64,000 bases of DNA from Sediminibacterium ginsengisoli (GTDB lineage: Bacteria; Bacteroidota; Bacteroidia; Chitinophagales; Chitinophagaceae). Shown here piece by piece: positions 1 through 64,000 of the stretch. Location: positions 1-64,000 of the forward strand of contig CAMBEQ010000001.1 in assembly GCA_945865545.1 (NCBI GenBank), given 5' to 3'. The notes below the pieces were generated by a model that had not been told where the DNA came from, made no database searches, and worked only from the letters and a program-made list of their open reading frames with translations. Each line of letters opens with the position of its first letter. Position 1 is the stretch's first letter. Made by a program: the position numbers and the translations under genes.

Positions 1-34
1 TTATTTTTTTATTTAATTGATATTTTAAGGTGAA

Positions 35-2086
35 TTATAAAATTCTTCCAGGAAGATTAGATAAGTTGATGGGGTCGATATAATTGGTGATATTATCGCA
101 TCCCATTTGTAGAGAGATGCCATTGTTATAATCTTTACCCACGGAAGTATGCAAAGAAACATACCCTGCTGCAAAAGTATCTCCATTGTCATACACGTCG
201 TTTCCATTATTATTATTAACAGCCCACCTACTTCTATACACCATTCGAAAATTAGCAAAAAGGCCACCAGTGGTTATATAATTAAATTTAACCTGGGCCT
301 TGTGCTTACTTATATTGGGCAACCCCACATAATCCGTTAAGGCTAATTTTTTACTATACCCATTCGCATCTCTTGTGTAAACTGTTTCGTTATTGATTGC
401 TACAATTTGGTCTTTATCCCCTGTTACAATAAACTGATACCCACCACTCATAGACCATTGATGATTGAATTGATATTTTGTTTCAAGTTCTACCCCTTGT
501 GTAAATGCACGCCCAATATTTAAATAGCTAAAAATTTGTGCCCCACTTACATAAGCTCCTACTTGTTCTACTTGAATTAAATTATTGATATCATTTCGAA
601 ATGCTTGAACACTTATAAATGTTTTTTGGTTGGGTTCCCAATCCCATGAAAGATGAATTCCAGTGGATGATTCTGGTTGCAATGATTTTAAAGCATAAAA
701 ATTACTAAACAAGGCGCCTATCTGCCCTAAATTATCTAATTGGCCTACTACTTTTTGTGCTTCAGCCGAACCAAATACACTATAGTTGCCGGCCGCCACA
801 TTGGTAAAATTTAAATAAAGCTGCCTAAAATCTGGCGCCTTAAATCCTTGTCCAATACTAAGTTTGATTTTATTTTTTTGATTTATTTTATACAACATAG
901 AAAGCTTAGGACTCCAAGCCGATGCATATTGTGCATTTTGATCAAATCTAACGCCCCCAATTAAAATTAATTTTGAATTGGTGTTCCACTCCCATTGCGT
1001 AAAACCATATTGAATAGAATTATTTTTCCTAAGTTTTTCACTATCATATCTGCTACTTTTTACACCCTCCCATACCGCACCTGCACCAAAAATACCAGAC
1101 AATTTCTTGCTCAAAATCCAATCGGTCTGATTTTCGACACGTTGAAATAAATGGTTTAACAAATCACTATAAGGTGCTCCTGATAAAGTAATCAAATCTT
1201 GAGAAGAAACATAATTAGTAAGATAGGATCTAAAACTAGTTTTTAATGTAGTTGAAAAACGATGATTCAATGTGCCCGCTAAATTGACATCTGTATTATG
1301 TTCTTTTCCATTGGAATTAATGGATACTCCTCCATTAGAAACCGTAATATTACTTTTTATATTTTCATCTGTAAGTCTTGTATTGAAAACAAGGTTGGTA
1401 TTGTTACTCACATTGTATTTAAACTGTTGACTGGTGGTGAGCCTACTAATAGGAGTAGTGACCCTATTATTGCTATTGGGTCTTATACTGTATCCATCGG
1501 TATTATAATAATTATAAAATCCTTGATAAAATAAGGACTTAGTGGCTATTGTATTATTTACATTCGCATCTAATGTGTTATAGGTTCCGTATCTTAAAGA
1601 AGTTTGTAAAGGGATAGAGGTACTTGCATCAGTGATAATATTAATTACGCCTGCCATTGCTTCGCTTCCATATAAACTAGAAGAAGGACCCTTTACAATT
1701 TCAATTTTCTTAATATTTCCTAAAGCAATTCTATTTAAATCCAAAACACCAGCGGTTCTTCCCACTAAGGGTTCGCCATTAATAAGGATAATAGTATAAT
1801 CTGGATTTAATCCTTGCAATTGCACCCCGGCTCCAAAACCACTAGTAAGGGTGAGTCCGGTTTGTTCTCTTAAAATATCAGTTAGTCGTAAAGAGCCATT
1901 TTGTTGAATAGTTTTCGCATTGATAATGGTAACGGGTACCGTAATATTGCTTAGTTTTCTTTCAGATCTGGTGGCCGTAACCACTACACTATCCCCATTG
2001 GCAAACAAGGTATCTTCTACCATTTGTCTTTGGCCAAATGCCAAAACAGGAAGAAATAGCAACAAAAATGGGAACTGCTTTATCAT
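35..2086 (-). CDS. TonB-dependent outer membrane receptor (BtuB/siderophore-like), last strand interrupted by a stop
   Basis: Outer-membrane active transporter of the TonB-dependent family; the substrate cannot be told from sequence. I start it at the ATG at 2086, because the hydrophobic signal peptide ending in LAFGQ follows directly, rather than at an upstream in-frame ATG. After the signal comes a plug domain opening with VVVTATRSERK, with the usual KKIEIVKGPSSSLYGSEAMAGVINI-type end, then a long barrel rich in alternating aromatic residues. There is no carboxypeptidase-regulatory N-terminal extension. The frame stops after LPGRIL, but the codons beyond the TAA (35-37) read FTLKYQLNKK, which looks like the missing final beta strand, so the receptor may be truncated by about ten residues or the stop may be an error. 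The left window edge hides the true end. Confidence 0.9.
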   Translation of the reverse strand: MIKQFPFLLLFLPVLAFGQRQMVEDTLFANGDSVVVTATRSERKLSNITVPVTIINAKTIQQNGSLRLTDILREQTGLTLTSGFGAGVQLQGLNPDYTIILINGEPLVGRTAGVLDLNRIALGNIKKIEIVKGPSSSLYGSEAMAGVINIITDASTSIPLQTSLRYGTYNTLDANVNNTIATKSLFYQGFYNYYNTDGYSIRPNSNNRVTTPISRLTTSQQFKYNVSNNTNLVFNTRLTDENIKSNITVSNGGVSINSNGKEHNTDVNLAGTLNHRFSTTLKTSFRSYLTNYVSSQDLITLSGAPYSDLLNHLFQRVENQTDWILSKKLSGIFGAGAVWEGVKSSRYDSEKLRKNNSIQYGFTQWEWNTNSKLILIGGVRFDQNAQYASAWSPKLSMLYKINQKNKIKLSIGQGFKAPDFRQLYLNFTNVAAGNYSVFGSAEAQKVVGQLDNLGQIGALFSNFYALKSLQPESSTGIHLSWDWEPNQKTFISVQAFRNDINNLIQVEQVGAYVSGAQIFSYLNIGRAFTQGVELETKYQFNHQWSMSGGYQFIVTGDKDQIVAINNETVYTRDANGYSKKLALTDYVGLPNISKHKAQVKFNYITTGGLFANFRMVYRSRWAVNNNNGNDVYDNGDTFAAGYVSLHTSVGKDYNNGISLQMGCDNITNYIDPINLSNLPGRIL

Positions 2087-2180
2087 CAAGCCGCAAAGCT
2101 CAATGATTCTAGGCATGCATATCCCAATTTGCTTTATAAATGTACCAAAATGAAGTAAAATTTTACATTAGTATGACAAA

Positions 2181-3593
2181 TCAACTTTCTCCTAGTATTT
2201 TCTTAATAGATTTAAGCTCTAAGTCATTTATAAAGTACTCATAAAACCTTTTGTCATCATCCTTTCTAACACTAGCAATTAATTGCGTTTCTTTATTTAA
2301 GATAATTGAATACTTTTCATTGATGGTATTAATAACATCACTTCTAACTTTCTTTTGTAATCCTATATTTTTATCTTTAATGCCTAGCACATAATTGATG
2401 TCCGCAATTTCAACATTTACACCTTTCATGGACGCCTCTAATAACAATTGAATCAATAACAGTTCTACCCCAATAAAAACTTGTCCAATAGTTTTAGTTT
2501 TTAAAATTTTTAAGCTGGATTGTTGTATTTTTTTCTTCACCCTGTTTTTGTAAATTCTTATTATAAAATAAGTAAGTAATAAAATAATTAGAAGTGATAG
2601 CAATAGATAATAGTAGTTATTGTCAAGGCCCCAAATAGGAAAATCTAATTCTTTAAAATCTAATATAGACAATGGCTTGATGTCAAAGGTTTGTAAGGAA
2701 GGAGTATAGCTATATATAGAGTCGTTATAAAAAAAAATATTTTCATTCGTAGCCCTTCTTATAAAGAACTGATTTAATTCGGAATTTTTTGATTCAAATA
2801 TTTTGTTATTTAAAAAATCAAAATAATACGCCACGTCATCATGCATAAATATAAAACCTTTGTCCGTAGCTAAAAAAGAATTGATAATATTATTGGTTCT
2901 AACTAATTTGATTGTTTTAGAATGAATGGTCCCTAATTTTTTCCACTCCTGTAAGTTTAAATCTAAATAATAACTATCATATAATCTTACCCCAGTAATA
3001 TTTTGGTCCCCTTTTATACTTGCATTAATTATCGTTTGAAAAGGGACATATAATTTACCTTCTTTTTGACTCACCCAATTATAACCGTTAGAAAAAATTT
3101 CATTATTGGTAGGCACAATATCCCATTCCTTATCTAAAAAATTATATGACCTTAATTGCCCATTTAATCTCCAAAATCCATACCCCCCATAACTATATAA
3201 ATGATTCTTAAATAAAAAGTTATTGGCTTCAATATTGTAATTAATATTAATCGTATGATCCAATCGATGAAAACTATATGAATTAGCGCTATCTACAACA
3301 GGGTCCAAGGAATAGACTACACCAGTCCGCTCCAGAAGCACAAAAACGCTATCATTAGATTTGATGATTTCTTGTACATTATCAAAAAAAATTGTTCCAG
3401 CAGTAGGTACAATTAAATTGGTGGTAGATAGAAAAATCTTAGTTTTTAAGTTTTTAAAGCCAATTATTTTAGATAAAAAAGGTGTTTTAGGGGTAGAAAA
3501 CTGATTAGGAAGGTCTCTGGATTGAGCAGTAATGACCTCGTATTTAGAAATTAATCCTAATAGAAAAAATAATATGATTTTTTTACAAAACAT
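2181..3593 (-). CDS. Unrecognised single-pass membrane protein: kelch/propeller-like outside, possible DNA-binding domain inside
   Basis: I do not recognise a named family. The 470-residue product has a signal peptide (about 1-23), a region of about 300 residues with irregular kelch- or propeller-like stretches (for example LYSYGGYGF near 132-140 and EWDIVP near 156), one strong transmembrane helix (about 328-347) followed by basic residues (KNRVKKK), and a cytoplasmic tail of about 115 residues. The tail has a helical pattern, with ELLLIQLLLEAS, then ADINYVLGIKDK, then KKVRSDVINTINEKY, compatible with a small helix-turn-helix-like domain. The topology would suit a membrane-tethered sensor or regulator that reads something outside and acts inside. 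That function is inferred. The gene stands alone, just upstream (in its own orientation) of the TonB receptor. Confidence 0.75.
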   Translation of the reverse strand: MFCKKIILFFLLGLISKYEVITAQSRDLPNQFSTPKTPFLSKIIGFKNLKTKIFLSTTNLIVPTAGTIFFDNVQEIIKSNDSVFVLLERTGVVYSLDPVVDSANSYSFHRLDHTININYNIEANNFLFKNHLYSYGGYGFWRLNGQLRSYNFLDKEWDIVPTNNEIFSNGYNWVSQKEGKLYVPFQTIINASIKGDQNITGVRLYDSYYLDLNLQEWKKLGTIHSKTIKLVRTNNIINSFLATDKGFIFMHDDVAYYFDFLNNKIFESKNSELNQFFIRRATNENIFFYNDSIYSYTPSLQTFDIKPLSILDFKELDFPIWGLDNNYYYLLLSLLIILLLTYFIIRIYKNRVKKKIQQSSLKILKTKTIGQVFIGVELLLIQLLLEASMKGVNVEIADINYVLGIKDKNIGLQKKVRSDVINTINEKYSIILNKETQLIASVRKDDDKRFYEYFINDLELKSIKKILGES

Positions 3594-3731
3594 TGATATT
3601 TAATTACTTAATAGGTAAATAACTTATTTCTAATAATGTACCCTAACTTAAATATAGGAAATAACCTATTATGAAACTTAAATAGTAACTTATATTTATA
3701 AAAATTTAAAACTAAAAATGCAATTTTAATA

Positions 3732-3793
3732 AGCTTTTGGGGGAAAGCTATGGATTTATAAAAGAGGACCAATAAAATGGCCCTCTTTTTTTT
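3732..3793 (+). terminator. Orphan rho-independent terminator preceded by a second hairpin
   Basis: Two hairpins lie in tandem. The first is AGCTTT (3732-3737) with AAAGCT (3744-3749). The second pairs 3763-3771 with 3778-3786, nine pairs with one mismatch, and runs straight into eight T residues on the plus strand. No plus-strand gene lies upstream, so it may end a small RNA (see findings). The rest of the 3594-3936 gap holds only the Pho-like repeat listed separately. Confidence 0.55.
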
Positions 3794-3845
3794 GTTACTT
3801 AGGTTAAAAAGTCAATTAGAAATTAAGGCTTAAACCCAGGCTATT

Positions 3846-3864
3846 TGGTAACAATATGGTAACA
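3846..3864 (+). promoter_or_regulatory. Pho-box-like direct repeat upstream of the phosphate operon
   Basis: The octamer TGGTAACA occurs twice, at 3846-3853 and 3857-3864, exactly 11 bp apart. Direct repeats with an 11-bp period are the layout of binding sites for the PhoB/PhoP response-regulator family, and the repeat lies 73 bp before the DUF47-PiT genes. The layout and placement are seen; the assignment to a phosphate regulator is inference. Confidence 0.4.
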
Positions 3865-3936
3865 TTGGCCTATCTCTCCTTTGGGCTCAAAATGGGACTT
3901 TTGTGCTGCATTATTTAAATCAACAAAACGCTTATT

Positions 3937-4584
3937 ATGGACTTTAATTCAATCATGAAAATTTTCTTACCAAAGGATAGAGTTTTCTTTCAATTATTCG
4001 AAGAAGTGGCAGAACATGTTTATGAAATGGGCATCAAATTAAAAGAAATGGTCAACGAACCAGATGCGGATATTAGAGCCAATATTTTAGCGCAAATTGA
4101 AAACCTAGAACATAAAAACGACGACCTTACCCACTCAATATTTACAGAATTAGGTAGAAATTTCATTACCCCATTTGATAGAGAAGATATTCACTATTTA
4201 GCCTCTTCTTTAGATGATATTGCTGATTATATATATGCATCTGCTAAAAAGATTAATTTTTATAAAGTAAACCCGAATGATACTGGCATTCATAAATTAG
4301 CAGAATTGATTTTACAAGGTACGCAAGAAACTAAAAAAGCGGTTTTAGGTTTACGTAATATGAAGAATATCAAAGAAATGACCGAGGCCATGATTAAAGT
4401 AAACAGTATAGAAAATCAGGCAGATGATATTTTTGATATGAGCATTGAGAAATTATTTGAACAAGAAAATGATTTTAAAGAAGTAATTAAGAAAAGAGAG
4501 ATATACCAAGTACTTGAAATTGCCACTGATAAAATTGAAGACGTTTCCAATGTAATTGAATCTATTATTATCAAGTACGCTTAA
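3937..4584 (+). CDS. DUF47/PhoU-like phosphate transport accessory protein
   Basis: A 215-residue all-helical protein of the DUF47 (TIGR00153, PhoU-related) family, cytoplasmic, usually encoded beside PiT-type phosphate transporters and thought to control them. Visible family traits are the length, the N-terminal KDRVFFQLFEEVAEHV, the ENLEHKNDDLTHSIFTEL helix and the ITPFDREDIHYLASSLDDIADYI core with acidic residues suited to metal binding. The PiT gene starts 10 bp downstream, so the two are almost certainly one transcript. Role as partner or regulator of the transporter is by family and context. Confidence 0.93.
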   Translation: MDFNSIMKIFLPKDRVFFQLFEEVAEHVYEMGIKLKEMVNEPDADIRANILAQIENLEHKNDDLTHSIFTELGRNFITPFDREDIHYLASSLDDIADYIYASAKKINFYKVNPNDTGIHKLAELILQGTQETKKAVLGLRNMKNIKEMTEAMIKVNSIENQADDIFDMSIEKLFEQENDFKEVIKKREIYQVLEIATDKIEDVSNVIESIIIKYA

Positions 4585-4594
4585 TTTATTCAAG

Positions 4595-6310
4595 ATGACT
4601 TTATTAATTATCATTATAGCCCTTGCGCTAATATTTGACTATATCAATGGATTCCACGATGCGGCCAATTCTATTGCTACGGTAGTTTCCACTAAGGTTT
4701 TAACGCCGTTTCAAGCAGTATTATGGGCGGCATTATTTAATTCAGTAGCTTTTTGGATCTTTAAAGATCATGCAGTAGCCAACTCCATTAGCAAAACCGT
4801 ATATAAAGATTTTATTACTTTGCCTGTAATTTTTTCTGGATTAATGGCTGCTATTTTTTGGAACTTACTTACCTGGTGGTATGGTATTCCATCTTCTTCT
4901 TCTCATACCCTTATTGGAGGCTTTGCTGGCGCAGCTATTGCACACGCTTTAATGATTAAAGGAATAGATTATTCTTGGGCTAAAATTGTAGATAGCGATA
5001 CCATTATAAAAACTGTTTTATTTATTTTTCTAGCGCCACTCATAGGAATTGTAATTTCCATATTTATAACAGTGGTCACAATTATGCGGAATGTTTGGTG
5101 GCGCTTGGCTATTATTACCATAGCCACTGCAGGAACCGTTTTAATGTTTGATAAATTCGAGGATACAAAAATTAAAGAAAACGTTGAAAAATTTTATAGC
5201 ATTGATAAATATAAAAAAGAAGTTTCGAATATAAAGGAAGAGCTTGTAAAAAAACAAGGGGATACTACTTTGCAATCTGCATTAAATTTGAATGAAGAAA
5301 AACTAGAAAAGGCCAACGTTTCCTATAACCAAATACTTCCTTACTTATCAGATTTCGATAATTCGTCTGCAAATGATATTGCAGCTGTTGCCAAAGAAAG
5401 TGGTTGGTTAAAAAATGTAGCAGTTAGTAAACTAAAAGACGAAGTAAGAAATGCCAACGACTTTTTAGTACTTGAAGCCAAAGCGCCAGAAAATAAAGAC
5501 GCTAAAGCAGAGTATTCAATTGCAAAAGATAAAACGGAAGAATACAAGGCTCCCTTAAAATTATATTTAGAAGGCACTATTACTTTAGATTCTGCATTAG
5601 TTGTTGTGAATAGTATTTATCCCATTGCTGATAAAAATATTGATAAAGTAAAATTAAAAATTACTAAATTTAATATTGAAAAAACATTTGCAGGGGAAAT
5701 TGACAAAGCAGATAATTCAATTATTGTTTACGGTATTATTGGTGCGGCCATTTTGTTTATGTTAGTGTATTTGTATGTGGAGAAAATAAAAACTCCAACC
5801 GCACATACCGTTGCCTACATGTTTAAAAAGCTGCAATTGTTTAGCTCGGCTGCCTTTAGTATTGGGCATGGCGGCAACGATGCGCAAAAAGTAATGGGTA
5901 TAATTGGTGCCGCTTTAATTGCCAACGGAAGCATGCAGGATTTTAGTCAATTACCAAGTTGGGTGCCTGTAGCTTGTTATTTAGCCATTGGTTTAGGTAC
6001 GATGAGCGGAGGCTGGAAAATTGTTAAAACAATGGGCTCGAAAATTACCAAAGTAACCCCTTTAGAAGGGGTGGCCGCTGAAACAGCGGGTGCATTTACA
6101 TTATTCTTTACCGGTCAAATGGGAATACCCGTTTCTACAACACATACTATTACAGGTTCTATTATAGGTGTTGGGGCTACTAAACGTTTAAGCGCTGTAA
6201 GATGGGGCGTTACCACCAACCTTTTATGGGCTTGGGTTTTAACCATTCCTGTAAGTGGTGTATTAGCAGCAATCACTTTTTATATTGTACATTATTTTAT
6301 GAAGAAATAA
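4595..6310 (+). CDS. PiT-family inorganic phosphate transporter with a large central hydrophilic insert
   Basis: Inner-membrane phosphate permease of about 571 residues, PHO4/PiT family. I start at the ATG at 4595; an earlier in-frame ATG lies inside the DUF47 gene. Both family signature regions are present: NGFHDAANSIATVVSTK near residues 18-34 and GHGGNDAQKVMG near 424-435, with the second-half VSTTHTITGSIIG near the end. Between the two membrane halves, residues about 186-373 form a long charged segment rich in Lys and Glu, probably helical and cytoplasmic, which E. coli-type PiT proteins lack at this length. It may be where the DUF47 partner binds, but that is inference. A strong bidirectional terminator follows. 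Confidence 0.94.
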   Translation: MTLLIIIIALALIFDYINGFHDAANSIATVVSTKVLTPFQAVLWAALFNSVAFWIFKDHAVANSISKTVYKDFITLPVIFSGLMAAIFWNLLTWWYGIPSSSSHTLIGGFAGAAIAHALMIKGIDYSWAKIVDSDTIIKTVLFIFLAPLIGIVISIFITVVTIMRNVWWRLAIITIATAGTVLMFDKFEDTKIKENVEKFYSIDKYKKEVSNIKEELVKKQGDTTLQSALNLNEEKLEKANVSYNQILPYLSDFDNSSANDIAAVAKESGWLKNVAVSKLKDEVRNANDFLVLEAKAPENKDAKAEYSIAKDKTEEYKAPLKLYLEGTITLDSALVVVNSIYPIADKNIDKVKLKITKFNIEKTFAGEIDKADNSIIVYGIIGAAILFMLVYLYVEKIKTPTAHTVAYMFKKLQLFSSAAFSIGHGGNDAQKVMGIIGAALIANGSMQDFSQLPSWVPVACYLAIGLGTMSGGWKIVKTMGSKITKVTPLEGVAAETAGAFTLFFTGQMGIPVSTTHTITGSIIGVGATKRLSAVRWGVTTNLLWAWVLTIPVSGVLAAITFYIVHYFMKK

Positions 6311-6323
6311 ATTGCCTCTATAA

Positions 6324-6357
6324 AAAAAGCCTCCCGATAATTGGGAGGCTTTTTTTT
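6324..6357. terminator. Bidirectional rho-independent terminator
   Basis: GCCTCCC (6329-6335) pairs perfectly with GGGAGGC (6343-6349) around a 7-base loop. An A run precedes it and a T run follows, so it can stop transcription of both the PiT gene and the converging M24 peptidase gene. Confidence 0.9.
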
Positions 6358-6376
6358 GATTACTTATTAATAAAAA

Positions 6377-7663
6377 TTATTTCGATTGTATAGCATGTAT
6401 TTTAGTTTGTCTTCCATCGATATAATCAAAACGAGTTCCATTAAAAAATCCATTTTGCTCTAACGCAACTTTTACAGGTTTGTCCCAACCTGCCAGGGTA
6501 TGCGTTGCATTTAATTCAATGGAGTAGCAAGTATTGGCCTTCATCGTGTAATCTCCAGAACCAGGTACTCCATTTTGCATATCCCACATTCCAATAGTGG
6601 TTCCAGCTGCATGCCCATGAAAGCCAATGGGATGTGTGTAGATGCTTGGATTGATTCCAGCTGCTTTTGATTTAGTTAAAGCTTGTTTTAATATTTCATT
6701 TCCAGACTTTCCCACCGCATACTCGTTGGTTAAAAAATCTTGTAATTTATTTGTTATTGTAAATGCCGCTTGTAAATTTTCTGGTACTGTTTTTTCGTTA
6801 AGCAATAAAACATAGGCTTGTTCTTGTACATCAGAATTCAATCTTAAATAAGTAATCCCAAAATCAACATGTAAAAAATCGCCTGGTCTTATCACTTTAT
6901 CTTTTTCATTACTTTGTCTTCTTTGTATTTCAATGGAAGGATGAAACCAAGTGATAAGACCTTTATCACTTAATTGTTGTCTAAACCACCAAACTAAATC
7001 CTGTGTGGTGGTAATATTAGGTTTTATCACTTTATTACTAAAACCTTCTTTTATAATAGCATGCGTTATTTTTAGTAAAGTGGGGTATAAGTTCATTTCT
7101 TTTTCGGTCCTCGTTTCTAACCAACTCACCGCTAAGGGTTCTGCTGAAACAACTTTTGCTTGTTCTGTTGTATTTAAAGCATTCATCAACTCTAGGTATT
7201 CTGTATGATCTAAGCCATCGGCGTGTCCATAGTCGGTTGAAGTATTAATACCTATTTTAACTGGATTTAGTTTTCTTAATAAGGCTGTTAAGGCATCCCA
7301 TTGATTAGGATATGCTGCCACATCCCAGGCTGCAGCTATTTCAGTACCTACAGCATATCTTGCAACAGCATATTTTTCAATCGTATTTTTCTCTTTGTTT
7401 CTGTAAAATACAAGTATGGTTCGTCTTCGAGCTCCAAGCCATTCAGCAGGGAGCATAGTTTTAACAATAGGATCTTCATTATATTCTCTTGTCATTAATA
7501 CCCAGCAATCCATGTTGGCACGATCCATTAAGGTGGGCAATAAATTATTAAAACGATCTGCCAATACTTCATTGACAATATTAGCTTGCTCTCGTACTGT
7601 TTTTACTTGTGCAGTGGCACCTACAAAAAAATGTAATGTTAGAATTAATAAGAATTTACGCAT
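6377..7663 (-). CDS. Secreted M24-family metallopeptidase (Xaa-Pro aminopeptidase-like)
   Basis: A 428-residue pita-bread metallopeptidase fold. The signal peptide covers about residues 1-18 (ending ATAQ). The N-terminal creatinase-like domain covers about 20-190 and the catalytic domain about 195-420. The expected metal ligands are seen in order: D267 (HVDFG), D278 (LNSDVQEQ), a histidine in THPIGFHGH (344-351), E383 (SIELNATH) and E402 (VALEQNGF). The loop HPIGFHGHAAG differs from the common TGHGIG form, so substrate preference may differ from classical prolyl aminopeptidases. Probably periplasmic. It is divergently placed from the TonB receptor gene, with 75 bp between start codons. Confidence 0.9.
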   Translation of the reverse strand: MRKFLLILTLHFFVGATAQVKTVREQANIVNEVLADRFNNLLPTLMDRANMDCWVLMTREYNEDPIVKTMLPAEWLGARRRTILVFYRNKEKNTIEKYAVARYAVGTEIAAAWDVAAYPNQWDALTALLRKLNPVKIGINTSTDYGHADGLDHTEYLELMNALNTTEQAKVVSAEPLAVSWLETRTEKEMNLYPTLLKITHAIIKEGFSNKVIKPNITTTQDLVWWFRQQLSDKGLITWFHPSIEIQRRQSNEKDKVIRPGDFLHVDFGITYLRLNSDVQEQAYVLLLNEKTVPENLQAAFTITNKLQDFLTNEYAVGKSGNEILKQALTKSKAAGINPSIYTHPIGFHGHAAGTTIGMWDMQNGVPGSGDYTMKANTCYSIELNATHTLAGWDKPVKVALEQNGFFNGTRFDYIDGRQTKIHAIQSK

Positions 7664-7738
7664 TAGGCTATTTTAAATTATGATAAAATAAGTTAATTGA
7701 AAAACCGAATACCTAAATTAACTACTAAATTTGCAATT

Positions 7739-9802
7739 ATGTATTTTTTTAGAAAAATTTTTGCTGTTATTTTAATTTTGTGGAGTACTTGTGTATTTGG
7801 GCAAGATACAAGCTATACGAATTTAAGCACCATCGTCGTTTCTGCCAATAAGTTGAGTGAAAAAAGAATTGAATCTCCAGTGGCCATTTCTATTTTATCC
7901 CCTAAAATTATTAATGAAGCTAAGGCACAAAGAATAGATTACTTACTCAATAAAGTGAGTGGTGTATACATGCCTACCATTGGTAATGAACAACATATGA
8001 TGGCCATTCGTCAGCCCATTTCATTAAAAGGATTGTATCTTTTTTTGGAAGATGGCATGCCCATTAGAACAAGTGGTTTATACAGTAGTAATGCGTTAAT
8101 AGAAATTAATGCCAGTAATATACACTCTATAGAAATTTTAAAGGGCCCTGCCTCGGCATTGTATGGTTCGGAAGCCATTGGTGGAGTAGTTAATTTCTTA
8201 TCCACTCCTATACCTTCAAAAAAGGTTTTAACTTTTAGCAGTCAGATTAATAACGGCGGATTTAAAAGAGTGGAAGCTTTTTATGGCACACCCACTCGCT
8301 CTGGAGGATGGTTGATCAATAGTTCTTTTACCGATCAAAAAAATGGGCTTATTGATTATTCTGATTATAGTAAAAAAGCCATTTCCCTACGCAGAGATTT
8401 TAAATTTAAAACCAAGTGGACAGGCTATCAAACCCTTAATTATATTGATTATTATACCCAAATGGTTGGATTTGTAGACAGTATTTATTTTGCAGAAAAA
8501 AAACTCAGCAGCCAGCAATCATTCACCTTCCGACAAATTAACGCACTTCGATTTAGACAAAATTTAGCCTATAGCTGGAATACAAATAGCATCACTACTT
8601 TGAATCTGATGTATCGCAATAATACCATGGACCAAAATCCAACTTATGCTATTGCCTCCACCAGTAATCCTACTAAATTTAAAGGACAAGTAAATAGCAA
8701 CCATTTTGATGCCTATGTGCTAGATCTCCAACATCAATGGAATTTAAAGGTGCTTAAAAGTAAATTGATAGTAGGAGGTTATTGGGATAGGACGAAACAA
8801 AACTTAATAGCTAATTATATTGATATTTTAAAAGATACGGCGATAGGTAAATACACTAAGTTTAGTTATCCCGCTAAAGATTCATTGGTAACTTCTTATG
8901 CAACTCAAATTAATAATAAAGCCATTTATATCAATTTTATCACCAACTTATCAAAATCACTTCATTGGAACATGGCTTTGCGTTATGATGATTTTGAATA
9001 TCAGTTTTCCAATAGATTAAAATACGGTACACCCTCTTCCAATAATCACTTTACGAATTGGGCACCTAAATTAGGTTTAACCTACAATCAAAAAATATGG
9101 GGCGGTTATTTGAATTACAGTAAAGGATTTGTTCCCCCGCAAATAACAGAAATTTACAATACAGTCAGAGTGCCTTATTTATTACCGCAACTTTTCAGCA
9201 ATATGGAAATAGGTGCTTGGTATCAATTACCTAAATTCTATACGGAATTTTCTATTTATCAATTAAATGGAAAAAATGAAATTATTTCTGTAAGACAATC
9301 CGATGGAGTGAACTTAAATCAAAATTCGGGCAGTACTCAACATATTGGTATTGAGTATCAAATAAAATATAAAATTAACAAACAATTGGAGTGGCATTGG
9401 AATGCAAGTAATGCAAAGCATAATTATATTCTTACTCAAATTAAAGGCGTAACGGTAGATGGAAATCAAATGACAGCATCGCCCGCTTTTTTTAGTAATA
9501 TGACCTTGTATTGGAAACCAAGTATGCCATTAAACGCATCCATAGAGTGGCAGAAACAGTCTTCCTATTATATGGATGAAACCAATACGACCAAATATCC
9601 CGGCTTTAGCGTTTTTAATATTAGAGGAGGTTATACATTTAAAAATTCTGAAATTTGGATAGCTATCTTAAATGCAGGTAATGCTTATTATAGCACCATG
9701 GCCACCAAAAATTTTAGTATCAAAGGCAATGCCGCTTACGCCTATTATTTAGGTGACCCAAGAACTGTAACCATTGGATGGAAATGGTACTTAATAAAAT
9801 AA
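7739..9802 (+). CDS. TonB-dependent outer membrane receptor
   Basis: A 687-residue TonB-dependent receptor. I start at ATG 7739, immediately before the signal peptide MYFFRKIFAVILILWSTCVFGQ-type leader; the earlier in-frame start at 7697 would put a charged tail in front of it. The plug begins with STIVVSANKLSEKR and shows the KGPASALYGSEAIGGVVNFL motif. The barrel ends normally with an aromatic-rich final strand (TVTIGWKWYLIK), a useful intact comparison for the interrupted receptor at 35-2086. Substrate unknown; the absence of an N-terminal extension and its size are more like small-ligand (vitamin, siderophore, metal) receptors than SusC glycan receptors. Confidence 0.93.
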   Translation: MYFFRKIFAVILILWSTCVFGQDTSYTNLSTIVVSANKLSEKRIESPVAISILSPKIINEAKAQRIDYLLNKVSGVYMPTIGNEQHMMAIRQPISLKGLYLFLEDGMPIRTSGLYSSNALIEINASNIHSIEILKGPASALYGSEAIGGVVNFLSTPIPSKKVLTFSSQINNGGFKRVEAFYGTPTRSGGWLINSSFTDQKNGLIDYSDYSKKAISLRRDFKFKTKWTGYQTLNYIDYYTQMVGFVDSIYFAEKKLSSQQSFTFRQINALRFRQNLAYSWNTNSITTLNLMYRNNTMDQNPTYAIASTSNPTKFKGQVNSNHFDAYVLDLQHQWNLKVLKSKLIVGGYWDRTKQNLIANYIDILKDTAIGKYTKFSYPAKDSLVTSYATQINNKAIYINFITNLSKSLHWNMALRYDDFEYQFSNRLKYGTPSSNNHFTNWAPKLGLTYNQKIWGGYLNYSKGFVPPQITEIYNTVRVPYLLPQLFSNMEIGAWYQLPKFYTEFSIYQLNGKNEIISVRQSDGVNLNQNSGSTQHIGIEYQIKYKINKQLEWHWNASNAKHNYILTQIKGVTVDGNQMTASPAFFSNMTLYWKPSMPLNASIEWQKQSSYYMDETNTTKYPGFSVFNIRGGYTFKNSEIWIAILNAGNAYYSTMATKNFSIKGNAAYAYYLGDPRTVTIGWKWYLIK

Positions 9803-9826
9803 GAAGCCTTTTGGACTTCTTATTTT
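9796..9826. terminator. Bidirectional hairpin overlapping the receptor stop codon
   Basis: An 11-bp perfect inverted repeat, 9796-9806 with 9816-9826, around a 9-base loop. Its left arm contains the receptor's stop codon. It lies between convergent genes and is A-rich on one side and T-rich on the other. Confidence 0.7.
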
Positions 9827-9844
9827 ATTGTAAACTATTGTATT

Positions 9845-10663
9845 TTACTGATTAATTCTTATTCTCATACCGCCTCCCTTTTGCATGTCATCCATTATTT
9901 TTTTCATGGCTTCTTGAAACTGACCCCTATTCATTTTATCCCCTTTGGTAGGTTGTACTAATTCTTTTTTAGGATATTTTGCTGTTACTTCTAAAGCGGT
10001 AGTTACATTGGCATCATTGTCCATATTGACTTCTAAAATGGCTCCAGGTAAACCTGTAAAAGTATCGGGCCCAATAGAAGCAGGAATTTGTTCGGTATAC
10101 CAAACTACTACTTCTTGTTCTTTAGGAAGGACAGGGGTATTGACTGTTGTGTCAGGATTATTTCTTCCTCCTGGTCTAGGCCCACCAATACGCATTGTTT
10201 GTAGGGGAACAGAAGTAGTTGCTTTTTTACACAAATATTTTGCAATTGTTTTTGTCTCTTCGGACATTTTCCATTTAATGGATTTTAATGAATCAATGAT
10301 TAAGAAAGTTTTTTCAAACATACCACGTGATTCATATTGTATTTGAGAAGCCAAATCTGTATAGGTAGCCGTTTCAGGCATTCTAAACATAAATCTTGGC
10401 CCGCCTCTTTCTCCTCCATTATTGGCAAATGGATCGGGCGCTTCATCTTCAGGAACAGTTCTAAACAAGCTAGCTTGATCATTAAATAATAATTCGAATT
10501 GCGAAGTTCTAAATTCAGGGACCCTAGTTCTCATTTCAGGATCTGTAATCATACGGTACATATTTATTTTTCGCTCGTATACTATTTTCCCTTCTTTCAT
10601 TTGTGCCATTACTAAATTCATTGACGCAAAAATAAAAGCCACTGCTAGGATAATTTTTTTCAT
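9845..10663 (-). CDS. GLPGLI-family secreted protein
   Basis: A 272-residue protein with a signal peptide (about 1-20, ending VMAQ), the N-terminal GKIVYERK start typical of GLPGLI proteins (TIGR01200) and the naming motif as FTGLPGAILEV. Function of the family is not established; members are periplasmic or surface proteins of Bacteroidota. A Pro/Gly/Arg-rich stretch (MRIGGPRPGGRNNPD) interrupts the middle. It follows the outer-membrane barrel gene by 35 bp on the same strand, the usual pairing for this family. The products end with similar Met/Arg/Ile tails (GMRIRINQ and RMMIRM), which is odd and may reflect a shared partner or a common compositional habit. Confidence 0.9.
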   Translation of the reverse strand: MKKIILAVAFIFASMNLVMAQMKEGKIVYERKINMYRMITDPEMRTRVPEFRTSQFELLFNDQASLFRTVPEDEAPDPFANNGGERGGPRFMFRMPETATYTDLASQIQYESRGMFEKTFLIIDSLKSIKWKMSEETKTIAKYLCKKATTSVPLQTMRIGGPRPGGRNNPDTTVNTPVLPKEQEVVVWYTEQIPASIGPDTFTGLPGAILEVNMDNDANVTTALEVTAKYPKKELVQPTKGDKMNRGQFQEAMKKIMDDMQKGGGMRIRINQ

Positions 10664-10698
10664 ATTTATTTTAAATTATTATTTAAATATACCATTTA

Positions 10699-13494
10699 TT
10701 ACATTCTTATCATCATTCTTGGAGGGCCTCCGCCATTTCCTGCCAAGCCAGATTTTTGTAAACTATAAGTAAACCCAATTAAAAAATATTGATTAATTAC
10801 GTTATAAGATTGATCTACAATTTGATTTTGAGAAATATTTCTAGATACTCCTAAATTCTTATTTAATATATCAAATGCGCTTATTTTTATTTCAGCTCTC
10901 TTATTTTTTAAAAAAAACTTAGAAAAACTTGCGTTCCAAATGGGCACTGCTGTATTGTAACCAGCAGCTCGACCTTCATTGATAGTGTAATTTAAAGATT
11001 GATTGAATACAATATCAAAAGGAAGATAATTAGTTATGTCTGCTCCATACACTCTTGTAAGATAATTGGTATTCAATGCCGTATTGATTTCATTATTGGT
11101 TTTACTATAAGAATGTCTCGCAGTTAAATTCACATCCAACACCTCGTCCATTGAATAGGTATAAGTAAAACTAGGACCGACCGATTTTATAAGCGTAGTA
11201 TTAAGTAAAGAATTAGTATAAGAAATATTATTATTTACAGACCCATTTAAACCAAAATTAAATCGAGAATAGATTTGCTTTATACCAAATCCGTAATTGA
11301 CAGTACCATTGATTCGATAGGCGCCATTAACGTTTACTGGCTTAGAAAGTATAACCCTACTTGGAAGAATACTGTCATAATTTACTATTGAATTATTAAC
11401 TACCTGAGCATTTAATAACGCAAAAAAGTTTCGTTGAGCCAATATTTTAGTGGAGAAATAACTCAAATTGATATTATTCGTATAACTTCTTTTTAAATCG
11501 GGATTACCAATAGTTTGATTATTAATATTACTTTGGTCTAATACCGGCTGCAACTGTGTTAAAGAAGGTTGATTGGTGGAAGTGCGGTAGTTAAATCTAA
11601 AATTTTCTGTTTGGGAAAAATTATAAACAAAGTTAGCTGTAGGTAAGATGTCTTTAAATTCTTGTTTAATTTTAGTGTTGGCAGTTGTATTAATTCCATT
11701 TAACATGGCGTCTTGTAATGAAAAACCTGTTGAAAAATTATACTTTTTTTGATTGTACCGATAATTCATCCCAGCACCCGCATATGTGTATTCGCTATTG
11801 AATTCGTTGGTGAGCTTTGTGTTTAAAGCGTCATATAAATTATTGGCCCCGTTTTTATCATACACTTTTCTGCTAGTAGACCCGATATTTTTATTGATGA
11901 AAGCATTGAACTCTAATAAAGATTTTTTACCCAATGGTTCCGTATACACTAAATTGGCAGAATAGGATTCGGTTAACCCTTTTCTACTGCTTTTTTGATC
12001 TAAAATTGAATCTTTTATAACACCATAATAATAAAATAATTGTTCTGTGTATTGATTACTATTAGCAGTTGAATTATTATACCCTTGTGTTAATGTAGAA
12101 GAAATGGTTCGACCTTTTTTCACAAACTTTTTTCTAAGCAAAAGTGTGTTGGTAATATTCACCGCATCGGTAAGGCTAGCAGAATTAGTACTATTGGAAT
12201 TGGTTAAAGTACCATCGGGTAAGAAGGTGCGACTAGAGGAAGTTCCATTAGTAGTATTATGTTGATTGGTTATAGTGGGGGTATACTTATAAGAAAAAGA
12301 TTCCGACACTTTATTGTCAATGGTAAAGCCAAGTTTTTGTTGTTGATTTCTATTGGTGTTATTTGATTGATTTTCTCGATTGAATAAATTACCAGGCGTT
12401 AAATTTTGAGTTAATGAATTACTTATATTATTTCTTTCTACATCACTGCTATTAGCATTGGCATTAAAATCCATTTTTTTATCATTCAATATATTGGAAT
12501 AATTTCCACCCAAAGAAAAAGTGTTGGCCACCCCTTGTGAGTTAGCATCAGTTCCTCCGCCACCTCCATTAAAATTAATGACCATTCCTCCGCCACCTCT
12601 TCCACCACCCCCTCCCGAAAAATTGGCCATATCTGCATTGGAAAAAGCTTGTCTATTGGTATTATTGGCAGTACCAATGAATGAAAATTGTTCATCATTA
12701 TTAATCCGATTAATATTTCCTTGTGCATCAAATCTGCCTGGTGTACCTGCACTCCCATTTAATTTTCCAAAAGTGGATTGTTTTCGATCTTTTTTCGTTT
12801 TAATATTAATGGCCGTTTCTTCATTGCCATCATCAATTCCTGTAAACATGGCCTGATCCGATTTGCGATCATATACTTGAATTTTATCAACAGCATCTGC
12901 GGGTAAATTTCTAGTGGCCATCTTAGGATCTCCTGTAAAAAATTCTTTCCCATTTACGAATACCTTGGTAACCGATTTTCCATTAACGGTGATCGCACCT
13001 GCTTTATCCACTTCAATACCTGGCATCTTTTTTAACATATCTTCCACTACTGCGTTGGGTACCGTTTTAAAATTCTCAGAATTAAACTCAATAGAGTCTC
13101 CATTGATTACCACCGGAGGCCTTCTGGCAGTGACAGTTACAGTGCTTACTTTGCTTGCATCTTCTAAATAAATATTATTTAGATTAAGTATAGAATTGGA
13201 GCCTGTTTTAAAAGCCACCCATTGTTGTTGATAGCCTACATAGGAAATAGACAACAAATATTTTCCAGCGGCAATGTTTTTTAGGACAAAGCTGCCTTCA
13301 TCACTACTTCTTGCAAAACTAACCAAAGAAGAATCTTTGGCACGAACCAATGAGATGGTGGCAAAAGGAAGGGTTCTTTTAGCAGCGCTATCTATAATAG
13401 TGCCCTGTACTTGAAAGTTTTGGGCTAAGCCTACATAACTCATTAATAAGAAGCTAGTTATTGAGAATAATTTTTTGATACTTGTTTTTTTCAT
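10699..13494 (-). CDS. Outer membrane beta-barrel protein with carboxypeptidase-regulatory-like domain (TonB-receptor-like)
   Basis: A 931-residue outer-membrane protein. Order of parts: signal peptide (1-24), CarboxypepD_reg-like Ig domain (about 27-110, VQGTIIDSAAKRTLPFATISLV), plug-like region (about 120-225, with VVEDMLKKMPGIEVDKAG and VTKVFVNGKEFFTGDPKMATRNLPADAVDKIQVYD), then a barrel of the Outer membrane protein beta-barrel family (PF14905). A glycine-rich run of about 30 residues near 290-320 sits where an extracellular or periplasmic loop would be. It has the plug but lacks the classical TonB-receptor C-terminus, ending in GGGPPRMMIRM. First gene of a two-gene operon with the GLPGLI protein. 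Confidence 0.92.
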   Translation of the reverse strand: MKKTSIKKLFSITSFLLMSYVGLAQNFQVQGTIIDSAAKRTLPFATISLVRAKDSSLVSFARSSDEGSFVLKNIAAGKYLLSISYVGYQQQWVAFKTGSNSILNLNNIYLEDASKVSTVTVTARRPPVVINGDSIEFNSENFKTVPNAVVEDMLKKMPGIEVDKAGAITVNGKSVTKVFVNGKEFFTGDPKMATRNLPADAVDKIQVYDRKSDQAMFTGIDDGNEETAINIKTKKDRKQSTFGKLNGSAGTPGRFDAQGNINRINNDEQFSFIGTANNTNRQAFSNADMANFSGGGGGRGGGGMVINFNGGGGGTDANSQGVANTFSLGGNYSNILNDKKMDFNANANSSDVERNNISNSLTQNLTPGNLFNRENQSNNTNRNQQQKLGFTIDNKVSESFSYKYTPTITNQHNTTNGTSSSRTFLPDGTLTNSNSTNSASLTDAVNITNTLLLRKKFVKKGRTISSTLTQGYNNSTANSNQYTEQLFYYYGVIKDSILDQKSSRKGLTESYSANLVYTEPLGKKSLLEFNAFINKNIGSTSRKVYDKNGANNLYDALNTKLTNEFNSEYTYAGAGMNYRYNQKKYNFSTGFSLQDAMLNGINTTANTKIKQEFKDILPTANFVYNFSQTENFRFNYRTSTNQPSLTQLQPVLDQSNINNQTIGNPDLKRSYTNNINLSYFSTKILAQRNFFALLNAQVVNNSIVNYDSILPSRVILSKPVNVNGAYRINGTVNYGFGIKQIYSRFNFGLNGSVNNNISYTNSLLNTTLIKSVGPSFTYTYSMDEVLDVNLTARHSYSKTNNEINTALNTNYLTRVYGADITNYLPFDIVFNQSLNYTINEGRAAGYNTAVPIWNASFSKFFLKNKRAEIKISAFDILNKNLGVSRNISQNQIVDQSYNVINQYFLIGFTYSLQKSGLAGNGGGPPRMMIRM

Positions 13495-13857
13495 GTTGTT
13501 AAAAATACGATTCCTTTCCTAAGAAGGCACTTATTAGGTATGAAAATACCTATTTTATGATACTTTTTCTATAAATGTAAATACTTGAGGATGAATGTTA
13601 AAATGGCTTTTAAAATGATAAAAAAATTGATTGAATTAAGTACCTTACATAAAATTTATAACTAGGCTATTGGATGCTTATTTTGGCCTTTGGTTTAACG
13701 GATGTAGTGGTGAACAATGATCGTTATTATAGATGGTCAATACATAGCATGACGTAGAAACGGGAAAACATAAATTAGATCGCAAAAATGGATGAACAAA
13801 TAGACAATAAAGAAAAATAAAGTAACAGATTAAAATTATAATTTATAAAACTGATTT
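13495..13857. other. Gap of 363 bp between divergent genes; one small hairpin
   Basis: No gene is visible. The only clear structure is a 7-bp perfect hairpin at 13535-13552 (TAGGTAT, loop GAAA, ATACCTA) about 40 bp upstream of the barrel gene's start, where it could be an operator or leader hairpin. No convincing promoter pair was found for the plus-strand gene. Confidence 0.5.
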
Positions 13858-14784
13858 ATGCAAAACAATAGAAGAAAATTTATAAAAAACGCAACGCTTG
13901 CCGTCTTAGGAGCAAGTTTAAAGCCCAATTTCTTATTATCAAATACAAATCTAAATGTAGATACCAATAAATTAATTGGTATTCAATTGTATTCTGTTCG
14001 TGACGATATGGGAAAAAATCCATTGAGTACTTTGACCGCATTATCAAAAATGGGCTACCAATATGTTGAACACGCCAATTATATTAATCGTAAATTTTAT
14101 GGTTGGACAGCAAAAGAATTTAAAAAAATATTAAACGACCTTGGTTTAAAAATGCCCAGTGGTCATACGGTGATGGCTGCCAAACATTGGGATAATGCTA
14201 GTAAAGATTTTACAACAGAATGGAAATATACCGTTGAAGACGCAGCTATTTTAGGTCAGTCCTATGTTATTAGCCCATCCATAGATGACAAATTAAGAAG
14301 CAGCTATAATGGCTTAATGTTACAGCTAGATGTATTTAATAAATCTGGAGAGTTATGTAAAGCGAGCGGTATGAAATTTGGTTACCACAATCATGATTTT
14401 GAATTCAAAGAAAAATTAAATGGCAGTTTGATCTATGATTTAATATTACAACATACCGACAAAGACTTAGTAATACATCAATTAGACATTGGTAATATGT
14501 ATGGTGCTGGTGGCAGGGCAGCGCAATGGATTAATAAATATCCAGGTCGCTTCCAATCTTTGCATATTAAAGATGAAATTAAGGCTGAAAAAGGTGAAAT
14601 GAATGATGGATATGAAAGTACCATATTGGGTACAGGAGTGGTAGATCCTAAGTCTATTGCCTTATTAGCAAAAAAAATAGGCGGGTCGCTGCACTTTATT
14701 ATAGAACAAGAGTCCTACCAAGGCATTACCCCACTTGAATGCGTTAAAAAAGATTTAGAAATTATAAATACCTGGGGTATTTAG
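13858..14784 (+). CDS. Exported sugar phosphate isomerase/epimerase-like TIM barrel
   Basis: A 308-residue xylose-isomerase-like TIM barrel (AP endonuclease family 2 fold). The N-terminus NNRRKFIKNATLAVLGASL is a twin-arginine-like leader, so it is probably exported folded. Family features: GIQLYSVRDDM first strand, GYQYVEHANY, GMKFGYHNHDFEF, HQLDIGNMYGAGG, LHIKDE and a late FIIEQES, supplying the His, Asp and Glu metal ligands expected around the barrel mouth. The substrate is likely a sugar or inositol derivative; no pathway neighbour fixes it. A strong terminator follows at once, so it is monocistronic. Confidence 0.88.
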   Translation: MQNNRRKFIKNATLAVLGASLKPNFLLSNTNLNVDTNKLIGIQLYSVRDDMGKNPLSTLTALSKMGYQYVEHANYINRKFYGWTAKEFKKILNDLGLKMPSGHTVMAAKHWDNASKDFTTEWKYTVEDAAILGQSYVISPSIDDKLRSSYNGLMLQLDVFNKSGELCKASGMKFGYHNHDFEFKEKLNGSLIYDLILQHTDKDLVIHQLDIGNMYGAGGRAAQWINKYPGRFQSLHIKDEIKAEKGEMNDGYESTILGTGVVDPKSIALLAKKIGGSLHFIIEQESYQGITPLECVKKDLEIINTWGI

Positions 14785-14804
14785 TACAATGAAATAACTG
14801 TTCG

Positions 14805-14838
14805 AAAGCACAAACACTAAAATGTTTGTGCTTTTTTT
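14805..14838 (+). terminator. Rho-independent terminator
   Basis: A 12-bp perfect stem, 14805-14816 with 14823-14834, six-base loop, then T residues. Its presence shows that the downstream acylase cannot sensibly start at the ATG at 14822, within this structure. Confidence 0.92.
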
Positions 14839-14887
14839 ATGCTTAACTTTAAATAGTCAATTTTCCTACTTATTCAATTTAATTACT

Positions 14888-17080
14888 ATGAAAAATTATA
14901 CCATTGGTTTGTTTACTTTATTGCTATTGGCCTATTATAGCAATACTGCACAAGCTCAACAAATTAATACATCAGATATAGCCAGATGGAATAAGCACGC
15001 CAACCAAATTAAAATTATTAGAGATGAATGGGATATCCCACATATTTATGGCAAGACCGATGCCGACGCCATTTTTGGTTTAATGTACGCCCAATGCGAA
15101 GAAAATTTTACTCAAATAGAATTAAACTATTTAGAAATGTTGGGTCGTACTGCCGAAGTAGAAGGGGCTAAAGCTATTTACGATGATTTAATGATGCTTC
15201 TCATTCAAGACAGCGTAGCAGCCATAAAAGATTTTAACAATAGCCCTATTTGGTTTAAAAATTTACTACAAGCACATGCAGATGGTTTAAATTATTATTT
15301 ATATAAGCACCCCGAAGTACACCCAAAAGCCATTACCTATTTTAAGCCATGGTATCATTTGATGTGGACCGATGGAAGTGTTTCCCCCACAAGAGCTGGA
15401 GGCATCACCACTGAAATGGTGGCTAATTTTTATGGCGATAAAAATAAATTAGCCATTCAATCCCATACAAATTTTGAAGAAAAAATTAGTACGGGTTCCA
15501 ATGGATTTGCGATTGCACCAAAGCATAGTAAAAATGGAAATGCTTTGTTGTATATTAACCCTCATGTACCTTTTTATTTTAGATCTGAAATGCATATGAA
15601 TAGTGAAGAGGGCTTAAATGTGTACGGTGCAGTTACCTGGGGTCAAATGTTTATTTACCAAGGCTTTAATGAAAAATGTGGATGGATGCATACCAGCAGC
15701 TACGCAGATGTAGCAGATGTATATGAAGAAAAAATTAAACAAAATAAAACAGGCTGGGTATCTATCTATGAAAAAGAAGAAAAAAATATTACCCAAAGAA
15801 CCATTAATTTAAAATATACCGAAGCAGGCTTGATTCAATCAAAATCATTTCTTACTTATAAAACAATTCACGGGCCGGTGATGGGAAGTAAAAATGGTAA
15901 ATGGTTAAGCCTTCAAGAAAATAATCGTTCTTTAAATGCTTTAATGGAATGTTGGATTAGAACCAAAGCAAGCAATTTAAAATCTTATCAACAAGCATTG
16001 TCCTTATTAGCTAATAATAGCAATAACACTGTTTTTGCTGATAGAGAAGGCAATATTGCTTATTGGCATGGAAATTATATGCCTAAAAGAAATACCAATT
16101 ACGATTATAGTTTGCCTGTAGATGGATCAATAAAAAGTACCAATTGGAATGGCCTTCATGCACTCAATGAAATAGTACAAAGTATTAATCCGTCCAATGG
16201 TTGGTTACAAAATTGCAATGCCACTCCATTTACAGTGGCTGGATCCAATAGTCCTAATCCTCAAAATTATCCAGCTTATATGGCACCAGAGGGTGAAAAT
16301 GGCCGTGGTATTACGGCTGTTAAATTATTAGAAAAAATAGATAAAATAAGTATAGATGATTTAATTCATCTTGGATACAATAAACATATGTCGGCCTTTG
16401 ATGTTTTATTACCTTCTTTTTTAGACTATGTAAAAACTATTTCGCTCAATGAAAAAGAAAAGAAAGCCATTCAATATTTAAGCAACTGGAATCATGATGG
16501 CGATACGGCTTCCATTGCCACCACCATTGCTATTGAATGGGCTACCGAATGGAGTAAAGAATTACCGCCAGCCCCTACCGAAGAAATGAGTACCCATATT
16601 TGGAAAAAATATGAAAGAATGGTTACTGCTGTTTCCAATGAAAAAAAATTAGCCCTTTTAAATAAAACACTCACACAATTAGAAAAAATATATGGTAATT
16701 GGGAAATAAGCTGGGGCAGCATTAATAGATATCAGAGGGTTAACCCAGGAGAAAAGTTAGATGACCAATTACCTAGTTTAGCAGTGGGGCAAGCTTCTTC
16801 TAAATGGGGTACTCTCCCTGCCTTTGAAAGTAAAAGACAAGACAATAGCAACAAACGTTATGGCTATTCTGGAAATAGTTTTGTTGCAGCTATTAGTTTT
16901 GGTAAAAAGCTAGAAGCTAAATCGATCATCACTGGAGGACAAAGTCGTTTTGCCAATTCCACTCACTTTAGCAATCAAGCTCAAAAATACTTAGCTGGTG
17001 ATTTCAAAAATATTCACTTTTACAAAGAAGATGTTTTAGCACACGAGGTAATATCATATAAACCTGGATTCGATAGATAA
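14888..17080 (+). CDS. Penicillin acylase family Ntn-hydrolase (AHL/aculeacin acylase-like), paralog 1
   Basis: A 730-residue self-processing amidase of the penicillin acylase (S45) family. Start chosen at ATG 14888, directly before the signal peptide (about 1-24, ending AQAQ) and after the terminator. Layout is signal, alpha chain with IKIIRDEWDIPHIYGKTDADA, then the beta chain whose N-terminal nucleophile would be Ser204 in STGSNGFAIAPKHS. NPHVPF after it fits PvdQ- and aculeacin-acylase-like members that remove acyl chains from amides. Predicted periplasmic. The true substrate (acyl-homoserine lactone, acylated peptide, antibiotic) cannot be told. Its 3' end overlaps the converging LuxR-type gene by 61 bp. 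Confidence 0.92.
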   Translation: MKNYTIGLFTLLLLAYYSNTAQAQQINTSDIARWNKHANQIKIIRDEWDIPHIYGKTDADAIFGLMYAQCEENFTQIELNYLEMLGRTAEVEGAKAIYDDLMMLLIQDSVAAIKDFNNSPIWFKNLLQAHADGLNYYLYKHPEVHPKAITYFKPWYHLMWTDGSVSPTRAGGITTEMVANFYGDKNKLAIQSHTNFEEKISTGSNGFAIAPKHSKNGNALLYINPHVPFYFRSEMHMNSEEGLNVYGAVTWGQMFIYQGFNEKCGWMHTSSYADVADVYEEKIKQNKTGWVSIYEKEEKNITQRTINLKYTEAGLIQSKSFLTYKTIHGPVMGSKNGKWLSLQENNRSLNALMECWIRTKASNLKSYQQALSLLANNSNNTVFADREGNIAYWHGNYMPKRNTNYDYSLPVDGSIKSTNWNGLHALNEIVQSINPSNGWLQNCNATPFTVAGSNSPNPQNYPAYMAPEGENGRGITAVKLLEKIDKISIDDLIHLGYNKHMSAFDVLLPSFLDYVKTISLNEKEKKAIQYLSNWNHDGDTASIATTIAIEWATEWSKELPPAPTEEMSTHIWKKYERMVTAVSNEKKLALLNKTLTQLEKIYGNWEISWGSINRYQRVNPGEKLDDQLPSLAVGQASSKWGTLPAFESKRQDNSNKRYGYSGNSFVAAISFGKKLEAKSIITGGQSRFANSTHFSNQAQKYLAGDFKNIHFYKEDVLAHEVISYKPGFDR

Positions 17081-17739
17081 TGGTCATACAGCTTTGACAT
17101 AAAAGCCACTTTAACCAATCCAGCTAAATTTTTTACTTCTAATTGTTGCATCATTTTAGTGCGATGCCCTTCAATGGTTCTTTTACTATGGCCCACTTCA
17201 TAAGCAATTTGTTTACTAGAAGCTTCTTCACAAATACGAACCAAAATATACTTATCATAGGTATGCAGTTGATGCACTTTTTGGGTTAACTTAATTTTTT
17301 CCATATGATTGACCATGGAAAAAACCTTCTCTGCAATAATAGAACAGAAATATATTTTATTGAGTCGGGCCATTTCTAATGCCTTGGACCATTCTTGCTT
17401 AGATACATTTCTGGAGATGACAACAGAGATACCATTGTCAATGAGTTGATACAAATGAGCATCATCTTGCTCATTAAACACCACCATTATAGACATTTTT
17501 TTCTTTAAAGCACTTACTTGAACCATGGCATCAGAATGTCCATAATCAAATAGGGAGCTATCTACCACTAAAAGTAAGGGAAGGGCTTGTTGGTTTTTAT
17601 CCATGGCCATAAAGCCATCCAACTCTTGTAAGCTTTTAATGATATGATAGCCCATTAACATTGGATTGTCTTTAATAAGTAGGCCACAACCCATTGCATA
17701 CACAGTTTGTTGATCACATAAAATAACTTGACTTTGCAT
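17020..17739 (-). CDS. NarL/LuxR-type response regulator with a degenerate receiver
   Basis: A 239-residue regulator. The N-terminal half follows a response-regulator receiver (VILCDQQTVYA, then LPLLLVVD with D60 where the phospho-acceptor should be), but the conserved late lysine is replaced in VVISR. The C-terminal domain (about 157-215) is a LuxR-type helix-turn-helix with SSKQIAYEVGHSKRTIEGHRTKMMQQLEVKN. It has no autoinducer-binding domain. The last 20 or so residues, after the helix-turn-helix, are encoded inside the converging acylase gene. No histidine kinase is nearby. Target genes unknown; its own promoter region faces the ATP-grasp genes across a 261-bp gap. Confidence 0.88.
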   Translation of the reverse strand: MQSQVILCDQQTVYAMGCGLLIKDNPMLMGYHIIKSLQELDGFMAMDKNQQALPLLLVVDSSLFDYGHSDAMVQVSALKKKMSIMVVFNEQDDAHLYQLIDNGISVVISRNVSKQEWSKALEMARLNKIYFCSIIAEKVFSMVNHMEKIKLTQKVHQLHTYDKYILVRICEEASSKQIAYEVGHSKRTIEGHRTKMMQQLEVKNLAGLVKVAFMSKLYDHYLSNPGLYDITSCAKTSSL

Positions 17740-18000
17740 AAATTATTGATTGAATGATTGATACTGCAATAAAACAATATCTTTATAACCTATTGATATA
17801 CAAAGTACTATCTTTTATAAATGGCTATTAAAACCATTGTAATTAGCCCCATTCATCTATTTTCTAATGTAGCATTAGGTTGCATGAAATAAATGAAAAA
17901 TTATAGAAACAAGTAGTTATTAAATAAACCCTATAATTATTTGTCAGTAGTATATATTTTATAACTTCATTGAATATTATACTAACCCCTTTGCATAGCG

Positions 18001-19119
18001 TTGACATCAATTCGTAACTTATTTCACCCTTTTGTTCCAGTAGGACATTTGAAAGTGTGGGTATTAGCCCCAGCCTTGGATAATCCAGATCCCAATTTGG
18101 CTTATTATTATGACTTTAGTCAAAGTATTGAAGAATATACACGCGTATTTGAACAATTAGATTTGCCTTGGAAATGGCAACCCGTTTCTTTAGAAACTTA
18201 TAAAATGATTGTTCAAGAAATTGCGCATGAAAGAGAAAAAGGAATTTATTTTCCAGTGGTTTTAAATTTATGTGATGGAGATGAAATTAATGGGGCCCCT
18301 GGCGTTTCCGTCATTAAAGCATTAGATGCAAAGCAATTGGTCTATACCGGGGCCAATGATTATTTTTACGATATCACTACTTCTAAAATTCCAATGAAAG
18401 AAGCTTTTGATATTGCTGGTGTTGCCACCCCAAAATGGGAAGCCATTAGAACCAACGATATAAATGCAAAAGAGTTACTTGAAAATTTAGGTTGCCCTGT
18501 TATTGTTAAGCCTGCGGTGTCGGGTGGGAGCTTGGGAGTGGGTATAAAAAATGTAGTAGAAACTCCAAAAGAATTAAAAGTACAATTAGCAAAAATGTTT
18601 GAGGGCTACAGAGGCTGGAACTTAGCATCAGATGGTATCCTAGCTGAATCATTTATAGAAGGACCAGAATATACCGTAATGATTGTGGGTAGTCATACGC
18701 ATCCAGAATTTGCAAAAATTTATCCCCCTATTGAAAGAGTATTTCATGCTTCCCTACCTGAAAAAGAAAAATTTTTATCGTTTGATCGCTTATGGGAAAT
18801 TTATGAGGAAGAAACACCTATGCCAGAAGAAGAGAATTTTTACCAATATCAATTAGGAGATGAAGCCGTTCAAATGGCTGTTCAAAAAATTTCTTGGGAT
18901 GCGTATGTGGCAGTAAATGGCACCGGCTATACTAGAGTGGATGTTCGCATTTGTAATAAAACAGGCATTCCCTATGTATTAGAAGTGAATGCGCAATGTG
19001 GAATCAGTGAAGACGAAAATTTTACTTCGATTGGTGCGATTCTAAAATACGCCAATCAAAGTTTCGCAGAATTAGTGATACATATTATTAACGACGCATT
19101 TGCAAGAAGAAAAAAATAA
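18001..19119 (+). CDS. ATP-grasp ligase, D-Ala-D-Ala ligase-like
   Basis: A 372-residue cytoplasmic ATP-grasp enzyme, which would join a carboxylate to an amine using ATP through an acyl-phosphate. An N-terminal alpha/beta domain (1-120) precedes the ATP-grasp fold: K170 in PVIVKPAVSGGSLGVG (nucleotide-binding lysine and glycine-rich loop 174-181), EGPEYTV (220-226), TRVDVR (311-316) and EVN (328-330). The usual D-Ala-D-Ala-ligase ending EVNTxPG is replaced by EVNAQCGIS, so the acceptor is probably not D-alanine. Start: TTG at 18001, because an in-frame stop lies six codons upstream and no ATG occurs near the N-terminal conserved part. The next gene begins 4 bp after the stop. Confidence 0.88.
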   Translation: MTSIRNLFHPFVPVGHLKVWVLAPALDNPDPNLAYYYDFSQSIEEYTRVFEQLDLPWKWQPVSLETYKMIVQEIAHEREKGIYFPVVLNLCDGDEINGAPGVSVIKALDAKQLVYTGANDYFYDITTSKIPMKEAFDIAGVATPKWEAIRTNDINAKELLENLGCPVIVKPAVSGGSLGVGIKNVVETPKELKVQLAKMFEGYRGWNLASDGILAESFIEGPEYTVMIVGSHTHPEFAKIYPPIERVFHASLPEKEKFLSFDRLWEIYEEETPMPEEENFYQYQLGDEAVQMAVQKISWDAYVAVNGTGYTRVDVRICNKTGIPYVLEVNAQCGISEDENFTSIGAILKYANQSFAELVIHIINDAFARRKK

Positions 19120-19123
19120 AATT

Positions 19124-20569
19124 ATGCGCCCGCTTCCCATACTGAATCATCCAGAAAGTTTCAAAGATTTAAAAGTTTGCATTCTTCAACCAGACTATTC
19201 CACTTCTGGAGTAGATTATCAATATTACGATCCCAAGAGAGACCTATCGGCTATTATGCCAGAAGCGCATATGGATCATGTTTTTTTAAATAAGCTCACT
19301 ACCTATCAACAGTTAAAAGAATTAAAGGATAAAAACTATGATATCTATATTAATCTATGTGAAGGTTATTTAGAATGGAAAGTACCTTCTATCGACGTTA
19401 TTATAAGCATGGATTTATTGGGATTGCCTTATACCGGGCCCAATGCGAACTTATACGACCCGCCAAAAACCATCATGAAATATTTGGCCTTTTGTGAAGA
19501 CGTGGTTACCCCAGCGCATGTGCTTATTGAGTCTTTGGAAGATTTAGATCAATTACCTGGAAATTTAAAATTTCCATTGTTTGTAAAACCTGCCAAAGCA
19601 GGAGATAGCCTAGGAGTGGATGACGCTTCTAAAGCAAACAATGTGGATGACTTAATAGTTAAGGTGAAGAATATTGTGGCCGAATTTGGTTCAGCCTTGG
19701 TAGAAGAATATATTGATGGGCGAGAGTTTACTGTATTAGTGTGTGGCAATGCCGATGGAAAAACATGTACCAGCTTTGTTCCAGTTGAATATATTTTCCC
19801 TGAAGGGTTCAGTTTTAAAACCTATGCTTTAAAAACTTCTGAATTACACCCTACAGCCAATATCCCTGTTACAGAAACCGCTCTAGCCAATAAATTAAAA
19901 AGTATTGCAGAGCAAGTTTTTATGTCTTTTAATGGAGTAGGTTATGGGAGAATGGATTTTAGAATGAATGACAAAGGAGAGATTTTCTTTTTAGAAATAA
20001 ATTTTACTTGTTCTGTTTTTTATGCACAAGGGTACGAAGGATCGGCCGATTATATTTTACTGCATGATGGCGCTGGTCAAAGAGGTTTTTTGGAAAGAAT
20101 AATTATTGAGGGAATGTCCAGGTACAGTAGAAAAGAAAAATTATTTACGATCAAAGGAAATGCCATTGCTGGTTATGGTATGTATGCAAAAAGAGATTTA
20201 CCTAAAAATACTTTATTATTTAAAGGGGAAGAAAAATCACAACGTATTGTTAGTAAAAAATTCGTTGATGAAAATTGGGATGAAAGAGAAAAATTAAATT
20301 TTAGAAGATACGCCTACCCTATTAGTTCAGAAGTTTATATATTATGGGATTTACAACCCGAAGAGTGGTCGCCACAAAATCATCATTGCGATGCCAACTG
20401 CACTTACAAAGGGTTGAACCTCTATGTCAATAGAGACATTAAAAAAGGGGAAGAACTTACTTTGGATTATGGCAGCTTCTTGGATGAAACCATGGAACCA
20501 TTTAATTGCCATTGTGGTGCTGCTCATTGCCGTGGACTTATAAAAGGTACTGCTAAAATTAAAGGCTAG
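19124..20569 (+). CDS. ATP-grasp ligase fused to a C-terminal SET methyltransferase domain
   Basis: A 481-residue two-domain protein. Residues about 1-335 are a D-Ala-D-Ala-ligase-like ATP-grasp enzyme: K155 in LFVKPAKAGDSLGVD, EEYIDGREFTV (194-204), RMDFR (276-280) and EIN (291-293). Residues about 340-481 are a SET domain: GNAIAGYGMYAKRDLPKN opening, NHHCDANC (419-426, the NHxC motif), GEELTLDYG (to 450) and a post-SET zinc-type cluster CHCGAAHC (462-469). So one polypeptide could form an amide bond and methylate an amine, probably lysine or an N-terminus. I use the ATG at 19124, 4 bp after the previous stop; a TTG at 19100 would overlap that gene. Both domains keep their key residues. Substrate unknown. 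Confidence 0.92.
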   Translation: MRPLPILNHPESFKDLKVCILQPDYSTSGVDYQYYDPKRDLSAIMPEAHMDHVFLNKLTTYQQLKELKDKNYDIYINLCEGYLEWKVPSIDVIISMDLLGLPYTGPNANLYDPPKTIMKYLAFCEDVVTPAHVLIESLEDLDQLPGNLKFPLFVKPAKAGDSLGVDDASKANNVDDLIVKVKNIVAEFGSALVEEYIDGREFTVLVCGNADGKTCTSFVPVEYIFPEGFSFKTYALKTSELHPTANIPVTETALANKLKSIAEQVFMSFNGVGYGRMDFRMNDKGEIFFLEINFTCSVFYAQGYEGSADYILLHDGAGQRGFLERIIIEGMSRYSRKEKLFTIKGNAIAGYGMYAKRDLPKNTLLFKGEEKSQRIVSKKFVDENWDEREKLNFRRYAYPISSEVYILWDLQPEEWSPQNHHCDANCTYKGLNLYVNRDIKKGEELTLDYGSFLDETMEPFNCHCGAAHCRGLIKGTAKIKG

Positions 20570-20663
20570 TGCGCTCTGTTTGAGTTACTTATTTTTGTAA
20601 ATACCTATTGTGTTTTATTTATTGTACATTTTCACGTAACTTAATTGCAACGATTATTTGCTT

Positions 20664-21371
20664 ATGGGTAAATTTCAACCTCCCGCTTTTATTGAACCCT
20701 TCTCTCCTTTTTGGTGGGAATGTATGCTAGTCGTTACCTTAATTATTGTTTTGGTAGTTAGGCTACCTCTGTATTTTAAAAAATTACAACATAAAAATTA
20801 TGCTTTGTTTTTAGCTATTTTTTTTATGGTAAGTTTTATTATTGAAAACTATTATAATTTTATAAATGGATTTTGGAATTTAAAACAACATTTGCCAGTT
20901 CACTTATGCAGCATTAGTTATTTTATGTGTGTTGCCTTATTGCTTAATTACAAACAGTGGTTGGCAGAATGCGTTTATTATTGGGGATTGGCCGGGGGCA
21001 TTCATGCTATGCTTACACCAGAATTTACCGTGGGGATGGAGGGGTATAATTTTTATGCTTATTTTATTGACCATGGAGGCCTCTTACTCGTGGTTGCCTA
21101 TATGATTATTCATTTAAATTTTCGCCCTCGCCCTAGATCTTGGATTTGGGTATTGGGCTATACCCAATTGGTGGCTATAGGTGTTGGCATTGTGAATTAT
21201 AGTGTTGGGGCTAATTATATGTATTTATCTGAAAAACCCGAAGTCAATAATCCCTTTGTTATTGGAGAATGGCCTTATTATATTCTTATACTTGAAGCCG
21301 TTGCAGTATTTCATTTTTGGATATTCTATTTACCCTTTAATAAAAAGAATAAAGTTCTATCCAAGGCTTAA
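20664..21371 (+). CDS. TIGR02206/TMEM164-family integral membrane protein (YwaF-like)
   Basis: A membrane protein of about 235 residues with six or more transmembrane segments. The family marks LPVHLCSIS (77-85), YYWGLAGGIHAMLTPE (105-120), YFIDHGG (133-139) and GANYMYLSEKP identify TIGR02206, the bacterial relatives of TMEM164. Human TMEM164 has been reported as a cysteine acyltransferase acting on ether phospholipids; C82 and H137 here sit in the conserved segments, so a membrane acyl-transfer role is possible but not shown. Start at ATG 20664 rather than the TTG two codons earlier. It follows the ATP-grasp-SET gene by 94 bp on the same strand and its stop abuts that of the converging HAD gene. 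Confidence 0.86.
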   Translation: MGKFQPPAFIEPFSPFWWECMLVVTLIIVLVVRLPLYFKKLQHKNYALFLAIFFMVSFIIENYYNFINGFWNLKQHLPVHLCSISYFMCVALLLNYKQWLAECVYYWGLAGGIHAMLTPEFTVGMEGYNFYAYFIDHGGLLLVVAYMIIHLNFRPRPRSWIWVLGYTQLVAIGVGIVNYSVGANYMYLSEKPEVNNPFVIGEWPYYILILEAVAVFHFWIFYLPFNKKNKVLSKA

Positions 21372-21713
21372 TTAAATTTCTTCTATCCTCTTGGCTTTAT
21401 CATCTATCACCAAATCGAAATTAGGTTTAGTTGGGCTTCCATTAGGACAATAGCCTGTAATTAGTTCATTAAATTTACATCCCCATTGATTGAGTTGAGT
21501 AAGGGTTAATTCCCTTAAATCCCTTTTGGAGCTTTCGCCACGTCCCGTCCAATAAGTAATATGCCAACCTTCCTCAAATAACTTGTTTATTTTTGCAATA
21601 TGTTCAAAATTGGGTTCGGCTAATTCATATACCCGCTTATCCGAGTAAAAGCAAATGGTTTCATCAATGTCAACTAAAGCTTTTTTAGAACCAAACCTTT
21701 TGGACTCAATCAT
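21372..21713 (-). CDS. Small HAD-superfamily hydrolase-like protein
   Basis: A 113-residue minimal HAD-fold protein without a cap domain. Motif I is DIDET (D15 and D17), motif II is the threonine in YWTGRG (T56) and the motif IV acids are in DLVIDDKAKR (D104, D105). Its size and the WTGRGE pattern resemble BT0820-type phosphatases and polynucleotide-kinase-like HAD proteins of Bacteroidota. Predicted cytoplasmic phosphatase with unknown substrate. Its stop codon (21372-21374) directly abuts the stop codon of the converging membrane protein gene. Confidence 0.82.
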   Translation of the reverse strand: MIESKRFGSKKALVDIDETICFYSDKRVYELAEPNFEHIAKINKLFEEGWHITYWTGRGESSKRDLRELTLTQLNQWGCKFNELITGYCPNGSPTKPNFDLVIDDKAKRIEEI

Positions 21714-21852
21714 TGTTATGTATTTTAAATGTATTTAACTGAGGCAAATTTAGATAGTTTCTATAAATTACAGCTTTCATTTTATCAAGAACTGAAATCA
21801 TCGTTAAAAACTGTGCTTCTTTCAATATTTGAACAAAATTAACCCTTACACC

Positions 21853-23928
21853 ATGAGATTATTTTTTTTATCCCTGTTTGTTGGTATCCTTCAATTGGCT
21901 TCTGCTCAAAACACGAATAACCCAATTATTAGAACAGATAAAATTACCATTGCACGTGATACTTATGGAGTACCACATATTTTCGCCCCCACCGACCCTG
22001 AAGTGGCTTATGGTTTAGCTTGGGCACATGCCGAGGACGATTTTACCACCATTCAAACACTGATGCTTACCGGTAAAGGTAAATTAGCCACTTATTTAGG
22101 TAAAAAGGGAGCACCTATAGATTATGTTGTGGGCTTACTCAATACCAAAGCTACCGTGATGGAGCAAATAGATCAATTGGACCCAGCTTTTTTACAATTG
22201 ATTAGAGGGTATTTGTTAGGTTTAGAAGCTTATGCAAATGCACATCCAAAAGATATACTTAATAAACATGTATTCCCTATTAGCATTGAAGAATATTTAT
22301 CGGCCAGCGTTTTCTCAGTAGCTGTATTTTGTGGTGTAGATAAAGCCTTGCCAAAAATTTTAAATGGTACCATTCCGGCTTTGCCTGGTTTTACAGGCGA
22401 AGGCAGTAACTCTATTGCAGTGCATTCCAGCAAATCGGCTTCTGGTGAAAATATGTTATTGATTAATGCGCATCAACCTATTGAAGGCGCTACCGCTTTT
22501 TATGAAGCACAATTACAAAGCGAAGAAGGATGGAATATTTTAGGAGGCTTGTTTCCAGGTGCCCCTTTAATATTTCATGGTGTCACCCCTAACTTGGCTT
22601 GGGCACATACAGTGAACTTACAAGATAAAATTGATGTCTATCAATTACAAACCGATAAGCTACATCCAGGGCAATATAAAGTGGATGGCGAATGGCTAAA
22701 GCTTGAAAAAAGAAAAATAAAATTAAGTATCAAGGGTATTCCGTTTCCTATTTATAAAACAGCTTATACTTCTATCTACGGACCTACCGCAGCTACCCCT
22801 AATGGTGAATACTTTTCAATGCGCTTGCCTTCCTTGATGGATATAGGTGCTTTACAGCAATGGTATGCGATGAATAAAGCGCAAAACTTTACTCAATTCA
22901 AAGCTGCTTTAACACAGAATCACCTCGCTATGTTTAATATTGTATATGCAGACAAAAGAGATACTATTTTTTATATCTCCAATGGAAAAATGCCCTATCG
23001 TAATACAGATACTAGTTATCATTGGAATGCTACCTTGCCAGGAAATACACGTGCAACCCTTTGGACTAAATTTAAACCTTTAAGCGAATTACCTCAATAC
23101 TTAAATCCAAAAAGCGGTTACTTATACAATACCAACCATTCTCCATTTTTAGCCACTGCCGAAAATGAAAATTTAAATCCAGCCAATTTTGACGCTTATG
23201 ATGGGTATGAATTAATCCATAACAACCGAAGTCGTCGTGCCAAAGATTTAATTGACCAATTAGATAAGTTTAGTTACGCCGATTTAAAACGCATCAAATT
23301 TGATCGTCAACTTCCTGCTAAAATTTTATACCCTTATGGATTTACCTCAGATACTTTATTTATGTTGGATGAAAATAAGTATCCGCAGCTAGCGCCACTT
23401 ATTGTAAGTTTAAAAAAATGGGACCATCAAGCCATTGCCGAAAGCAATGGAGCACTCATTTATAATTTAGCCTATTATTATATCCCTAAAATAATGGCGG
23501 ACCATAAGAATGAAAATTTGACTACCGCAGAAGCGGTGGCTACCTATGAATACATTTATCAATTCTTAATAAAAAATTACCAACGCCTAGATGTTACTTT
23601 AGGAGAAATGCAACGCTTGGTGAGAGGAGAGGAAAACTGGCCACAAAGCGGCATGCCCGATGTATTGGCCGCTGTACAAACTTCCCCTTTTGGTAAAGCA
23701 CAACGTAAAATGAATAGCGGTGATGCTTATATTGGATTTGTTCGCTTCCCTAAAGATGGAAGTCTACCGCTCATTGAAACGGTGAATACTTTTGGTGCGA
23801 GCTCCGTAAAAGGGAGTCCACATTATGCCGATCAAAGAGCCCTATATCAAGCACAAGAAGTAAAAAAAATGACTTTAGATAAAGAGGAAGTGTTAAGAAA
23901 GGCAGAACGCAGTTACCATCCTCAATAA
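21853..23928 (+). CDS. Penicillin acylase family Ntn-hydrolase, paralog 2
   Basis: A 691-residue S45 amidase, start at ATG 21853 just before the signal peptide (about 1-19, ending ASAQ). Alpha-chain start ITIARDTYGVPHIFAPTDPEVAYGLAWAHAEDD and beta-chain nucleophile Ser185 in EGSNSIAVHSSKS, followed by MLLINAHQPIEG, place it with acyl-amide acylases of the aculeacin/AHL type. It is a diverged relative of the gene at 14888-17080; the two flank the ATP-grasp, SET and TMEM164-like genes. Predicted periplasmic; substrate unknown. No terminator is visible between it and the converging dehydrogenase gene. Confidence 0.92.
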   Translation: MRLFFLSLFVGILQLASAQNTNNPIIRTDKITIARDTYGVPHIFAPTDPEVAYGLAWAHAEDDFTTIQTLMLTGKGKLATYLGKKGAPIDYVVGLLNTKATVMEQIDQLDPAFLQLIRGYLLGLEAYANAHPKDILNKHVFPISIEEYLSASVFSVAVFCGVDKALPKILNGTIPALPGFTGEGSNSIAVHSSKSASGENMLLINAHQPIEGATAFYEAQLQSEEGWNILGGLFPGAPLIFHGVTPNLAWAHTVNLQDKIDVYQLQTDKLHPGQYKVDGEWLKLEKRKIKLSIKGIPFPIYKTAYTSIYGPTAATPNGEYFSMRLPSLMDIGALQQWYAMNKAQNFTQFKAALTQNHLAMFNIVYADKRDTIFYISNGKMPYRNTDTSYHWNATLPGNTRATLWTKFKPLSELPQYLNPKSGYLYNTNHSPFLATAENENLNPANFDAYDGYELIHNNRSRRAKDLIDQLDKFSYADLKRIKFDRQLPAKILYPYGFTSDTLFMLDENKYPQLAPLIVSLKKWDHQAIAESNGALIYNLAYYYIPKIMADHKNENLTTAEAVATYEYIYQFLIKNYQRLDVTLGEMQRLVRGEENWPQSGMPDVLAAVQTSPFGKAQRKMNSGDAYIGFVRFPKDGSLPLIETVNTFGASSVKGSPHYADQRALYQAQEVKKMTLDKEEVLRKAERSYHPQ

Positions 23929-23964
23929 ATTAAATTAACTTTTAAATAAATTGCTGCTTTGTAA

Positions 23965-25236
23965 TTAAAGACGAGCGGTAATAATACTTTTATCTAAAAA
24001 AGCTTTGGTATCGTATATAACCGTATCAGTTGATTTTTTTAAACTCGCATAGTTTAATGACTTAAAAAAGTCGTGCGCTACGGTTAATACAATAGCGTCA
24101 TAAGTAGTTAACTCATGGATTAATTTTATTTGATGCTTTTCAAGCACTTCATTCGCATTGGCAAAAGGATCAAATGCGAATACTTCCAAACCTTGTTCTT
24201 GTAATAAATTATAAATTTCAAAAGCTTTGGAGTTTCTAATGTCTGGGCAATTTTCTTTAAACGTGACCCCCAGTAATAAAACCTTTGCTCCTTTAATGAT
24301 TACTTGATTGGCTAATAAAAGTTGTACAATTTTATTAGTTACAAACGAACTCATTTGATCATTTACATGACGACCCGATAAAATAACTTGTGGATGATAA
24401 CCTAAGCTGGTGGCTTTATAGGCTAAATAGTAAGGGTCTACTCCAATACAATGGCCGCCCACTAAACCAGGCTTGAATGGTAAAAAATTCCACTTCGTCG
24501 CCGCTGCAGCTAAAACATCCTGTGTATCAATATTCATTTTATCAAAAATGAGCGCCAATTCATTAACAAAGGAAATATTAATATCTCTTTGTGCATTCTC
24601 GATAGACTTAGCTGCTTCTGCTACTTTTATATTGGGCGCTTGATGGGTACCCGCTGTAATGATACTTGCATATAAGGCATCCACCTTATTAGCTATTTCA
24701 GGCGTAGAGCCCGAAGTCACTTTTATAATTTTCGTGAGGGTATTAATTTTATCCCCTGGATTAATTCTTTCGGGCGAATAGCCACAAAAAAAATCTTGAT
24801 TGAATTTTAAATTACTTACTTTTTCTAAAACTGGAACACAATCTTCTTCTGTACAACCTGGATAAACAGTACTCTCGTAAATAACTAAATCTCCTTTTTT
24901 TAAAACAGTACCTACCATCTCAGTGGCTTTTAATAAAGGGCTTAGGTCTGGTTGTTTTTGAGCATCTACGGGTGTAGGTACTGTGACAATAAAGACAGTA
25001 CAGTGTTGTATGTCGTTTAATGTATTGCTAAAAATAATTTGATTGGCGGCTTTAATTTCTTCAGTGGAGCATTGTAGGGTATCATCCACCCCTTTTGTTA
25101 AAGCTTCAATTCTACTGGCATCAATATCAAAGCCAATAACTTTATACTTTTTACCCAATTCCACTGCTAATGGTAAGCCCACATACCCTAATCCTATGAC
25201 AGCAATAGCACCGAATGTAAATTGTTGATTGTCCAT
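23965..25236 (-). CDS. UDP-sugar 6-dehydrogenase (UDP-GlcNAc/GalNAc type, WbpO/TviB-like)
   Basis: A 423-residue NAD-dependent nucleotide-sugar dehydrogenase that oxidises the sugar C6 to a uronic acid in two steps. Rossmann loop GLGYVG (15-20), NAD-site pattern TVPTPVD, YESTVYPGCTE, and the catalytic Cys263 in GGHCIGVDPYYLAYKA, the form typical of WbpO/TviB enzymes acting on N-acetylated UDP-hexosamines. C-terminal UDP-binding domain has KVLLLGVTFKENCPDIRNS. Cytoplasmic, for capsule or O-antigen precursors, yet no glycosyltransferase or other polysaccharide gene is nearby. It follows the DUF1684 gene by 24 bp, probably co-transcribed. Confidence 0.93.
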   Translation of the reverse strand: MDNQQFTFGAIAVIGLGYVGLPLAVELGKKYKVIGFDIDASRIEALTKGVDDTLQCSTEEIKAANQIIFSNTLNDIQHCTVFIVTVPTPVDAQKQPDLSPLLKATEMVGTVLKKGDLVIYESTVYPGCTEEDCVPVLEKVSNLKFNQDFFCGYSPERINPGDKINTLTKIIKVTSGSTPEIANKVDALYASIITAGTHQAPNIKVAEAAKSIENAQRDINISFVNELALIFDKMNIDTQDVLAAAATKWNFLPFKPGLVGGHCIGVDPYYLAYKATSLGYHPQVILSGRHVNDQMSSFVTNKIVQLLLANQVIIKGAKVLLLGVTFKENCPDIRNSKAFEIYNLLQEQGLEVFAFDPFANANEVLEKHQIKLIHELTTYDAIVLTVAHDFFKSLNYASLKKSTDTVIYDTKAFLDKSIITARL

Positions 25237-25260
25237 TTCAAACCAAAGTTAATAGTCTAC

Positions 25261-26148
25261 CTAGTGATGGCCATAATTTTTTTCTCCAGCAGTAATACTC
25301 AATTTTAATCTATTTTGAGGAGGGGGTAAAGGACAAGTAGCAAATGCTGTAAATGCACAAGGAGGGTTATAGGCTTTATTAAAATCTATTTCTGTATTAC
25401 CATTGGCATCTGGCTTAGGAATATCAATGAATCGGCCTGCTCCATAGGTAGTTTTACCTGCAGTTTCATCACCAAAAACAATGAATAAATTAGGGCCTCC
25501 CTCGTCTATCACATCTAAAGTATATTCTTTATTATTAATTGTAAACAATAATCGACCTGCATTTTTTTGTGCCGTAGATTGGCCTAATACATTGGTGATC
25601 ATTAATAAACTTTGAGCAGGTTGCACCAATACTGCTTTTAAACGCCAATTGGAGTCAACAGCAAAGCGATCGATTCCTTTAAATTTCTTTACAGCTTCAG
25701 CTTGCAGATTTCTAAATCTTATACCTACTTTGTCTTCTCGTTTAATAACTACCCATCTAAAATGAGACCAATCCATCGTCTTAGCAACCTTATCTTTAAA
25801 TACAATAGTAGGTTCTGCCCCTTTTATTTCTTTGCTATTAATTTTAATCCTGTTATTGTTCTTATTCACCCACAAAACAGAATCACCTTCATAAATAAAA
25901 TCACCTAAATAATCGGGGAACGCTTGATTATTGTATTGACTATCATTTCGTTTTCCTTTTCCAAATGTATTTACCCCTTTATGTAGCCAAAAAAGACCCT
26001 CTAAATTTAACCACCCATTGGGTTGTTTTAAATCATTTTGTCTTTTAGCATGCCAATCATTTATGGATTGGCTATATTGGTTAACTCCTTGGCCAAATAG
26101 ACTATTTAAGACTAAAGTATATATAAGTAAAAATAAATATTTTTTCAT
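25261..26148 (-). CDS. DUF1684-family secreted protein
   Basis: A 295-residue protein, start at ATG 26148 directly before the signal peptide (about 1-20, ending SLFGQ). It carries DUF1684 marks: WLNLEGLFWLHKGVNTFGKG early, VIDEGGPNLFIVFGDETAGKTTYGAGRF centrally and the late YNPPCAFTAFATCPLPPPQNRL. Function of the family is unknown; members are widespread single-domain proteins, some secreted. First gene of a probable two-gene unit with the UDP-sugar dehydrogenase. Confidence 0.9.
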   Translation of the reverse strand: MKKYLFLLIYTLVLNSLFGQGVNQYSQSINDWHAKRQNDLKQPNGWLNLEGLFWLHKGVNTFGKGKRNDSQYNNQAFPDYLGDFIYEGDSVLWVNKNNNRIKINSKEIKGAEPTIVFKDKVAKTMDWSHFRWVVIKREDKVGIRFRNLQAEAVKKFKGIDRFAVDSNWRLKAVLVQPAQSLLMITNVLGQSTAQKNAGRLLFTINNKEYTLDVIDEGGPNLFIVFGDETAGKTTYGAGRFIDIPKPDANGNTEIDFNKAYNPPCAFTAFATCPLPPPQNRLKLSITAGEKNYGHH

Positions 26149-26300
26149 AATGTTCAATTGAAGGGCCCCTGGCAAATAGAAGTGGTAAAATTAAGCTTTT
26201 TAACTGGCCTTTCAAAAAGTTCCCCAAGTAAGTAAGCTTAAAATATTAAAAATGAAATGAAACTTATTTTTTATTAAATTTATGCCAAGAAATAATTACT

Positions 26301-27746
26301 ATGAATTTTAAAAAAATAATTTTTACTTTATTAGTTTCAAGCCTATTATTTGCTTGTAAAAAAGACCTAACGGAAACAACGACGACTACTCCACCTGTAG
26401 TGACCAATGCAACTGTGAATACTTGGATACATCAAACTATGAGCAACTACTATTTTTGGTCTACAAAAATGCCCGCTTTGTCTTCTACAAATGTTAATAT
26501 AGACCCAATGAAATATTTTACTTCTATTTTATATGATTATGGCAATACAGATCGATTTTCATGGATTGATAGTAGCTCCACTGATTTGATCGATGGGATA
26601 AATGGTTTTAATAAAATTTTAGGGGTAAAAATTAACGCCTTCCTCGTTGACAATGCTAAACCTGATGGTGATATTGCTTTGGTTGTTGCCTATGTTTTAA
26701 AGGGAAGCCCTGCAGAAAAAAGTGGAATTAAAAGAGGGGATATAATTTTGAACGTAGACGGCCAAACAGTTAATGCAAGAAATTATAGTACTATTTTACA
26801 AAATGAAACGTTGACTTTAGGCTTTGGGCTATTTTCAAACAATACTTTTAATGTGATTGATAAAAGTTTAAAACTCACCAAGGTAGAATTACAAACCAAT
26901 CCTATTTTAATTGATACGGTCATTAATTGGTCTGGTAAAAAAGTAGGCTATTTGGCCTATAGTCAATTTATTGGTTATGTAAAAAATCGCTTAACAGGCC
27001 AAGAATATAATTTCGACGATAGCTTAAGAGCCCGATTTGCAGGTTTTAAATCAAAGGGAGTCAATGAACTCATTGTTGATTTGCGCTACAATGGTGGAGG
27101 TTATGTAAGTTCCTCCAACCTGCTTACTAACTTAATGGTAAAAGATATTGCTGCTAGAGAAAATAATGTGATGAATAAAAAAGTGTATAACGCAGCTTAT
27201 ACAGAATATCTTACTAAACAAAATGACAAAACCTCCTTTATCACAAAATTTCAAAACGAGGCTAATAATATTGGCAACTTAAGTAGAGTATTTATTCTTA
27301 CGTCTAATAGTACTGCCTCTGCCAGCGAGTTAATCATCAATAATTTAAAACCCTTTATGGAAGTCATCCTTGTAGGGGAACATACTTATGGTAAAAATGT
27401 AGGTTCTTTTACTATTACAGATGAAAAAAAGAGATGGAACTATGGCCTTCAACCTATTACTTTTAAAATTACCAACTCTTTAGACCAATCCGATTACGGA
27501 ACCGTTAATGGATTTCTTCCTACTTATGAAGTAAATGACAATGTCCTACCCTATAAGTTATTAGGAGACCCTAGCGAAACCCTATTGAAAGCGGCTTTAA
27601 ATATTATTGGTCCAGTTGCCTATAAATCTAATGCTACATTACAAAGTTTAAAAACGACGAGAAAGCTTGCACAACCAAAAGCATTTTCAGATAATAAAAA
27701 TTTAGATAGACAAGATATGTTTGAACAACCTCGAGGACATCAATAA
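26301..27746 (+). CDS. Lipoprotein S41 (C-terminal processing) peptidase
   Basis: A 481-residue periplasmic serine protease of the S41/Ctp type. Lipoprotein signal with LLFACK (lipid-bearing Cys19). A short helical N-terminal domain and a PDZ domain (about 105-165, GSPAEKSGIKRGDIILNVDG) precede the catalytic core: DLRYNGGGY (260-268), nucleophile Ser340 in STASASE and general base Lys365 in YGKNVG, with the 25-residue spacing known for this Ser/Lys dyad. Absence of a second charged C-terminal domain suggests a house-keeping, lipid-anchored protease. No terminator lies before the next gene, 46 bp on. Confidence 0.93.
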   Translation: MNFKKIIFTLLVSSLLFACKKDLTETTTTTPPVVTNATVNTWIHQTMSNYYFWSTKMPALSSTNVNIDPMKYFTSILYDYGNTDRFSWIDSSSTDLIDGINGFNKILGVKINAFLVDNAKPDGDIALVVAYVLKGSPAEKSGIKRGDIILNVDGQTVNARNYSTILQNETLTLGFGLFSNNTFNVIDKSLKLTKVELQTNPILIDTVINWSGKKVGYLAYSQFIGYVKNRLTGQEYNFDDSLRARFAGFKSKGVNELIVDLRYNGGGYVSSSNLLTNLMVKDIAARENNVMNKKVYNAAYTEYLTKQNDKTSFITKFQNEANNIGNLSRVFILTSNSTASASELIINNLKPFMEVILVGEHTYGKNVGSFTITDEKKRWNYGLQPITFKITNSLDQSDYGTVNGFLPTYEVNDNVLPYKLLGDPSETLLKAALNIIGPVAYKSNATLQSLKTTRKLAQPKAFSDNKNLDRQDMFEQPRGHQ

Positions 27747-27792
27747 AATAATTGAATTCCGAAGATTTGTTTGTAGTATCTTAGGACGATAA

Positions 27793-28254
27793 ATGAAGCT
27801 TTCTATGAAAATGGTATATTCCTTTCTTTGCTTGTTTTTTTCAATGCACTTAAACGCACAACAAAAAAATACAAAAGTACATATTAACCATACTGCTATT
27901 TATGTCATGGATATAGAAAAAACCGGAAACTTTTATAGCAAAATAATTGGAATAGATTCCATACCTGAACCATTTCATGATGGCAAACATATTTGGTATA
28001 AAACTGCCGATCATGTTATGTTACATGTAATTCAAGGAGCCAATGAAAAAAAAGAATATTATAAAAATCAACATACTTGTTATACAGAACCTGATTTTAA
28101 TGGATTTATAGCAAAACTAAAAGGAATCAATTGGCCCTATGAAGATGTCAATGGAAATAAAAATTCCATTACCACGAGAATAGATGGCGTGCATCAAATA
28201 TGGTTACAAGATCCAGATGGATACTGGATTGAAATCAATGACGACAATTATTAA
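27793..28254 (+). CDS. Secreted VOC-family (glyoxalase-like) protein
   Basis: A 153-residue vicinal-oxygen-chelate protein with a signal peptide (about 1-22, ending LNAQ), which is unusual because most VOC proteins are cytoplasmic. Candidate metal ligands in the right order are H33 (INHTAIYV), H78 (MLHVI), H134 (GVHQIW) and E147 (YWIEI). Could be a lyase, dioxygenase or binding protein; the reaction is not predictable. Lies on the same strand 46 bp after the S41 peptidase and 12 bp before the asparaginase-like gene, so these may be one transcript. Confidence 0.85.
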   Translation: MKLSMKMVYSFLCLFFSMHLNAQQKNTKVHINHTAIYVMDIEKTGNFYSKIIGIDSIPEPFHDGKHIWYKTADHVMLHVIQGANEKKEYYKNQHTCYTEPDFNGFIAKLKGINWPYEDVNGNKNSITTRIDGVHQIWLQDPDGYWIEINDDNY

Positions 28255-28266
28255 ATTTAAATTAGT

Positions 28267-28758
28267 ATGCAATCGGAAATAAAAGTTTTTATAACTGGCG
28301 GCACTTTTGACAAAGAATACAATGAATTAAATGGGACTTTGTATTTTAACGAAACCCATTTATTTGAAATGCTCACACTGGGTAGAAGTCGTTTAGACTT
28401 ATCCATTCATACTTTAATGTTAAAAGATAGTTTAGACTTTGAGGAGTCCGATAGAGAATTAATTGCAGCTGCTTGTAATGAAGCCAATGAAAAAAAGATA
28501 TTAATTACCCATGGCACCGATACCATGACAATTACCGCTTCCTATTTAGCCAAGCACTGCCCCAATAAAACCATCATTTTAACTGGCGCTATGGTGCCCT
28601 ATAAATTTGGTAGCTCTGATGGATTATTTAATTTAGGTAGTGCCCTTGCCTTTGTACAAGTATTACCCATAGGCGTTTTTATTGCCATGAATGGGAAAAT
28701 ATTTGAAGCGAACAAGGTTATTAAAAATACAAGTAGAGGGGAATTTGAAAGTATTTAA
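28267..28758 (+). CDS. One-domain asparaginase-like protein
   Basis: A 163-residue protein covering only the N-terminal domain of type I/II asparaginases. Both catalytic threonine motifs are kept: ITGGTFDK near 9-16 and ITHGTDTMT near 79-87, then IILTGAMVPYKFGSSDG. Full-length asparaginases have about 330 residues with a second domain that completes the active site between subunits. The reading frame ends cleanly just before a terminator and nothing of the second domain follows, so this looks like a member of the known short asparaginase-domain group rather than a broken gene. Activity unproven. Confidence 0.85.
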   Translation: MQSEIKVFITGGTFDKEYNELNGTLYFNETHLFEMLTLGRSRLDLSIHTLMLKDSLDFEESDRELIAAACNEANEKKILITHGTDTMTITASYLAKHCPNKTIILTGAMVPYKFGSSDGLFNLGSALAFVQVLPIGVFIAMNGKIFEANKVIKNTSRGEFESI

Positions 28759-28790
28759 AAAAGCCATCCTGAAATTGTGATGGCTTTTTT
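28757..28790 (+). terminator. Rho-independent terminator
   Basis: A 12-bp perfect stem, 28757-28768 with 28779-28790, beginning in the stop codon of the asparaginase-like gene, with T residues on the 3' side. Confidence 0.9.
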
Positions 28791-28919
28791 TATTTTTTGA
28801 TTGTAGTTTTTTTAAGTAAAGTGCTTAGCATTTTTTTCAAAAGCTCATCTGAAGCTTTATTATCTTAAATTTTGATTTTCTCCATAAAGAGAAAGCCTAA
28901 ACAAACGCCAATTAAGGTA

Positions 28920-28949
28920 GTTGGTAAAAATCTAGGATTTCTAACCAAC
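28920..28949. promoter_or_regulatory. Long imperfect palindrome before the sigma factor gene
   Basis: GTTGGT (28920-28925) pairs with ACCAAC (28944-28949) and the inner AAATC (28928-28932) with GATTT (28936-28940), leaving a 3-base loop. It ends 21 bp before the sigma gene's ATG, a position fit for an operator or a leader hairpin controlling the operon. Confidence 0.4.
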
Positions 28950-28970
28950 AATAGTCTAAATTAGCATTGT

Positions 28971-29513
28971 ATGGCAAGTGACCAAGAACTTATTATTCAA
29001 TTTCAACAATCACTCAATAAAGAAGTGGTGTTTACCCAATTATTGCGTAAGCATCAGCAAAAGGTTTATTATCAAATTAAAAGAATGGTTTTGGAACATG
29101 CCGATGCAGATGATATTGCACAATTGGTATGGATTAAAGTATGGAATAAATTAGATGGTTTTAAAATGGAAAGTGAATTTAGTACTTGGATATTCCGAAT
29201 TGCTTACAATGAAACCTTAAATTTCTTACAAAAACAAAAAAAGCAAAGCACCAGATTGTCAAATGATGATTTATTTACTTATGAAAATGCTTCTGGCAGC
29301 TCCGATGAACCTAAAACGACCGAAATTCAAATAGCCTTAGAGAGCGCTATTAAACAACTCCCTGAAAAACAAAGGATTGTATTTATGCTAAGGTACTTTG
29401 ACGGATACGAATATGAGAAAATTGCTGGAATAATGGGTACCACGGTGGGTGGGGCTAAAGCCAATTTTCATCAAGCAGTAAAAAAAATTGAAAAATTTGT
29501 AAAAAAGCTTTAA
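28971..29513 (+). CDS. ECF-type RNA polymerase sigma factor
   Basis: A 180-residue group IV sigma factor. Region 2 spans about 22-92 (HADADDIAQLVWIKVWNKLDGF, FSTWIFRIAYNETLNFL) and region 4 about 122-175 (LPEKQRIVFMLRYFDGYEYEKIAGIMGTTVGGAKANFHQAVKKI). First gene of a three-gene unit with a membrane protein and a small secreted protein, spaced by 33 and 24 bp. A palindrome just upstream could allow autoregulation. Targets unknown. Confidence 0.95.
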   Translation: MASDQELIIQFQQSLNKEVVFTQLLRKHQQKVYYQIKRMVLEHADADDIAQLVWIKVWNKLDGFKMESEFSTWIFRIAYNETLNFLQKQKKQSTRLSNDDLFTYENASGSSDEPKTTEIQIALESAIKQLPEKQRIVFMLRYFDGYEYEKIAGIMGTTVGGAKANFHQAVKKIEKFVKKL

Positions 29514-29546
29514 ACTTAATTACCTATTGACTATCAAATTAAAACT

Positions 29547-30023
29547 ATGGAACATTTAAAGGAAAAGGACTCATTAGAACAAGACCAACAATGGGTAGAA
29601 TCGATTGTTAAAAAAAATCATTTAAACCGGTTTAACTTAACCAATACAGATGCGCCTTTTAATTATTTTGAATCCTTTCCCGATCAGCTAATGTCGCGCA
29701 TACAATTAGAAAAAAATAAAACTACCAATACATCTGCCGTAAAAATATTTTTCATTAACCACTATGCAAAAATGGTGGTAGCTGCTAGTTTTATTATATT
29801 AATCGTTGGGGCCTATATGTTTAATAATACAACTATGAAAATAGAAACACTCACCACTGTTTCCATTCAAGAAATTCCGAATGAAGAAATGACCAATTAC
29901 GTTTCTAATAATGAAGCTATTGCCGAATTAGATTTTGATCTTATCATTAAAAAAGAAAATTCCTCTCTTGAAAATTTAGAAGAAACAGAAATTCAGAAAA
30001 TACAAAAGGCCATAATACATTAA
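29547..30023 (+). CDS. Putative anti-sigma factor (single-pass membrane protein)
   Basis: A 158-residue protein with a cytoplasmic N-terminus (about 1-73), one transmembrane helix (about 74-92) and an acidic periplasmic tail. No zinc-binding anti-sigma HxxxCxxC motif is visible, so the call rests on position directly after the sigma gene, the topology and the FPDQLMSRI segment often seen in such Bacteroidota proteins. It would hold the sigma factor at the membrane until a periplasmic signal frees it. Confidence 0.7.
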   Translation: MEHLKEKDSLEQDQQWVESIVKKNHLNRFNLTNTDAPFNYFESFPDQLMSRIQLEKNKTTNTSAVKIFFINHYAKMVVAASFIILIVGAYMFNNTTMKIETLTTVSIQEIPNEEMTNYVSNNEAIAELDFDLIIKKENSSLENLEETEIQKIQKAIIH

Positions 30024-30047
30024 TTAAGATATTGATAAAACGATTTT

Positions 30048-30518
30048 ATGAAAAGAATAATTTTTAGCGCTCTATTTACTTTATTATTATATAGTGGTTA
30101 TACGCAACCCAATCCTAGACGTAGGCCACCACCGCCGCCGCCAAGAGAAGAGCAAGAAATGGAGGAAAGAAGAGAGCCTAGAATGAGAGGGGGAGACGGA
30201 CGTGAGCGTAAAGAACGTATTGAATTATTTAAAATTCAGTTTATTACTGAAAAATTAGCTTTGACTACCCCTGAAGCAGAAGCATTTTGGCCCGTGTATG
30301 AAGAACATAAAAAAATAGTGAAAGACATTGTAAAAACAAAATCAGAGGATGAAATATTATTTCAAGAAGCAATGCTCAATGCAAGAAAAAAATATAAAAC
30401 AGATTTAAAACCAGTATTAAAGTCGGATGAAAGAGTAAATGATGCCTTAAAAATAGAAAGAGATTTTTTAAATAAGATTCGATTCGAAATGAATAAAAGA
30501 AGAGGATTTAAGGACTAA
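30048..30518 (+). CDS. Small secreted sensor-like protein of the ECF operon (Spy/LTXXQ-like)
   Basis: A 156-residue protein with a signal peptide (about 1-20, ending YTQP), then a striking Pro-run followed by mixed Arg/Glu residues (about 21-60) and a helical domain with KIQFITEKLALTTPEAEAFWPVYEEHKK. That LT-x-x-EAEAFWPVY pattern is what Bacteroidota annotations call sensor of ECF-type sigma factor and resembles Spy/CpxP-like periplasmic stress proteins. Inferred to act in the periplasm upstream of the anti-sigma factor. A strong terminator ends the operon. Confidence 0.75.
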   Translation: MKRIIFSALFTLLLYSGYTQPNPRRRPPPPPPREEQEMEERREPRMRGGDGRERKERIELFKIQFITEKLALTTPEAEAFWPVYEEHKKIVKDIVKTKSEDEILFQEAMLNARKKYKTDLKPVLKSDERVNDALKIERDFLNKIRFEMNKRRGFKD

Positions 30519-30541
30519 CGCCATCCAATCTTATTGCCTTT

Positions 30542-30579
30542 GCGCCCCAAGTTGATTACCTGGGGCGCTTTTATTTTAT
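30542..30579 (+). terminator. Rho-independent terminator of the sigma operon
   Basis: GCGCCCCA (30542-30549) pairs with TGGGGCGC (30561-30568), followed by a T-rich tract. Confidence 0.9.
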
Positions 30580-30622
30580 AGCTTAGTTTTCGTATATTAC
30601 AGTTTATAATTAATGTCATTGT

Positions 30623-32065
30623 ATGAAAAAAATTGCTTTATTTTTTGGAGCCCTTTTGTTAATTCTAGCTACTGTTATTATTAGTAAAACAATTTCTAAT
30701 TCGCCAGGTGCCCATCAAAAAAGCACTGCCTTAGAAATATTACCAACAGAGGCCATTGCCCATATGAGTCAGGCCATTCAAATTAAAACTGAAACACCCA
30801 ATGACGCCTATGAGTTTGACACCACTACTTTTTTTACTTACCGAAAATTTATAGAAAAAGCTTACCCTTTGGTGCATAAAAATTTACCCCGTACGGTGAT
30901 AGATAGTTTTAATTATGTGTATGAATGGAAAGGAACTGATACCAGCATTCTTCCAATGGTTTTAATGGCACATTACGATGTCGTTCCAGTGGAAGCATCG
31001 GCAGTTAAGTTATGGCATGCAGTGCCTTATGGAGGTGAAGTGAAGGATGGTTATATATGGGGAAGAGGAGTGTTAGATGATAAATCAAGTATGATCAGTA
31101 TTTTAGAAGCTGCCGAATTGCAATTGGCTAAAGGTTTTCAACCTAAACAAACTATTTTATTGTGTTTTGGCGCCGATGAGGAATCCAGTGGAAAGGGTGC
31201 TACTGCTGTTGTAAAATATTTTAAATCTAAAAATAAAAGATTTGATTTAGTAGTAGATGAAGGTGGCGAAATATCTACTGAAGATATGAAAGACATTAAA
31301 AGACCGATCGCTTCAATTGGAGTTGGAGAAAAAGGATATGTAACTTTAATTTTAACTGTACAAAAAGAAGGTGGCCATTCTTCTATTCCTAGCCAATCTA
31401 CCGCTATAGATATTCTTAGTAAAGGCTTGTATCAATTAAGAGAAAAGCAAATGCCTGCTAAATTAATTCCTCCTATTAAAGCCTATTTAGAAAGAGTGAG
31501 CGGCTACACAGAAAATTTTGGTAAAAAAATGGCTTTGTCCAATTTATGGCTTTTTGAAAAGCAAGTACTCAATACCTTATCAGAGTCTCCTTCAGCAAAT
31601 GCATTGGTTAGAACTACTATTGTGCCTACCATTATTAACAGTGGCGTTCGAGACAATGTGATTCCCACCTTTGCTACTGCCTATGTAAATAGTCGTATTC
31701 TGCCAGGAGAATCTCAAAAGGATGTTTACAATTTTGTTGAGAAAGCAGTGAATGACACCAATATAAAAATTACCTATTACAATAATTACAGTACTATGCC
31801 CTCGCCTACCACTGACATTAATAGCCAGGCTTTCCAAAGAGTGGAAAAAGTGATTAATGCCATTGTGGAGGATGTAATTGTAGCACCTATGTTAATGGTG
31901 GGAGCCACCGATTCAAGAAATTATAGAGAAATTAGTGATGGCGTTGTTAATTTTACGCCCATTACCAACGCTAAAGGCTATCACGGAATAGATGAACGTT
32001 TATTAGTTACCGATTTTCAAAAATGTATTACCTTTTATAGCTTATTAATTCAAGGTTCAAAATAA
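30623..32065 (+). CDS. M20 metallopeptidase, PM20D1/carboxypeptidase-like
   Basis: A 480-residue zinc exopeptidase-fold amidase. N-terminal hydrophobic segment (about 4-21) serves as anchor or signal. Metal-site residues in order: H117 and D119 (MAHYDVVP), D152 (GVLDDK), E186/E187 (GADEESSG), D212 (VVDEGGE) and a late His in YHGIDER. Length and motifs match the PM20D1-type group, whose mammalian member makes and splits N-acyl amino acids; bacterial members are annotated as carboxypeptidases. Periplasmic or membrane-anchored. The esterase gene begins 5 bp after the stop, so they are co-transcribed. Confidence 0.92.
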   Translation: MKKIALFFGALLLILATVIISKTISNSPGAHQKSTALEILPTEAIAHMSQAIQIKTETPNDAYEFDTTTFFTYRKFIEKAYPLVHKNLPRTVIDSFNYVYEWKGTDTSILPMVLMAHYDVVPVEASAVKLWHAVPYGGEVKDGYIWGRGVLDDKSSMISILEAAELQLAKGFQPKQTILLCFGADEESSGKGATAVVKYFKSKNKRFDLVVDEGGEISTEDMKDIKRPIASIGVGEKGYVTLILTVQKEGGHSSIPSQSTAIDILSKGLYQLREKQMPAKLIPPIKAYLERVSGYTENFGKKMALSNLWLFEKQVLNTLSESPSANALVRTTIVPTIINSGVRDNVIPTFATAYVNSRILPGESQKDVYNFVEKAVNDTNIKITYYNNYSTMPSPTTDINSQAFQRVEKVINAIVEDVIVAPMLMVGATDSRNYREISDGVVNFTPITNAKGYHGIDERLLVTDFQKCITFYSLLIQGSK

Positions 32066-32070
32066 AATTC

Positions 32071-32991
32071 ATGAAAATAAAAAATAGTTCCCGCTTCTTC
32101 TTTTTAATTTTATTTATTTTTTTAAAACTGAACATCACTATGGGACAATTTCAGCCTTTATACAATGTGACCCCCAATAATATTCAACAGGAAAATAAAG
32201 AGTCTTCAAGTAGCGCCACAGGAATATTAATTATTGAAAAAGTTTCAGCGCCTGCTTATCAATATTATAGAGTGGCCAATGACAATGAAAAAAGGCCCTG
32301 CGTAATTGTTTGCCCAGGTGGAGGCTATTCTATTTTAGCGGCTAGTCATGAAGGTTCTGATTTAGCTAAATTTTTTAACAGCATTGGCGTCAATGCCTTA
32401 GTCTTAAAATACCGTATACCCAATGCAGCGAACCAAATAGATAAAACAATCGCCCCTTTACAAGATGCTCAACAAGCCATGTACTTATGTAGATTATACG
32501 CAGCAGATTGGGGTATAGATGCAAAAAAAATTGGCGTCATGGGATTTTCTGCAGGTGGGCACTTGGCTGCTAGTTTAGCAACCCATTATAGTGATGTTAA
32601 AATTAGCAATCCAGAAAATATTTCCTTGAGGCCCGACTTCCAACTACTAATATATCCTGTCATTACTTTCAATGATTTTGGACATGGTGGTTCTAGAAAC
32701 AATCTTATAGGCCCAGTAATCACTGAAGAGGCCATTCATTATTTCAGTAATGAAGAACATGTTAACCAAGATTCACCTCCAGCATTTTTAGTACATGCTA
32801 AAGATGATGGCGCTGTTCCGGTAGCGAATGCAACAACTTATTTTAAAAAATTACAATTAAATAAAGTACCTGCCGAAATTTATTTATATGAAAAAGGAGG
32901 CCACGGCTTTGGAATGAAAAACCCAACCAGTGAAGTATATTGGCCCCACTTATTAAAAGAGTGGATGCAAAAACAACAACTAATTAAATAA
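32071..32991 (+). CDS. Secreted alpha/beta hydrolase (acetyl-xylan or related esterase)
   Basis: A 306-residue alpha/beta hydrolase of the BD-FAE/Axe1-like esterase type. Signal peptide about 1-25. Oxyanion segment CPGGGYSILA (81-90), nucleophile Ser160 in GFSAGG, acid D246 in HAKDDGAVP and base H278 in GGHGFG complete the triad. Members remove acetyl or feruloyl groups from plant glycans, but some act on small esters; no xylan-degrading gene adjoins it. Second gene after the M20 peptidase. Confidence 0.9.
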   Translation: MKIKNSSRFFFLILFIFLKLNITMGQFQPLYNVTPNNIQQENKESSSSATGILIIEKVSAPAYQYYRVANDNEKRPCVIVCPGGGYSILAASHEGSDLAKFFNSIGVNALVLKYRIPNAANQIDKTIAPLQDAQQAMYLCRLYAADWGIDAKKIGVMGFSAGGHLAASLATHYSDVKISNPENISLRPDFQLLIYPVITFNDFGHGGSRNNLIGPVITEEAIHYFSNEEHVNQDSPPAFLVHAKDDGAVPVANATTYFKKLQLNKVPAEIYLYEKGGHGFGMKNPTSEVYWPHLLKEWMQKQQLIK

Positions 32992-33063
32992 ACCTATTTA
33001 GTTTAGGAAACTTGTTTTAATTTCGATTTAATAAAATTAAAAAATAAATTAAAATAAATTAAT

Positions 33064-34335
33064 ATGCGTTTGATAACTCTTAGCTTGTCCTTATTTTTTT
33101 GTCTTACCCTAGCAGCACAAAAAACAATTTTAATTAAGTGTGGTAAATTATTAGATAGTAAAACAGGTATCGTTTCAGAAAAGCAAAATATTTTTATTAG
33201 AGGCAATCAAGTGGTTTCCATTGGTACCGCAACAATTCAAGCCGACTCAATTATAGATTTAAGTAGTTATTTTGTAATGCCAGGTTTGATAGATTGTCAT
33301 ACGCATGTTTTATTGCAAGGAGACATCACTTCAGAAGATTATGATGTACAAGTTTTAAAAGAGTCTATCCCCTACAGAACCATACGAGCAACCAAAAGCG
33401 CAGAAAAAGCTTTAATGAATGGATTTACCACCCTTCGTGACTTAGGTACCGAAGGCGCAGGCTACGCAGATGTAGATTTAAAAAAAGCCATCAATAAAGG
33501 AGTAATTAGTGGTCCAAGAATGTTCGTTTCTACATTAGCAATGAATACTACGGGGCATTATCCAATCAAAGCTTCAGACTATTCATGGGAATTGCAATTA
33601 CCAAAAGGTGTAATAGAAATTACAGGTGCAGAGGAAGCTCGAAGAGCCGTAAGACAACAATTAGAGCAAGGTGCAGATTGGATTAAAATTTATGCTGATC
33701 GTGGTTATTATCGTTTAGCAGATGGTTCTTTCAGATCTATTCCCAATTTTACCAATGAGGAAATTAAAGCCATTGCAGAAGAAACTATACTTAGTAGAAA
33801 AAAAGTAGCAGCACATGCTATGACCAGAGATGGTATTCTAGCTGCCATTAATGCCGGTGCAAGTACCATTGAACATGGAAGTGGAATGGATGAGGAATGT
33901 ATGCGCTTAATGGTGGAGAAAGGCGTTTATTGGTGCCCTACTTTATTTGTAAATGAGTATGTGGCAGAAGGTCGTGCAAAATTAGGAAGTCCAATTAATC
34001 AATATTTTCAACAATCCATTCAAGCCACTTTCAAAAAAGCAATGAAGATGGGTGTGAAACTCGCTTATGGAACTGATATTGGAGGGTATGATTGGAATTT
34101 AGCAGAAGCCAAAGACTTTACTTATTTTGTAGATTGGGGATTAAGTCCAATTCAAGCCATACAAACCGCCACCACTACTGCGGCAGAATTATTAGGCATG
34201 CAAGGTAAAATTGGTGAAATAAAAGAAGGCAGCTTTGCTGATATTATTGCATTAAAAAAAGATCCTACAAAAGATATTAGTGCTTTACAAAATATTGAAT
34301 GGGTAATGAAAGACGGAAAAGTGTACAAGCATTAA
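33064..34335 (+). CDS. Secreted amidohydrolase (imidazolonepropionase/prolidase-like)
   Basis: A 423-residue metal-dependent amidohydrolase with a signal peptide (about 1-19). The TIM-barrel metal site is complete: H79 and H81 (DCHTHV), K208 (WIKIYADRG, probably carbamylated), H251 (AAHAMT), H271 (IEHGSG) and D338 (YGTDIGG). The beta-sandwich closes with the late EIKEGSFADIIALKKDP. Related enzymes hydrolyse Xaa-Pro dipeptides, cyclic imides or organophosphates; the exact substrate is open. Ends 4 bp before the converging sugar transporter's stop. Confidence 0.92.
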   Translation: MRLITLSLSLFFCLTLAAQKTILIKCGKLLDSKTGIVSEKQNIFIRGNQVVSIGTATIQADSIIDLSSYFVMPGLIDCHTHVLLQGDITSEDYDVQVLKESIPYRTIRATKSAEKALMNGFTTLRDLGTEGAGYADVDLKKAINKGVISGPRMFVSTLAMNTTGHYPIKASDYSWELQLPKGVIEITGAEEARRAVRQQLEQGADWIKIYADRGYYRLADGSFRSIPNFTNEEIKAIAEETILSRKKVAAHAMTRDGILAAINAGASTIEHGSGMDEECMRLMVEKGVYWCPTLFVNEYVAEGRAKLGSPINQYFQQSIQATFKKAMKMGVKLAYGTDIGGYDWNLAEAKDFTYFVDWGLSPIQAIQTATTTAAELLGMQGKIGEIKEGSFADIIALKKDPTKDISALQNIEWVMKDGKVYKH

Positions 34336-34339
34336 ATAA

Positions 34340-35578
34340 TTATTCTTTTACTGCGCTACCCTTCCATCCAAAATAAGCGACCACCAAAAAAGCAATAAGC
34401 GGTACTGTATAGCCCATTTGAATATTACCTGTAGCATCACTTATTAACCCAAAGATGCGCGGTAAAACTGCACCGCCTGCAATAGCCATGATAATCAAGC
34501 TGCTGCCCATTTCGGTATCTGTTCCTAATTCTTTGATGCCTAATGAAAAAATAGTTGGGAACATAATAGACATAAAAAAACATATTCCAATCAAGGCATA
34601 AATAGTAAGCATACCATGGGTCGCAATAGCCACTGAACAAAGTATTGCAGCCATTATTCCATAGGCGGTTAATAATTTATTAGGGGCTATATAATTCATT
34701 AAAAAAGTACCAGTAAATCGTCCAATCAAAAAAGCCAGTGTTCCAAAACTTAAAAATTGAGCTGCTTGAAATTGATTAACACCTGCAGATTCTGTAGCAA
34801 ATAAAATAAATAAACTAAGTACGCATACTTGTGCACCCACATAAAAGAATTGAGCAATCACTGCCCATCTTAAATGGGAGTGACTAAAAGTGCCCAATAC
34901 AGTGGCCTTATTGGATTGCGTATTTTTAGCCCTAATATCTGGAAGTTTTACTAAATAAAATAATACGGCAATAATTAATAAGACAATGCCTAGAATAGTA
35001 TAGGGCATTTTTACCGTGGATGCCTCTGAAGCCAATGCAGCTTGTCTAACCGAATCAGTCATCGCATTTAATGTTTCTGGTGAGTTACCTTCTGTAAAAA
35101 TAACCTTAGCACCAATAAGGGGCGCTACAAAAGCAGCCAATCCATTAAATGATTGTGCCAAATTTAAACGTTGCGTTGAAGAAGCAGGATCGCCTAAAGC
35201 AGAGGCATAAGGATTAGCAGCTGTTTCAAGTATAGTAAGACCACAAGCAATAACAAAAGAGGCAAACAAAAAATAAACATAAGATTGGTTATCGGCAGCT
35301 GGTACAAACAAAAAAGCCCCCATAGCGAATAATAATAAACCAATAATGATGCCCATTTTATAACCAAATCTTTTCATGATTAATCCAGCTGGTAAAGCCA
35401 TAAAAAAATAGGCAATATAAACAGCCGAATCCACCAAGGTAGATTGAGTGGTAGTAAGCGTAAATGATTTTTTCAAATGGGGAATCAAAATGGGAACTAA
35501 ATTATTGGCAAATCCCCATAAAAAAAACAAGCAAGTGATTAATACAAAAGGGATTAGATCTGATTTAGTTTTTTGCAT
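34340..35578 (-). CDS. Sugar MFS transporter, FucP/GluP-like
   Basis: A 412-residue major facilitator protein with about 12 transmembrane helices, inner membrane, proton-coupled sugar import. Family marks: FFLWGFANNLVPILIPHLKKSF early, FGYKMGIIIGLLLFAMGAFLF and the LETAANPYASALG segment typical of the FucP (L-fucose/glucose/galactose) group. Candidate substrates are fucose, glucose or galactose; the rhamnose mutarotase gene 9 kb away is too far to assign one. Single gene, transcribed away from the NIPSNAP gene. Confidence 0.92.
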   Translation of the reverse strand: MQKTKSDLIPFVLITCLFFLWGFANNLVPILIPHLKKSFTLTTTQSTLVDSAVYIAYFFMALPAGLIMKRFGYKMGIIIGLLLFAMGAFLFVPAADNQSYVYFLFASFVIACGLTILETAANPYASALGDPASSTQRLNLAQSFNGLAAFVAPLIGAKVIFTEGNSPETLNAMTDSVRQAALASEASTVKMPYTILGIVLLIIAVLFYLVKLPDIRAKNTQSNKATVLGTFSHSHLRWAVIAQFFYVGAQVCVLSLFILFATESAGVNQFQAAQFLSFGTLAFLIGRFTGTFLMNYIAPNKLLTAYGIMAAILCSVAIATHGMLTIYALIGICFFMSIMFPTIFSLGIKELGTDTEMGSSLIIMAIAGGAVLPRIFGLISDATGNIQMGYTVPLIAFLVVAYFGWKGSAVKE

Positions 35579-35709
35579 AGCTGTTTAAATTATAATTAAA
35601 TATAATCTATCTTATACATTTTGGCAAAAAATACCCATAAAGAATCCTATTTAGAAAGTTAAACACTTATTTTTGGAAACACTCAAATTTCTGTAAACCC
35701 TATACCAAC

Positions 35710-36492
35710 ATGAAAAAATTATTGCTGATTATTACTTGCTCATTAATTGTTCTTGTAAATTTTGCAAAGGTACCAAAAGAATTGCCACGCGATTATTACT
35801 TAATACAAGTATTTCATTGTTCTAAAACCACTCAGATTGAAACCATTGATGCTTATTTGAAAAATACTTTTCTTCCTTATTTGCATCAAAACGGTATCTC
35901 TAAAGTGGGCGTATTTGCACCCATTGACAATGATACAGCAGTAGACAAACGTTTATTTGTATGGATTCCTTTAAAATCAATTAATGAAGTAGAAATATTA
36001 GATCAAAAAATTGAGAAATTAAATCCAATGGGGCAAGACGCTGTAATGCATTTAGAAAATGCAGATAGTAGTTTGCCTTACTATAGAATTGAAAAAATAT
36101 TAACCAAAGCTTTTAAGTTTCAACCTCAATATGCGACTAAGACAAGTTTAACTAAATCTAGTAGCCGTATTTACGAATACAGAAGTTACGAAAGTGCCAC
36201 CGAGAATATGCATTTGAGAAAAGTGCATATGTTTAATGAAGGAGGCGAAGTAACCCTATTTGCAAAACTTAATTTCAACGCCATATTTTATTCAAAAGTA
36301 ATTGCTGGTAGCAGAATGCCTAATTTAATTTATATGACCAGCTTTAACAATATGGAAGATAGAAATACCCATTGGAAAGCTTTTTCAGCAGATCCCCTTT
36401 GGAAAAAAATATCTGCTGCTCCAGAGTATTTAAAAACAGTGAATAGAAATGAAACTATATTAATGAGTGCACGTGATTATGCCGATTTTTAA
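35710..36492 (+). CDS. Secreted NIPSNAP-family protein
   Basis: A 260-residue protein with signal peptide (about 1-19) and two NIPSNAP (dimeric ferredoxin-like) domains: the first about 27-125 (YYLIQVFHC), the second about 150-258 (RIYEYRSYES, KVHMFNEGGEVTLFAKL, ending SARDYADF). Family function is unclear; exported two-domain versions are common in Bacteroidota. A TAnnTTTG-like box lies at 35668-35675, 35 bp before the ATG, without a good partner box. Its stop overlaps the stop of a TolC-like remnant on the other strand. Confidence 0.9.
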   Translation: MKKLLLIITCSLIVLVNFAKVPKELPRDYYLIQVFHCSKTTQIETIDAYLKNTFLPYLHQNGISKVGVFAPIDNDTAVDKRLFVWIPLKSINEVEILDQKIEKLNPMGQDAVMHLENADSSLPYYRIEKILTKAFKFQPQYATKTSLTKSSSRIYEYRSYESATENMHLRKVHMFNEGGEVTLFAKLNFNAIFYSKVIAGSRMPNLIYMTSFNNMEDRNTHWKAFSADPLWKKISAAPEYLKTVNRNETILMSARDYADF

Positions 36493-36647
36493 TCGACTAA
36501 TTCAACACCCATTAATTTAATTAATTCTAATTGCGCATTACAAAGCTGATATTGATATTGTAACTGATTCAATAAGGCTCTTTGATAATGGGCATTTGTA
36601 GAAGTAATTTCAATAGGAGTTCTAGTACCATTTATTAATTTACTACT
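36489..36647 (-). pseudogene. Remnant of the 3' end of a TolC-type outer membrane efflux gene
   Basis: About 50 codons read on the minus strand as SKLINGTRTPIEITSTNAHY, continuing with a helix of the form QRALLNQLQYQYQLCNAQLELIKLMG and a stop. That is the pattern of the last helix of TolC-family proteins (a Gly/Thr turn, a ser/asn-rich helix and a final Leu-Met-Gly). The rest of the roughly 420-codon gene is absent: upstream is the stop codon of the PQQ dehydrogenase. It is most simply the leftover of a deletion. Family assignment rests on pattern only and could be checked by a profile search. Confidence 0.5.
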
Positions 36648-38799
36648 TAAGTGCATAAGCAACATAAGCATCTCCCGATTTAGTGCCTAACTTTCCTCCA
36701 CCACAGGCAATGACTACATATTGTTTACCCTGATAGCTATATACAGTGGGTGTTGCAAAACCTGGTGCAGGTAAAGTGGTTTCCCAAAGTAACTTGCCAT
36801 TGTTTTTATTAAACGCTCTAAATTTACCATCTCTGGTAGCTGCAATAAATAATACGCCACCCGCAGTAACCACCGGACCTCCATAATTTTCTGTTCCCGA
36901 ATGAATACCTTTGGCCAGCAGTTCTGGATAATCGCCTAAAGTATCTTTCCATATAATTTTTCCAGTATTTAAATTTATGGCATTCAATGTTCCCCAAGGG
37001 GGTTTTACAGCAGGATAACCTTCTTTGGTTAAAAATTTATTATACCCAGTAGAAGTATAGGCCATTTTCCAATAAGGATCTTCTTTTTTAGTCGGTGGTG
37101 TATAGGCTAGTTTTTGCTTTTCCTTTATGTCCAATACATAAGTAGAAAGCGCCTCTACTTCTTCTTTTTTTAGTCGCTTAAAGGAGGGCATCATTCTTCT
37201 ACCACTTGCCAACAGTTCAGTAAAACTAGTGGTTGTATATTTTTTTTCTGCTCCAATAATGGTAGGATAATTACCTGAACCCTTTCTTTCTAATCCATGG
37301 CAAGCAGCACAATTGTTCATATATATTCTTTTACCAGCCATTTCATTGGTCTCTTTCTTAGGTGCTTGATGTTTATTTTCAATCATCGTTAATATCCAGG
37401 GCATTTCATTGGCATTGACATACAATACGCCAGTGGTAGGATCATAGGCAGGTCCGCCCCATTCAGCACCCCCATCAAATCCTGGAAAAATAACGGTTCC
37501 TTTTTTAGAAGTTGGATTGTATATAAAACCTGAATTCACACTCGCCAATTTAGCTTTAATGTCTTCATAAGAAGAATCAGGAATGAAATGATTTAAGTCT
37601 TTTTCAGTCATTGATTGCCTTGCAAAGGGTTCTATAACAGTGGGCCAAGGTTGGGTAGGCGATAATTTTTCTCCGGCTAACTCAGACTCATGTGGAACTG
37701 GCCTTTCTTCTATAGGATAAATGGGCTTGCCTGTAAGTCTATCTAATAAAAATATAAAACCGGATTTGGTAGGTTGCGCAATGGCTTCTATTTTTTTGCC
37801 ATCTTTTGTAATGGTTACTAATGCAGGTGCCGTTGGTAAATCTCTATCCCAAACATCATGATGTACTGTTTGAAAATGCCAGATTCTTTTTCCTGTTGCC
37901 GCATCCAATGCTAAAACAGAATTAGCATATAGATTATCCCCTAAACGCTTGCCTCCATAAAAATCATAAGAGGCCGAACCAATAGGTGCATAAACAATTC
38001 CCTTTGCTTCATCCATGCTAAACCCGGACCAGGCATTGGCACCACCAATATGTTTCCATGCTTCCTTATCTTCCCAACTTTCATAACCTGCTTCACCAGG
38101 TTGTGGAATGGTATGAAATATCCAACGCAATTTTCCAGAGTGCACATCATAGGCTCTAATATAACCTGGCGCTGCTGCTGGACCTTCATCCACTCTGGTA
38201 CTAAGAATAATTAAATCTTTATAAATAATACCAGGGCTAGTCATAGCAATATATAAATCTTGTACTTCGCGGCCTAAGTCATTATGTAAATCTAATTTTC
38301 CCGCATTGCCAAATTCTTGTATAGGCTTCCCTGTGATGGCATCGATACAATATAAATTAGAGCCTACTCCATAAAACAATCTCTTTGATTGATTGTCTGC
38401 ATAATAAGTAACTCCTCTGCAAACATTCATTGAAAAATAGCCAGCCCCTTTATAATCATTGTTATTAATATCGAATGGATCAAAAATCCAATTTTGAATT
38501 CCCGTAGCCGCATTCAATGCCATTAATTTTAAAGTGGGTGATACTGCATATAATAAATCATTAACAACAATTGAATTAAACTGCATTTGAGTATTTTGAC
38601 CAGTATCTCCTGTATGAAATTCCCAGGCTTTGGTTAAATGCATTACATTATTGGTATCAATTTCAGTTAATCCAGAATACCTACCATTTTCTTTACTTCC
38701 ACCATACACTTCCCATTTGCCTAAAGAAGTATTTTTTGTGGTACAGGAAATCATTAAAAAAATAAATAAAATAAAAGGTAAGTAGTCAGTTTTTTTCAT
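36643..38799 (-). CDS. PQQ-dependent dehydrogenase lipoprotein with an inserted cytochrome c domain
   Basis: A 718-residue quinoprotein. Lipoprotein signal with Cys19 (LMISCTT), then an eight-bladed propeller of PQQ type (W-rich repeats such as ATGKRIWHFQTVHHDVWDRD), interrupted by a cytochrome c domain: haem-binding CAACH at 497-501 and likely axial Met536/537 in RRMMPSF. Propeller blades resume near 585 (LNAINLNTGKIIWKDTLGDYPE). Matches the glucose/quinate/shikimate-type dehydrogenases; periplasmic oxidation of a sugar or alcohol passing electrons to the respiratory chain. No PQQ-synthesis gene is in the window. A TACATTTG box on this strand at 38824-38831 may be its own promoter. Confidence 0.92.
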   Translation of the reverse strand: MKKTDYLPFILFIFLMISCTTKNTSLGKWEVYGGSKENGRYSGLTEIDTNNVMHLTKAWEFHTGDTGQNTQMQFNSIVVNDLLYAVSPTLKLMALNAATGIQNWIFDPFDINNNDYKGAGYFSMNVCRGVTYYADNQSKRLFYGVGSNLYCIDAITGKPIQEFGNAGKLDLHNDLGREVQDLYIAMTSPGIIYKDLIILSTRVDEGPAAAPGYIRAYDVHSGKLRWIFHTIPQPGEAGYESWEDKEAWKHIGGANAWSGFSMDEAKGIVYAPIGSASYDFYGGKRLGDNLYANSVLALDAATGKRIWHFQTVHHDVWDRDLPTAPALVTITKDGKKIEAIAQPTKSGFIFLLDRLTGKPIYPIEERPVPHESELAGEKLSPTQPWPTVIEPFARQSMTEKDLNHFIPDSSYEDIKAKLASVNSGFIYNPTSKKGTVIFPGFDGGAEWGGPAYDPTTGVLYVNANEMPWILTMIENKHQAPKKETNEMAGKRIYMNNCAACHGLERKGSGNYPTIIGAEKKYTTTSFTELLASGRRMMPSFKRLKKEEVEALSTYVLDIKEKQKLAYTPPTKKEDPYWKMAYTSTGYNKFLTKEGYPAVKPPWGTLNAINLNTGKIIWKDTLGDYPELLAKGIHSGTENYGGPVVTAGGVLFIAATRDGKFRAFNKNNGKLLWETTLPAPGFATPTVYSYQGKQYVVIACGGGKLGTKSGDAYVAYALK

Positions 38800-38859
38800 A
38801 ACGTATTTTTAAATAAAGTAGGTCAAATGTAATGATATTAATGTTTGAATTGGAATCAC

Positions 38860-41289
38860 TTAACGTGGATTAAATTGCCATTGTTCTGCGGTGGCCTTGA
38901 GAATAAGCGGCTTTGAATAATAGGCTGGAAAATATCCATCATTGGCCCAAGTAGAAAATAAATTGCTGTAAAACGGGCTCTCGCTGTTTCCAGATTGCCC
39001 AGGTGTATTGATCATTAATGCCTTATCCCAATCTTTGGTATCTATTAATATTCTAAAGCTCGCTCCGCTTACTTGATTTTCGGCGCCTCCCGTGGAGCCT
39101 GCTGTTTGGCCATTGCCTCCTCTTGGGGCGGGGCCAATATTTAACTTTTGTTGTATCGCGGGTGCTACCAAATTAGCTAAGGAATGAATTAAAGTTACAT
39201 GCTTGTACTTGGCTTGCCCATATTGCCAAACAGAGGTATTATTACCTACTTTATTTTTTAAATTAAGTACCGCTTGATCAAAACATGTTTTTAAAAAAAG
39301 ATCTCTTTTACTTTCAGCCTCTTTTATATTCATCCCAAAATGATTCAAGGGGTTTTGCACTTGTTCTATTATTTTTTTTAATTGCATGCTAATTAAATTT
39401 TGAGCCTTTTCTGGAATAAAAAATTTATTAGCAGCAATGGTTATTTGCTTTTCCCACATCACATAAATTCCTGCAGCAATACTATTTTTATCAAGTACAT
39501 AATTCCAATTCATTAGATAATTCTTGGCTTCGATTGACAATAGATCATCCAATGCTATATTTTTTAATTGAGGAACCAATTCAGATGCTGGAATAGAAAA
39601 AGGATCGGTTTGTAGCTTCGCCATGTCTCCCATCGTTACTTTTTCTAAACTATTTAACACATTATTAATTCTATCGCCACGATAAGGATCTGACCATGTA
39701 TAACCTACCGCATCCCAATGGGTATAAGAAGAGGGTGTAACATTTTGATTCGCAGTGGCAAAAAATGATTTACTAGGATTTAAAAGATTTGGTCTTTCCT
39801 TGATAGGTAAATATCCAGCCCACTCATATCTTCCATCTCCGGGTACGGGCACATATCCACTGAAATTTTTTCTGATGGGAATAATTCCAACGGCTTGCCA
39901 TCCAATGTTTCCTTTTTTGTCGGCCCAGATCATATTCTCTCCAGGTATATTGCTATAAGTACAGGCATTTTTAAAACTTTCCCAATTCGTGGCTTGATCT
40001 ATTCTTAAAGAAGCTAAATAAGGCGCCCCTCCTGGTTCCATCCATGCGCATTTTAAAGCATAGGCTTTATGGTGCACTGAATCAATATAGGTAACAGGAC
40101 CATGAATGGTATAGTTTAAAAGTACAGTGGTCGATTTTTGATTTTTGATTGCTATGGTTTCGCTTATGCTTTTCATCTTTACCCATTTTCCCTTATACCA
40201 ATATTCATTATTGTTATTTGGATTTAAATTGTATACATAAATATCTTCTCCGTCTGTTTCATAAATAGTTAACCCCCAAGCACCCGATTGATTATGCCCT
40301 ATGGAAACCCCTGGTATCTCTGGCTCTCCACCGCCTATCACATCCCAACCAGGTGCTACTAAATGAACAATATATCTTAAAGAGGGTACTGCAATTTTTC
40401 GATGCGGGTCATTGGCCAACATGGGATAGCCGCTACTTGTTTTACTTCCGCTAATAATCCAATTATTGCTACCTTCCATTTCTTGCTCTGGTAGATAATC
40501 AATTAATTTTTTTCTTTTATTTAGAATATCTAAAGCTGAAACATCGTCATCATCTTTTTCTTTTAAATCTGATTTAACAAATTCTATTTCGGTACGATAT
40601 GCATTATACAATTCAAGAATATTGGCGCTTAATAAGGACCCATCAATAGCCGTATCTAATTTTAAATCAGGTTCCTTTGGATGAAACCACATAACGTCTT
40701 TTACTTTTTGTTCACCGATTGCGACCACCGCCCTTCCTATATTTAATTCCTGCACACTATTGCCCAATAAACCCTGGTGTCTTGAAATAACTACTTCTGG
40801 CGTCCATTTTTGTGGTAGTATAGACAACAGCTTAAATTCAATAGGAAGCAATGCTGGATTTTTTAATGCTTCTGTGATATAAGCATTTACTCCGTTGACA
40901 TAGGATTGAATAATCGCTATACCATGTGGATGATAATGCTGTAAATCAACATTAAGGTTGCCTCTATATTTAAATAAGCGGGTGCCAATATCTCTTTTTA
41001 ATTCTCGATCTCCTAATATTTCAGCCACCGTTCCAGTAGCTTGCCTTCTCCAAACTTCAAATTGAAACAATCTATCTTTAGCAGCACAATAGCCTTGTGT
41101 AAAAAATAAATCATTTTCGTTTTGTGCGTAAATATGGTTTACCCCCCATTGATCTCTTAATACTTCTACTTTATTCGTTAAGCCTGGTAGGATTAATTGA
41201 ATTTTCTTTTGTGCGTATAAAAAATTTATTTTACTTAATAAAATAAAACAAAAGAGTAGTAATAATTTTTTTGAATAAGTTGGTAGCAT
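38860..41289 (-). CDS. Penicillin acylase family Ntn-hydrolase, paralog 3 (classical penicillin/cephalosporin acylase form)
   Basis: An 809-residue S45 amidase with signal peptide (about 1-26, ending LYAQ). Alpha chain starts VEVLRDQWGVNHIYAQNENDLFFTQGYCAAKDRLFQ and the predicted autocleavage site exposes Ser274 in EGSNNWIISGSKT, the classical GSNNW form, followed by NDPHRK. It is closer to true penicillin G/cephalosporin acylases than the other two acylases here. An acidic, low-complexity linker (KEKDDDDVS, about 243-251) precedes the processing site, where a removable spacer peptide would be. Periplasmic; cleaves a side-chain amide. Sixty bp upstream of the PQQ dehydrogenase on the same strand. 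Confidence 0.93.
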   Translation of the reverse strand: MLPTYSKKLLLLFCFILLSKINFLYAQKKIQLILPGLTNKVEVLRDQWGVNHIYAQNENDLFFTQGYCAAKDRLFQFEVWRRQATGTVAEILGDRELKRDIGTRLFKYRGNLNVDLQHYHPHGIAIIQSYVNGVNAYITEALKNPALLPIEFKLLSILPQKWTPEVVISRHQGLLGNSVQELNIGRAVVAIGEQKVKDVMWFHPKEPDLKLDTAIDGSLLSANILELYNAYRTEIEFVKSDLKEKDDDDVSALDILNKRKKLIDYLPEQEMEGSNNWIISGSKTSSGYPMLANDPHRKIAVPSLRYIVHLVAPGWDVIGGGEPEIPGVSIGHNQSGAWGLTIYETDGEDIYVYNLNPNNNNEYWYKGKWVKMKSISETIAIKNQKSTTVLLNYTIHGPVTYIDSVHHKAYALKCAWMEPGGAPYLASLRIDQATNWESFKNACTYSNIPGENMIWADKKGNIGWQAVGIIPIRKNFSGYVPVPGDGRYEWAGYLPIKERPNLLNPSKSFFATANQNVTPSSYTHWDAVGYTWSDPYRGDRINNVLNSLEKVTMGDMAKLQTDPFSIPASELVPQLKNIALDDLLSIEAKNYLMNWNYVLDKNSIAAGIYVMWEKQITIAANKFFIPEKAQNLISMQLKKIIEQVQNPLNHFGMNIKEAESKRDLFLKTCFDQAVLNLKNKVGNNTSVWQYGQAKYKHVTLIHSLANLVAPAIQQKLNIGPAPRGGNGQTAGSTGGAENQVSGASFRILIDTKDWDKALMINTPGQSGNSESPFYSNLFSTWANDGYFPAYYSKPLILKATAEQWQFNPR

Positions 41290-41330
41290 ACATTGATGTT
41301 TAAATGAATCATTAGCCTACCTTAAATTAA

Positions 41331-41367
41331 TAAAAAATAGCCACCCAATGGACGCTGGATGGCTATT
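41331..41367 (-). terminator. Rho-independent terminator of the MBL-rhodanese gene
   Basis: AATAGCCA (41336-41343) pairs with TGGCTATT (41360-41367), with an inner CCA/TGG continuation. On the minus strand the hairpin is followed by a T run. Confidence 0.8.
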
Positions 41368-41405
41368 ATATAAGTTTATTTTATAAATATTACTAACTGC
41401 TTGAT

Positions 41406-42830
41406 TTATAGCAGCAAACTAGTAGGTATAGAGAAATCTGTTATCTTAAATTGTTTGGACTCTTTTAGTTCTTTAAATCCTCCTTTAATATCAATTAAAT
41501 TTTTGAAACCTCTCGCCTTTAAAATAGATATAAAAATCATGGAACGATAGCCCCCTGCACAATGAACATAGTAAGTTTTTTCTTTGTCAATGGAGGCCAT
41601 ACTTTCATTGATAAAATCCAGCGGCGCATTTTGTACTCCTTTAATATGCTCACTATTAAATTCAGAGGCTTTTCTAACATCTAAAATGGAAATAGAAGGA
41701 TCATTGGATTTAATTTGAACCAACGCTTGCGTATCTATAGAACTAATATGATCTATTTCTTTTCCTGCTTTTACCCAGGCTTCCAATCCACCTTCTAAAA
41801 AACCAATAGTATAATCATAACCGACACGCGCTAACCTGGTAATAATTTCCAATTCTCTTCCTGCTTCTGCTACCAATAAAATTTTTTGCTTGATATCTGG
41901 AATCATCGCACCTACCCATGGTGCAAAACTTCCATCTATGCCAATATTAATTGAATTGGGAATAAATCCTTTGGCAAAAGTTTGTGCATCACGCGTATCT
42001 AAAATTAAGGCATTGGTTTCATTGGCTGCTACTTCAAAAGCGGAAGCACTCAGTGCGTGTTGCCCTCTTTCTAAAACTTGATCAATGCTTTCATAGCCTT
42101 GAATATTCATCATTACATTTAATGGAAAATAGCCAGGAGGTGCTACCAGCCCATCTAATACGGCTGTAATAAATTCTTCCTTGCTTAGTTTAGGATCCAA
42201 TGCATAATTGGTTTGTTTTTGATGTCCTAAAGTATCCTGTGTTTCTGTACTCATTTTTTTTCCACAAGCACTTCCTGCGCCATGTGCTGGATAAATCACA
42301 ATCGAATCCGACAAGGGCATTATTTTATTTTGCAAAGAATCAAATAAATATCCTGCTAAAATTTCTTGCGTAAGGTCTGATTTTATTTTTTGTGCTAAGT
42401 CGGGGCGCCCCACGTCTCCTATAAATAAAGTATCGCCACTAAATAAGGCGGTTTCTTTCCCTTGCTCATCTAATAATAAATAACAAGTGCTTTCCATCGT
42501 ATGGCCTGGGGTATGCAACACTTTTATTTTTACTTTTCCCAACGTAATTTCTTCTCCATCTTTGGCTGCATAAAATTCAAAAGCCGGCGCTGCATTAGGG
42601 CCATATACAATTTTAGCACCCGTTTTTTTAGCAAGGTCTATATGCCCCGACACAAAATCTGCGTGAAAATGCGTCTCTAAAACATACTTAATTTTCGCTT
42701 TGTCCAAATTCGCTTTATTAATATAAGGTTGCACTTCTCTTAGTGGGTCAATAATAGCTACTTCTCCATCACTCATAATATAATAGGCCCCTTGGGCCAA
42801 ACATCCAGTATATATTTGTTCTACTTTCAT
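41406..42830 (-). CDS. CstB-like persulfide dioxygenase with tandem rhodanese domains
   Basis: A 474-residue cytoplasmic enzyme. Residues 1-250 are an ETHE1-type metallo-beta-lactamase fold (HFHADF 54-59, H110, D133, H183) that oxidises glutathione or low-molecular-weight persulfides to sulfite with O2. Residues 255-355 are a first rhodanese in which the catalytic Cys loop reads VAEAGRELE, so it is inactive. Residues 365-460 are a second rhodanese with Cys424 in HCAGGYRS. This three-part order with a dead first rhodanese is the architecture of staphylococcal CstB. It is divergent from the sulfur transport genes, with a CRP-like site in the shared upstream region. No sulfide:quinone oxidoreductase is in the window. 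Confidence 0.92.
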   Translation of the reverse strand: MKVEQIYTGCLAQGAYYIMSDGEVAIIDPLREVQPYINKANLDKAKIKYVLETHFHADFVSGHIDLAKKTGAKIVYGPNAAPAFEFYAAKDGEEITLGKVKIKVLHTPGHTMESTCYLLLDEQGKETALFSGDTLFIGDVGRPDLAQKIKSDLTQEILAGYLFDSLQNKIMPLSDSIVIYPAHGAGSACGKKMSTETQDTLGHQKQTNYALDPKLSKEEFITAVLDGLVAPPGYFPLNVMMNIQGYESIDQVLERGQHALSASAFEVAANETNALILDTRDAQTFAKGFIPNSINIGIDGSFAPWVGAMIPDIKQKILLVAEAGRELEIITRLARVGYDYTIGFLEGGLEAWVKAGKEIDHISSIDTQALVQIKSNDPSISILDVRKASEFNSEHIKGVQNAPLDFINESMASIDKEKTYYVHCAGGYRSMIFISILKARGFKNLIDIKGGFKELKESKQFKITDFSIPTSLLL

Positions 42831-42878
42831 AATAGGTAATTAATAGATCAAAGTTGCTCTATAAAATTAGCAAATACC

Positions 42879-42892
42879 GTGACAAAAATCAC
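42879..42892. promoter_or_regulatory. CRP/FNR-type palindrome in the divergent sulfur promoter region
   Basis: GTGA (42879-42882), six bases, then TCAC (42889-42892): the half-site form and spacing of CRP/FNR-family operators. It lies 49 bp upstream of the CstB-like start and about 115 bp upstream of the TauE start, in a 175-bp gap serving both. Which regulator would bind is unknown. Confidence 0.4.
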
Positions 42893-43005
42893 TTTTAATA
42901 GAAAAATATAAATTTCTAATTGGATCCCCTAATAAAAAGCCCTTAAGTGACAATTAGTACTTAAATTGTAACTCGGTTTTCGGAGATTTGTTAAAAAATA
43001 ATTAA

Positions 43006-43809
43006 ATGCATTTTCTAGGTTATCTCGCTTCAATACTTATCGGCATTTCTTTAGGACTCATTGGGAGTGGGGGATCCATTTTAACGGTTCCCGTATTGGT
43101 GTATCTTTTTCAGGTAGAACCTTTACTGGCCACTACCTATTCGCTTTGTGTTGTTGGCTTAAGCAGTATTGCTGGGGTGATCTCTCGCATAAAACAAAAC
43201 TTAGTTGATTTTAAAACACTTTTTATTTTTGGTATTCCTTCCATTTTTGGTGTTTTTTTAGCTAGAAAATATCTACTCCCTGCCATTCCTGAGGTAATGA
43301 CTTTTGGAAAAAGCATTTTAGTAACCAAGAGCCATTTTATCATGTTGTTTTTTGCAATTCTCATGTTAGTATCCGCCTTGTCCATGATTCTTGGAAAAAA
43401 TAAAAAAGAACAAGAAGGCGTTATACCCATTTACGGATTTACCTTAATGATTGTAGGATTGGTCGAAGGTTTATTAACCGGTATCGTTGGAGCAGGTGGT
43501 GGTTTTTTGATTATCCCAGCCCTGGTGATTTTAGCAAAATTGCCTATGAAAAAAGCAATTGCCTCCTCCTTGGTTATCATAAGTATTAAATCACTCGTTG
43601 GCTTTACCGGTGACCTTTTTCACACAACTGTAGATTGGTCATTTTTATATAAAATTATTGTTCTTGCCACCCTTGGTATCATCACTGGAAATTATTTAAA
43701 TAAGAAAATGGATGGGGCTAAATTAAAAAAAGGGTTTGGCCTATTTGTGCTTGGCATGTCCTTGTTCATACTTATTGAACAATTTTTCTTTTCTAATTTA
43801 ATCAAATAG
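43006..43809 (+). CDS. TauE/SafE-family sulfite exporter
   Basis: A 267-residue membrane protein with about eight transmembrane helices in two halves. Family glycine motifs: GISLGLIGSGGSILTVPVLVYL at the start and EGLLTGIVGAGGGFLIIPALV in the second half. Members move sulfite or sulfur-containing organic acids out of the cell. Beside a persulfide dioxygenase (which makes sulfite) this fits sulfite export. First of three plus-strand sulfur genes; the YeeE genes after it seem to have their own promoter. Confidence 0.9.
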   Translation: MHFLGYLASILIGISLGLIGSGGSILTVPVLVYLFQVEPLLATTYSLCVVGLSSIAGVISRIKQNLVDFKTLFIFGIPSIFGVFLARKYLLPAIPEVMTFGKSILVTKSHFIMLFFAILMLVSALSMILGKNKKEQEGVIPIYGFTLMIVGLVEGLLTGIVGAGGGFLIIPALVILAKLPMKKAIASSLVIISIKSLVGFTGDLFHTTVDWSFLYKIIVLATLGIITGNYLNKKMDGAKLKKGFGLFVLGMSLFILIEQFFFSNLIK

Positions 43810-43815
43810 AACTTA

Positions 43816-43846
43816 TTGGAGAAATGATATTAATCTACTATATTTG
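43816..43846 (+). promoter_or_regulatory. Bacteroidota-type promoter of the YeeE pair
   Basis: TATATTTG at 43839-43846 fits the TAnnTTTG -7 box of Bacteroidota, and TTG at 43816-43818 lies 20 bp upstream as the -33 box (ATTG against TTTG). The ATG follows 25 bp later. Confidence 0.5.
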
Positions 43847-43857
43847 TAGACTTATAT
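43834..43857. promoter_or_regulatory. 24-bp operator-like element, copy A
   Basis: It contains the palindrome TCTAC (43834-43838), seven bases, GTAGA (43846-43850), then CTTATAT, and overlaps the -7 box of the YeeE promoter. It matches 22 of 24 bases of the element at 49872-49895, 6 kb away. A repressor site is likely. Confidence 0.5.
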
Positions 43858-43871
43858 AAATTTCTACCACC

Positions 43872-44447
43872 ATGAATGAATTTATCCAAACCATTTCAGC
43901 ACCTTGGCCTTGGTATGTGGCTGGAACGCTAATTGGACTTACTGTTCCCACTTTATTGATTATTGGAAATAAAACTTTTGGAATTTCTTCCAATTTGCGC
44001 CATTTATGTGCAGCTTGTTTCCCAGCCAATATTTCCTTTTTTAAATACGATTGGAAAAAAGAAAGCTGGAATTTATTTTTTATTGTTGGAGTTATCCTAG
44101 GTGCTTTTATAGCAACTCATTATTTAACCAATCCGGAATTGATAAAAATTAATCCTGTCTTAGAACAAGAATTAGCAAAAGTGGGTATTACCGATTTTAA
44201 AAACTTATTGCCCAAGGATCTTTTTAGTGTTGAAGCCTTGTTTACTTTAAGGGGATTTATATTAATGGTAGTAGGGGGATTTTTAGTTGGATTTGGAACT
44301 AGATACGCTAATGGATGTACTTCGGGCCACTCTATCATGGGCTTAAGTAATTTACAATGGCCTTCCTTAGTAGCCACCATTTGCTTTATGCTAGGAGGTT
44401 TTATAATGACCAATTTTATATTGCCTTATATTTTACAATTAAAATAA
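43872..44447 (+). CDS. YeeE/YedE-family transporter, N-terminal half protein
   Basis: A 191-residue membrane protein with about four or five helices. It carries LRHLCAACFP near 42-51 and the family signature TRYANGCTSGHSIMGLSN with a conserved cysteine near the end. The YeeE/TsuA family imports thiosulfate through a relay of cysteines. In many bacteria, as here, the transporter is split between two adjacent genes, each with one signature. The partner starts 4 bp after the stop. Confidence 0.9.
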   Translation: MNEFIQTISAPWPWYVAGTLIGLTVPTLLIIGNKTFGISSNLRHLCAACFPANISFFKYDWKKESWNLFFIVGVILGAFIATHYLTNPELIKINPVLEQELAKVGITDFKNLLPKDLFSVEALFTLRGFILMVVGGFLVGFGTRYANGCTSGHSIMGLSNLQWPSLVATICFMLGGFIMTNFILPYILQLK

Positions 44448-44451
44448 AATA

Positions 44452-44940
44452 ATGATGTCAGATTATACACAAATAGCAAATTCAGATAAATCAATACCAC
44501 ATAACAATTCGGTAAAAAAAGAAACTGCGATTAGCTTAATTAAATATAGTATAGTGGGTATTGTATTTGGAATCGTTTTTGTAAAAGCAGAAATTATTTC
44601 TTGGTTTAGAATTCAAGAAATGTTTAAACTACAAAGCTTTCACATGTTTGGTATTATTGGTACTGCGGTAGTAGTTGGTGCCCTTTCTGTTGCGGTCATC
44701 AAAAAATTTAAAATTAAAACTTTACAAAAAGAAACTATCGTTATTGTCAATAAACCTTTTACTAAAGGCCATATTTATGGTGGATTACTTTTCGGTTTAG
44801 GCTGGGCTATGACAGGTGCCTGCCCAGGACCTTTGTTCGCTCAAATTGGAGCAGGTATTGGTTCTATAAGTATTGTGATAGCTAGTGCACTATTAGGTAC
44901 CTGGACCTATGGTTATTTTAAAAAAAAGCTGCCACACTAA
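44452..44940 (+). CDS. YeeE/YedE-family transporter, C-terminal half protein
   Basis: A 162-residue membrane protein and second half of the two-piece transporter. After a charged N-terminal leader of about 25 residues come four hydrophobic segments. The second signature MTGACPGPLFAQIGAG carries the other conserved cysteine. It would pair with the preceding protein to carry thiosulfate or another sulfur species. Its stop lies 2 bp from that of the converging rhamnose mutarotase gene. Confidence 0.9.
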   Translation: MMSDYTQIANSDKSIPHNNSVKKETAISLIKYSIVGIVFGIVFVKAEIISWFRIQEMFKLQSFHMFGIIGTAVVVGALSVAVIKKFKIKTLQKETIVIVNKPFTKGHIYGGLLFGLGWAMTGACPGPLFAQIGAGIGSISIVIASALLGTWTYGYFKKKLPH

Positions 44941-44942
44941 TT

Positions 44943-45272
44943 TTAAAGTGAAAATATTTGTTGCATGAGTACCCACTTCTCTCCTGGTTTTGCAGTAGGC
45001 AATGCCTGCTGATAATCCCATAACATTTGCTCCCATTGCACTACTATCTCGTTATTGGCATCTAGGGCTGCTTTTTTCTCAAAACTAAAATCAGTACCTA
45101 CTTCCATGATCATAAATAAACGATTGGCTACTCTATAAATATCCATGACTTTAATATCTGCCTCTTTAATAGATTTTATAATTTCTGGCCATACCGACTG
45201 ATGATACTGCTCATAAGCTGCAATTATTTGCGGATCGTCTTTTAAGTCTACAGCAAAACAATATCTGGTCAT
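44943..45272 (-). CDS. rhaM: L-rhamnose mutarotase family protein
   Basis: A 109-residue dimeric alpha/beta-barrel protein of the RhaM (DUF718) family that interconverts sugar anomers. Conserved marks: YEQYHQSVWPEIIKSI near 20-35, MDIYRVANRLFMIMEVG near 43-59, and the late tryptophans (VQWEQMLWDYQQ). Other rhamnose-use genes are missing nearby, so the sugar may be another 6-deoxyhexose. Third gene of an operon after a BNR-repeat protein and a Gfo/Idh oxidoreductase, 18 bp behind the latter. Confidence 0.9.
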   Translation of the reverse strand: MTRYCFAVDLKDDPQIIAAYEQYHQSVWPEIIKSIKEADIKVMDIYRVANRLFMIMEVGTDFSFEKKAALDANNEIVVQWEQMLWDYQQALPTAKPGEKWVLMQQIFSL

Positions 45273-45290
45273 AGATTTTAATTTTAATAC

Positions 45291-46268
45291 TTACTTGTTT
45301 TTCGCATATACAAAATTTTCCATTACACGCATAGATTGTAAAGCATCCTCGGCACTACAAGGATTAGTTCCTGTTCCCAAAAAATAGGGTACAATTTGAG
45401 CAATTAAATTTTGTTGATTGTGCATAGGAGGATCAAAATGAATTATTTTACTTACTCCGCCCTGCTCCAAAGTAATGTCATGACCAAATACAGGAAATGA
45501 AATTTTTCCTTCGGACCCTATAATTTCAAATACATCTTTATCTTGCCCTTCGGCTGCACAAAAACACCAGTCCCCTTTAAATTGAATATCTTTTTCTAAA
45601 AGCATGGTACCGGTAACGGTATCTTCTGCTTCATACAAACCCGCTTGATTGCTTGATACCCCTTCATAAGCGATGGCTTTACCAAAAAAATAAAATAATA
45701 AGTCTAATTGATGTGGTGCTAAATCATAAAAATAGCCAGCCCCAGCCACTTTTGGGTCTATTCTCCAGTTGTCATTTGGATTTAAATTAGCTCCTGCTGG
45801 TTTTAACATTTCAATTCGAACCTCATTAATTTTTCCAATGGTATTGGAGGCAAGCATTTTTTTTACTTCTATAAATAAAGGCAATGCGCGACGATAATGC
45901 GCTATCACCATTTTAACACCACTTTTTTTTGAAAACGCTTGCATTCGCAAACAAGCAGCAACATCCAAAGCCATGGGCTTTTCAACATATACTGGTTTCC
46001 CCGCTTGCATAGCGGCTAGGGCATATTCTTCATGGTATTTGGGTGGTGTAGCAATATAAACCGCATCCACTTCTGGGTGATGAATTAATTCATTGGCATC
46101 CGTAAAATAATAAGGTACTTGATGTCTGTGAGCGTAGTCTTTTACTTTTTGAGCATCTCTACGCATCACCGCCATTAATTTTGAATTAAGCACTTTATTA
46201 AATGCAGGGCCACTTTTTAGTTCAGTAACACTGCCGCATCCTATCATTCCCCATCGAATTGTATTCAT
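45291..46268 (-). CDS. Gfo/Idh/MocA-family oxidoreductase
   Basis: A 325-residue NAD(P)-dependent dehydrogenase. Rossmann N-terminus IRWGMIGCGSV, the DAVYIATPPKYH segment, VEKPMA with the catalytic lysine near 96, and the C-terminal alpha/beta domain with the GYFYDLAPHQLDLL motif. No leader, so cytoplasmic. Such enzymes oxidise or reduce sugars, inositols or their derivatives, and the next gene, a sugar mutarotase, supports a sugar role. Starts 16 bp after the end of the BNR gene. Confidence 0.92.
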   Translation of the reverse strand: MNTIRWGMIGCGSVTELKSGPAFNKVLNSKLMAVMRRDAQKVKDYAHRHQVPYYFTDANELIHHPEVDAVYIATPPKYHEEYALAAMQAGKPVYVEKPMALDVAACLRMQAFSKKSGVKMVIAHYRRALPLFIEVKKMLASNTIGKINEVRIEMLKPAGANLNPNDNWRIDPKVAGAGYFYDLAPHQLDLLFYFFGKAIAYEGVSSNQAGLYEAEDTVTGTMLLEKDIQFKGDWCFCAAEGQDKDVFEIIGSEGKISFPVFGHDITLEQGGVSKIIHFDPPMHNQQNLIAQIVPYFLGTGTNPCSAEDALQSMRVMENFVYAKNK

Positions 46269-46284
46269 TACCTATTTCATAAAA

Positions 46285-49200
46285 TTAATTTTCAACTCCT
46301 ACAAAATTCCAATTGGCTTTTCTACAAGCTTCATTGAAATTTTTTATTTCATTGGCTAACAAATCTTCTTTTTGTTTTTTCAATTTTACCCACTCTGCAT
46401 GGAGCTCATCATAACGTTTTAATTGCCCCTCTGTTACATAAGGAATACTTGCACTGCCCTCTATTTCTCCTTTTAAGAATATGAAATTTGCACTTAATTT
46501 ATTGATAAAATTAATTACATCATCATTGGTTTGAGATTTAGATTGTATTAAGTCATTTTCCCAAGCTTTGATAACTTTATTAATTTCCTTCGCTTTTGCT
46601 GTCAAGGAATCTAACGCTTTATTTCCTTCTGCCCTTTTTGTAAATTGATTCAACTGATCTTGTACTTTTCTCATTTGAACCACCGATACGTGAATGGCTG
46701 TGACGTCTTCTGATGTTAATTTTGATAAATTATCCTGCGCTTGAAATTCAGCTGCAGTCGAATTAAATCTAGGGTCGGCCAATACTTTAAATTTAACGGT
46801 TTGTTCTTCTTCGTTTATTTTTAATCGAATAGTGTATTCTCCAGGAATTACTTTTCGACCCGCATCACTTCCTTCTATATAAACATTATTAATGGAGGGT
46901 AAATTAGCATAACGTAAGTCCCAAACAAATCTATTTAAACCATTTCTCATTTCAACTTTAGGATCTCCCTCATTACTATTATTACTTGTTGTTAAACTAG
47001 GTTTTTCGTTATAAAAACTACGAATAATATTATTAGCAGCATCTACCACTTCAATGCTTAATTTTTTAACGGAGTCTTTGTTTTGAATGTGATAATAAAC
47101 AACTGCGCCGCTGGCAGGATTCACCATAGTGGTGTTTATCTTAATTGGGTTTTCGTCTTCACTAAACTGCCTGTCTAAAGGACTTGACATATTTAATCTA
47201 TATACATTGGTTACTGGCAATAAACTAAATGATACATTTAAATTGGAAGCCGCTTTTCTTATAGGCGTTAAATCATCCAATACCCAAAAGGCTCTACCTT
47301 GTGTAGATGCCAATAATTTATTTTGATGTACTTTTAAATCAGTGATGGCAACAATGGGTAAATTTAATTGTAATGGCTTCCAATTAATACCACCATTGTA
47401 AGAAATATAAAATCCTGTTTCAGTTCCTGCATACAATAAATCTTTGATAGCATTGTCTTCACGCACTACTCTTACAAAAGCGCCATATGGAATTCCATCA
47501 ACCAATTTCGTCCAAGTTTTTCCATAATCGGTTGTCTTATACATTAATGGTGTGAAGTCATTAAACTTATATTTTGTTACTGCGATATACGCTGTGGCTT
47601 TATCAAATGGAGAAACTTCTATAGCATTTACCAATGCCCCTTTTACGCCATCGGGTGTAATATTAGTCCATGTAGCACCTCCATCTTTAGTGATATGAAC
47701 CAATCCATCATCACTTCCTGTATAAATAACTCCTTTCTCATGGAAAGACTCCATCACATAAGCGATGGTACAATAGTTTTCTCCACCAGCGCCTTCATTG
47801 GTATAGGGGGTGCCACTTATGCCCATTTTAGATGTATCATGTGTAGTTAAATCTGGAGAGATTGCTTTCCAAGATTTTCCTAAGTCGGTTGTTTTAAATA
47901 AAATATTTCCTGCATGGTAAAAAGCATCTTCGTGCATAGATCTTATAATAGGAGCATTCCAATTGAAGCGGTACTTCATGTCCTTTGGTTGTAAGGCTTG
48001 ATATTGTATGGGCGCCACCATCACACTTACTTCTTCATTTGTTTTGGTATCTAAAACACCAATAGTGCCTTGATAAGAACCCCCTAATGCATACCTTGGA
48101 TTGTTTGGATCAAATGCGATAAATGCAGATTCACCTCCCGCGCTTGAACTCCAGTCTCGATCTGTAATACCACCCCATGAGCTGGTTTGGCTTGCAATTT
48201 TTACACTAGAATTATCTTGTTGTCCTCCATAAATATTGAACGGAAATAAATTATCGGCATTGACTCTATAAAATTGAGCAGTAGGTTGATTGTTTTGACT
48301 ACTCCAAGTTTTTCCACCATTAAAAGAAATGGCAGCACCACCATCATTAGAAATAATCATGTTTTTATTATTCGTTGGATTGATCCACAATTGATGATAG
48401 TCTCCATGTGGTGCTCTAAAACTTTGCCAGGTCTTTCCACCATCTGTACTTTTAACAGCTGGAGAATTTAAAACATACACTGTATTTTCATCCACCGGAT
48501 CTGCAATGGCTTCAATATAATACCAGGCACGTTGAACCAATCTATGATCCTTACTAATTCTATTCCATGATTTTCCTGCATCCTCTGAAACAAATAAACC
48601 ACCTTGTTCTTTTTCTGTATCACTCTCTGCAACTAAATAAATTTTATTTGAATTGGCTTGCGAAACAGATACACTCATTTTACCTAATTCCTTAGGTAAT
48701 CCATTTTGAATTTTTTCCCAGGTATCACCACCATCTGTACTTTTGTACAAGCCACTTCCCTTACCTCCACTTTTTACCTCCCAAGGTAAACGACGATAGT
48801 CCCACATCGCTGCATATAAAATTCTAGGATTATTCATATCCATACTCAAATCCACACATCCCGAATTATCATCCACAAATAAAGTTTTAGTCCAAGTTTT
48901 TCCGCCGTCCACCGATTTATAAACTCCTCTTTCTGGACTTGCGCCATGAATTGCACCCTGCGCAGCAACATACACTATATCTGGATTGGTGGGATGAATA
49001 CGAATATTGGCTGTTTGTCTGGTTAATTCCAAGCCTAAATGTTTCCAAGTTTTTCCCGCATCTGTACTTTTATAAATGCCATCACCATAACTGGAAGTAA
49101 CTCCTCTTGGAGCATGCTCTCCCATGCCCACATATACTACATTTGGATCTGAAGCTGAAACTGCAACAGCGCCTACTGACCCTGTTTTAAAATAACCATC

Positions 49201-49482
49201 AGAAATATTATTCCAGGTTTGACCAGCATCTTCAGTTTTCCAAATTCCACCACCTGTAGCACCCATATAATAGGTAAAGCTATTTCCAGCAACACCAACG
49301 GAAGTAACGGAACGACCTCCTCTTGTAGGCCCAACGTTTCTCCATAACAATGGTTTATAATATTCGGTTTCATTAACCGTGTTTACTGTGGTTACTGGTT
49401 TCGGAGTTTCTTTTTTCTTTTGTGCAAAAACAATGGTAGGCAATAAAAAGAAAAATAAACTGCGTAAAATGATCTGTTTCAT
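46285..49482 (-). CDS. Secreted BNR/Asp-box propeller protein (VPS10/sortilin-like), paralog 1
   Basis: A 1065-residue exported protein with signal peptide (about 1-20, ending VFAQ). At least ten Asp-box repeats of the S-x-D-x-G-x-T-W form are seen (for example [32 protein letters not shown]), building tandem seven-bladed propellers of the sortilin/xyloglucanase type. It starts with [12 protein letters not shown]. After about residue 720 there is an Ig-like part ([10 protein letters not shown]) and a charged helical tail. Asp-boxes are structural, so enzymatic activity is not implied; binding or processing of glycans or proteins is possible. First gene of the operon with Gfo/Idh and RhaM. Confidence 0.92.
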
Positions 49483-49674
49483 AATAGCTATTTTTAAAGT
49501 TGATATAGTGAATAGAAGGATCTAATTTAATACAAATAGGCGAACCCGTCAAAGACTATATTATCCTATTCAATAATAAGGTTGAAATTTAGCTCGGCTT
49601 TTTGAGTACAGTTGAGCTTTGCGCCTTGTTGTTAAGGATTGCTTTTATATATCGATTTCAATATAAGAGAAATA
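49483..49674. other. Gap upstream of BNR paralog 1, nothing recognised
   Basis: No reading frame, hairpin or promoter box of note is seen between the BNR start and the tRNA terminator. Confidence 0.5.
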
Positions 49675-49708
49675 ATAAATAAAAAAGGGCAGTGTAGAAA
49701 CACCGCCC
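49675..49708 (-). terminator. Rho-independent terminator of the tRNA gene
   Basis: GGGC and GTGT (49687-49695) pair with ACAC and GCCC (49700-49708) with one mismatch and an AGAA loop. On the minus strand the stem is followed by TTTTTTATTTATT. It lies 26 bases beyond the tRNA 3' end. Confidence 0.75.
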
Positions 49709-49733
49709 CGTATAACGATTGCCTGCATAGGAG

Positions 49734-49804
49734 CTGTCATAGATGGATTTGAACCATCGTTAAGGGTTTTGCTGACCCTTGCCTCGCCACTCGGCCACAT
49801 GACA
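49734..49804 (-). tRNA. tRNA-Cys (GCA), atypical
   Basis: Folds as a full cloverleaf on the minus strand: acceptor TGTCATG/TATGACA (49804-49798 with 49741-49735, one G-U), D arm GCC/GGC with the GAGTGGCGA loop, anticodon arm AGGGT/ACCCT with loop CAGCAAA (49774-49768), short variable loop TAAC, and T arm GATGG/CCATC with TTCAAAT. The anticodon position reads GCA, for cysteine. Three features are abnormal: base 33 is A instead of the nearly universal U, the discriminator is G where tRNA-Cys normally has U, and no CCA is encoded. It has a promoter-like box and a terminator, so it is probably transcribed. Confidence 0.65.
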
Positions 49805-49846
49805 ATATTTTTATACTAAAGAATAAAGTTTGCTTATAGGGAAAGG

Positions 49847-49898
49847 CAAATATAGGGTATTTTTATATAAGTCTACTATTTTTATAGACTTATATTTG
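49847..49898. promoter_or_regulatory. Divergent promoter boxes around the operator-like element, copy B
   Basis: A perfect 11-bp inverted repeat (49865-49875 with 49885-49895) contains the second copy of the 24-bp element (49872-49895). It is flanked by TATATTTG boxes facing outward: minus strand 49854-49847 towards the tRNA, and plus strand 49891-49898 towards the Gfo/Idh gene. Neither has a clear -33 partner. Confidence 0.45.
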
Positions 49899-50124
49899 CA
49901 GGACTACCTTGGTTATTATCCTAAAAAGCACCTATTTGGCCGGAAGGGTCTTGGTTGCAAAAATGACCAAAATTTTAGAATGGGGATAGGCTCAATGATA
50001 GTGCTAACTCTATGCCTGATAGGGCTTTGAGGCTAAATTTCGTTGGTGTAATATTTTTTAAAACTACTGAAAAAAATATTATATTTAGTATAGCTTGTTA
50101 TTTTAAAAACTAAACTATACTATT
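49899..50124 (+). other. Long leader upstream of the Tat-type Gfo/Idh gene, with an inverted repeat at the start codon
   Basis: About 225 bp without a convincing gene. If transcribed from the box at 49891 it would form a long 5' leader with several possible stems (TTGGT/ACCAA near 49950; CTCAA with TTGAG near 49992 and 50027). I recognise no known riboswitch. TAGTATAG (50086-50093) and CTATACTA (50115-50122) form a perfect 8-bp inverted repeat ending 2 bp before the ATG, which could hide the ribosome site or be an operator. Confidence 0.4.
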
Positions 50125-51435
50125 ATGAACAGCAGACGTATTTTTTTAAGAAATGCAGCTTTAACTTCAGGTGCTTTAGTGACTTCCAACTTATTTGCTA
50201 GTAGTAAAATTTTCAACACCGATACTTTAAGAGTGGCCACCATTGGTGTTAGTGGAATGGGATGGGCTAATACTTTAAGTGCCCTGACTGTTAAAAATAT
50301 TGAAGTAGTGGCCTTATGTGATATTGATGAAAATGTTTTAAACAAACGAAAAGCTGAATTATTGATTAAGCAGCCTGGTATTACAAAAATTGATACCTAT
50401 AGCGACTATCGAAAAATTTTAGATCGAAAAGATATTGATATTGTTATTGTTGGTACCCCCGATCATTGGCATGCTTTGCAAATGATTGATGCTTGTGCTG
50501 CAGGAAAACATGTTTATGTAGAAAAGCCTGCTGGAAATTCTATTGGAGAATGTAATACGATGATTGCTGCTAAAAACAGATACAATAGAATCGTACAAGT
50601 AGGTCAATGGCAAAGAAGTCAAAAACATTTTAGAGATGCATTAGATTTTGTACATTCTGGACAATTGGGAAATATTCGTACAACTAAAGTTTGGTGTTAC
50701 CAAGGCTGGATGCGTCCTCAGCCAGTGGTGGCTAATAGCGCCCCGCCAGCAGGAGTTGATTATACTACTTGGTTAGGACCGGCACCCACTCGCGAATTTA
50801 ATGCCAGTCGTTTTCATTTTCATTTTAGATGGTTTTGGGATTATGCAGGAGGATTGATGACAGATTGGGGCGTGCATTTATTAGATTATGCCATTCAGGG
50901 TATGAAAGCAGGTAATCCAAAAAGTGTAAGTGCGTTAGGAGGTAAATTTGCCTATCCAGAATTAGCAGAAGAAACGCCTGATACTTTAACTACTTTATAT
51001 GAATTTGATAAGTTCAATTTAGTATGGGATTCTGCAATGGGTATTGATAATGGATCTTATGGTCGTGATCATGGTATTGCTTTCATTGGTAACAATGGAA
51101 CCCTTATTCTAGATAGAGGTGGATGGGAAGTAATAGAAGAAAGACAAGCTAAAAATAAAATAGCAATTCCGCTTCATAAAAAAGAAGACAATGGTTTGAA
51201 TTTACATTGGTTAAACTTTACAGATGCTATAAGAAATAATACACCAAACAGTTTACATTGTTCAATTGAAGAAGGTGCACATATTGCTACCATTGCACAA
51301 ATGGGAAATATTGCTTATCGTTCTGGACAAAAAGTAAACTGGGATGCCAATAAAAATAGGTTTACTGATGATGCCATCAATAAAGAATATTTTACAAAAG
51401 CCTATCATAACGGATATAGCTTACCTAAAATTTAG
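50125..51435 (+). CDS. Exported Gfo/Idh/MocA-family oxidoreductase
   Basis: A 436-residue oxidoreductase with a twin-arginine-like leader (NSRRIFLRNAALTSGALVTS), so probably exported folded with its bound cofactor. Rossmann segment LRVATIGVSGMGWANTLSAL, DIVIVGTPDHWHALQMIDA, HVYVEKPAGNSIGE with the catalytic lysine, and the C-terminal FRWFWDYAGGLMTDWGVHLLDYA typical of the Bacteroidota secreted subfamily, some of which act as glycoside-cleaving or sugar-modifying enzymes using tightly bound NAD. Followed 62 bp later by an aminotransferase gene with a similar leader, possibly one operon. Confidence 0.92.
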   Translation: MNSRRIFLRNAALTSGALVTSNLFASSKIFNTDTLRVATIGVSGMGWANTLSALTVKNIEVVALCDIDENVLNKRKAELLIKQPGITKIDTYSDYRKILDRKDIDIVIVGTPDHWHALQMIDACAAGKHVYVEKPAGNSIGECNTMIAAKNRYNRIVQVGQWQRSQKHFRDALDFVHSGQLGNIRTTKVWCYQGWMRPQPVVANSAPPAGVDYTTWLGPAPTREFNASRFHFHFRWFWDYAGGLMTDWGVHLLDYAIQGMKAGNPKSVSALGGKFAYPELAEETPDTLTTLYEFDKFNLVWDSAMGIDNGSYGRDHGIAFIGNNGTLILDRGGWEVIEERQAKNKIAIPLHKKEDNGLNLHWLNFTDAIRNNTPNSLHCSIEEGAHIATIAQMGNIAYRSGQKVNWDANKNRFTDDAINKEYFTKAYHNGYSLPKI

Positions 51436-51497
51436 AAACGATAACTTAAATACTATTTTTTAGAATTAGTTTTTAAACCAACTTAGAAATACAACTT

Positions 51498-52790
51498 ATG
51501 GCAAACAGACGCAATTTCATACAACACATTGGCCTAATGGCTGGTGCTTTTTCAGCAAATAGCTTATTCAATCAAGCACATGCTGCCGAATTTCAACAGC
51601 TTAACCAACAAAAAAAATTAGTCTCTGCCAAGGATTTAGCGATGGATGAAGATTATTGGAGTGTCATTCAACAAGGGTATACCGTAAATCCAGCTTTTGT
51701 AAATTTAAACAACGGCGGCGTTAGTCCAAGTCCAAGAGTGGTACAAGAAGCGGTGGACAGATTTAATAAGATGACCAACGAAGGTCCTTCCTATTTTATG
51801 TGGCGCATATTAGATCAAGGAAGAGAACCATTAAGGTATAAGTTAGCACAATTAGCAGGATGTGATCCTGAAGAAATTGCCATTAATAGAAATTCAACAG
51901 AGGCATTGAACACCGTCATTTTTGGATTAAACTTAAAAGCGGGCGATGAAGTGATTGGAACCAAACAAGATTATCCCAATATGATTAACGCTTGGAAACA
52001 AAGAGTGGCAAGAGAGGGATTGGTGTTTACACAACTTGATTTTCAATACCCCATTGAAAATGACGAAGAAATAGTAAGCGCTTTTGAAAAAGCCATCACG
52101 CCCAAAACAAAAATATTTCACATTACCCATATGGTGAATTGGGTGGGACAAATTATGCCTGTAAAAAAATTATGTACACTTGCTAAAAAACATGGTATCG
52201 AAACCATTGTAGATGGGGCACATAGTTTTGGGTTAATGGATTTTAAAATACCTGATTTGGGTTGTGATTATTTTGGAACCTCCTTACATAAATTTTTATC
52301 GGCCCCTATTGGAAGTGGAATGCTATGGATTAAAAAAGAAAATATTGAAAAAATTTGGCCTTTAGTTTGTAATGACAACCCCAAAGGAACCGATATTAGA
52401 AAGTTTGAAACCCTTGGTACCAGAAGCTTTCCTATTGAACAAGGTATTGGAGAAGCCATCAATTTTCATACGGCCATTGGGAGTAAGCGAAAAGAAGAGC
52501 GTATCCGTTATTTAAAAAATTATTGGGCTACTCGTGTTAAAGATATTCCTAAAGTAAAAATTAATACCTCTCTTAAAGACGCTTACTCCTGTGCTATATG
52601 TGGTGTAAGTATTGATGGAATGACCCCTGGAGAATTAGACAACGCATTATTTAATGATTATAAAATACATACGGTAGGAATTGTTTGGGGGAATATTAGT
52701 TGTGTTAGAATAACTCCTCATGTATATACAAGAATACAAGATTTAGATAAATTGGTATACGCTATAGAGAAATTAGCTAAAAAAGTATAG
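51498..52790 (+). CDS. Exported class V aminotransferase (isopenicillin N epimerase-like)
   Basis: A 430-residue PLP enzyme with a twin-arginine-like leader (ANRRNFIQHIGLMAGAFS, ending AHAA). PLP-site residues: NRNSTEALNT phosphate-binding segment, D239 and H242 in IVDGAHSFG, and Schiff-base Lys265 in GTSLHKFLSAP. Sequence form is that of isopenicillin-N-epimerase/cysteine-desulfurase-like proteins; in practice they may be epimerases, desulfurases or lyases. Export of a PLP enzyme is notable and agrees with Tat transport. A strong terminator follows. Confidence 0.9.
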   Translation: MANRRNFIQHIGLMAGAFSANSLFNQAHAAEFQQLNQQKKLVSAKDLAMDEDYWSVIQQGYTVNPAFVNLNNGGVSPSPRVVQEAVDRFNKMTNEGPSYFMWRILDQGREPLRYKLAQLAGCDPEEIAINRNSTEALNTVIFGLNLKAGDEVIGTKQDYPNMINAWKQRVAREGLVFTQLDFQYPIENDEEIVSAFEKAITPKTKIFHITHMVNWVGQIMPVKKLCTLAKKHGIETIVDGAHSFGLMDFKIPDLGCDYFGTSLHKFLSAPIGSGMLWIKKENIEKIWPLVCNDNPKGTDIRKFETLGTRSFPIEQGIGEAINFHTAIGSKRKEERIRYLKNYWATRVKDIPKVKINTSLKDAYSCAICGVSIDGMTPGELDNALFNDYKIHTVGIVWGNISCVRITPHVYTRIQDLDKLVYAIEKLAKKV

Positions 52791-52818
52791 TGCTTTAAAA
52801 TAAACTATTTTACTTATT

Positions 52819-52855
52819 AAAAAGGTCCCCCCGATTGCTCGGGGGGACCTTTTTA
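52819..52855. terminator. Bidirectional rho-independent terminator
   Basis: A 15-bp perfect stem (52819-52833 with 52840-52854) containing six G-C pairs in a row, with A and T tracts on either side. It separates the aminotransferase gene from the converging M20 amidohydrolase gene. Confidence 0.95.
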
Positions 52856-52887
52856 TTTTAACTCCCATGAGTTGCTAAAATATGTTT

Positions 52888-54513
52888 TTAAGGTTTTTTC
52901 ACCATGGGATAAGTAACCCCTAATTGTTCCAAATACGTACCATACTTTTCAGGTTGATAATAAAATGGTTTCATTTGTGTTCTATATTTATCCATAATTT
53001 CTTTATTTAAATGTATCGCAGGCGGATCATTGGCCGTAATAAATGGAATGTATTTTACATCTTTGGTTTGCACATTGGTAAAATAAGACTTCGCCTCTTC
53101 TATTAATTTTGGATTTGTAAAGCAATCTAATAAAGTCAAGGCAGTCGCTTCTGCACCAGCCAATGAACCCTTATGTGCAATAGGCGTAGCCATTGCTATT
53201 GCATCTGCCCAATGGTGTCCTTTGGTTCCAGGTATGTTGGCTGGATACCATAATACAATAGTTGGTACCGTCCAAGAAATATCAGCTATATCATCTGAAC
53301 CACCACCCCATGAAAAGGCAACCGATCCTTTTAATGTATCTAAGCTGGTTTTTAATCCATCAATAGGTTTGCCTTCATTGTCTTTTTTGGGTGCTTCTAC
53401 CAATGCCTGAACGGCTTTAGCCATTTGAATGTCTTTTTCATCCCAAGCAGGCATACCCACTTTTTTAATATTCGCGTACATGGCTTCCGCTAAAGGTTTA
53501 TTAAAATGTCCTGGCCATGCGGTACCTAAAACCTGATGTGTTACTGTTGTTCCTGTCATCATTGCAGCGCCTTCAGATATTTTAATGCCAGCTTCATAAT
53601 TGGCTTTAATGTCCTCATAAGTTCTTTCTCTAAAATAATACCAAACACTTGCTTTACTAGGTACTACATTAGGTTGGTCTCCACCATCTACCACCACATA
53701 ATGTGAGCGATTGGTTGGTTTTAAATGTTCTCTTTTAAAATTCCATCCAATGTCCATTAATTCAACCCCATCTAATGCACTTTTTCCACGCCAAGGTGCG
53801 CCAGCAGCATGTGCCGCATCTCCATTAAAATCAAAGCGAACACTTACCAATCCATTGCCTCCATTATCGCCATAGTTAGAACCAAAATCTCCACTTACAT
53901 GTGTAAAGATGCAAGCATCAATATTTTTAAAATAACCATCTCTTACATACCATGCTTTTGTTGCTACTAATTCTTCTGCAACACCTGGCCAAATGACAAT
54001 AGTACCTGGCATATGTTCTTTCTCCATCATTTCTTTCATAGCAATAGCTGCATAAATGATAACGGCTTGACCAGAATTATGTCCTTCACCATGCCCTGGA
54101 GCCCCTTCTACTATTGGATCTTTGTAAGCTACTCCTGGTTTTTGAGAAGCTTTTGGAATACAATCAATATCACTACCTAATGCAATAACAGGCGAACCCG
54201 AACCCCATTTGGCCATCCAAGCGGTAGGTACATTGGAAATATTTTTTTCAACAGCAAATCCATTTTTTTCTAATACGCTCGTTATAAAATTGGAAGTTTC
54301 AAACTCTTGAAAACCCAATTCACCATAACTAAAAATTTGATCTACCATTACTTGTACTTCTTTAGCATGGCCTGCAACACTGGATACTAATTTTTGTTTC
54401 ATCAGTGCAATATCTTTTTCAGTATATTTTTTTTGAGCAAAAACAGGAATACAGATTAAAAATGCAAAAGACAAAAAACATAATTGTCGAAGCTTAGTCA
54501 TGTGTTTTTTCAT
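52888..54513 (-). CDS. Secreted M20 amidohydrolase, AbgB-like
   Basis: A 541-residue metal-dependent amidohydrolase of the M20 AbgB-like group. Signal peptide about 1-26 (ending VFAQ). Metal-site candidates: D115/D117 in GSDIDCIP, H141 and H145 in GHGEGHNSG, E180/E181 in GVAEELVATK, H205 in THVSGD and a late HHWAD. Relatives split p-aminobenzoyl-glutamate or N-acyl amino acids. Long C-terminal tail of about 80 residues (from about 460) lies outside the usual domain. Second M20-type amidase in the window; not closely similar to that at 30623. Confidence 0.9.
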   Translation of the reverse strand: MKKHMTKLRQLCFLSFAFLICIPVFAQKKYTEKDIALMKQKLVSSVAGHAKEVQVMVDQIFSYGELGFQEFETSNFITSVLEKNGFAVEKNISNVPTAWMAKWGSGSPVIALGSDIDCIPKASQKPGVAYKDPIVEGAPGHGEGHNSGQAVIIYAAIAMKEMMEKEHMPGTIVIWPGVAEELVATKAWYVRDGYFKNIDACIFTHVSGDFGSNYGDNGGNGLVSVRFDFNGDAAHAAGAPWRGKSALDGVELMDIGWNFKREHLKPTNRSHYVVVDGGDQPNVVPSKASVWYYFRERTYEDIKANYEAGIKISEGAAMMTGTTVTHQVLGTAWPGHFNKPLAEAMYANIKKVGMPAWDEKDIQMAKAVQALVEAPKKDNEGKPIDGLKTSLDTLKGSVAFSWGGGSDDIADISWTVPTIVLWYPANIPGTKGHHWADAIAMATPIAHKGSLAGAEATALTLLDCFTNPKLIEEAKSYFTNVQTKDVKYIPFITANDPPAIHLNKEIMDKYRTQMKPFYYQPEKYGTYLEQLGVTYPMVKKP

Positions 54514-54739
54514 ATGGGTAATTTGAATTTAAGTTACAAAAAAATGTATAAAGAAATGGGTCTTAGTCTAAAATCTTTTTTTTCAATAAAAATCAATTTA
54601 TAAAATAATGACTAGCAGCAGCTTAGCATAATATATAATTTAAGGCATTATTAAAATAGGTATAATTAAATGGAATTGATTGAAAATATTTTCGATTGTT
54701 TTCTAGTATGCCTTTCCTAATTTATCAATTTTTATAAAA

Positions 54740-54747
54740 TACATTTG
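54740..54747 (+). promoter_or_regulatory. Promoter -7 box of the T9SS/fibre gene pair
   Basis: TACATTTG fits TAnnTTTG and lies 29 bp before the ATG at 54777. The upstream partner box is weak. Confidence 0.35.
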
Positions 54748-54776
54748 ACCACTTCATGTATTTTAAAATTATAGTT

Positions 54777-55292
54777 ATGAAAAAAGTGATCCTAATTTTT
54801 ATTGTATTAATTATTTCATCTACCATTCAAGGTCAAGCATTTTTTATACCATTTGTCAATATCAATAGCGGTAATACCCAATTAGCCAATACGAGTTATC
54901 ATTGGAGTTTTGGAGAAACCACCCTCATCAATACTTTAGTCAATCAAAATGGATTGATAATAACAGGGGGCCTTTTACAGCCAAACATTCATAGTCATTA
55001 TACATTGTCCTCTACTGCCATTAATGAGTTGAAATTAGTAATAGGCCCCAATCCTGTTAATAATAATTTTAATCTTTATTGCAACCAACTCAATGTATTC
55101 ATTGAAAGCATTCGAGTGACAGACGCTTTTGGACAATTGAAAAAAGTAATTAAAGGTCCTTTTTCGGGTGTAAATTTTAAAATGCAGATTCCATTTCTTT
55201 CGGCAAATACTGGAATATACTTTATAGTCATCCATTATATTGTGGATAATAAATTTTACAATACAAAAACGTACAAATTAATTAAAACATAA
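54777..55292 (+). CDS. Small secreted protein with a type IX secretion C-terminal sorting domain
   Basis: A 171-residue protein, start at ATG 54777 before the signal peptide (about 1-20, ending IQGQ). The first half (about 21-80) is of unknown fold with the SYHWSFGETTLINTLVNQNG segment often found before such domains. The second half (about 88-171) is a type A T9SS sorting domain: IGPNPVNNNFNLYC, IRVTDAFGQLKKVI and TGIYFIVIHY ending in YKLIKT. It would be carried through the T9SS and attached to the surface. The fibre gene begins 4 bp after the stop, so they work together or are at least co-made. Confidence 0.85.
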   Translation: MKKVILIFIVLIISSTIQGQAFFIPFVNINSGNTQLANTSYHWSFGETTLINTLVNQNGLIITGGLLQPNIHSHYTLSSTAINELKLVIGPNPVNNNFNLYCNQLNVFIESIRVTDAFGQLKKVIKGPFSGVNFKMQIPFLSANTGIYFIVIHYIVDNKFYNTKTYKLIKT

Positions 55293-55296
55293 GTAT

Positions 55297-56595
55297 ATGA
55301 CAAAAATATATTGCTGCATTGTAATCATCCTATTTACAATGTGTTTACCGTCTACCATTCAAGCGCAAAGCAATAAAGGAATTAATTTTCAAGCTATTGC
55401 TAGAAATAATAACGGATACATCATCCCCAATAAATTATTAAATATAAGAGTATCCATTAAAGTAGATACCGCTAGCACCAAAAATGAATACCAGGAAATT
55501 GTACCTGTCACCACCAATGCATTTGGTTTATTTACCATAGTAGTTGGACAGTATGAAAGCAATAAAAACATTACGATGGGTCCATTTGAAAATATCAATT
55601 GGTCCAAAGCAGAAAAATATTTACAAATAGAAATAGATACCCTGGGAGATTTAAGTTTTATTAATATGGGTGTACAAAAAATTAATTACGTGCCCTTTTC
55701 TTTTTATGCTGACAATGTGGGTGCTCAAAACATAAATGGAATTATTGGTCTAAGCCAAGGTGGAACTGGGCTAGATAACCTTTCGGATTTAAAAGCATTT
55801 TTATCCATTGATAAAATAGACAACACCCCGGATAGCTTAAAGCCAACAAGCGCATTGGTTACCACCGCACTTACTAAAAAGTTGAACACGCTGGATACCT
55901 TAAAACTTTCTGCCAGAATTAATTTTAAACTAAATAGTGCTGATACCCTAAGTTTATCTAATAGAATTAAGTTAGTTGCTAAAACCGATACCAGCTTTTT
56001 AAGTACTAGGATAGATGGTAAATTAAATAAACTAGATACTGCTTCATTAAGCAATAGAATTAATAAAAAAATAAATGCAGGGGAACTGGCTACTTCAGAT
56101 ATAACCACCGCTTTGGGTTATACTCCTATTAGAGATGATTATGGTAGTTTTTATGATACAGCAGCACAACCTGCTTTGGTATCCACAGCTACTGCTTTAA
56201 AATTTCCCTTCATTGGTTTTTCAAATAATATCACAGTCTCCAACAACAGCGCTTTAGCGCCTACTAAAATTTCCGTGTTGCATGCTGGTATTTACAATAT
56301 AAAATATGCGCTACAGCTATTAAAAAATGATGTAGGTGCAGATATTGCCAGTGTTTGGATTAGGCGTAATGGGTCTGCTTATTTGAATTCCAATGTTAAT
56401 TTTAACATTACAGGAAGTGGAATTAAAAATATGCTCACTGGCTCTTATTATATAGAGCTGAGCAGCAATGATTATATAGAATTGTATTACAGTATTAAAA
56501 ATAGTAATACCATTGCTACAGGTAGCATCGCTCAATTAACACCATCAAGGCCAGCAACACCATCGGTATTGCTTACCATTGACAGAATCAATTAA
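55297..56595 (+). CDS. Secreted fibre/adhesin-like protein with phage-tail-fibre motifs
   Basis: A 432-residue protein with signal peptide (about 1-23, ending IQAQ). N-terminal domain (GINFQAIARNNNGYIIPNKLLNIRVSI) is common in Bacteroidota surface proteins. Then GLSQGGTGLDNLSDLKAFLSI, as in phage tail fibres, four 16-residue repeats (194-256) of the form KLNxxDTxxLSxRIx, SDITTALGYTPI (also phage-fibre-like) and a C-terminal jelly-roll-like domain of C1q/TNF type (about 300-432). This is the layout of a trimeric stalk with a binding head. Probably a surface adhesin; partner of the T9SS-sorted protein just upstream. Confidence 0.8.
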   Translation: MTKIYCCIVIILFTMCLPSTIQAQSNKGINFQAIARNNNGYIIPNKLLNIRVSIKVDTASTKNEYQEIVPVTTNAFGLFTIVVGQYESNKNITMGPFENINWSKAEKYLQIEIDTLGDLSFINMGVQKINYVPFSFYADNVGAQNINGIIGLSQGGTGLDNLSDLKAFLSIDKIDNTPDSLKPTSALVTTALTKKLNTLDTLKLSARINFKLNSADTLSLSNRIKLVAKTDTSFLSTRIDGKLNKLDTASLSNRINKKINAGELATSDITTALGYTPIRDDYGSFYDTAAQPALVSTATALKFPFIGFSNNITVSNNSALAPTKISVLHAGIYNIKYALQLLKNDVGADIASVWIRRNGSAYLNSNVNFNITGSGIKNMLTGSYYIELSSNDYIELYYSIKNSNTIATGSIAQLTPSRPATPSVLLTIDRIN

Positions 56596-57884
56596 CCAAA
56601 AGGTTGATCAATAGAAATACTTTGTTTTGAAAAATAATGTGCGCCATCTTCAGCAATGTAAACACAATCTTCCAATCTTATTCCAAATTCGCCTGGTATA
56701 GAAATGTTGGGTTCATTGCTGAAACACATTCCAACAGCAATAGGAGTTTTATTTTCTTTTACAAAGTTGGTCCACTCATGCCCTTCCAATCCAATACCAT
56801 GGCCTGTTCTATGAGGTAAACCCGGAAGATTATAATTTTTACCAAAACCTGCCTCTTCAATAACTGCTCTTGCTGCTGCGTCCACTTGCTCGCAAGGAGC
56901 ACCAATTTTTATTGCTGCAAATGCTGCGTCTTGTGCTTTTTTCTCTAAATTCCAAACCTCAATTTGACGTTTAGAAGGTTTACCCATTACTATAGTTCTT
57001 GTTATATCCGATGCATACCCTTCGCAACTAGTTCCGCCATCCACCATTACTACATCTCCTTCACGAATCGTTTGAGGCGTAATACTTCCATGAGGTAGGG
57101 CAGAATATTTTCCTACTTGAACCGATGCTCCTCCATTAAAACCAAGTTTCTTAAAAGCTGCAGTAATATTATTGCTTAATTCAGTTTGTGACATCCCAAC
57201 ACGAATGGTAGTGAAAGCTGCTTTATATGCATCAATGGTTGCATCACTTGCCTTTTGCATTAACGCAATTTCCGCTTTACTTTTGATGACTCTGCAACCA
57301 GCAGTAATAGGCGTAGCATCTACAATATCAAATCCAGTCGCTAATTTTTTTACTCCATTGGCAATAAAAAAACGAACTCTTTCTTCCATGCCTATTCTAT
57401 TATGAACCACCCCTCTATCTTTTACAATGCCTAATATTAATGCATAAGGACTTTCGTGCTCTTCCCAACAACGTACTTCTTCTCCAAATACAGGAAGTAT
57501 TAATTCTCTTGCTCTGCCTTCTTCAAATTTCGGACAGATATAAGCAATGTCCCCTTTGGCAGGAATGACTACACCAAAAGTTCTTTCGCTTTGACCCCAA
57601 CGCATGCCCGTAAAATAATAACAAGAAACAGTGCCTTCTATAAAAATGGCATCCATTTTTTCTTGCGCCATCAAGCTTTGCGCTTTGGCAATACGTTGTT
57701 TTCTTTCGGCTACAGTAATAGGAACAATCCCAGCCATCATAGGTTGTAAATCACGAATGGCTTTTGGTAAATTTGCATCATTTGGTACGTCGTTGACATT
57801 AGCGCCAAAAATACGATTACTAACCCCTAATGTTCCAGCAGTAAGTGCGGTAAGGGAAATGAATTTTCTTCTATTAAATGACAT
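56592..57884 (-). CDS. Exported M24-family Xaa-Pro peptidase
   Basis: A 430-residue pita-bread metallopeptidase with a twin-arginine-like leader (FNRRKFISLTALTAGTLGVS). N-terminal creatinase-like domain about 60-195; catalytic domain from about 205. The full ligand set is present: D282 (VMVDGGT), D293 (ASDITRT), H362 (HRTGHGIGLEGHE), E391 (SNEPN) and E405 (RLEDCVYI). Classical prolidase or aminopeptidase P form, unlike the M24 protein at 6377. Stop codons of this and the converging fibre gene overlap in TTAA. Confidence 0.92.
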   Translation of the reverse strand: MSFNRRKFISLTALTAGTLGVSNRIFGANVNDVPNDANLPKAIRDLQPMMAGIVPITVAERKQRIAKAQSLMAQEKMDAIFIEGTVSCYYFTGMRWGQSERTFGVVIPAKGDIAYICPKFEEGRARELILPVFGEEVRCWEEHESPYALILGIVKDRGVVHNRIGMEERVRFFIANGVKKLATGFDIVDATPITAGCRVIKSKAEIALMQKASDATIDAYKAAFTTIRVGMSQTELSNNITAAFKKLGFNGGASVQVGKYSALPHGSITPQTIREGDVVMVDGGTSCEGYASDITRTIVMGKPSKRQIEVWNLEKKAQDAAFAAIKIGAPCEQVDAAARAVIEEAGFGKNYNLPGLPHRTGHGIGLEGHEWTNFVKENKTPIAVGMCFSNEPNISIPGEFGIRLEDCVYIAEDGAHYFSKQSISIDQPFG

Positions 57885-57957
57885 AATAATAAATTTTAAT
57901 GTATTTTAAAGGTAAGGTTAAATTAATAACATAAAAGTATTAAATTTAATTTTTCCT

Positions 57958-57971
57958 TTGACTTCTGTCAA
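57958..57971. promoter_or_regulatory. Small palindrome between divergent genes
   Basis: TTGAC (57958-57962), TTCT, GTCAA (57967-57971): a perfect inverted repeat 74 bp from the M24 peptidase start and about 150 bp from the esterase start. Possible operator; no regulator assigned. Nothing else stands out in this 234-bp gap. Confidence 0.3.
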
Positions 57972-58118
57972 CTCATTTTTTCATTTTTTACCTATTTCAA
58001 TTGAAACTACTCCGAATTCTTTGTCTATTAAGCCTTTGTGTTGTATCTCAAAAAATAGTAGCCAAAAAAAAGAACGCTGGAATTAAATATTTAAATTAGT
58101 ATTTTAATCTTATAAACA

Positions 58119-59537
58119 ATGAAAATGAAAAAATGTACTTTACTATTAACCATTTTATTGGTAGGATGGACATCATTAAACGCAGCAGTGCGCTTGCCCA
58201 ATATCATTGGGTCGCATATGGTGTTACAACAAAAATCTACTGTGAAAATTTGGGGTTGGGCTTCGCCTTCTGAAAAAGTGACCATCAAAACAAATTGGGA
58301 TAACAATTCTTATGAAGCAACTACGAGCAATGGTGCTCAATGGGTAGTCAATATTAAAACCCCAGCTGCAGGTGGCCCTTATCAAATTACCATTAGCGCT
58401 AGCAATACAATTATATTAGAAGATGTTTTAATTGGAGAGGTTTGGGTATGTGGCGGACAAAGCAATATGGAATGGTCTGGGGACCAAGGTTTAAAGGAAA
58501 CCTTGGAGGAAGCACCCAATGCAACCAATACATCTATTCGTTTTTTCTATGTTGCCAAGTCGACTTCTAATTTTCCTCAAGATAATCTAGAAGGGAAATG
58601 GATGGTATGTAGTCCAGAAGAAATGAAACATTTTAGTGCGATTGGCTATTTCTTCGGAAAAAATTTAAACCAAAGTTTGAATAGTCCTATTGGCTTAATT
58701 AATTCAAATTGGGGCGGTACACCAGCAGAAACTTGGACACCAGAATATGTCATTAACAATGATGCGCTTATTAAAAGAGGTGCCGATTCATTAAACGCAG
58801 TAGCTTGGTGGCCCCATAAAACGGCTAGAGCCTACAATGCAATGATTTATCCTTTAACCAATTATTCCATAGCTGGTGTAATTTGGTACCAAGGAGAAAG
58901 CAATACAGGAACCCATTATGCCTATGAAAAATTATTTACTGGTATGATTGATGCTTGGAGACACCATTGGAATCAAAATTTTCCATTCTATTTTGTTCAA
59001 ATAGCGCCCTTCACTTATGGCAATAATAATATAGGTGCTTTGTTAAGAGAAGCGCAATCAAAAGTAGCTAATCATCAAGGAACAGGCATGGTAGTGATTA
59101 CAGATTTAATTCCAGATATCACCAATATTCATCCAACGCGTAAAATAGAAGTAGCTAAAAGATTAAGCGATCTGGCTTTAAATCAAACTTATGGTTTTAC
59201 TACCATTGCATGTCAAAGCCCAACCTATGAATCACATACCATTGAGAAAGATAAAATTAGCATTAAGTTTAATAATGCCAATAATGGATTGATATCCAAA
59301 GGGGAGGTAATTCCTTTTTTTGAAATAGCCAATGAGGATAAAATATTTTATCCTGCAGAAGCAAAAATTGTGGGCAATACCTTGGTAGTCTTTAATAAAA
59401 ATATTAAAAGCCCCGTAGCAGTTCGTTTTGCATTTAACAATACAGCAATGCCTAATTTATTTAACAAAGAAGGATTACCTGTTAATTTATTTAGAACCGA
59501 TCATTGGGAGGTAAACACGCAGCCAATAAAAAAATAA
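58119..59537 (+). CDS. Secreted sialate O-acetylesterase family protein
   Basis: A 472-residue SGNH-fold esterase. Signal peptide about 1-22 (ending LNAA). Block I carries the nucleophile Ser115 in CGGQSNMEW; then SNWGGTPAETW, WYQGESNTGTHYAYE and a late DITNIHPTRK with the catalytic Asp/His region. Removes O-acetyl groups from sialic acids or other decorated sugars in the periplasm or outside. An Ig-like N-terminal sandwich (about 25-105) is as in known members. No sialidase or other sialic acid gene is in the window. Confidence 0.92.
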   Translation: MKMKKCTLLLTILLVGWTSLNAAVRLPNIIGSHMVLQQKSTVKIWGWASPSEKVTIKTNWDNNSYEATTSNGAQWVVNIKTPAAGGPYQITISASNTIILEDVLIGEVWVCGGQSNMEWSGDQGLKETLEEAPNATNTSIRFFYVAKSTSNFPQDNLEGKWMVCSPEEMKHFSAIGYFFGKNLNQSLNSPIGLINSNWGGTPAETWTPEYVINNDALIKRGADSLNAVAWWPHKTARAYNAMIYPLTNYSIAGVIWYQGESNTGTHYAYEKLFTGMIDAWRHHWNQNFPFYFVQIAPFTYGNNNIGALLREAQSKVANHQGTGMVVITDLIPDITNIHPTRKIEVAKRLSDLALNQTYGFTTIACQSPTYESHTIEKDKISIKFNNANNGLISKGEVIPFFEIANEDKIFYPAEAKIVGNTLVVFNKNIKSPVAVRFAFNNTAMPNLFNKEGLPVNLFRTDHWEVNTQPIKK

Positions 59538-59549
59538 TAGTTCTCTAAT

Positions 59550-60599
59550 TTACTTTGAAGAGGTAATGTTTTTTATAAATGTTACCTCTTCTTTGTTAAA
59601 AGGAGTTCCGTCTTTTCTAAATATATCGTGAAACCAAGTAGTGGGTTCTGGCGAGTCTAACTTACTGCCCCAAGGAAAAATAGTGTTGCTTCTTCCACTC
59701 ACTAAGCCCCAATTAATAGCTGCTACATGATATCTTTTAAAAATGGGTAAATGAGTAATGAACTTGCTGTTATTGGTTCTCGCCATGTACTCAGTGCAAA
59801 TTACAGGACGTCCAAATTTTACTAAAGTATCCAGTGCTTTTTTTAATTCAACAGTGTCGTTATAGTTATGAAAAGTAATTACATCTGAATTTTTAAGTTG
59901 GAAAGCGTTAATGGATGGTTGTTCGTTATACCAAACACCGGTTGACAATGGTTGAGCAGGTCTTACTGCCCAAGCCCATTCATACATTTTCTTTAATAAC
60001 GGAAGTGAACTTAATCCATATCCGCTATTGCCTGGCTCATTGTATAAATCCCATAATAAAATTCTGTCGTCATTTTTAAAACTGGTTAACACATCTTTTA
60101 CATATTTTTCTAAGTCTCCCCAAGCACTCATGTCATTATGTATATTCATTGTTGGGCTTCTTACCCATCCCGAATTGTGTACCCCTGGTTTTGGATCAGG
60201 TTGCTTACCAAGCGTCGCATCGGGATTCCAGCAGTCATCCAAAATACAGAAAATAATTTTTATTTTATTTTTGTGCGCAATGGCTAAAAATTGATTCATT
60301 CTATTTTTAAATCCAACTGCGTCGGCCTTCCAAGCCATGTCATGTAAATAAACACGCATCGTATTCATCCCAATGCCTGCAGCCATTCCCAATTCCTTAT
60401 TAATGGTTACTGTATCAAAGGAGGCTGCTTGCCACATTTCTAATTGATTGATTGCAGTATTGGGTAAAAAATTGGCGCCCACTAACCAGCCTTGCTTTTG
60501 ATACCATTCATTTGCTTTTTGGGAGGACCATTGCTTGTCTTGAGCAAAGCTGTTACTGGCTAAGCATCCAAAAATTGCTATTATTATTAATTTTTTCAT
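59550..60599 (-). CDS. Secreted GH5-like glycoside hydrolase
   Basis: A 349-residue TIM-barrel glycosidase of clan GH-A. Signal peptide about 1-20 (ending SFAQ). Two catalytic glutamates appear in expected contexts: acid/base E188 in LWDLYNEPG after strand 4 and nucleophile E270 in VICTEYMAR after strand 7. GMNTMRVYLHDMAW matches the strand 2 region. Target is a beta-linked glycan (cellulase, mannanase or xylanase type), not resolvable further. Lies between the esterase and a BNR protein gene, 24 bp after the latter on the same strand, so the two are likely co-transcribed. Confidence 0.88.
   Translation of the reverse strand: MKKLIIIAIFGCLASNSFAQDKQWSSQKANEWYQKQGWLVGANFLPNTAINQLEMWQAASFDTVTINKELGMAAGIGMNTMRVYLHDMAWKADAVGFKNRMNQFLAIAHKNKIKIIFCILDDCWNPDATLGKQPDPKPGVHNSGWVRSPTMNIHNDMSAWGDLEKYVKDVLTSFKNDDRILLWDLYNEPGNSGYGLSSLPLLKKMYEWAWAVRPAQPLSTGVWYNEQPSINAFQLKNSDVITFHNYNDTVELKKALDTLVKFGRPVICTEYMARTNNSKFITHLPIFKRYHVAAINWGLVSGRSNTIFPWGSKLDSPEPTTWFHDIFRKDGTPFNKEEVTFIKNITSSK
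59557..59591. terminator. Inverted repeat inside the 3' end of the GH5-like gene
   Basis: GAAGAGGTAA (59557-59566) pairs perfectly with TTACCTCTTC (59582-59591), 15-base loop. It codes for the last residues of the minus-strand hydrolase and lies 19 bp past the esterase's stop, so it may end transcription of either; a proper T tract is missing. Confidence 0.4.
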
Positions 60600-60623
60600 T
60601 TGTATTTTTTTATTTTTCTAAAT

Positions 60624-63600
60624 TTAAAGTTTTAATTGCAAATAAGCAAGTTCCAGTTTTTTTAATTGGCTATTCAAAGCTTGGTAAACTAATGTTTGTT
60701 GTGTTGTTGGTGCGAAATCAGCTCCCATGGTTTGACATTCAGAAGAAATGGCAAGAAGACGTTCTAAAATTTGAGCTGGATTTCTAAAAATATCCATTCT
60801 TGCCCCTGTTGAATGAATATCCATTAATTGCTTTTCTAAATGATATACTTCTTTTTCTTTTAATAAACTTTCGCTAGTATTTTGTTTTAAAAAATTAGCT
60901 CGATGCACTTCCATACGCTCTATTAGGGATAAGCAATTATTTATACTAGACAAGAGTTGTTTACCTAAATTATATTGTGCTTGTATAGAAGCACTATTTG
61001 AATGTAGATTTGGATCATTGAATACTTGAATGTCTTGCTTTTGCACAAAACTTCCTGTCTTTAACACTACCGTATACTTACCTGCTGGTACTTTGATGGG
61101 CGTTAATCCTGGACCAATATCTAAATCATAAATATTTAAAGGTCTGTTTCCTGCGGAATCTAATTTAATATAATTTTTTTGATCAGGTATTGTTTTTAAA
61201 GGGGGTAGTTCAATAGCTGTATGTGCCAGGTTCCACCATACTCTATTAAAACCTTTTTGTTTACTGCCCTCCATTTTATTAATGGTATCTCCCTTTTGAT
61301 TCAAAATAATAATAGTGGGGTTCTCTTGAACCTCTCCTGCTAAATAATAATTAATGCTTGCACCATAAGGTGGATTTTGACCTGTCGACATAGAAGATTC
61401 AGAATGTATCCCTGACTTATAATGAAATCGATACGCATGCTTTGGTGCAAATAATTCATTTTTATTTTTCACTGTTTGCTTACTCCATTCTCTTATAGGT
61501 GAAATGTCATCTAAAATATAAAAACCACGACCATAGGTAGCCAATACTAAATCTCTAAAGTTTTTTTGAATAGCAATATAATAAACAGGTGATGGCGGTA
61601 AATTATTTTTTAATGCTACCCAGGTTGTTCCATCATCTGGACTAATATACAATCCATTATCTGTACCTGCATACAACAAACCTTTTTGAGCAGGATCTTC
61701 CTTAATACTATGTACAAAAGAACTATTACTAGCTGGAATGCCTGCCCCTATTGCTTTCCAAGTTTTACCATAATCAGCTGTTTTAAAAATATAAGGTTTG
61801 AAATCGCCCAATTGTTGATAGGAAATACTAATATAAGCAGTGCCTGCATCAAAATTGGAAGGGTCAATACTTCGAATAGTTCCCCATGGTGCGATACCTT
61901 TTAAATTTTTTGTAACATTGATCCAAGTTTTTCCTTCGTTCACAGTTACTTGAATTTGTCCATCATTAGTTCCAGTCCATAAGACACCTTGCTTCACTGG
62001 AGACTCTGCAATCACATATAAAGTACAACCATCAAATGTCATCAGATTATCTGAATTCATTCCCCCTGAATTTTGTTGGTGTGATTTATCATTGGTGGTT
62101 AAATCAGGGCTAATCACTGTCCAAGACATTCCTTGATTAGAAGTTTTATGTACATATTGACTTCCTACATACACCACCCCTTTCTGATGTTTCGATAAAG
62201 CCATTGGAAAATTCCAATGCCAACGATATTTCATATCTGCTGGAGCCCAACCAAATCCAGCTTCCGGCCAAGGACGTACATCATGAGAATAACCCGTTCT
62301 AACATCAGTTACGTCTAGTCCTCCATCATAACAACCAGACCAAATAATATTATTATCAAATGGGTCCGGCTGTGCAAAACCACTTTCACATCCACCTACA
62401 CCTTCCCATAAACCTAATGGGATGGAGCCCTGCATACTAATGGCTGCAGTTCGATAAGAATATCCATCCTGTCTATTGCCCATCACATGATAGGGTATCA
62501 TATTATCTACAGCTACATGATACATTTGCGCAATAGGTAAATTAATATTGCTCCATGATGCTCCTGCGTTGGAGCTCATATTCAAACCTCCGTCATGCGC
62601 TACCATAATTCTTTTTGCATTTTTAGGATCAAACCAAATATCATGATTGTCCCCTCCTGGTTCATAAGTTCCTTCGCCATTAAAAGTAACGCCTCCATCT
62701 TTTGACTCCATAATAGTTACACAAATAGTATACAATTTATTTTCATCCTGAGTAGACACACGCACCCTTGTATAATAAGCTGCACGTTGCGCCATAGAAT
62801 GCGCTTGGTACATAAGTTTCCAATGTTCACCTCCATCTATTGATTTATATAAACCAGGTACCTTGTCTTCTACTAATGCATAAATAGTTGAGGGATTACT
62901 TTGCGCAAAATCAATAGAAGTTTTTCCCACTGGATGACCTGCTCCTCCTGGTAAACCATTTTGCATTGGCTTCCAAGTTTTACCACCATCATTGGTTTTA
63001 TAAAAACCACTCCCCGGTCCACCACTATTTAAATTCCAGGTTTTAATATCCACTTGCCACATGGCAGCCACTAAATTTTTAGTGTCTTTGCCATTTAAGG
63101 ATAAATCTATACAACCTGTATTTTCATCTACAAATAAAATACGCTCCCAACTTTGTCCGCCATTGGTAGTTTTATAAACCCCTCTTTCCTGTTGTGGACC
63201 ATGCATATGTCCCATGGCAGCCACATATACTGTATTCGTATCCGTTGGATCTACAATAACCTTACTTATTAAAACGGTTTCTTTTAGGCCTTTGTTTTGC
63301 CAGGTTTTTCCACCATCACTTGACTTATAAATACCATTCCCATTGGCATGGGCAGGACGAATGACAAAAGTTTCTCCTGTTCCAGCCCAAACTTGTTGAG
63401 GATGGCTCTCGGAAATAGCCAAGGCGCCAATAGAAGAATTATCCATTTGATCAAAAATGGGTTTCCAATGTATACCTGCATCCGTAGTCTTAAAAATTCC
63501 TCCAGAAGCTGCTCCCACATAGGATACCATTGGATTTCCAGGTTCTCCCACTACCGCAATGGCCCTGTTACCATCTGGGCCCATAAATCTAAAGGGCATG

Positions 63601-63686
63601 GCCGAAAATAATTCAGTACCAGTGGTTTGTGCTAAAACAGTGGCACTGAGAAAGATACCTAGTAAAGCAAATAGTTGTTTTTTCAT
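60624..63686 (-). CDS. Secreted BNR/Asp-box propeller protein, paralog 2
   Basis: A 1020-residue exported relative of the protein at 46285-49482. Signal peptide about 1-19 (ending VLAQ), opening FRFMGPDGNRAIAVVGEPGNP, then many Asp-boxes (TTDAGIHW, SSDGGKTW, TTNGGQSW, TNDGGKTW, NEGKTW). After the propellers come an Ig-like part with FNRVWWNLAH and a helical tail rich in Leu/Gln/Glu. Several blades are aligned at equal positions in both proteins, so they are true paralogs. Function unknown; likely glycan or protein binding in the periplasm or at the surface. First in a unit with the GH5-like gene. Confidence 0.92.
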   Translation of the reverse strand: MKKQLFALLGIFLSATVLAQTTGTELFSAMPFRFMGPDGNRAIAVVGEPGNPMVSYVGAASGGIFKTTDAGIHWKPIFDQMDNSSIGALAISESHPQQVWAGTGETFVIRPAHANGNGIYKSSDGGKTWQNKGLKETVLISKVIVDPTDTNTVYVAAMGHMHGPQQERGVYKTTNGGQSWERILFVDENTGCIDLSLNGKDTKNLVAAMWQVDIKTWNLNSGGPGSGFYKTNDGGKTWKPMQNGLPGGAGHPVGKTSIDFAQSNPSTIYALVEDKVPGLYKSIDGGEHWKLMYQAHSMAQRAAYYTRVRVSTQDENKLYTICVTIMESKDGGVTFNGEGTYEPGGDNHDIWFDPKNAKRIMVAHDGGLNMSSNAGASWSNINLPIAQMYHVAVDNMIPYHVMGNRQDGYSYRTAAISMQGSIPLGLWEGVGGCESGFAQPDPFDNNIIWSGCYDGGLDVTDVRTGYSHDVRPWPEAGFGWAPADMKYRWHWNFPMALSKHQKGVVYVGSQYVHKTSNQGMSWTVISPDLTTNDKSHQQNSGGMNSDNLMTFDGCTLYVIAESPVKQGVLWTGTNDGQIQVTVNEGKTWINVTKNLKGIAPWGTIRSIDPSNFDAGTAYISISYQQLGDFKPYIFKTADYGKTWKAIGAGIPASNSSFVHSIKEDPAQKGLLYAGTDNGLYISPDDGTTWVALKNNLPPSPVYYIAIQKNFRDLVLATYGRGFYILDDISPIREWSKQTVKNKNELFAPKHAYRFHYKSGIHSESSMSTGQNPPYGASINYYLAGEVQENPTIIILNQKGDTINKMEGSKQKGFNRVWWNLAHTAIELPPLKTIPDQKNYIKLDSAGNRPLNIYDLDIGPGLTPIKVPAGKYTVVLKTGSFVQKQDIQVFNDPNLHSNSASIQAQYNLGKQLLSSINNCLSLIERMEVHRANFLKQNTSESLLKEKEVYHLEKQLMDIHSTGARMDIFRNPAQILERLLAISSECQTMGADFAPTTQQTLVYQALNSQLKKLELAYLQLKL

Positions 63687-63805
63687 GAACGAAAATTTTT
63701 CATTTTAATAAATCAATTAATGAATTTAATCAATATAATTGTAGCAACCAATTACAATTAAAACAAAGAATTTTATTTGTATATTTAATACCAAAAATCA
63801 TCAAC

Positions 63806-64000
63806 ATGATAACAGTTTTTAAAAAAATGTGCATTGTTAGTTTGCTTGTTGTAGCAAATCTATTTTCCATTGCCACATGGGCACAAGTAGACCCTTCTTT
63901 CTTAGCAGGTTTAAAATATAGAATGATAGGGCCTCACAGAGCAGGTCGAACTGTTGGTATAACAGGTGTTAACAGTGAGCCCAATGTTTTTTATATGGGT
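63806..64000 (+). CDS. BNR/Asp-box propeller protein, paralog 3 (5' part only)
   Basis: A frame opens at ATG 63806 and runs 65 codons to the window end without a stop. It has a signal peptide (about 1-27, ending TWAQ) and then LKYRMIGPHRAGRTVGITGV, which matches the starts of the other two BNR proteins ([12 protein letters not shown] and FRFMGPDGNRA). It is divergent from paralog 2 with 119 bp between. The rest of the gene lies beyond the window, so only the start and leader can be supported. Confidence 0.8.
   Translation, partial: MITVFKKMCIVSLLVVANLFSIATWAQVDPSFLAGLKYRMIGPHRAGRTVGITGVNSEPNVFYMG

What the first reader, a model, noticed from the sequence alone, without database searches (positions are those of the whole stretch)
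18001..21371. ATP-grasp ligase, ATP-grasp-SET fusion and TMEM164-like protein in one run: candidate undescribed amide-forming and methylating system
Two adjacent D-Ala-D-Ala-ligase-like enzymes, 4 bp apart, keep ATP-binding residues but not the D-Ala-D-Ala EVNTxPG ending. The second carries an intact SET domain (NHHCDANC, GEELTLDYG, CHCGAAHC) on the same chain. SET domains are uncommon in bacteria and mostly methylate protein lysines; fused to a peptide-type ligase it suggests making a methylated peptide or tag, or marking a protein by ligation and methylation. A TIGR02206 membrane protein with conserved Cys and His follows. Two acyl-amide hydrolases flank the run. The domains are seen; the joint pathway is inferred.
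Basis: partly seen in the sequence, partly recalled or inferred. Interest (0 to 1): 0.8.

Follow-up and report, generated by a model that had tools for sequence, protein, structure and literature searches.

The report
Conserved ATP-grasp and SET methyltransferase cassette
A Bacteroidota bacterium carries two linked ligases, one fused to a methyltransferase, which recur with a second methyltransferase in many relatives and probably make a methylated small amide that is still unidentified.

Summary
At 18001-19119 lies a Ddl-like ATP-grasp ligase (AG); at 19124-20569 an ATP-grasp ligase fused to a SET domain with all canonical motifs (FUS). Both are under purifying selection. Neither is D-Ala-D-Ala ligase: both fall far below the curated cut-offs, branch outside the Ddl-type clade, and the genome has a separate Ddl.

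The TMEM164-like gene and the penicillin amidases lie beside the pair only in close relatives (0 of 26 distant loci). The constant partner is a standalone SET protein: of 294 genomes of the family, FUS, AG and this SET occur in 84, 85 and 80, all three in 78, mostly ordered SET-AG-FUS. In the host genome it sits about 54 kb away, outside the window. An ABC-type membrane protein follows FUS in 16 of 44 loci. The solo SET's closest solved relative is BurB, which methylates free methionine.

Best reading: a carrier-free pathway that builds and methylates a small amide or peptide. Domains, co-occurrence and order are shown; substrates, product and export are inferred. My searches of the held literature found no bacterial ATP-grasp-SET fusion.

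The parts
18001..19119 (+). AG: standalone Ddl-like ATP-grasp ligase, 372 aa
   Evidence: Pfam PF07478 61.3 bits; best NCBIfam Ddl model 90.4 bits against a cut-off of 243; AlphaFold2 model pLDDT 84.8, all 50 listed Foldseek hits D-Ala-D-Ala or D-Ala-D-Lac ligases; adjacent to FUS in 67 of 68 loci
18265..18285 (+). AG motif NLCDGDE, Cys where Ddl has His (HG)
   Evidence: N89, C91, D92, G93, D94, E95 invariant and L90 nearly so in 20 sequences; alignment with Ddl
18979..19002 (+). AG Mg/ATP motif LEVNAQCG in place of EVNTxPG
19124..20569 (+). FUS: ATP-grasp ligase fused to a C-terminal SET domain, 481 aa
   Evidence: Pfam PF07478 77.3 bits and PF00856 44.4 bits; model pLDDT 81.7; in 84 of 294 family genomes
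19352..19366 (+). FUS motif NLCEG
   Evidence: N77, L78, C79, E80 invariant, G81 nearly so
19991..20014 (+). FUS Mg/ATP motif LEINFTCS
20171..20473 (+). SET domain as matched by PF00856 (with post-SET cysteines about 20144-20569)
   Evidence: E 2.4e-12; KMT2D and BurB are the best solved relatives
20378..20401 (+). SET motif NHHCDANC
   Evidence: N419, H420 and C422 invariant in 20 of 20
20447..20473 (+). SET motif GEELTLDYG with the motif Tyr
   Evidence: Y449 invariant in 20 of 20
20507..20530 (+). post-SET motif CHCGAAHC
   Evidence: C462, C464, C469 invariant in 20 of 20
20658..21371 (+). TMEM164-like integral membrane protein; neighbour, probably not part of the system
   Evidence: TIGR02206 140.6 bits; beside the pair in 26 of 42 close and 0 of 26 distant loci
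17020..17739 (-). divergent LuxR-type regulator; possible local regulator in close relatives
   Evidence: GerE 34 bits; 39 of 42 close, 3 of 26 distant loci

Best explanation
A ribosome- and carrier-independent biosynthetic cassette for a methylated small amide or short peptide. The two ATP-grasp enzymes each activate a carboxylate as an acyl phosphate and join it to an amine. The SET domain fused to the second ligase methylates a substrate or product of that ligase. The standalone BurB-like SET protein methylates a second position, most likely on a free amino acid used as building block. Where present, the ABC-type membrane protein exports the product. Shown: domains, intact motifs, purifying selection, separateness from Ddl, co-occurrence and gene order. 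Inferred: acyl-phosphate chemistry (known for the ATP-grasp family), small-molecule rather than protein substrate, order of steps, export. Unknown: the substrates and the product.
For: All three genes occur together in 78 of the 86 genomes (of 294 searched) that have any of them; AG lies within 300 nt before FUS in 78 of 84. In a genome of another family SET-AG and FUS sit on different contigs but all are present (G472). In nine genomes of a distant family the unit is SET-FUS with no separate AG; in the five of these loci that I read, an ORF of about 580-690 aa follows FUS, tested in one as an ABC exporter. An ABC transmembrane-only protein (PF13748 129.5 bits in the one tested) directly follows FUS in 16 of 44 loci. 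The solo-SET profile's best solved relative is BurB at 74.4 bits, the next 41.8; BurB S-methylates free Met (PMC12542666, abstract, part 1 of Results and passages read). AG and FUS branch together, apart from 14 Ddl-type sequences. Of the two other ATP-grasps in that tree, one is fused to a methyltransferase of unrelated fold and one lies in a diaminopropionate gene set. No small ORF (20-90 aa) within 2 kb of the cassette is shared by more than 4 of 44 loci, which argues against a ribosomal precursor.
Against: No substrate is known. Of the residues by which BurB contacts SAM, R42, A44, H72, R133 and H138 are not kept in the solo SET, only H93, which is general to SET domains, so methionine is not indicated; the SET tree joins solo SETs and BurB only at 83/67. 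The FUS SET matches KMT2D slightly better than BurB (43.4 against 40.3 bits). The host genome (92% complete) has no PF13748 match, so export is not supported there. Six of 84 FUS genomes lack the solo SET; three of these pass 90% completeness, though in one the contig begins just before AG. One genome has the solo SET alone (G768). Two distant genomes have FUS alone. The cassette is patchy: absent from 208 of 294 family genomes, two of the same genus among them. A precursor encoded elsewhere would be missed.
Confidence: 0.55

Rival explanations
1. A protein-marking system: the ligases add a residue or tag to a protein and the SET enzymes methylate lysines on it or on the tag.
For: SET domains are best known for protein lysine; the FUS SET scores best with KMT2D. 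Human TTLL12 combines SET-like and TTL-like (ATP-grasp-type) domains in one chain (PMC3520985, passages read).
Against: No gene other than the solo SET and the ABC-type protein was seen to recur with the cassette across distant loci; recurrent neighbours were clustered but not all annotated. The solo SET is nearest to a free-amino-acid methyltransferase. TTLL12 has the opposite domain order and is reported to lack critical residues in both domains. ABC-type partners suggest a transported product.
Confidence: 0.2
2. A RiPP (graspetide-like) maturation system acting on a ribosomal precursor peptide.
For: Graspetides are made by ATP-grasp ligases (PMC8939145, search listing only); exporters in such clusters are recalled, not looked up.
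Against: No small ORF shared by more than 4 of 44 loci near the cassette; the ligases are Ddl-like in sequence and fold.
Confidence: 0.07
3. Ddl paralogues that make an altered cell-wall dipeptide or depsipeptide.
For: Fold and Pfam match are Ddl-type.
Against: Neither the N-terminal Ddl loop, the HG motif nor EVNTxPG is kept; outside the Ddl-type clade, itself at 100/99 support; the SET partners would be unexplained.
Confidence: 0.08
4. A special case of the best reading: the solo SET makes S-methylmethionine and the ligases use it, giving a sulfonium peptide or osmolyte.
For: Nearest solved relative BurB makes S-methylmethionine (PMC12542666); a closer BurB relative sits among PKS genes in Eleftheria terrae and another beside a gene annotated as diaminopimelate decarboxylase in Sphingomonas.
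Against: BurB's SAM contacts R42, A44, H72, R133 and H138 are not conserved; the tree joins the two groups only at 83/67.
Confidence: 0.1

Closest known systems
D-alanine--D-alanine ligase (Ddl)
   Same: Same ATP-grasp fold and ATP/Mg residues; best structural and Pfam match.
   Different: Substrate-side motifs gone, far below curated cut-offs, separate clade, and a Ddl that passes its cut-off exists in the genome.
BurB / MSMT, SET-domain methionine S-methyltransferase
   Same: Best solved relative of the solo SET; shares T-x-Q-x5-H (S for T in the distant family), the HxC/PN region, the Tyr and post-SET cysteines.
   Different: BurB's SAM contacts other than H93 are not kept; the partners here are ATP-grasp ligases, where BurB works with BurI, BurD and BurE (PMC12542666, passage).
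Human TTLL12 (SET-like plus TTL-like)
   Same: One chain with a SET-type and an ATP-grasp-type domain.
   Different: Opposite order, eukaryotic, and reported inactive for histone methylation and tubulin tyrosination in vitro; here the motifs of both domains are intact.
Class I methyltransferase fused to Ddl-like ATP-grasp (L208:6839-8821, genome G075)
   Same: Methyltransferase and ATP-grasp with an NLC motif on one chain.
   Different: Unrelated methyltransferase fold at the N-terminus, no SET, other neighbours.
Stand-alone ATP-grasp ligases of small natural products (BacD, MysD, DdaF; recalled, not tested)
   Same: Proposed chemistry: carrier-free amide bond formation.
   Different: No SET methyltransferase in those pathways as far as I recall.

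Membership tests
D-alanine--D-alanine ligase | Curated NCBIfam cut-off reached | tested here: not met
   AG 90.4 against 243, FUS 77.2 against 245.65; the genome's own Ddl 343.6 against 310
D-alanine--D-alanine ligase | HG motif and EVNTxPG ending on the substrate side (role recalled) | tested here: not met
   NLC[DE]G and LEVNAQCG / LEINFTCS instead
D-alanine--D-alanine ligase | Branches with Ddl sequences | tested here: not met
   14 Ddl-type sequences one clade 100/99, AG plus FUS another 100/98 (long branches flagged; only the own Ddl checked with NCBIfam)
ATP-grasp carboxylate-amine ligase | Fold and ATP/Mg residues (GxxRxD, LE-x-N) | tested here: met
   R, D, E, N invariant in 20 AG and 20 FUS sequences; Ddl fold
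ATP-grasp carboxylate-amine ligase | ATP-dependent amide formation | not testable with these tools
   needs enzyme assay
SET-domain methyltransferase (FUS) | SET profile, GxG, NHxC, Tyr, post-SET CxCx4C | tested here: met
SET-domain methyltransferase (FUS) | Methylates protein lysine | not testable with these tools
   best solved relatives are mixed, KMT2D 43.4 and BurB 40.3 bits
BurB-type methionine S-methyltransferase (solo SET) | Closest solved relative by sequence is BurB | tested here: met
   74.4 bits, next 41.8
BurB-type methionine S-methyltransferase (solo SET) | SAM-contact residues R42, A44, H72, H93, R133, H138 | tested here: not met
   only H93 kept in 12 of 12
BurB-type methionine S-methyltransferase (solo SET) | One clade with BurB | tested here: inconclusive
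   83/67 support
Graspetide / RiPP cluster | Conserved precursor peptide gene nearby | tested here: not met
   no small ORF within 2 kb shared by more than 4 of 44 loci
Anti-phage defence system | Match to a PADLOC model | tested here: not met
   five proteins scanned, one marginal hit at E 0.0076

The most novel reading that the evidence does not exclude
An undescribed class of natural-product pathway in which SET domains serve as small-molecule methyltransferases coupled to, and once fused with, Ddl-related ATP-grasp ligases, making a methylated amide or peptide; all three genes are in 78 of 294 sampled genomes of this family.
Probability: 0.4. Interest if true: 0.85.

Novelty: new variant of a known kind. 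Interest (0 to 1): 0.62.

Why it matters
If right, it adds a further and more widely spread case to BurB of SET domains acting on small molecules rather than on histones or other proteins, and names a compact, testable three-gene pathway for an unknown metabolite in Bacteroidota. It also warns against annotating such SET proteins as protein-lysine methyltransferases and such ligases as Ddl.

Tried and rejected
TMEM164-like gene, penicillin amidases, LuxR regulator, TIM-barrel and HAD-like neighbours as system members: rejected as synteny of close relatives (a few LuxR and TIM genes, 3 of 26 each, in distant loci). Ordinary Ddl: rejected. RiPP: no shared precursor nearby. Defence: no PADLOC match of weight. 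Viral origin: 64 pattern hits in viral contigs, none a relative. Plasmids: no match for FUS, one weak ATP-grasp hit for the distant FUS, six records for the solo SET. The SET half was not compared with the PDB by fold on its own. In one search one row (Ddl_L079) was read on the wrong strand and is ignored; it was re-read before the tree. In one search the two other SET genes of the genome were not found by my pattern; one search added them, and their branches are too long to place. The Fisher tests treat related genomes as independent and are not used as evidence.

Literature: searches asked for ligase and SET terms together; one gave one paper (TTLL12), the others none. Searches were broader and only partly listed (20 of 40, 15 of 323, 15 of 20 papers), with no such system seen in the listings. 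Searches concerned BurB and TMEM164. The library holds only openly licensed papers; a 2009 amidoligase survey that I recall as a likely place is not held.
Full report
Observation. The window lies in a 2.26 Mb draft genome of 66 contigs, 92% complete. AG (18001-19119) and FUS (19124-20569) are both real, on the same strand and 4 bp apart. FUS carries a Ddl-type ATP-grasp region and a SET domain. In 20 aligned sequences, the window's included, the ATP/Mg residues (R276, D278, E291, N293) and the SET residues (G350, G352, N419, H420, C422, Y449, C462, C464, C469) of FUS are invariant; AG keeps R312, D314, E328, N330. AG, the ligase half and the SET half are all under purifying selection, pN/pS 0.07-0.25 against eight close loci (AG in six of the eight; synonymous sites near saturation).

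Not Ddl. Both proteins score far below Ddl cut-offs. The genome has a separate Ddl with LEVNTVPG that passes its equivalog cut-off, 343.6 against 310. Alignment shows NLC[DE]G where Ddl has HG, and a changed ending. A tree of 39 sequences puts 14 Ddl-type sequences in one clade (100/99) and AG plus FUS in another (100/98); two other ATP-grasps included, a Thioflavicoccus plasmid protein in a diaminopropionate gene set and a protein fused to a class I methyltransferase, fall on the side of AG and FUS. The program flags long branches. Predicted structures (pLDDT 81.7 and 84.8) match D-Ala-D-Ala or D-Ala-D-Lac ligases in all 50 listed hits each; the SET half has lower confidence and was not searched alone.

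What travels with it. One scan of species genomes with the single window protein, which finds close relatives only, gave 70 loci, all titled as Bacteroidota members or as unnamed bacteria except one titled Gemmatimonadetes. Of the 68 loci compared (two fragments left out) AG precedes FUS in 67; the exception is near a contig edge. TMEM164-like genes occur in 26 of 42 loci at 76% identity or more and in 0 of 26 below that; penicillin amidases in 39 of 42 and 0 of 26. These are local synteny. In distant loci a solo SET protein of about 165 aa stands before AG; by clustering it was seen in 11 of 26 distant loci, some of them cut short.

Counts across genomes. In 294 genomes drawn evenly from the family, FUS is in 84 (E at most 1e-60), AG in 85 (1e-60), solo SET in 80 (1e-20); all three in 78, any in 86. 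AG is within 300 nt before FUS in 78 of 84, 0.5-1.7 kb away in four and on another contig in two. The solo SET is within 300 nt before AG in 69 of the 79 genomes with both, on another contig in seven and elsewhere in three, including this genome, where it lies at contig position 74687-75199 on the other strand. Six FUS genomes lack it. Each of the three occurs in 37 of 101 genera, so the pattern is not one lineage, but genomes are not independent. In a phylum sample FUS is in 17 of 395 genomes. Of the 12 outside the family, nine of one family have FUS plus solo SET with no separate AG; one has SET-AG and FUS apart; two have FUS only.

Membrane partner. An ABC transmembrane-only protein directly follows FUS in 16 of 44 loci read (Pfam tested on one). 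In five distant loci an ORF of about 580-690 aa stands between FUS and a further short SET, tested in one as an ABC exporter with ATPase. This genome has no PF13748 match.

The SET parts. A tree separates FUS SETs from solo SETs and the rest at 97/97, apart from one long-branched row; solo SETs of the distant family fall among those of this one. The solo-SET profile matches BurB at 74.4 bits, next best 41.8. BurB S-methylates free methionine; its homologue MSMT works in Streptomyces mobaraensis (PMC12542666: abstract, part 1 of Results and passages read). Q75 and H81 of BurB are kept in all 17 solo SETs compared and T73 in 12 (S in the other five); R42, A44, H72, R133 and H138 are not kept. 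So a small-molecule substrate is plausible and methionine is not indicated.

Reading. Two ligases, two methyltransferases, an ABC-type partner in about a third of loci and no shared precursor peptide nearby fit a carrier-free route to a methylated amide or short peptide. Protein marking stays open, as the FUS SET is about equally near to KMT2D and BurB. The only chain with SET-like and ATP-grasp-type domains met in the papers is human TTLL12, in the opposite order and reported inactive in vitro for both activities (PMC3520985, passages read). A review of bacterial SET proteins has no occurrence of 'ligase', 'ATP' or 'Bacteroid' in its main text (PMC3980110, word search only).

Noticed in passing
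L208:6839-8821 (-) (genome G075 C33): A 660-aa protein joins a class I SAM methyltransferase to a Ddl-like ATP-grasp with an NLC motif: an independent fusion of the same two kinds of activity.
   Followed up: partly
L206:6899-7420: An Eleftheria terrae plasmid carries a close BurB relative among PKS, dioxygenase, aminotransferase and aldehyde dehydrogenase genes.
   Followed up: no
L205:6908-7429: A Sphingomonas paeninsulae plasmid has a BurB-like SET gene overlapping by 4 nt a gene annotated as diaminopimelate decarboxylase.
   Followed up: no
L127:5135-12099: A distant ATP-grasp-SET fusion stands near an N-formylglutamate amidohydrolase, a MATCAP-type peptidase and a gamma-glutamyltranspeptidase, all on the same strand.
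   Followed up: no
L130:11756-12112: A very short SET protein (118-120 aa) stands behind the exporter-sized ORF in five of five loci read of one distant family; it forms its own clade.
   Followed up: partly
window 14822-17080 and 21829-23928: Two penicillin-amidase-type hydrolases flank the pair in close relatives only.
   Followed up: yes
L001 and L003: Two further SET genes of other kinds occur in the same genome; their place in the SET tree is unsure.
   Followed up: no
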